A stretch of DNA of 21,833 bases from a virus, in IMG/VR virus record IMGVR_UViG_3300044961_000289, positions 1 to 21,833 of that record; one strand, given 5' to 3'. The notes under the pieces were generated by a model. It searched no databases. It was not told where the DNA came from and saw only the letters and a list, made by a program, of their open reading frames with translations. The position numbers and the translations under genes were made by a program. Shown here in pieces: positions 1 through 21,833 of the stretch; the stretch's first letter is position 1; every line of letters begins with the position of its first letter.

Positions 1-20
1 GCAAACTTCACACGCATTGA

Positions 21-34
21 AAAATCCTGATTTT
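21..34. promoter_or_regulatory. Short inverted repeat before terS
   Basis: The sequence AAAATC-CT-GATTTT is a perfect 6-bp inverted repeat with a 2-bp centre, ending six bases before the terS start codon where a ribosome binding site would lie. It could be an operator, a small hairpin over the start region, or chance in a locally AT-rich stretch. Its sequence differs from the GTTTTCC/GGAAAAC palindrome found elsewhere in the window, although the half-site/2-bp/half-site layout is similar. Confidence 0.2.
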
Positions 35-39
35 GTGAA

Positions 40-486
40 ATGGGCAATTTTTTGAGTGGACGCCGGGCGACGATGGAGGCGGGGCAGCGAAATGAGCCGC
101 TGCCCGTTCCGACGTGGCTGGATGCTGAACTGCATAGTTATTGGAGAACGGTGACGGCGTTGGCACCAGGCGAGTTTGCGCGGGAGCCGGACACGTTGTT
201 GCTGGCGCAACTATGCGAGCACCTGTACGTGAAGGATCAGGCGTGGCGACAGTTGCGCGAGGCGGGCATTACGGAACTCGACACGGCGCACAACAATGAG
301 GTGCGCCGACACCCTGCGGTGATGATCTGGCGGCAGGCGGCGGACGGGGCGCGGCAGTGCATGAGCTTGCTCGGCATGTCGCCGGTGAGCCGTGCCAGGC
401 TGAAGGCGGACGCGGCCGAGAGCGTGCAGAGCGAGTTCCTGGCATTTTTGCAGCGGCGGAATGGCAACAGCCAAGCATCCGGTTGA
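40..486 (+). CDS. terS: Phage terminase small subunit, P27 family
   Basis: This 148-residue protein should recognise the phage packaging site on concatemeric DNA and deliver it to the large terminase. The family pattern is visible: an early basic GRR segment, the motif PVPTWLDAELHSYW around residues 22-35, a helical middle section, and the signature HPAVMIW followed by LLGMSPVSRARL (about residues 91-121), matching the conserved 'hP..i......lGltP.sRarl' end of P27 proteins. The start at ATG 40 is chosen because the preceding residues fit the usual basic N terminus; ATG 73 is a possible alternative, and neither has a strong Shine-Dalgarno. The 3' end overlaps the terL start by 26 bases, which suggests translational coupling. 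Confidence 0.88.
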   Translation: MGNFLSGRRATMEAGQRNEPLPVPTWLDAELHSYWRTVTALAPGEFAREPDTLLLAQLCEHLYVKDQAWRQLREAGITELDTAHNNEVRRHPAVMIWRQAADGARQCMSLLGMSPVSRARLKADAAESVQSEFLAFLQRRNGNSQASG

Positions 487-2143
487 GCGGTATATCCGGC
501 GGTTGGCGCAGGGTAAGATCGTGGCGTGCCGGTGGGTGCGGTTGGCGTGTGAGCGCCATCTGCGCGACCTGCGGACGGGACGGCGGCGCGGGCTGGTGTT
601 CGACCGGGAGGCGGCCAGCCATGCGATTGAGTTTTTTTCATTTCTGAGCCATAGCAAGGGCGAGTGGGCCGGGCAGCCGGTGCGCCTGGAGTTGTGGGAG
701 CAGGCGATTGTCTGGATTTTGTTTGGGTGGATGCGCCGCAAAACGGGGACGCGGCGATTCAACCAGGCATATATTGAGATTGCGAGGAAAAACGGCAAGA
801 GTTTACTAGCGTCGGGGATTGCGCTGTACATGCTGATCGGGGATGGGGAGCCGGGGGCAGAGGTGTATAGCGCGGCGACGAAGCGCGACCAGGCCAAAAT
901 CGTGTGGGATGAGGCGGCGCGCATGGTGCGCAAATCTCCCCAGTTGCGCGAATTTATCACGGTTCACAAAGATCGGATGTTTTTGCCGTTCGATACGGCA
1001 AGTAAATATGAACCGGTAGGGCGCGACGCGGACACGATGGACGGGCTGAATGTGCATTGTGCGATTGCCGACGAATTACATGCCCACCGCACAAGCGAGG
1101 TGTGGGATGTACTGGAAACGGGCATGGGCGCACGACGGCAGCCGCTGCTGTTGGCGATTACGACGGCTGGATTCAATCAGGCGTCGTTCTGCTACTCGAT
1201 GAGGAAATACGCAACGGCGGTGCTTGACCAGGTGATCCAGAACGACGCGTTTTTCACGATGATTTTCACGCTCGATGAGGATGACGATCCGTGGGATGAG
1301 CGCAATTGGATCAAGGCAAATCCGAATTTGGGCGTGTCGGTGTATTTGCCGGAACTGCGCAACCTGGCGGCGAAGGCAAAGGAGTTGCCGAGTTCGCTCA
1401 ATTCGTTTCTGGTCAAACGACTCAACATTTGGACGACCAGCGCCGAGCATTGGATTCATCCGGATCGGTGGAGAGCGTGCGCAGGATCGGTGGATGAGGC
1501 GGCGCTGGTGGGGCGTGTGTGCTACGGTGGGCTTGACCTGAGCAGCACGCAGGATTTGACAGCGCTAGTTTGGGTGTTTCCGCCGACATGGGACGACCCG
1601 TTGTATCGAGTGCTGTGCCGGTTTTGGGCGCCGGAGTCGGCGATTCAGGAGCGAAGCCGATCACAGCGTGTGCCGTATGATGTGTGGATGCGCAATGGGC
1701 TGATTACGCCGATTCCGGGCGAGGTGATCGACTACGCGTACATTTATGAGCAAATCGAGCAGGATGTTGCTCGCTTTCAGGTGAGAGAGATTGGGTACGA
1801 CCGCTATCAGGCGGCGGAGATTTATGTGCGGCTGGCGAATGCTGGACTGACGATGGTGCAGATTGCGCAGACGACGGGCGGCATGAATGGCGGGATGCGG
1901 GTGCTGGAGCATCTGATCGCAGGGCGACTGTTGGCGCATGGCGATCATGCGGTGCTGACGTGGAATATCCACAATGTGGTGGTATACCAGGACAGCAACG
2001 GCAACATCAAACCCGACAAACGCAAGAGTACGGAAAAAATTGACGGCGCAGTTGCGCTTGTGATGGCGTTGGGGCGGGCGACGCTGCACGATGCGGCGGC
2101 AAGCTCCAGCATGTACGATGATCCGGGAATTGTGGCGGCGTAG
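461..2143 (+). CDS. terL: Phage terminase large subunit
   Basis: This 560-residue protein is the packaging motor ATPase plus headful/cos nuclease that docks on the portal. A Walker A-like loop ARKNGKS lies at residues 108-114, in the variant form usual for terminases. A Walker B strand AIADE lies at residues 201-205, followed by a coupling segment LLAITTAG. The C-terminal RNase H-like nuclease is indicated by GLDLSSTQDL with Asp359, GYDRYQA with Asp447 and a final Asp528 in IDGAVALVMALG, giving the expected acidic cluster. Length is normal for the HK97-type Terminase_1 group. The start overlaps terS. The stop codon TAG overlaps the first base of a 16-bp palindrome. I am confident of the function; the exact subfamily is not established. 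Confidence 0.95.
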   Translation: MATAKHPVERYIRRLAQGKIVACRWVRLACERHLRDLRTGRRRGLVFDREAASHAIEFFSFLSHSKGEWAGQPVRLELWEQAIVWILFGWMRRKTGTRRFNQAYIEIARKNGKSLLASGIALYMLIGDGEPGAEVYSAATKRDQAKIVWDEAARMVRKSPQLREFITVHKDRMFLPFDTASKYEPVGRDADTMDGLNVHCAIADELHAHRTSEVWDVLETGMGARRQPLLLAITTAGFNQASFCYSMRKYATAVLDQVIQNDAFFTMIFTLDEDDDPWDERNWIKANPNLGVSVYLPELRNLAAKAKELPSSLNSFLVKRLNIWTTSAEHWIHPDRWRACAGSVDEAALVGRVCYGGLDLSSTQDLTALVWVFPPTWDDPLYRVLCRFWAPESAIQERSRSQRVPYDVWMRNGLITPIPGEVIDYAYIYEQIEQDVARFQVREIGYDRYQAAEIYVRLANAGLTMVQIAQTTGGMNGGMRVLEHLIAGRLLAHGDHAVLTWNIHNVVVYQDSNGNIKPDKRKSTEKIDGAVALVMALGRATLHDAAASSSMYDDPGIVAA

Positions 2144-2158
2144 TTTTCCTGGGAAAAC
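2143..2158. promoter_or_regulatory. 16-bp palindrome: operator or parS-like site
   Basis: The sequence GTTTTCC-TG-GGAAAAC is a perfect 7-bp inverted repeat with a 2-bp centre. It starts on the last base of the terL stop codon and ends 15 bases before the preferred start of the HTH gene. The identical 16-mer occurs, in the other orientation, as the core of the palindrome at 20719-20746. I saw no third full copy. Its size and half-site (GTTTT...AAAAC) resemble the 16-bp bacterial parS consensus TGTTTCACGTGAAACA in layout but not at the centre. It could be an autoregulatory operator for the HTH gene or a binding site for the ParB encoded in this window. Confidence 0.6.
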
Positions 2159-2173
2159 ATGGACGAAGGCGTG

Positions 2174-2410
2174 ATGAGCAAACTGACGAATCGACAGCGT
2201 GAGATTGTACGGCTGTTAGCAACGGGATACTCGCAGAAGGAGGCCGCCCGACGCCTTGGGATTGCCTACGGGACGGTGCGCAAGCACACGCTGGCGGCCA
2301 GGGAGCGCACGGCGTGCCGCTCGACAATGGAGATTGTGGTGTTGGCGGTTCAAGTTGTGGATGGAGAGTCTGCGCATGATAAAATGATGGAGCGCACCGA
2401 GGGTGCGTGA
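2174..2410 (+). CDS. Small LuxR-type helix-turn-helix regulator
   Basis: This 78-residue protein is essentially one LuxR/GerE-type DNA-binding domain. LTNRQREIVRLLATGYSQKE is followed by AARRLGIAYGTVRKH, matching the family pattern 'LT.rE.evl.llA.G.s.keiA..L.is..TVr.H'. No receiver or ligand-binding domain is attached, so it probably acts as a stand-alone transcription factor or, less likely, as a terminase-linked DNA-binding accessory. ATG 2174 is preferred because GAAGG lies four bases upstream; ATG 2159 would add five residues and abut the palindrome. A strong intrinsic terminator begins three bases after the stop, making this the last gene of a terS-terL-HTH unit. The palindrome just upstream suggests autoregulation (inference). 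Confidence 0.82.
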   Translation: MSKLTNRQREIVRLLATGYSQKEAARRLGIAYGTVRKHTLAARERTACRSTMEIVVLAVQVVDGESAHDKMMERTEGA

Positions 2411-2412
2411 AG

Positions 2413-2451
2413 GCGCCGCTGATAAGAGTCTGCTCTTGCAGCGGCGCTTTT
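2413..2451 (+). terminator. Intrinsic terminator after the HTH gene
   Basis: GCGCCGCTG (2413-2421) pairs perfectly with CAGCGGCGC (2439-2447), and an inner stem AAGAG/CTCTT caps the loop. Four T residues follow at 2448-2451. It begins three bases after the HTH stop codon, the expected position for a Rho-independent terminator of the terminase-HTH transcript. Confidence 0.85.
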
Positions 2452-2454
2452 GTA

Positions 2455-2483
2455 TTGCAATGGAACATTTGTGCATCTATACA
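2455..2483 (+). promoter_or_regulatory. Candidate sigma-70-type promoter for the head-tail operon
   Basis: TTGCAA (2455-2460) and TATACA (2478-2483) are separated by exactly 17 bases; each matches four of six consensus positions. The location, just after a terminator and upstream of the long portal-to-hub gene run, is where a late promoter would be needed. The predicted start of transcription falls at about 2490, the first base of the next hairpin. This is pattern matching only, and a phage-specific sigma factor or activator could be needed instead. Confidence 0.4.
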
Positions 2484-2489
2484 GGCGGG

Positions 2490-2524
2490 AAAAGGCTTTT
2501 ACACTGGGTGTAGAAGCCTTTTTT
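2490..2524 (+). terminator. Second terminator or attenuator hairpin
   Basis: AAAAGGCTTTTACAC (2490-2504) pairs with GTGTAGAAGCCTTTT (2508-2522) around a 3-base loop TGG, with one G-U wobble and a run of T to 2524. It is a second intrinsic terminator 38 bases after the first. Because it starts where a transcript from the candidate promoter at 2455-2483 would begin, it could also act as an attenuator or as a protective 5' hairpin on the late mRNA. Confidence 0.75.
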
Positions 2525-2543
2525 GATCGGCGCACGGAGTGCT

Positions 2544-2720
2544 ATGAAGATTTTCTCGCGTGAGACGTGGATCGCTGATTTGTTGGTGCTGACCGGGCTG
2601 GTGCTGCTGGGCGCGGCGCTGTGGTTGGTGTGGGGCTGGCCGGCTGCGCTGGCGTATGCAGGCGTGGCGCTGGTTGGGCTTGGTCTGGCGCTGGCGTATA
2701 CGCGGGAGGTGTCGGCGTGA
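2544..2720 (+). CDS. Small two-helix membrane protein
   Basis: This 58-residue protein has a short basic N terminus (MKIFSRETW) and two hydrophobic segments: about residues 11-29 (LLVLTGLVLLGAALWLVWG) and residues 32-51 (AALAYAGVALVGLGLALAY). ATG 2544 is chosen because GGAG lies four bases upstream; a TTG at 2523 would start inside the terminator. Small membrane proteins are found next to portal genes in many HK97-like phages but their role is unclear; a holin-like or superinfection role is possible but not shown. Its stop overlaps the portal start by GTGA. Confidence 0.7.
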   Translation: MKIFSRETWIADLLVLTGLVLLGAALWLVWGWPAALAYAGVALVGLGLALAYTREVSA

Positions 2721-4276
2721 GTGTAGCGCGGGCGCTGGTGCGTCGTGTGCCGCGTTTCCCGCTGCGGGCTGAACGGCGGGAGGTGACGTTTGATTCACGG
2801 CTGCTTGAGTCGCTGCGCGGTGGTGGTTCGGTGCTGGCGGCGGCGGGTGTCAGCGTGACGGTGGAGGGTGCTCTGCGGTTGTCGGCGGTGCTGGGCGCAG
2901 TGCTGCTGATTGCGGAGAGCATTGCCAGCGTGCCGCTGTCGTTATATGAACGCACACCCAACGGCGGGCGCAGGGTGCGCTCGGATCATCCGCTGCATCG
3001 CCTGCTGCACGACCAGGCGAACCCGATCCTGACAGCATTCGACGTGCGCGCCACGATGATGGCGCATCGATTGCTTTATGGCAATGCCTACGCTGAAATT
3101 GAGTGGGATCGCAACGGGTATCCTGTGGCGATCTGGCCGCTCGATCCGCTGCGGGTGGGCGTGGTGATGACGCAGGCTGGCGAGCTTGCGTACACCTACT
3201 GGTCGGATGAGTTCGGCGGGGTGGCGCTGCCGGCGCGACGGGTGCATCATCAGCGCGGGCTGCTGCTGCGCGGTTATCAGGGTCTATCCCCGATCCGCAC
3301 GGCGGCGACGACGGTGGGGCTTGGCATTGCTACGGAGGAGTTTGGGGCGCGCTATTTTGTGAATGGTGCGGCGCCAAGCGTGGTTTTGAGCCATCCGGCA
3401 AAACTGACGGCGGAGGCGCTGCGAAATCTTCGCACCTCGTTCGAGATGCAGTGGAGTGGTTTGAGCAACGCGCACCGGATTGCGGTTGTGGGCGAGGGTG
3501 TGAAGCCCGAATTGCTGTCGGTGCCGATTGATGAATCGCAATTTTTGGAATCGAGACAGTTTCAGGTCAAAGAAATCGCCCGATTATTCAAGATTCCAGT
3601 GGGATTGCTCGGCGAAACGGACACGGCGACCTACGCCAGCGCCGAGCAGGAGCTGATCCGCTTCCGTGAGTTGACGCTGGCGCCGCTGGCGGAACATTTG
3701 GAGAAGGAGATTGAGCGGGATTTTCTGACGGCTGACGAGCAGCGCACGCTGTTCACAAAGCATATTTTGGAAAAATTGCAGGGAACAGACCTGAAAACCC
3801 GCTTCGAGACGCATCAGATTGCCAAAAACACGGGGTTGTTCTCGACAAATGAGATTCGGGAGATGGAGGATCGCAACCCTGTGGAGGGCGGAGACGAATT
3901 ATGGATGCCGTTGAACATGGCTCCGGCATCAATTGCAGCGAAAACAACGGCTTACGGGCAAATATTGGAGGAAAACAGCGCGCAACAGCCCGATGTGGGC
4001 GCGGCGTGGCTGGCTGACATTGAAAATCGAGTGCGCGCCAGGGTCGCTAACGATGTTCGCCTGAGCGGAACGAAGGCGATGCGCAAAAATAAGTTGGAAG
4101 GCTTCGATTTGTGGGCACGTGAGCAGGTTGCGCAGTGGTTGACGGCGGCTATGCGCATGTTGACGCCATTGTCTGAGGTGGCGACGGTGGATTCACGGCA
4201 GGCGCTGCGCTGGATTGATGAGGAATTGGCGGCGCAGCGCGCTTTGCTGGAGGAAAACGACCATGCTGAAGATTGA
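2717..4276 (+). CDS. Phage portal protein, HK97 type
   Basis: This 519-residue protein should form the dodecameric portal ring through which DNA enters and leaves the capsid. The N-terminal region shows the family pattern: ALRLSAVLGAVLLIAESIAS, then VPLSLYER, HPLHRLLHDQANPILTAF and RLLYGNAYAEIEWDRNG, followed by WPLDPLRV, and later the core segment IARLFKIPVGLLGETDTATY and EQELIRFRELTLAPL. The start is GTG 2717, overlapping the previous stop, with GGGAGG eight bases upstream. The C-terminal 100 residues (about 420-519) are less conserved in this family and may contact the terminase or capsid. Portal, protease and capsid follow in the canonical order. Confidence 0.93.
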   Translation: MSVARALVRRVPRFPLRAERREVTFDSRLLESLRGGGSVLAAAGVSVTVEGALRLSAVLGAVLLIAESIASVPLSLYERTPNGGRRVRSDHPLHRLLHDQANPILTAFDVRATMMAHRLLYGNAYAEIEWDRNGYPVAIWPLDPLRVGVVMTQAGELAYTYWSDEFGGVALPARRVHHQRGLLLRGYQGLSPIRTAATTVGLGIATEEFGARYFVNGAAPSVVLSHPAKLTAEALRNLRTSFEMQWSGLSNAHRIAVVGEGVKPELLSVPIDESQFLESRQFQVKEIARLFKIPVGLLGETDTATYASAEQELIRFRELTLAPLAEHLEKEIERDFLTADEQRTLFTKHILEKLQGTDLKTRFETHQIAKNTGLFSTNEIREMEDRNPVEGGDELWMPLNMAPASIAAKTTAYGQILEENSAQQPDVGAAWLADIENRVRARVANDVRLSGTKAMRKNKLEGFDLWAREQVAQWLTAAMRMLTPLSEVATVDSRQALRWIDEELAAQRALLEENDHAED

Positions 4277-4898
4277 AAAACGCTATTTGGCGCCCGATCT
4301 GCGGGTTGAAATGCGCAATGGGGGTGAAATTGCCGGGCTGCGCGGGTATGCGGCGGTGTTCAACCGACGCAGTGTAGAACTGTGGGGATTCTACGAAGTG
4401 ATTGCGCCCGGTGCGTTCACGGATTCGTTGGCGGCTGGCGACGATGTGCGTGCGCTGTGGAATCATGATCCAAATTGGATTCTGGCGCGCTCGACCAACG
4501 GCTCGCTGCGGCTGCGCGAGGATGCCAACGGGCTGTTGGCAGAGATTGACCCACTCGACACGCCAATCAATCGGGGATTTGTGGCGGCGATTGCGCGCGG
4601 TGATGTGACACAGATGTCATTCGCATTTATCGCCACGGATGACCGGTGGGATTTGGACGCCAACGAGCAGTGGGTGCGCACGATTGTACGGGCGAAGCTG
4701 TATGACGTGTCGCCGGTGACGTATCCGGCATACCCGGATACGTCGATTGGGGTGCGAAGTGCAGGATCAGTTGATCCTGTTTTCGGATTTGTGCCGGAAG
4801 CGCCAACCGGGGTGCAGCGTGCGCTGCACGATGGGGATGTATCCGCGCTGGAGCGTGAGATACGAGCACGACGGCTACGGCTGATTGGGTTGAAATGA
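4263..4898 (+). CDS. HK97-family prohead protease
   Basis: This 211-residue serine protease should cleave the scaffold domain from the capsid protein and itself during prohead maturation. The fold's landmarks are visible: GYAAVFNRRS at residues 29-38, APGAFTDSL at 48-56, the catalytic-type ALWNHDP with His68, TQMSFAF with the expected nucleophile Ser119, and LYDVSPVTYPAYPDTSIGVR near 147-166. ATG 4263 is chosen because GGAGG lies nine bases upstream and it overlaps the portal stop by 14 bases. The C-terminal 40 residues are probably dispensable for catalysis. The gene lies immediately before the major capsid gene, as in HK97. Confidence 0.93.
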   Translation: MLKIEKRYLAPDLRVEMRNGGEIAGLRGYAAVFNRRSVELWGFYEVIAPGAFTDSLAAGDDVRALWNHDPNWILARSTNGSLRLREDANGLLAEIDPLDTPINRGFVAAIARGDVTQMSFAFIATDDRWDLDANEQWVRTIVRAKLYDVSPVTYPAYPDTSIGVRSAGSVDPVFGFVPEAPTGVQRALHDGDVSALEREIRARRLRLIGLK

Positions 4899-4914
4899 GC
4901 ATTGTCAGGGGGAC

Positions 4915-6201
4915 ATGATGAAGAAGATCAATGAGTTGCAGCGCAAACAGAAGGCGCTGCGCGACGAACGCGCCGTTGTTGTGGATGAAGCGACGAAACT
5001 GAACGAGAGCGGCAGCAACGCGGCAAGAGTTGATGAGCTGATCAAGCGCGCCGAAGAGTTGCAGGCGGAGATTGACGGCTTGCAGCCGGAGATCGAGCGC
5101 GAGCAGAAGCTGGAACTGATGGGCGCAGAACGGGCGGCAGAGAAGCCGCAGTCGTTCATCGGAATGCCTGAGAAAGACCTGCGCAACTATCGGTTGACGC
5201 GTGCGATCATGGCGCTGGTGCGTCGAGACTGGACAGGCGCAGAACTGGAGTTGGAGGCCAGCAAGGCGGTGGCGCAGCAGCTGCGGCGCGAACCCAACGG
5301 CTTTTATGTGCCGTTCGATGTGCAGGAATATCGCCCGGAGCAGCGCGACCTGGACACGACCACGGGGGCAGGCGCCAAAAGCACCACCTTCATGGGCGGC
5401 AGCCTGATCGATGCGCTGCGCAATGCGTTGGTGCTGCGTCGCGCCGGGGCTACGTTCATGACCGGGCTGACCGGCACTGTGCAGATTCCGAAAGTGACGA
5501 GCAAGCACCAGTGGTACTGGGTGGGCGAGGGGCTGGCGCCAACGGAAAGCAACATTACGCTCGGTCAGGTGGAACTGGCGCCCAAGACGATTGGGGCATG
5601 GCAGGAGTTCACGCGGCAGTTGCTGGCGCAGACCTCGCTCGACATTGAGATGTTGGTGCGCAACGACATCGGCATGATGCTGGCGGAAGGGCTGGACTAT
5701 ACGTCGTTGTATGGCAATGCGGTCGGCAATCCCAACAGCCCGGACGGCCTGGTGAACATTTCCGGTGTGGCAACGCCTGCGGGCGGCCTGACGTGGGCAG
5801 GTGTGGTGAACCTGGAGACTGAGGTGCAGGTTGCCAATGCCGCGGGCGCGAACATGGCGTATCTGACCAACGCAAAAGTGCGCGGCAAGCTGAAGCAGAC
5901 GGCGCGCTTGAGCAACACCGACAGCGTATTTATTTGGAACGACGACGAGACTCTGAACGGCTATCCGGCGTTGGTGTCGAACATCGTTGAGGACAATGCC
6001 GGGGTGGGCAACAACGAGAGCTATTTGTGGTTTGGCAACTGGCCGATGCTGCTGATCGGCACATGGGGAACCATCGACATTCTAGTCGATCCGTACAGTC
6101 AGAGCACGACCGGCAAGACGCGTGTGATTGGCTTTATGGAGGCAGATGTTGATGTGCGCCACGCCGAGGGCTTCGGCTACGTGACGGGCGCCACAAGCTG
6201 A
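4915..6201 (+). CDS. Major capsid protein, HK97 fold, with fused scaffold domain
   Basis: This 428-residue protein is the main shell subunit. Residues 1-70 form a charged coiled coil (KKINELQRKQKALRDERAVV and onward), the delta or scaffold domain that the protease removes. The capsid fold follows, with FYVPFDVQEY, then TGTVQIPKVTSKHQWYWVGE (E-loop region), the spine-helix stretch EFTRQLLAQTSLDIEMLV, and the A-domain segment around DETLNGYPALVSNIV. The cleavage site probably lies between residues 70 and 130 but cannot be placed. ATG 4915 follows AGGGGGA; ATG 4918 is equally possible. A hairpin with a short T run follows the gene, which could set capsid mRNA levels. Confidence 0.94.
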   Translation: MMKKINELQRKQKALRDERAVVVDEATKLNESGSNAARVDELIKRAEELQAEIDGLQPEIEREQKLELMGAERAAEKPQSFIGMPEKDLRNYRLTRAIMALVRRDWTGAELELEASKAVAQQLRREPNGFYVPFDVQEYRPEQRDLDTTTGAGAKSTTFMGGSLIDALRNALVLRRAGATFMTGLTGTVQIPKVTSKHQWYWVGEGLAPTESNITLGQVELAPKTIGAWQEFTRQLLAQTSLDIEMLVRNDIGMMLAEGLDYTSLYGNAVGNPNSPDGLVNISGVATPAGGLTWAGVVNLETEVQVANAAGANMAYLTNAKVRGKLKQTARLSNTDSVFIWNDDETLNGYPALVSNIVEDNAGVGNNESYLWFGNWPMLLIGTWGTIDILVDPYSQSTTGKTRVIGFMEADVDVRHAEGFGYVTGATS

Positions 6202-6220
6202 TTGAGCTGTCTGACGATGT

Positions 6221-6246
6221 GAGCGGGAGATTTCTCCGCTCCTTTT
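6221..6246 (+). terminator. Weak terminator-like hairpin after the capsid gene
   Basis: GAGCGGGAGA (6221-6230) pairs with TCTCCGCTC (6233-6241) with one bulged G, and TTTT follows at 6243-6246. It lies 20 bases downstream of the capsid stop in the widest gap of the late operon. A partial terminator here would let capsid mRNA exceed downstream mRNA, but the T run is short and interrupted. Confidence 0.45.
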
Positions 6247-6265
6247 CTCCATGATGGGAGGACAC

Positions 6266-6736
6266 ATGAAGATCAAAAGTTTTGGAGTTGTGATCGTGGC
6301 GCTGGTGCTGGTGCTGGCGCTCTTTGGCGTGGTGGGTGCACAGGCCGACAACGGCGCGCCGCTGCCGGGCACAGTGATGAACGTGCAGACGGTGACGATC
6401 CTCGACAGCCAGGTGATCACGACCGATCAACGGTCGGCAGGGATTGACATCAGCCGGTACAACGGCGGCGATCTGTTTGTGACGGTTCAGGCGGCGCCAG
6501 CGTCGGCGTTGACGACTACGTTGCAGTTTAGTGGCGACGGGATCGGCTTTGCAAACTGCTATTGGAATGCGACCAAGAGCGATGGAATGTTCACGGTGAA
6601 TCTGTGCCGTACTATCCAGACGACAAGCGGAACGACTTATATCAAAACGGCATTTGCCGGGCAGCAGGGACGGCTCGATTTGGATGTGACCGGAACGGTG
6701 ACGGTGACAGCGGTTCTGGTGCAGCGCAATAACTGA
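6266..6736 (+). CDS. Secreted small beta-rich protein in the head module
   Basis: This 156-residue protein begins with a clear Sec signal peptide: basic MKIKS, a hydrophobic core (about residues 6-22), and a small-residue cleavage site near VVGA-QA (about residue 25). The mature part is rich in T, V, S and G with alternating hydrophobic residues, suggesting a beta-sandwich. Two cysteines (in FANCYW and NLCRT) could form a disulfide after export. ATG 6266 is chosen because GGGAGGA lies just upstream; ATG 6251 is disfavoured. Its place right after the capsid gene is typical of a head decoration protein, but decoration proteins are not normally exported. I do not recognise a named family. Confidence 0.75.
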   Translation: MKIKSFGVVIVALVLVLALFGVVGAQADNGAPLPGTVMNVQTVTILDSQVITTDQRSAGIDISRYNGGDLFVTVQAAPASALTTTLQFSGDGIGFANCYWNATKSDGMFTVNLCRTIQTTSGTTYIKTAFAGQQGRLDLDVTGTVTVTAVLVQRNN

Positions 6737-6748
6737 GAGGAGGCGGCA

Positions 6749-6967
6749 ATGTGGGTGAAGATGATGCGCGCGGTGGTCGCAGGCCGGGCGCCGCGTGAGG
6801 TTGGGCAGGTGGTTGAGTTGCCTGAACCGGAAGCGAGGCTGCTGATTGTGGCTGGTTGTGCGGTTGAGCACGCTGCGCCCCCATTGCCGCCAACTGGAAT
6901 TGAAACGGCAGAAGACCCGCTGGCGGATGTGCAGCGGGCGGTTGTGCGCAAGAAGCGAGGATCATGA
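6749..6967 (+). CDS. Small head-region protein, unknown function
   Basis: This 72-residue protein carries the pattern MWVKMMRAVVAGRAPREVGQ, VVELPEPEARLLIVAGCAV and a charged tail ending VVRKKRGS. Short proteins with a 'G.vvel.e.eA..Li..G.A' core are common between capsid and connector genes in HK97-like phages and resemble a small SH3-like or gpFI-like fold, but the role is not established. AGAGGAGG lies just upstream of ATG 6749. The stop overlaps the next start by ATGA. Confidence 0.72.
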   Translation: MWVKMMRAVVAGRAPREVGQVVELPEPEARLLIVAGCAVEHAAPPLPPTGIETAEDPLADVQRAVVRKKRGS

Positions 6968-7548
6968 GCGGCAGCATGGTAGTCACACCGCCAGCCGAGT
7001 TGGTGGTCAGTGTGGCGACGATGAAAAGCATACTCGTCATTGATCATAATCTCGACGACACGATGTTGGCTGGGATGATTGCTGCTGTGACCAACGCAGC
7101 GCAGAAGATCATGGCGCGGTCGCTGGTGACACAGACGCGGAGGATTGCGTTGAATGGCTGGCCGGTTGACGGCCAGATTTTGTTGGATTATCCGCCGGTT
7201 CAGTCGATTGTTAGTGTCAAATACTACGATGCAGCAAATACGCTGCAAACGGTGCCAAGCGCCAATTACGTTGGCGTGTTCGATGAAGCCGTACCGTATG
7301 TGCACCCTGCGCCCGGCAAGGCTTGGCCGGGTGGTCTGCGCGCATTTTCGGCGGTGCGCGTCGAGTATGTCGCCGGATATGGCACGGCGGCGCAACTGGC
7401 TGCAATAGAGCCGGACATCGTGCAGACGATTCAAGGGCTGATCGTAGTTGCGTATGAGAATCGAGAGTCCATCACAAACAACGCAGCGGAACTGTATCGA
7501 CTGTTGGAGGACAAACTAACCGGCTACAAGGGGTGGGAAACGCCATGA
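6964..7548 (+). CDS. Head-tail connector, gp6-like / phiE125 gp8 family
   Basis: This 194-residue protein should form the first connector ring under the portal. The helical N-terminal half contains DDTMLAGMIAAVTNAAQKIM (about residues 31-50). It is followed by the signature beta segment LLDYPPVQSIVSVKYYDAAN, then TVPSANYVG, KAWPGGLRAFSAVRVEYVAG with YG, and a final helix IVQTIQGLIVVAYENRES. This is the usual order for gp6-like connectors. The ATG at 6964 has GCGAGGA upstream and overlaps the previous stop. The stop overlaps the start of the next gene (ATGA). Confidence 0.85.
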   Translation: MSGSMVVTPPAELVVSVATMKSILVIDHNLDDTMLAGMIAAVTNAAQKIMARSLVTQTRRIALNGWPVDGQILLDYPPVQSIVSVKYYDAANTLQTVPSANYVGVFDEAVPYVHPAPGKAWPGGLRAFSAVRVEYVAGYGTAAQLAAIEPDIVQTIQGLIVVAYENRESITNNAAELYRLLEDKLTGYKGWETP

Positions 7549-7874
7549 TGCCGGAAGAAACGATTGTCGATGCAGTCAACCGCCTTGAAGCGGCGGTGAC
7601 ACGGCTGGAGACTCTGCTGAAGGGCGATCAATATGCTCAGGTGCCTGGACTGTTGTATGACGTGAAGCGGCTACAGGAGCAGGTCAACCAGATGCAAACG
7701 GTGAAAGTCAGCGCCTGGCAGTGGCTGATCGGATTCTGGTTGTTTGTGGCGGGCGTGGTGCTGTCGAATCATGCCGTCAATGAGCTTTTTGGGATTCCTA
7801 CCATGGTCGGCGTGGCATTTGCTGTGCTGCTGTGGGTAATCTCGGCAGTGTTTTTCCTGTCGGGGCTGGGTTGA
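7545..7874 (+). CDS. Coiled-coil membrane protein, possibly holin-like
   Basis: This 109-residue protein starts with a heptad-like coiled coil (VDAVNRLEAAVTRLETLL, then VKRLQEQVNQMQ; residues about 8-52). Two predicted membrane helices follow, about residues 60-77 (WLIGFWLFVAGVVLSN) and 86-106 (MVGVAFAVLLWVISAVFFLS), ending at the C terminus. A soluble coiled coil before membrane helices recalls XhlA-type or other holin-associated proteins, but the location among connector genes is unusual for lysis genes, and no endolysin is visible here. ATG 7545 overlaps the previous stop; the in-frame GTG 7533 lies inside the upstream gene. Function is not established. Confidence 0.72.
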   Translation: MMPEETIVDAVNRLEAAVTRLETLLKGDQYAQVPGLLYDVKRLQEQVNQMQTVKVSAWQWLIGFWLFVAGVVLSNHAVNELFGIPTMVGVAFAVLLWVISAVFFLSGLG

Positions 7875-7891
7875 TCCGATGGAAATGACGT

Positions 7892-8155
7892 GTGAGCGGC
7901 CTTCGACGCTGGCAAGTGGAAAAAATGGCGCAGCTACAGAAGGATGTCGATCGGGCATTTCGACTATACGAGGGGCAGTGTCTGGAAGCGGCAGGACTCG
8001 CGCCGGAGTTGTGGCGCGAGTACTGGAAGGCCGAGGCGCATCACGCCAGCCTGGTGCGGCAGTCGATGCTGCGGAAAATCCAGATGTTTATCGAATTTGC
8101 GGAAGGGCGCGACGTGGAGACGCTGGCCAGGACGGGCGCCGATGAGAATCAGTGA
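7892..8155 (+). CDS. Small helical protein, unknown function
   Basis: This 87-residue protein is predicted to be almost entirely helical and amphipathic (EKMAQLQKDVDRAFRLYEGQ, later LWREYWKAEAHHASLVRQSM, RKIQMFIEFAEG). The GTG at 7892 has GGA eight bases upstream; ATG 7925 is a good alternative with GTGGA four bases upstream and would give 76 residues. The stop lies inside the next gene's start region. I chose this frame over an overlapping ORF from ATG 7879 because that one lacks coding-like composition. I do not recognise the family. Confidence 0.55.
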   Translation: MSGLRRWQVEKMAQLQKDVDRAFRLYEGQCLEAAGLAPELWREYWKAEAHHASLVRQSMLRKIQMFIEFAEGRDVETLARTGADENQ

Positions 8156-8501
8156 TCTGCGGCATGTGGTGTACGTGCAGACGCCAACGACCAGCCGCAA
8201 CGCACGCGGGGCTGAGTCGATCTCGTGGGTAGACTCGCCGCCGTTGCGGGCAAAGGTGCGCACGGTGGGGGGCGACGAACGGCAGCGCGACGAGCAGGTG
8301 ATCCCGCTTGCCGGGCACCAGGTGACGCTGCGCTGGCCGCTGCCCACCGGCACGGCGATCACGACCAAGAGCCGCCTGCGCTGGGCGGTGGAGGGCGCCA
8401 GCCGCTATTTCGGGATTACGGCGATTGGCGAGCCGGACAACCGGCGCAAGATGATCGTGTTGACCTGTGAGGAACTGGTGGGCGAGAGCCGGGGCGAGTG
8501 A
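8142..8501 (+). CDS. Head-tail adaptor / head closure protein
   Basis: This 119-residue protein matches the phage head-tail joining family (SPP1 gp16-like): MRISDLRHVVYVQTPT at the start, the central SISWVDSPPLRAKVRTVGGD, ERQRDEQ, then VTLRWPLPTGTAITTKSRLR and a final FGITAIGEPDNRRKMIVLTC strand pair. It should close the head channel and present the surface to which the tail docks. ATG 8142 overlaps the previous gene's end by 14 bases, and the stop TGA overlaps the ATG of the next gene. Confidence 0.85.
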   Translation: MRISDLRHVVYVQTPTTSRNARGAESISWVDSPPLRAKVRTVGGDERQRDEQVIPLAGHQVTLRWPLPTGTAITTKSRLRWAVEGASRYFGITAIGEPDNRRKMIVLTCEELVGESRGE

Positions 8502-9016
8502 TGGCGAAACGACGCGGGGCGAAACGGCGCGTGCAGCGCTTCCAGATCGAGTGGTACGGCGACGAGTTCATCGACATTGTGCGTGAACACGGGCCGGAGG
8601 CGCTGTGGGAAGCGGCGAAAGTGGTCGTGGCGGAAGCGTCACGACGGGCGCCACGGCGCAGCGGAGCGCTGGCTGGCTCCGGCTATATCGGCGTGAAGGG
8701 CAAGAGCACTTATCGCAAGCGGCGCTATTGGCGGCGGGAGAAGTTCGCCAGAGACAATGCCGAGGCGGTGATCGGTTTCAGTGCGCCCCACGCGCATTTG
8801 ATTGAGAGTGGGCGCAGGCGGCGCGGGGAGATCAAGCCGCGCAAGCGGAAAGCGCTCAAGATCGGGGATCGGTTCGTCGCCAGCAGCAAATACAATCGCA
8901 TGAGCAGCAAGCCGTTCCTGGGGCCTGCGCTTGAAGCCAGTCGAGAGGCAGTGCCGAGGGAGATCGCCAGGGTGTACGGCTCGTGGCTGGACAAGCTGCT
9001 AGGAGGCAGACCGTGA
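8501..9016 (+). CDS. HK97 gp10-family head-tail protein
   Basis: This 171-residue protein fits the HK97 gp10-like family, which takes part in head-tail joining or tail completion. The signature is ALWEAAKVVVAEASRRAPRR followed by SGALAGSGYIG, an AVIGFSAPHAHLIESG segment with His and Glu ('y..yvE.Gt'), and the end motif SSKPFLGPALEASREAVPRE. The protein is unusually basic. ATG 8501 overlaps the previous stop (TGATG); GTG 8498 would add one residue. Confidence 0.85.
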   Translation: MAKRRGAKRRVQRFQIEWYGDEFIDIVREHGPEALWEAAKVVVAEASRRAPRRSGALAGSGYIGVKGKSTYRKRRYWRREKFARDNAEAVIGFSAPHAHLIESGRRRRGEIKPRKRKALKIGDRFVASSKYNRMSSKPFLGPALEASREAVPREIARVYGSWLDKLLGGRP

Positions 9017-9393
9017 TCGGCGCCATCATCTATCAGGCGCTTGCCAGCAACGCACCGGTGGCGGCGCTGGTGGGCACGCGCATTTACCCGGAGGTGGCGC
9101 CGGATGAGGCTGATCTGCCGCTTGTCGTGTACACGGTGCGCACGGCGGAGGGGCTGGACGGTTCGGCGCCGATGGTGCGCTGCAATGTGACGGCGAACTG
9201 CTATGCGGCGACAGATGCCGCGGCGGAGAGTGTTGGCGCGGCGGTGCGCGCTGTACTGGATGGATTCGACGGCAACGAGACGGGCATTGCAGTCCGGTCG
9301 TTGTCGCTGTCGGATTATAGCGAGTTTCGTGACCCGGAGATGGCGTTGTGGGGACGCCTGGCGACGTTTGCGGGCTGGATTGTGAAGGGATAA
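9013..9393 (+). CDS. Tail completion / terminator protein
   Basis: This 126-residue protein has the DUF3168-like pattern: VIGAIIYQALASNAPVAALV, TRIYPEVAPDEADLPLVVYT, then a beta stretch and FRDPEMALWGRLATFAGWIV. Such proteins form the ring that ends the tail tube and meets the head. The start is GTG 9013, overlapping the previous stop, with a perfect AGGAGG at 9001-9006 six bases upstream. Its position just before the major tail protein supports this role. Confidence 0.8.
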   Translation: MIGAIIYQALASNAPVAALVGTRIYPEVAPDEADLPLVVYTVRTAEGLDGSAPMVRCNVTANCYAATDAAAESVGAAVRAVLDGFDGNETGIAVRSLSLSDYSEFRDPEMALWGRLATFAGWIVKG

Positions 9394-9402
9394 GGGAGAA
9401 CT

Positions 9403-9999
9403 ATGGCTGTAACAGACATTCTGGTGACGCCAGCGAAAATCTACCGGGCGCCGGTGGGGACGGCACTGCCAGACGAAACGACGGTGGCGTATGGGGCGAG
9501 TTGGGGCGCCAGTTGGACGGATTTGGGCTACACGCTGGAACCCGTCAGCATGAGCTACGAGACCGAGACATTCAAGCTGATGGTCGAACAGCTGACGGCG
9601 CCGGTGCGCAGCGTGCGCCAGGAGGAAACTGTGACGATTGAGACGGTGCTGGCGGAGATCACGGGTGCAAACCTGGCGCTGGCGCTCGACGGCACGACCA
9701 CGACCACGGCGCCGGGCGCGGGGCAGGCTGGCTATGACCAGGTTGAGGCCGGTGGCAGCGTGAGCATCGCCGAATATACCTGGGGATTCGAGGGCTATCG
9801 GTTAGCGGCGAACAATGCCAAGCTGCCGGTGCGCGTGTTCATCTATCGCGGCGTAGCGACGCTCAACGGACAGCTCACATTTGCCAAGAGCGCGGGCGTG
9901 GGCATTCCGCTGCGCATTGAGGCATTGCCCGACACGACCAAAGAGGCGGGCAAACAGTTGCTGGTGATCCACAACGTGACTGCCAGCCCGACATCATGA
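9403..9999 (+). CDS. Major tail (tube) protein
   Basis: This 198-residue protein is probably the tail tube subunit. Its position between the tail terminator and the two frameshifted chaperones is diagnostic. Visible features are IYRAPVGTALPDETTVAYGA, a central segment with VEQLTAPVRSVRQEETVTIE, the repeated strand motif LALALDGTTTTT, EYTWGFEGYRL and PLRIEALPDT near the end. Its body is clearly paralogous to the second half of the protein encoded at 13608-14387. AAGGGAGA lies just upstream of ATG 9403, a good site for a highly expressed structural protein. Confidence 0.85.
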   Translation: MAVTDILVTPAKIYRAPVGTALPDETTVAYGASWGASWTDLGYTLEPVSMSYETETFKLMVEQLTAPVRSVRQEETVTIETVLAEITGANLALALDGTTTTTAPGAGQAGYDQVEAGGSVSIAEYTWGFEGYRLAANNAKLPVRVFIYRGVATLNGQLTFAKSAGVGIPLRIEALPDTTKEAGKQLLVIHNVTASPTS

Positions 10000-10406
10000 G
10001 CAAGCATGTAACGATCACCCTCGGCGGCAAGCAGTATGAGATCGCCGAGGCGCCAATGCGGAAGAACGCGCAGTGGCGCGCCAATCTCAACGCGCTGTTG
10101 ACCGATGTGGGCGGGCTGATGGAGTCGGCGACGACGGTGGAACTGAACAATGTCGGCGATCTGCTGTCGGTGGTGCGCCAGGTGCAGGACGTGATTCTGG
10201 CGGCGCCGGATCGGATTACGGCGATGCTGTTCGACTATTCGCCGGTGTTGGCGGCGGATCGGGCGCGCATCGAAGCCGAGGTGTACGAAAGCGAGTTGAT
10301 CGCCGCCTTCGTGGAGGTGCTGAAGCTGGCCTACCCTTTCGGCGAGCTGCTCAGCCTGGCGAATGGCTTCACGCCGACAGTCAGCAGATCGACCTCGACG
10401 AGCTGA
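9996..10406 (+). CDS. Tail assembly chaperone, gpG-like
   Basis: This 136-residue protein should chaperone the tape measure during tail assembly and is absent from the finished virion. It starts HVTITLGGKQYEIAEAPMRK, has a helical middle, and contains ELIAAFVEVLKLAYPFGELL, the typical end of such proteins. A second reading frame overlaps its last 66 bases, and the -1 slippery sequence CCCTTTC lies at 10334-10340, so a minority of ribosomes should make the longer GT form. ATG 9996 overlaps the previous stop with little Shine-Dalgarno, implying coupling. Confidence 0.85.
   Translation: MSKHVTITLGGKQYEIAEAPMRKNAQWRANLNALLTDVGGLMESATTVELNNVGDLLSVVRQVQDVILAAPDRITAMLFDYSPVLAADRARIEAEVYESELIAAFVEVLKLAYPFGELLSLANGFTPTVSRSTSTS
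10334..10340 (+). other. Programmed -1 ribosomal frameshift site CCCTTTC
   Basis: The heptamer C-CCT-TTC fits X-XXY-YYZ exactly in the zero frame of the gpG-like gene (codons CCT 10335-10337 and TTC 10338-10340). Slippage by -1 re-pairs the tRNAs on CCC and TTT and continues into the frame that stays open to 10603. A possible short downstream stem, CGGCG (10340-10344) with CGCCG further on, could stimulate slippage but is weak. The place and direction match the lambda G/GT paradigm. Confidence 0.8.
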
Positions 10407-10603
10407 TCGCCGCAGAGTATGGCGGCGCGGCGTGGATCGATGAGATGGCGGCGGCTGACCTGCTGCTGGCGTATGTGCGCCGCAAACGATTCGAGGCAAA
10501 ACTGATCGCTATCGAGTTCGCGCAGTTGTTCACGGTGGATGATGTGAAGCGAATGCAGCGCGTGCCCGCAGATGAGCTGCTGAAAATGATGGGAGTCGAG
10601 TAG
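10340..10603 (+). CDS. Frameshift extension (T part) of the GT tail chaperone
   Basis: This is the downstream part of a -1 frameshift product joined as 9996-10340 and 10340-10603, giving about 202 residues. The part lacks a plausible start codon of its own ahead of its conserved section IDLDELIAAEYGGAAWIDEM, followed by LLLAYVRRKRFEAKLIAIEF and VPADELLKMMGVE. In lambda the GT protein's T part binds tail tube protein while G binds the tape measure. The stop TAG overlaps the tape-measure start GTG. An independent start at the in-frame ATG of IDEMAAAD is possible but would lose the conserved beginning. Confidence 0.8.
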   Translation, partial: RRAAQPGEWLHADSQQIDLDELIAAEYGGAAWIDEMAAADLLLAYVRRKRFEAKLIAIEFAQLFTVDDVKRMQRVPADELLKMMGVE

Positions 10604-12597
10604 TGGCGGTCAAACTCGCCGATGCGGTCGCTTTCCTGCGCACCGATGACAAAGAACTGAAAAGCGGGCTGGGCCAGGCTGACACGGAGGTGCAGGGCTG
10701 GGCGAGCAAGCTGTCGGGCGCCATCGGCGGCGCGGCGATTGGCATTGCAGCGGCGGCGGGCGCGGCGCTGGTGGGCGCAACCGTGGCCGTGGGCAAAGCG
10801 GCCTGGGACATGGGGCAGGAGTACGACGCGGCGCTCGATGCGATCATCAACGGCACGGGCGCCAGCGGCGACGCGCTTGATGCAATGGGGCAGTCGGTGC
10901 GCAACCTGAAAACATCGGCGACAGGGCTGGGCGTGGGCATGGAGCAGATCGGCGCCACGCTCGCCGAGGTGAACACCCGCACGGGCGCGACCGGCGCCGA
11001 ACTTGAACAATTGACCGGCAACATTCTGCAATTTTCTCGGCTGACCGGTACGGACAGCGTGCAGAACGTGCAGTTGCTCACGCGCACGATGGGTGACTGG
11101 GGCGTGAGTATGGAGGATTCCGGGCAGCTGCTTGACACCATTTACGGTGCAGGGCAGGCGTTCGGGATCGGGATCGATTCGCTGGCGGGGAAACTGGTGC
11201 AGTTCGGCGCCCCACTCCGGCAGATGGGATTCAGCCTCGAAGAATCGGCGGCGATGCTCGGCAAATGGGAGAAAGAGGGCGTCAACACCGAACTGGTGAT
11301 TGGCAGTTTGCGCATTGCTGCCGGGAAATTCGCCAGAGAGAATGTGCCGCTGCAAGACGGGCTGCGCCAGACGATGGCCGCCATCAAGGGCGCGGCGACG
11401 GAATCTGAGGGGCTGGCGATTGCTATGGACGTGTTCGGCGCCAGGGCGGGACCGGACATGGCAGCAGCGATCCGGGAAGGGCGATTTGAGCTTGACGAGG
11501 CGATTGCGACGCTGCAAGGCACGCAGGGTAGCCTGGCGGACGCGGCAGAGCGCACGATAGGCTTCCAGGAGTCCTGGGACATCGCAATGGCGAAAATGTC
11601 CGACGCGCTGATCCCACTTGGCGCCAAGATGGAGGAGCTAGGCGTCAAGCTCATGCCGCTGCTCGTCGCTGCGATTGAGGGTGTGATCGCCATCGTGACG
11701 CCGTTGATCGACGGGATCGTGGCGGGCGTGGATGCGCTGTTCGGGCTGGTAGACGCCAACGACCAGGTTGTCGGGAGCTTTGGCGAGGTGGCCGGGTCGC
11801 TGGGCGGCATGTTCGGGCCGGCGCTGGAACAGGCGCGTCAACTGCTGGGCGTGGTGGGCGAGGCAGTCATGCAGTTCGTCAACCAGAATCTCAATTTTAT
11901 GAATGGCTGGATCGTCGAGAACATGCCGAGAATCCAGCAGATTGTCAGCACGGTGCTGACGGCGATTACCGGATTCTGGAACGAGCACGGCGCGGCGATT
12001 GTGGCGACGGTGCAGCAGTATTTTGGCTGGATGATCGATTTCTGGTCGCTCGTGTTTCGCACGCTGCTCAACATCGTGCAGGTTTTCCTTCAGGTGCTCA
12101 CGGGCGATTGGGAGGGCGCCGGGCAGACGCTCCAGGGCATCGTGCGTGACTGGTGGGTGACGCTGCGCCGCATTTTCAGCGAGATGATCGACGGGATCGT
12201 GCGGTTGTGGCGCTCCGTCGATTGGGGTGGCATCGGGCGCGCCATCGTGGATGGCATTTGGGCTGGACTGCGGGCGGCATGGGGTGGGCTGCAATCATGG
12301 TTCGCCGACCGCCTTCAGGAGTGGCGCAATATGCTGCCGTTCAGCGAGCCGAAAGACCCTGCCTCGCCGCTGCGTGGGCTGGGCAAAGCGGGCGAGGCGA
12401 TGGTCGAGCAGGTGCGCAGCGGGATCGACCGGGCGGCGGCGTGGTCGCTGCCAGACTTCAATTTGCCGCAGATGCAGGCGGCGTCGGCGCCGATTGAGAT
12501 CACGATCAACATTGCAGGCGTGCAGGATGCGCAGGCAGCGGGCCGGGCGAGCCGAGATGGTGTGCTGGCGGGTTTGCGCGCAGCGGGATACAGGTGA
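10603..12597 (+). CDS. Tape measure protein
   Basis: This 664-residue protein should set tail length and be ejected ahead of DNA. It is the longest helical protein after the chaperone pair, as expected. Residues 33-68 form an Ala/Gly-rich hydrophobic stretch (LSGAIGGAAIGIAAAAGAAL onward), residues 100-340 contain the TP901-type pattern with TSATGLGVGMEQIGATLAEV and AMDVFGARAGPDMAAAI, and residues 349-383 are a second hydrophobic region (MPLLVAAIEGVIAIVTPLID). By the usual rule of about 1.5 angstrom per residue the tail would be near 100 nm (estimate). The start GTG 10603 overlaps the TAG of the chaperone. Confidence 0.92.
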   Translation: MAVKLADAVAFLRTDDKELKSGLGQADTEVQGWASKLSGAIGGAAIGIAAAAGAALVGATVAVGKAAWDMGQEYDAALDAIINGTGASGDALDAMGQSVRNLKTSATGLGVGMEQIGATLAEVNTRTGATGAELEQLTGNILQFSRLTGTDSVQNVQLLTRTMGDWGVSMEDSGQLLDTIYGAGQAFGIGIDSLAGKLVQFGAPLRQMGFSLEESAAMLGKWEKEGVNTELVIGSLRIAAGKFARENVPLQDGLRQTMAAIKGAATESEGLAIAMDVFGARAGPDMAAAIREGRFELDEAIATLQGTQGSLADAAERTIGFQESWDIAMAKMSDALIPLGAKMEELGVKLMPLLVAAIEGVIAIVTPLIDGIVAGVDALFGLVDANDQVVGSFGEVAGSLGGMFGPALEQARQLLGVVGEAVMQFVNQNLNFMNGWIVENMPRIQQIVSTVLTAITGFWNEHGAAIVATVQQYFGWMIDFWSLVFRTLLNIVQVFLQVLTGDWEGAGQTLQGIVRDWWVTLRRIFSEMIDGIVRLWRSVDWGGIGRAIVDGIWAGLRAAWGGLQSWFADRLQEWRNMLPFSEPKDPASPLRGLGKAGEAMVEQVRSGIDRAAAWSLPDFNLPQMQAASAPIEITINIAGVQDAQAAGRASRDGVLAGLRAAGYR

Positions 12598-12600
12598 GTT

Positions 12601-13608
12601 ATGCCGATTACACTGGGACAGATTACGGGCGAGTTGCGGGATGTGCGGGAGTGGACGGCGCAAATCAACACGGCGACGCCGACGATTAGCAACACAAAAG
12701 TGATGTCGGGCGCTTATTCCATCCGCTGCGGAAATGTCAGTAATCAGGCGTCAGTCGGGCATTTGTTTGCAGCGCAAAGTGGCGTTCGCTGCGGTTGTTG
12801 GCTGAATCATTTGGGTGTCGGCACTGGAACATTCGCTTATATTTTCGTGCTGCGCGATAACGGCGCTGAAGTGGTTTCCGTGCGCTGGTATCGAGTCACT
12901 GCAACGATTGAGTTGTATGTGAACGGTGCGCAGGTAGACTCCATATCCGTCGCCAGCAGCGGTATGTCGGCGACGGACACCTGGACTCATCTCGGATTGG
13001 CGTATCTAGCCGAGAATACTGTGACATTCTATGTGAATGGTTTACCGGTGTTGTCTGCGCCTGCGCCCGTGCCGCAAATCAATGAAGCATTCGTCGGAGG
13101 AGGAAATTTCGGGTGGGCAAACTATGCATATTTCGATGATTTCTACATCGACGGCGACATCAGCGTCGATGAGGCGCCACCGCCTGATAGATTTTTGTTC
13201 AGCCTGACGAATGCCGCAGGAAGCGCAGCGCAGTGGTCGCCGGTCGGCGCTGCCAACAACTATGAGTGCGTCGATGACGCCGTGCCCAACAATGACACCG
13301 ATTACGTCATCGCCAACTCGGCTGGACTGATCGATTTGCACAACACGGCAAACGTGACGCTGCCGACTGACTACAAAGTGTCGGCGGTGCTGCCGGTGGC
13401 GTTGGCACGGGCGATGGCAGCAGGACCGACGATCAAGTTGAAAGCGAGCGACGGCACGAATCAGACGACCGGAAGCGCCCAGACGATGGGCACGAGCTAC
13501 GCGTACTATTACGACTATCTGCCGCTGGCGCCGGACGGTGCGGCGTGGAATGAAACTAAAATTAACTCTGCGCAGTTCGGCTATGAGTCGGCGGGGACGT
13601 TTAGCTGA
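12601..13608 (+). CDS. LamG-like lectin-domain tail protein
   Basis: This 335-residue protein has a concanavalin A/LamG-like jelly-roll domain in roughly residues 30-195. Two diagnostic strand pairs are seen, TIELYVNGAQVDSISV and TWTHLGLAYLAENTVTFYVN with GLPV, and a later YAYFDDFYIDGDIS strand typical of the domain's end. The C-terminal part (about 200-335) is probably beta-rich and carries DRFLFSLTNAAGSAAQWSPV. LamG domains bind carbohydrate, so a role in host glycan recognition is plausible. Its place between tape measure and distal tail genes is unusual. The first 500 bases look less GC-rich than their neighbours. AGGTGA lies just upstream of ATG 12601. Confidence 0.75.
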   Translation: MPITLGQITGELRDVREWTAQINTATPTISNTKVMSGAYSIRCGNVSNQASVGHLFAAQSGVRCGCWLNHLGVGTGTFAYIFVLRDNGAEVVSVRWYRVTATIELYVNGAQVDSISVASSGMSATDTWTHLGLAYLAENTVTFYVNGLPVLSAPAPVPQINEAFVGGGNFGWANYAYFDDFYIDGDISVDEAPPPDRFLFSLTNAAGSAAQWSPVGAANNYECVDDAVPNNDTDYVIANSAGLIDLHNTANVTLPTDYKVSAVLPVALARAMAAGPTIKLKASDGTNQTTGSAQTMGTSYAYYYDYLPLAPDGAAWNETKINSAQFGYESAGTFS

Positions 13609-14387
13609 TGTCGATGAGGGTGACGCAGGCTGGCGCCGTTGTGCGCTTGTCCGGCGATCGGAAAGCGTTTGTCACGCAGGCTGGCGCGCTGGTGCGTGTC
13701 AGCCTGGTGCAGGTGCGGGCAACGCAGGCCGGGGCACTGGTGCGCTGTGCACTGCTTCAGGTGCGGGTAAGCCAGGCGGGGGTGCTGGTGCGCATCACGC
13801 CAGCGCCGGAAGCCGCCGAGCGGGTGCTGCTGATCACGGCGGCGCTGCTGTATCAGGCGCCAGTTGGCGAGCCGCTGCCCGATGTATCGCAGATCGGCTA
13901 CGGCGAGCCGTGGGGCGGGAACTGGCGGCATTTGGGCTACACGCTGGAGCCACTGCGCTTTTCGCTAGAAAGCGACCTGGTGCGGGTGCGGGTCGAACAG
14001 TTGCTGTCGGCGGTGCGCATTTTTCAACGCCGGGAGGAGCTGGTGCTAGAGACAACGCTGGCGGAGCTGAGCGACGAGAATCTGCAACTGGCGCTCGACG
14101 GTGCGATCACGGTCGGCGACGGCTATGCGGAGATCGAGGCTGGCGGAGATTTTGCGATGCGCGACTGGGCGTGGGGCTTTGAGGGCTATCGGCTCAGCGA
14201 CAGCGGCGACAAGCTGGCCGTGCGTTTTTTTGTACACAGAGGCGTTGCGGTGCTGGGCGGGCCGGTGCGCATGGGGAAAGGCGTCGCCACGGGACTCCCA
14301 CTGCGCATTGAGGCAGTCGCCGACCTGACCAGGCCGGCAGGAAAGCAGCTGGTAGAGAGCCACATTGTGATGACAAAGGCAATGTGA
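13608..14387 (+). CDS. Second tail-tube-like protein with N-terminal TQAG repeats
   Basis: This 259-residue protein has two parts. Residues 5-62 are four copies of a 9-residue unit (VTQAGAVVR-type) at 16-17 residue spacing. Residues about 80-255 are paralogous to the major tail protein at 9403-9999: shared landmarks include LYQAPVGEPLPD, LGYTLEP, VEQLLSAVR, LALDG, WAWGFEGYRL and GLPLRIEAVADLTRPAGKQL. The protein could form a specialised ring joining the tube to the distal tail or an alternative tube subunit. ATG 13608 overlaps the previous stop; ATG 13614 is a possible later start. The tail-tube relationship is seen directly; the role is inference. Confidence 0.8.
   Translation: MSMRVTQAGAVVRLSGDRKAFVTQAGALVRVSLVQVRATQAGALVRCALLQVRVSQAGVLVRITPAPEAAERVLLITAALLYQAPVGEPLPDVSQIGYGEPWGGNWRHLGYTLEPLRFSLESDLVRVRVEQLLSAVRIFQRREELVLETTLAELSDENLQLALDGAITVGDGYAEIEAGGDFAMRDWAWGFEGYRLSDSGDKLAVRFFVHRGVAVLGGPVRMGKGVATGLPLRIEAVADLTRPAGKQLVESHIVMTKAM
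13620..13793 (+). repeat. Four tandem TQAG-type coding repeats
   Basis: Four 27-base units begin at about 13620, 13671, 13719 and 13767, encoding VTQAGAVVR, VTQAGALVR, ATQAGALVR and VSQAGVLVR. The linkers are six to eight residues long and the second and third share the sense (L)(V/L)QVR. The similarity is stronger in protein than in DNA, so the repeats are old and under selection rather than a recent expansion. Related 'TQ.G.eV' repeats occur in other phage virion proteins. Confidence 0.75.
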
Positions 14388-15199
14388 TGGCGTACACCTA
14401 CACCACATTTGGCAACATCACACTGCCGCTCTACAACCGTGAAAGCGACCTGTCGCCGGTGGCGGCTGCCACACGGCTGACACAGACGGCGGCAGGCGTG
14501 TTTGATGGCGACGGCGGTGGCAGATCGGCGCGGCGCTATCCCCATCCGCTGACAATCGATGCAATTGTGAGCGAGAGCACGGCGGCGGCGCAGCGGACGG
14601 CCATTGATGCGCTGCGCGCGGCAGTGGGCACACGCGCCGCTTTGACGCGCAAGGCAGACTCGAACAACGATCAGCATGTGGCGATGTGTCGATTGGTGGG
14701 CATGACGCAGCAGCGCAGTTACAGCGAGCGCGGGTATCAGCCGGTGCGACTGCAATTCATACAGCTCACGCCGTGGCGAGCGACGATGCCACAAACCTAT
14801 ACAATTCCTGTGTTTAGCGGATCACCAAGTGTGACACAGCAGGTGATCACAAATGCGGGGAATTTGCCAGTCACAGCGGTGCGCATGGAACTGGAAATTC
14901 CCGATGGTGTGTTGGTGCAAACGCCACGGTGGACGGCAACGGGCCATGATTTACTGCTCAACGATATATTTACGCCACTCGGATTGCCTGCCGTGATTGT
15001 AGTGGACGGTGGTATGATGCAGGTGATTTCCGCTGGCTCACCGATTTACTCAAAATTAGTATTTAATGCCAATCACACCATTGATTCATGGTTTCGGTTG
15101 CCTCCTGGCGACACGACCATGACGTTGACTTCGCCATTGATCGAAACGATCGGATCATATGTTTTATGGTTGATCAAATTTTATCCTGAATACGCATGA
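14387..15199 (+). CDS. Distal tail (Dit-like) protein
   Basis: This 270-residue protein lies between tube-type proteins and the hub, the place of Dit. Its first 125 residues fit a Dit-like N-terminal domain: TFGNITLPLYNRES, SARRYPHPLTIDAIVSES, a helix AIDALRAAVGTRAALTRKAD, and SYSERGYQPVRLQFIQLTPW. The C-terminal half (about 135-270) looks like a beta-sandwich (galectin-like carbohydrate-binding in many Dit proteins) and its DNA is visibly richer in A and T. ATG 14387 overlaps the previous stop; GTG 14384 would add one residue. The assignment rests on order and pattern, not on a decisive motif. Confidence 0.7.
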   Translation: MAYTYTTFGNITLPLYNRESDLSPVAAATRLTQTAAGVFDGDGGGRSARRYPHPLTIDAIVSESTAAAQRTAIDALRAAVGTRAALTRKADSNNDQHVAMCRLVGMTQQRSYSERGYQPVRLQFIQLTPWRATMPQTYTIPVFSGSPSVTQQVITNAGNLPVTAVRMELEIPDGVLVQTPRWTATGHDLLLNDIFTPLGLPAVIVVDGGMMQVISAGSPIYSKLVFNANHTIDSWFRLPPGDTTMTLTSPLIETIGSYVLWLIKFYPEYA

Positions 15200-17259
15200 C
15201 ACAACGACGCATTTGGCTGGATGTGCAGGCAGACGGCGGCACAACCGGCCCCGGTCCCATCATCGAGATTGAGTCATTTTCGAGCCGGGCGCGGTTGAAC
15301 CGTGCGGGAGACTGGTCGGCGACGCTGCCAGCGACAGACCCACGCGCCGCCGAACTGTTGGCGCCACGGCGCACGGTGCTGGCGTGGATGATGATCGGCA
15401 CGACACCGACGCTGATCGGCGGTGGGGTGATCGAGACGCTGACGACGCAGATCAGCGCCGATGGCGAATCGCTTGTGGTGTCGGGCCGCGACCTGATTGA
15501 GGAACTGGCGCGGCGCACGGTTGGCGAGGTGACGCTGCTCGACTCCGGGCTGGACGATTTTATTGACGATCATCTGCCAGCGGGCTGGGCGCATACGTTG
15601 CAGAGCGGCGCACCGACGTTCATGGCGCGCTTCAGCTATGAAAATCTGTTGGGGTGCCTGGCTTCGCTAGTGGACAAGCTGCCGCTGTGGTTCAGGCGGC
15701 GCACCGTGAGCGGCAATGTGCGCCATCTGGAGGTGCTGACGGCGCTGCCAGGCGATTATGTGCTGCTGGCGACCACGACCGGCGATCCGTTGGCGGTCGA
15801 GGCGAACGTTGACACGTGCCTGATCCGGGACATCACGGAAACCCGGCAAGCGACTGACGTGATCAGCCGCCTGTATGCGTTCGGCGCGGGCAACGCAGCG
15901 GCGCGGCTGACGATGGGTGCGGCCACGGTCTGGCCGGACGGGTCCAGCCTGGCGGCAACGTACACCACACTTGATGGCGATGTGCTGAGTTTCGACCGCA
16001 CGAGCAATCTCATCGTCAACCACACAACAGAATCGGCGTATGGCCGGGTGGAGCAGGCGGCGGCTTGGAAGGACATCAGCCCGCTTTCCAACACCGACGC
16101 CGATGTGATCGGCGCCGCCAATATGCTGGTAGCGGCAGCGGTGGAGTATCTGCGCCGCAACCGGGCGCCAGCTTACGAGTACAGCCTGAATGTGGCCGCG
16201 GTGCGAAAAACGCTGCTACCTGGCGATCTGATCTGGGTGCAGGCGCGACGCACGCGCGACGGAGCGACGCCGGTGGCGATCAACCGGGCGGTGCGTGTGT
16301 TGGAGGTGGCGACGACGGTCGATGTGGACGGTGAGCGCATCGACGGGCTGACGGTGGCGACAATCGATCACTGGCCGGTGACAGACACCGAAACGATAGT
16401 CGCGGAGATTCGCCAGTCGATGGTGATGGAGCGGCTGCCGCAACAGAACGCCTCAATCGATACGATTTCCTATCGTGAGCCAATCGACGATGATTACAGC
16501 GCCGATCTGCATTTCTGGATCGGCGAAGAAACCACCACGATCAATCAAATCCTGGTGCGCTTCCGGGTCGATCCGTTCCGCAGCACGGCCAAAACCATCG
16601 GCGGCACAGCGTCCGGATCGGTGGATATTCCCGATCACACGCACCAGGTGACGCTGAACTCGCACACGCACAGCGTGAGCATCAGCAGCCACACGCACGA
16701 CGTGCCAGATCATCAACATTACATCCTGATCAGCCCCGGCACTCCAACTTATGATATTGGATTCAGCGCGGCGGGCACAGCGGGTGGATTGTATTCGGAC
16801 GCCAGCAGCAGTGATTTTAATCTGCCAACCAATGCCGACAGCGGCGGCACGACGACGGCCAGCGGCGGCGGCACCAGCACGACCAGCGGCTCTGGCGGCG
16901 GCACGACCGTGACCAGCGCAGCGGGCGGCGGACAAACCGGATTGGCCGTAGACATTTCCTCGGCGCTGACGTTGCAATACGGCATATATCAGGACTCGCC
17001 GGGCAACACGTATGCGGCGACAGCATTGCAATGGCTCGTGAACGGCGTCGCTGCCACGGCGACACCGATCTCGATTGGCGATGGTTGGTATGCGCTTGAT
17101 ATCACACAGGATGTTGTTGGCGCAGATGGGCTGCGCCCGGCGCAGGCAGCAAATGTGGTACGCGTGCAGGTGAATCCTGCATCAAAAAGTGGAAAGCGCT
17201 GTCAGGTGACAGCGCAAATTCAGAGTAGAACGACGATTCAGGCGATTGCATATCGCTAG
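15196..17259 (+). CDS. Tail hub / tail-tip protein with HxH motifs
   Basis: This 687-residue protein is probably the baseplate hub or tail-associated protein. The first 380 residues resemble gp27/Gp37-like hub domains: IEIESFSSRARLNRAGDWSA, LLAPRRTVLAWMMIG, a VSGRDLIEELARR segment and LLPGDLIWVQARRTRD. Residues 480-509 carry four HxH pairs (His481/483, 490/492, 499/501, 506/508). In T4 gp37 and other phage fibres and spikes HxH motifs bind metal inside a trimer. A Gly/Ser/Thr-rich linker follows (about residues 548-580), then a C-terminal beta domain (LAVDISSALTLQYGIYQDSP to IQAIAYR). No enzyme motif for cell-wall cleavage is seen. The start overlaps the preceding stop (ATGA). Confidence 0.82.
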   Translation: MTQRRIWLDVQADGGTTGPGPIIEIESFSSRARLNRAGDWSATLPATDPRAAELLAPRRTVLAWMMIGTTPTLIGGGVIETLTTQISADGESLVVSGRDLIEELARRTVGEVTLLDSGLDDFIDDHLPAGWAHTLQSGAPTFMARFSYENLLGCLASLVDKLPLWFRRRTVSGNVRHLEVLTALPGDYVLLATTTGDPLAVEANVDTCLIRDITETRQATDVISRLYAFGAGNAAARLTMGAATVWPDGSSLAATYTTLDGDVLSFDRTSNLIVNHTTESAYGRVEQAAAWKDISPLSNTDADVIGAANMLVAAAVEYLRRNRAPAYEYSLNVAAVRKTLLPGDLIWVQARRTRDGATPVAINRAVRVLEVATTVDVDGERIDGLTVATIDHWPVTDTETIVAEIRQSMVMERLPQQNASIDTISYREPIDDDYSADLHFWIGEETTTINQILVRFRVDPFRSTAKTIGGTASGSVDIPDHTHQVTLNSHTHSVSISSHTHDVPDHQHYILISPGTPTYDIGFSAAGTAGGLYSDASSSDFNLPTNADSGGTTTASGGGTSTTSGSGGGTTVTSAAGGGQTGLAVDISSALTLQYGIYQDSPGNTYAATALQWLVNGVAATATPISIGDGWYALDITQDVVGADGLRPAQAANVVRVQVNPASKSGKRCQVTAQIQSRTTIQAIAYR
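17196..17215 (-). terminator. Hairpin ending the par operon inside the hub gene
   Basis: GCGCTGTCA (17196-17204) and TGACAGCGC (17207-17215) form a perfect 9-bp inverted repeat with GG between. Read on the minus strand the hairpin is followed by TTTCC and then TTTTT (from 17188 down), so it could be an intrinsic terminator for the convergent parB transcript, about 75 bases past its stop. It lies inside the last 65 bases of the hub gene. On the plus strand no T run follows. Confidence 0.4.
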
Positions 17260-17287
17260 GATGGGCGCTGTTGGCGCGCGCTACCGA

Positions 17288-18877
17288 TCAGCGCCTGATG
17301 TCAGGCTCATTCCCCATCTCCTCTTCAATGTGCTCCAGCACAAATCGCAACGACCGCACCGCATTTCCAATTTCTGCCTGATGCTGGCCGCACGCCACTG
17401 CATAGTCGCCGAGCGCATCAATGCACTGCGCAAACTGCACGTGCCAGTCCATCAACTGTTGGCGATCTACCAGCGGCGCCTGAGTTGTCGGAAACACCTC
17501 GACCAACGAAGCGCTGCGTTGCTCCTGCACGCTGGCGGTCCGGCGCCGCAACTCCTCGTCGAGCAACTGCGATAGAAACAGATCGACGATTCCGGCGCCG
17601 CTGCATTTTTCCTTCAGATAGATCAGTGTGGGCCACCACAGCGGCGCAAATGTCCACTCTCGGCGCAACTGTTTCAGGTCCGCCAACGTCGGCTGCTTCT
17701 CCGTCAACCATGCGGCGAACGCAGCGGCAACCTGGTCCCTGGTTGCCATCTGCGGCGTTGGCGTTTGCGGCGCCGGTGCATAGCTGGTCACAAAGGTAGT
17801 CGTCTTGGGCATCTGCCGATCATGCACCGCCAGCCGGAGCGCTTGCTTCAGGTCGCCCTCGCGCCATTGATGCGTCTCGCCCCGTTCTGCCGTCAGCCAT
17901 GCGTTGATTTCCTGCCAAAGCGTGCCGTTGCTGTGCGCAGGATTCTCCGGCAGATCACGATTTTTCCAACGCACGTCCAGGAATCGCTCCGCCAGCGCAA
18001 TCAACTCATTTTCGGACAGCAACGGCTTGCGCTTTTCCGCTACCACCTGCATCGCCTGGCGGCGCATCTCGATCCGAAATTGCACCTGCGATTCGACATT
18101 GCTCGCCGTCTGCCCCATCAGATAGGCAATGGGGAAATCTGCCCACATGCCGTCGAACTCCAACAGCGGCAGCAGCGCCCGCCCGTGCCGCTCCGTGATC
18201 CGACCGTCCAAAATCGCCTGCTGATACTCATCCGGCAGCTGCAACAGCCGCACCAGGTTGGCGGCTGCGCCCCTACTTTTACCAAAGAGCTTCCCGGCCT
18301 GCTCATAGGTCATGCCGAATTCCTTGCGCGCCCGCTCTATCGCAATCGCCTCCTCAATCGCCGACAGGTCTCGCCGCTGCGCATTCTCCGTAGTCGCATG
18401 GCTCCACATCTCCTGATCGGTAAGCGGGCGCAGCAGCACCGGCATCGCCGCATAATCGGCGGCGTCATACTCCGGGCAATCCTCGATGCGCTCGTAGCCC
18501 GACTCCGGGAACACTGCCGCCACGCCGCGCGCCAGCATCAGGAATGCCAGCCGCCGACTGTGCCCGAACGCCAGTTCGACCACGACCTCATTGCCTGCCA
18601 GCAGATCGACAACGGCGGCCTCATCCTCATACACATCGTCCGGGTAGGCGTAGCCATCCGCATAGCGCACCAGGCGCCCAACCGGTAGCTGTTGCAGCCC
18701 TTTTGTATCAGGCAGCGACGGCGCCATGCGCACAATGCTCGCCGCCAGATTCATTATATGCCCGACAACATTGCGCTGCCGGGTCTGGTAGGGGTTGTCC
18801 TCCAGCTTCGACAGCGGCACATAGTAGATCGTCGCCTGCTGGCTCAGGTCGTTCGCCGTGCGCAGCAAATTCAGCAT
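17288..18877 (-). CDS. parB: ParB-family partition / CTPase protein, long form
   Basis: This 529-residue protein begins with a ParB/sulfiredoxin-like domain: IYYVPLSKLEDNPYQTRQ (residues 17-34), a GHSRR motif at 105-109 (the GERR-type CTP-binding box), and TTENAQRRDLSAIEEAIA (162-179), the very conserved ENxQRxDLxPxEEA box. A helix-turn-helix follows (YEQAGKLFGKSRGAAANLVR, 191-210) with RLLQLP after it. The C-terminal 290 residues are unfamiliar and make it much longer than typical 300-residue ParB proteins. ATG 18877 follows GAGGAGGAAT and overlaps the end of parA by 7 bases, so the pair is coupled. With ParA it probably segregates the element as a plasmid; a role as a phage transcription regulator is the alternative. 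Confidence 0.88.
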   Translation of the reverse strand: MLNLLRTANDLSQQATIYYVPLSKLEDNPYQTRQRNVVGHIMNLAASIVRMAPSLPDTKGLQQLPVGRLVRYADGYAYPDDVYEDEAAVVDLLAGNEVVVELAFGHSRRLAFLMLARGVAAVFPESGYERIEDCPEYDAADYAAMPVLLRPLTDQEMWSHATTENAQRRDLSAIEEAIAIERARKEFGMTYEQAGKLFGKSRGAAANLVRLLQLPDEYQQAILDGRITERHGRALLPLLEFDGMWADFPIAYLMGQTASNVESQVQFRIEMRRQAMQVVAEKRKPLLSENELIALAERFLDVRWKNRDLPENPAHSNGTLWQEINAWLTAERGETHQWREGDLKQALRLAVHDRQMPKTTTFVTSYAPAPQTPTPQMATRDQVAAAFAAWLTEKQPTLADLKQLRREWTFAPLWWPTLIYLKEKCSGAGIVDLFLSQLLDEELRRRTASVQEQRSASLVEVFPTTQAPLVDRQQLMDWHVQFAQCIDALGDYAVACGQHQAEIGNAVRSLRFVLEHIEEEMGNEPDIRR

Positions 18878-19593
18878 GATTCCTCCTCCCCGGTCAGTTT
18901 TTGCATGACGGCTATCGCCACATCCCAGTATAGCGCCCGCAGTTGCTCATCGGCGTCCACCCCACGCCGATACGGCACCACGCCCAAGATCGGCATCTCC
19001 TCATCAATGCGGAGCAAATTCGACCGGTGCAGCACCGTCGCCCCCTGCACCTTCGTCACCACGGCGCCCAACACCTGCGGCGCCTGACCCAGCTCGCAGC
19101 GCAGCCAATCCACCATGCTGATGATCCGGCGCATCCCCTCAATGGCGTCGTGCTCCGGGTCCAGCACGACGAGCACATAGTCGGCGGCGACCAGCGCATT
19201 CACTGTCAGGATGTTGGCTGCCGGCGCGCAGTCGATCAACACGGGCCGGTCGCCGGCGTCGCGCAGTGCGTTCGCCAGGAACCGATGATTCGGCGCCTTC
19301 GCCTGGATCGCTGCGCCCGCATCCTCCAGCTTGATGTCCGTGCCAACCAGCTGCACGGCAGCGCCCTCGCCAACCATCTGCACGGCGACCGCCAGCGCCG
19401 TGCGCCGCAGCAGCACATCCGCCACACCGTTGGCATGGTGGATCGTGCCGCCAAACATGCGCGTCAGGTTGCCCTGCGGGTCGAGATCGATTGCCATCGG
19501 CGTATAGCCCTGCGTCGCCCAATGCTGCGCCAGCCAATAGGCGGTGATGGTCTTGCCCACCCCGCCCTTGTGGTTGCAGATCGCCACCTTCAT
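18871..19593 (-). CDS. parA: ParA-family partition ATPase
   Basis: This 240-residue protein is a deviant-Walker ATPase. MKVAICNHKGGVGKTITAYW holds the P-loop KGGVGKT at residues 9-15 including the signature Lys9. AIDLDPQGNL (about 34-43) is the A' motif, and PVLIDCAPAANILTVNALVA is the Walker B region. VLVVLDPEHDAIEGM follows as in Soj/ParA proteins. The small size without an N-terminal HTH is like chromosomal Soj or type Ib ParA, so it should not repress its own operon unaided. ATG 19593 is chosen because AAGGAGG lies upstream and the P-loop usually begins within 10 residues of the start. It is cotranscribed with parB. Confidence 0.92.
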   Translation of the reverse strand: MKVAICNHKGGVGKTITAYWLAQHWATQGYTPMAIDLDPQGNLTRMFGGTIHHANGVADVLLRRTALAVAVQMVGEGAAVQLVGTDIKLEDAGAAIQAKAPNHRFLANALRDAGDRPVLIDCAPAANILTVNALVAADYVLVVLDPEHDAIEGMRRIISMVDWLRCELGQAPQVLGAVVTKVQGATVLHRSNLLRIDEEMPILGVVPYRRGVDADEQLRALYWDVAIAVMQKLTGEEESC

Positions 19594-19613
19594 ATATCCT
19601 CCTTCCTTCGGGA

Positions 19614-19961
19614 TCAAACGCCATCCTCCTGGATGCACTCAATTCCGCCAGATGCACGCACAACCCGATACTCGCCAATCATTTGCGGATATTTGCGCAC
19701 CACCGCCTTGAATCCGATGCGGTGCGGGCTGTTGCCGCCACCTGCCAAAGAGAAAGCGCCGACATCATTTGGCGTTGCCGGTTGCATCCGAATGCGTTTC
19801 AGTTCCGGCTCGATCTGCACGCGCACTTTTGCCGGATCGCCGAGCAGCGTCACCGCCGCATGAGATAGCGTCATCTGCCCGGATTCATACACTTTGGCGG
19901 TTGGCTCCTTCGGCTGGCGCCCGCCGCCTTGACTCTCTGGCTTAATCTGAATCCACGCCAT
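19614..19961 (-). CDS. Hypothetical protein upstream of parA
   Basis: This 115-residue protein reads MAWIQIKPESQGGGRQPKEP at its start, with a central GQMTLSHAAVTLLGDPAKVR segment and a later NDVGAFSLAGGGNSPHRIGF. The middle resembles AbrB-like or 'start-with-swapped hairpin' DNA-binding pieces only vaguely (VYESGQMTLSHAAV), and I do not assign a family. ATG 19961 is chosen because AAAGGA lies about ten bases upstream; it overlaps the end of the preceding gene by 20 bases. It ends 20 bases before parA starts, so it belongs to the par operon. Confidence 0.65.
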   Translation of the reverse strand: MAWIQIKPESQGGGRQPKEPTAKVYESGQMTLSHAAVTLLGDPAKVRVQIEPELKRIRMQPATPNDVGAFSLAGGGNSPHRIGFKAVVRKYPQMIGEYRVVRASGGIECIQEDGV

Positions 19962-20196
19962 CTTCGATTCCTTTCTCAAATTCCAGGTAGGCCGCATGAA
20001 TCAGTTGCGTCGCCACGTCCAGCGGCGACAGCGACGGATTGTTCGTCACGCCGCGCCTGACCATCGTCAGGATGCGGAGTTCCCGCGCCGTGTCCTTGTC
20101 CAGTTGCAGGCGCCGGACCAAAGCGCCTGCACCGCGTCGAGCGCCGCCCCGATTATCATCGGTGCGGCGCTTTGGGCGGGGTCCGCCGGATGTCAT
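19942..20196 (-). CDS. Small basic hypothetical protein, possible DNA binder
   Basis: This 84-residue protein has a very basic start (PRPKRRTDDNRGGARRGAGA) and a helical rest (LVRRLQLDKDTARELRILTM, then LSPLDVATQLIHAAYLEFEK), ending acidic. A basic tail with a short strand and two helices could be ribbon-helix-helix-like and so might be a repressor or a partition adaptor, but no signature confirms this. Its ATG 20196 overlaps the preceding stop (ATGA) and its 3' end overlaps the next gene, so it is translationally coupled in the operon. Confidence 0.6.
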   Translation of the reverse strand: MTSGGPRPKRRTDDNRGGARRGAGALVRRLQLDKDTARELRILTMVRRGVTNNPSLSPLDVATQLIHAAYLEFEKGIEDGVDSD

Positions 20197-20591
20197 GCAC
20201 GGCTCAGTTGGTGCAGTCGGTTCAACTCGGTGTCCAGTTCGGCAAGAGACTCTGCGACGACGAACCGCTTATCAATGTGCCGGTAGTAGCGATTCTCGGT
20301 GTCGTAAGCCACTGGACCAGTCCACTGAATTTTTTCAATCATCGTTGCCCATTCTTCTCTGGATTTGTCGTTTGAAATGACGAGCACTCCGCCAGCCATT
20401 TTGATCGCTTGGCTGCATGCTGCTACCTCCTGCGCAGATGCACAGCTTTTCTGCCAACCAGCACCAGGAATGTATTTCATTCCGGCAGCCTTGAGCGCCG
20501 CCAACGTCGCCTCATCCGGCTTCAGTTCGGTTTTGATTGATGTCGTTCGTCCGAAGTGCGCCTGTGTTACATTGTTCCGATACGTAATCAT
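20193..20591 (-). CDS. Hypothetical protein, first gene of the par operon
   Basis: This 132-residue protein begins MITYRNNVTQAHFGRTTSIK and contains LAALKAAGMKYIPGAGWQKS, a pattern like the 'LkaaGfrw....W' segment of some phage and plasmid proteins of unknown role, and a later GGVLVISNDKSREEWATMIE. The C-terminal part is helical (ESLAELDTELNRLHQL). ATG 20591 has AAGGAG just upstream, a typical leading gene site, and lies about 50 bases after the predicted transcription start. I do not recognise the family. Base composition here is more AT-rich than in the late operon. Confidence 0.62.
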   Translation of the reverse strand: MITYRNNVTQAHFGRTTSIKTELKPDEATLAALKAAGMKYIPGAGWQKSCASAQEVAACSQAIKMAGGVLVISNDKSREEWATMIEKIQWTGPVAYDTENRYYRHIDKRFVVAESLAELDTELNRLHQLSRA

Positions 20592-20640
20592 TTTTATTCT
20601 CCTTGTTGTGATTGTTGTTGCTTGCGACTCGATTGCCGCC

Positions 20641-20669
20641 TTGATTGAATTATATCACAAATCAATCAA
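20641..20669. promoter_or_regulatory. Inverted repeat flanking the par operon -10 box
   Basis: TTGATTGA (20641-20648) and TCAATCAA (20662-20669) form a perfect 8-bp inverted repeat with 13 bases between, and the -10 element lies inside it. A protein bound here would cover the promoter, so it is a good repressor operator candidate. The operon's own small basic protein, ParB or the LuxR-type protein could bind it. Confidence 0.5.
20649..20657 (-). promoter_or_regulatory. Extended -10 promoter of the par operon
   Basis: Read on the minus strand, TGATATAAT is a perfect extended -10 (TGnTATAAT). No good -35 hexamer is found at 17-base spacing, which is common for extended -10 promoters. The predicted transcription start is near 20642, leaving a leader of about 50 bases before ATG 20591. 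It should drive the five-gene operon through parB. Confidence 0.65.
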
Positions 20670-20718
20670 AAGCGTATCCCCCCAATTTGCCGATTTACCT
20701 TAAAGTTTGTAGCCATTC

Positions 20719-20746
20719 GATGTTGTTTTCCCAGGAAAACAACATC
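20719..20746. promoter_or_regulatory. 28-bp perfect palindrome: parS-like or operator
   Basis: The arm GATGTTGTTTTCC (20719-20731) is perfectly mirrored across a CA centre (20732-20733) to 20746: thirteen paired bases with no loop. Its 16-bp core equals the palindrome at 2143-2158 in reverse orientation. It lies about 60 bases upstream of the par operon promoter. The two-base centre makes a strong RNA hairpin unlikely and no T run follows, so protein binding is the better explanation. Candidate binders are the ParB and the LuxR-type HTH protein of this window. Confidence 0.7.
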
Positions 20747-20945
20747 AATCATACTCCTGCCACTGCCCGTCGATCTGGCGTTCGGCGTCGGCTTGGCGCT
20801 GCGCCTCCACCAGCAGCCGGGCGCGCTGGTCGGCGACGCTCGGCGCGTCGGCGGGTGCGCAGATCGTGGTACAGCCGGACGGCAGCGGGGAGATTATGGA
20901 GCCGCCACCCGTGCCGCCGATTCCGCCGGAATAGTTGCGCAGCAC
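20745..20945 (-). CDS. Coding-like remnant or small protein, start uncertain
   Basis: The minus-strand frame ending at TGA 20747-20745 has strongly coding-like codons (many GGC, ATC, GCC, GAC, CAG) and encodes LRNYSGGIGGTGGGSIISPL, then PSGCTTICAPADAPSVADQR and a charged helix ending QIDGQWQEYD. The only starts after the terminator hairpin are GTG 20945 and TTG codons just before it, none with a Shine-Dalgarno. The frame also stays open upstream through the hairpin to a GTG at 21014. It may be the tail of a truncated gene or a small virion or lysis protein. Its stop codon lies within the 28-bp palindrome. I do not recognise it. Confidence 0.35.
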   Translation of the reverse strand: MLRNYSGGIGGTGGGSIISPLPSGCTTICAPADAPSVADQRARLLVEAQRQADAERQIDGQWQEYD

Positions 20946-20949
20946 CAAC

Positions 20950-20993
20950 AACAAAAAGCGCCCGATCCACTGCTGGATCGGGCGCTTTTTGTT
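20950..20993. terminator. Perfect 20-bp stem, bidirectional terminator
   Basis: AACAAAAAGCGCCCGATCCA (20950-20969) pairs perfectly with the complementary arm 20974-20993 around a CTGC loop. The GC-rich centre is flanked by five A on one side and five T on the other, so it works as an intrinsic terminator on both strands. On the minus strand it directly follows the stop of the AAA+ remnant. Confidence 0.88.
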
Positions 20994-21406
20994 AGACCCC
21001 TTCCGAGGATTCACAAAACAAACCTAAATACGGCAGCACGATGCGCAGGCAGCGACGCACCAGTGCGTCGGCCAGCGGCCGGCTGGCGTTGGACGTGATC
21101 CAGAAGATCACGTTGCTACCGAAGCGCCCGTGGACATGCCCGGTGCTGTCCACGACCAGGCGCTCCTCGAGCGCCGCCAGCAAAAGCCCGTCAGCGACCG
21201 GGCGTGTTTTGTCCCACTCGTCGAGCAGGACAATTGTCGGTTTGCCGTCCGCACCCAGTTCGGCGGCGCGCAGCAACACGCCCGCCGCGTACACGCGGGA
21301 GGCGTCCCGCTCGACGAATCCGGCGAGGTTGACCCCGCGGATCGCACGCCATGAGGAAATTCTGTAGCTCCATGCCCAGGTCGATCCCGCTGCTGTCGTC
21401 GCTCAT
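20992..21406 (-). pseudogene. Decayed MoxR-like AAA+ ATPase
   Basis: ATG 21406 has a good GGAGG upstream and starts MSDDSSGIDLGMELQNFLMA. The recognisable ATPase then continues in another frame: GVNLAGFVERDASRVYAAGV, a Walker B KPTIVLLDEWDKTRP, LLLAALEERLV, and sensor-like FWITSNASRPLADALVRRCL. A +1 shift is needed near 21345. Even with it there is no P-loop, and the protein ends soon after RIVLPY with an unrelated-looking tail, whereas MoxR-type ATPases usually exceed 250 residues. The simplest reading is an internal deletion that removed the Walker A region plus a 3' truncation. A sequencing error would explain the frame but not the missing P-loop. Confidence 0.7.
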
Positions 21407-21833
21407 TGCGCCGCCTCCGTGTGGCTGATGTCCGTGCCAAGCCGCTCGTCAAGCTTGCCGACCGGAATGCGCACGGATTCTCGAAATTCGTGAAAGAGCC
21501 GGTGCGCACGGCTCTTGTAATCCTCATAGTTGGCGGTGTCGCCTTCCTGGTCGCGGCACATCGCACGCGCTAGATCGCTGATACCCTGCGGCGGCCCCGT
21601 CAGCGCCTGCGGGTTGGCGCTGAACCATGCCGCTACGACATCATCCCATCGCCCTGGCTCATCCGTTCCAGATGCGCCGTTCTGCGCGCCGTTCTGCTGT
21701 CGTTCCCCAGAGGTAGCCTCTCCCCTCGCCTCCGCACGAACAGTGAACGATCCGTCGATGATCGGCCCAGCCGCCGACGCCGGAACGAACGGCAGCATTT
21801 TGTCCAGATACGGCGCAGCGTGCCAGGCGTTGA
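21403..21833 (-). CDS. Hypothetical protein, 5' end beyond the window
   Basis: The frame stays open to the window edge and reads NAWHAAPYLDKMLPFVPASA inward, so the true start is probably outside; ATG 21798 is the first internal start. The central part is low complexity and polar (ARGEATSGERQQNGAQNGAS), followed by a helical C terminus with WDDVVAAWFSANPQ, DLARAMCRDQEGDTANYEDY and SRAHRLFHEF. The stop overlaps the start of the AAA+ remnant (ATGA), so the two were one operon. I do not recognise the family. Confidence 0.6.
   Translation of the reverse strand, partial: NAWHAAPYLDKMLPFVPASAAGPIIDGSFTVRAEARGEATSGERQQNGAQNGASGTDEPGRWDDVVAAWFSANPQALTGPPQGISDLARAMCRDQEGDTANYEDYKSRAHRLFHEFRESVRIPVGKLDERLGTDISHTEAAQ

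Follow-up and report, generated by a model that had tools for sequence, protein, structure and literature searches.

The canonical chromosomal ParB-parS systems combine a 16-bp palindromic site, TGTTTCACGTGAAACA, located in or beside the par locus, with a parA-parB pair and a ParB carrying an HTH_ParB domain. The reading of such sites is described for Caulobacter ParB, in which R173 contacts G1, and for Noc, whose site ATTTCCCGGGAAAT is recognized at A1 by Q173 and at C6 by R201, the latter contacting the C6:G-6 pair (Jalal et al. 2020, PMC7383237). K179 and K184 aided Noc-type binding in a test protein. R173 and G201 are reported to be invariant among the present-day ParB orthologues surveyed in that study, in which the R/R intermediates were lab-built only (PMC7383237). 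The NBS of Noc in Bacillus is GGATATTTCCCGGGAAATATCC (PMC7383237, PMC8429893), and its copies are dispersed on the replicon. Among phages, mycobacteriophage RedRock has a parABS system that serves an extrachromosomal prophage and comprises a ParA, a ParB and multiple parS loci, each made up of clustered 8-bp direct repeats (PMC7157519).

The phage DNA analyzed here (the window, meaning the whole stretch of 21,833 bases, a single IMG/VR virus record) carries a 28-bp perfect palindrome, GATGTTGTTTTCC-CA-GGAAAACAACATC, with 13 pairs on each side of a CA centre, as a preliminary description of this DNA had read it (Table 1). One of 200 dinucleotide-shuffled versions of the window contained an arm of 13 with a loop no longer than 2 bases, which makes the palindrome on its own rare yet not conclusive. 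The outer six bases on each side are not common to the copies in relatives, and the inner 16 bp, GTTTTCCYRGGAAAAC, form the functional unit. This core lies right behind the stop codon of the gene ending in '...QIDGQWQEYD', upstream of the par operon, and occupies the same syntenic position in a complete related phage, G003. The identical 16-mer recurs on the opposite strand as a second copy, absent from the preliminary description, and the gene for a small HTH protein starts 15 bases past it. In shuffles of the window, 0 core matches with up to three mismatches were expected. The second copy of the 16-bp core, together with exact copies across related phages, places the palindrome beyond chance, while its outer 6-bp arms remain a feature that the parS reading does not explain.

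Table 1. Location of the candidate sites and neighbouring genes in the window, and of the second palindrome at sister ParB loci
Feature	Position	Strand	Basis or remark
Second exact core copy, GTTTTCCTGGGAAAAC	2143..2158	.	Follows the terL stop codon and precedes the small HTH gene
78-aa GerE/LuxR-type HTH protein (rejected alternative binder)	2174..2410	+	PF00196, E=6e-10
parB, 529 aa, HTH_ParB domain (proposed binder)	17288..18877	-	Pfam PF17762, E=5e-20; best PDB matches Spo0J and Noc
parA (Walker-type ATPase), immediately before parB	18871..19593	-	PF13614, E=1e-29
127-aa par-operon protein	19614..19997	-	Conserved in G002 and G004
84-aa par-operon protein	19942..20196	-	Conserved in G004
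132-aa protein, first gene of the putative par operon	20193..20591	-	
28-bp perfect palindrome	20719..20746	.	Sequence; 1/200 shuffles
16-bp core, GTTTTCCCAGGAAAAC, candidate ParB nucleation site (Noc-type parS)	20725..20740	.	Copies, covariation, synteny
Gene whose stop codon abuts the palindrome	20745..21014	-	C-terminus homologous to a G003 gene ending in '...QIDGEWQEYD'
GTTTGCRYGCAAAC at the parB 5' end (sister loci)	L342 996; L343 9953; L344 4307; L345 9953; L346 9786; L349 855		

The par promoter that had been placed about 60 bases from the palindrome was not recovered by the consensus scan; the minus strand shows an extended -10-like TGATATAAT, with its TATAAT at 20649-20654. Three further features of this region were observed. 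At about 20660-20685 (minus strand), upstream of the par operon, the window carries AATTGGGGGGATACGCT, which is also present in G010 (15550-17000) before a different, RHH-like gene and is a possible promoter or origin element. The longest inverted repeat of the window (20950-20993; 20-bp arms, 4-bp loop, A and T runs at its ends) resembles a bidirectional terminator, though the consensus scan made no call there. An AAA-type ATPase ORF (20992-21406, minus strand) is apparently split over two frames near 21290-21400, which appears to be a frameshift or an assembly error.

A broad, degenerate form of the core, GTTTTCCNNGGAAAAC, scanned against 2.9 million viral contigs, gave mostly chance matches, among which the contigs with relatives of the window proteins stood out. 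Exact patterns were used next. With these, every contig of the viral collection with more than one copy was a member of the phage group. Exact GTTTTCCYRGGAAAAC was found in 18 copies in seven records (the window, which is G000, and G001, G002, G003, G004, G010 and G015), and none of the seven carried a copy altered at one or two bases. Protein identity among these phages is often just 40 to 67%, so the exactness of the 18 copies indicates that the fixed bases are under strong constraint. Relatives have two to seven sites per genome, spread around it (G003 and G010 are complete circles with identical 127-bp ends). Complete relatives measure about 33 kb, so roughly 11 kb may be lacking from the window. 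The copies fall within or close to the terL-portal interval, next to the par genes in phages that have them, and in other gaps, such as that before an HK97-gp10-like tail gene. Convergent gaps hold at least three of the sites, including G002 13304 and G003 15167 (just 3' of parB), and an operator would make little sense there. The idea that the terL copy is a packaging site was rejected, as it leaves the copies at parB unaccounted for. Mutual exclusion of parABS and integrase, as described for cluster A mycobacteriophages, was not upheld either: the complete G003 has both parAB and a tyrosine recombinase. In G003, a direct repeat, GATTGATGTTTTCCCAGGAAAACA, which includes the preceding stop codon, lies on either side of parAB (L340 9262 and 11787; G003 ~15167 and 17692) and could allow loss of the par module. 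Two sites of G015 (L148, 1981 and 8046) are located directly behind a terminator-like CGCCCTTTTT run and have flanking bases in common.

The specificity residues of the ParBs were assigned by alignment, in Caulobacter numbering. The window ParB has R173, L179, Q184, R201, H202 and R204 (R201 and H202 being its own residues 230 and 231) and aligns with Noc over the HTH without a gap ('TERHGRALL' versus 'TERHARALI'). Used alone as a query, it found no relative in the viral collection; a ParB alignment used as the query did find relatives. Searches of phage and plasmid collections gave distant ParB matches only, nearly all confined to the HTH region. The ParB of G003, whose ParA is 80% identical to that of the window, has the same residues at 173, 179, 184 and 201 (R, L, Q and R), and that of G004 has K173, K179, R184 and R201. 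The phage core TTTCCYRGGAAA, which has C at position 6, is equal to the NBS core TTTCCCGGGAAA and unlike canonical parS. Palindromes with this core were present in all six loci encoding an R201-H202 ParB, whereas the other 16 ParB loci had none. Assuming independence, this gives P = 1.3e-5, an overstatement because the six ParB-site pairs have common ancestry. The site adjoins the par locus in every genome with an R201-H202 ParB; the conservation of the 16-bp core beside parB, proposed earlier as a check, was thus found. One copy is located at the 5' end of parB in G004, G425 and L341, and at its 3' end in G003 and G426. A common N-terminal peptide resembling TPxILxxVL was observed at L139 6280-8040, L135 7168-8919 and L142 9511-9864 and 11002-11934, its carriers being two DUF3102 proteins, a ParB, and a ParB-like protein whose HTH is of another kind.

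The site changes together with residue 173 as well. Where this residue is Q, position 1 of the site is A, as in Noc. Three distant phages retrieved with the ParB alignment provided an independent test. G425 (complete, with a 144-bp end repeat) encodes a Q173/R201 ParB and has seven copies of TATTTCCYRGGAAATA over 57 kb; G426, also complete, encodes such a ParB and has four copies of TATTTCCCGGGAAATR, with the Noc site itself inside; and L341, again with Q173/R201, has at least four copies of TATTTCCYRGGAAATA or TATTTCCCGGGAAATR (A1, C6). The chance expectation for such copies is about 0.013 per 57-kb genome. The window ParB itself runs against the published code at one position, since its R173 is paired with T1, whereas R173 reads G1 in Caulobacter ParB. 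We speculate that R173 of the window ParB may contact the invariant G one base farther out. Overall, the site sequence covaries with the reading residues of ParB, which points to ParB as the binder; docking of the phage ParB on the 16-bp site is strongly supported by this covariation, and the earlier proposal of a non-canonical parS gains support from it.

An unbiased search for any repeated palindrome, given no motif, recovered the phage sites and a second palindrome. In a sister group of ParBs with R201-Q202 ('SERQ'), six of six loci had GTTTGCRYGCAAAC, one copy of it standing at the parB 5' end; the TTTCCYRGGAAA core was present in none of the six. The locus L348, with R201-S202, also has GTTTGCRYGCAAAC, for which the background was 5 occurrences in 3.95 Mb. 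Base 6 is C throughout with R201, base 1 is G with R173, and base 5 changes from C to G as residue 202 changes from H to Q. Residue 202 is linked to base 5 by this correlation; we know of no published contact between the two. The phage ParBs might then form a natural DNA-reading series with a modular code (201 for base 6, 202 for base 5 and 173 for the outer bases), several of them, lacking ParA, acting from dispersed sites through clamps that coat, silence or organize the genome rather than partition it. We put this forward tentatively, at somewhat less than even odds.

Compared with the described systems, the locus is closest in its site to Noc/NBS of Bacillus, with which it has in common the core, reading via R201 (R186 in Noc) and copies dispersed on the replicon. 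It differs in that the outer base of the phage site is T and not A, so that ATTTCCCGGGAAAT is absent from the window (it occurs exactly in G426), and in that the centre is mostly CA/TG. Of Q173, K179, K184 and R201, the window ParB has R201 only. Noc has no ParA partner, whereas in the window ParA is adjacent; none was detected in G004, G425 and G426. With canonical ParB-parS the window shares the 16-bp palindrome, the HTH_ParB protein, the gene pair and the location of the site, but only 10 of 16 bases match, C6/R201 replace A6/G201 and the phage sites are spread over the genome; TGTTTCACGTGAAACA with an R173/G201 ParB characterizes a chromosomal subfamily and not all ParABS. The features of ParABS more generally are found: a ParB-family protein on the same replicon, a ParA paired with it, and a palindromic site of about 16 bp that lies within or beside the par locus and is conserved together with parB. 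KorB of plasmid RK2 is likewise a ParB-family protein with 16-bp operators (OB), several of them upstream of genes, but the phage site differs in sequence and a KorA partner was not seen in the phage. RedRock is similar in its phage ParA and ParB, multiple parS loci and extrachromosomal prophage, whereas the sites here are single 16-bp palindromes. The sop system of phage N15 is alike in having several separate centromere sites on a phage-plasmid.

Binders other than the phage ParB were considered. The preliminary description offered an operator for the LuxR-type protein as the alternative; the site would then serve autoregulation of the small GerE/LuxR-type HTH protein whose gene follows the second copy. 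A copy does lie directly before the HTH gene in G000, G001, G002, G004 and G010, and GerE proteins can bind palindromes of such size. However, no GerE domain was found in the complete G003, with its four sites, or in the partial G015, with three; G014 lacks the site although it has a related HTH gene; the HTH protein of G002 is 39% identical, with another recognition helix, at the same site; and copies in convergent gaps (the G002 and G003 sites given above) fit an operator poorly. The four sites of the complete G003 in particular make a LuxR-type binder very improbable. A host protein, reading a host parS or acting as a host regulator, would account for the sites of G010 and G002, in which no ParB of the cognate type was detected. 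The closest TerL relatives in genomes are in Chloroflexota MAGs, at most 55% identical, so the assignment of a Chloroflexota host is tentative. The exact phage motif was found in 1 of 400 Chloroflexota genomes, which is at chance level (this sole match, L308, is beside a recombinase-like gene), and most of the Chloroflexota chromosomal ParBs examined have R173/G201, one of them with TGTTTCACGTGAAACA nearby. The host ParB is thus not a likely reader, and we give a host binder only a very small chance.

Least probable of all, to the point of being barely credible, is a transcription terminator or RNA hairpin element. The 28-mer folds as RNA at -14.7 kcal/mol, but a GC-rich stem followed by a T run, as in intrinsic terminators, was not found at the palindrome, the terminator scan made no call there (in agreement with the earlier remark that a T run is lacking), the second copy folds no better than shuffles (z = 0.53), conservation is limited to the 16-bp DNA core, and there was no Rfam match. 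More weight belongs to the idea that ParB does read the site but serves chiefly for gene control or genome organization, by KorB-like long-range repression or in the manner of Noc, and not for partition. The sites are dispersed (seven over 57 kb in G425) and mostly in gaps just before genes; G004, G425 and G426 have ParB and sites, and no ParA was detected in these three or in the examined part of L341. KorB, a ParB relative, silences promoters from its 16-bp OB sites (PMC11790492). Against this, the window and G003 encode ParA (PF13614) next to ParB, and the sites in convergent gaps have no promoter to control. Overall we consider such a main role less likely than not, although in the phages with no ParA detected, partition and a KorB- or Noc-like role are equally probable.

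We therefore favor, with a probability of about 90%, the reading that the palindrome carries a parS for the phage's own ParB, read by a Noc-type code, and that a ParB clamp together with ParA would hold a plasmid-like prophage. The window pair would then be a phage ParB-parS system in which base 6 is read as by Noc and the sites are several and dispersed, a parS assignment that the sequence comparisons support. Under this model, a ParB dimer would dock on the 16-bp palindromic parS, using the Noc-type code (C6 read by R201) in place of the canonical one (A6, G201), a substitution by which the phage system would stay apart from that of its host. By analogy with ParB, Noc and KorB, the docked protein would bind CTP and form a closed clamp that slides onto adjacent DNA, and the neighbouring ParA would use the ParB-DNA complex to hold and distribute the plasmid-like prophage. 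ParB binding, the CTP clamp and partition are thus predicted from known relatives. The CTP-binding boxes had been described as kept; the ENAQR motif is indeed intact, but GxRR is replaced by GHSRR. With at least two sites here, one by the par operon and one where terL meets the HTH gene, and two to seven in relatives, ParB is probably loaded at many places.

Two relatives that have sites but no detected cognate ParB count against this reading. G010, which is complete by its 127-bp end repeat and has two sites, lacks the par-flanking sites and has kept the two remote ones; G002 has three sites and is apparently near-complete, its ends abutting HNH and terS. These two phages may have lost par recently, or may use the ParB of another element. 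Such sites without a cognate ParB suggest borrowing of a foreign ParB, as SGI1 borrows that of IncC plasmids (PMC10954446). The phage system appears insulated from a Chloroflexota-type host. In nature, these phages appear to use R173/R201, K173/R201 and Q173/R201 combinations with matching sites, and these natural R201 variants offer a test set for the evolution of ParB specificity and for the separation of phage and host partition.
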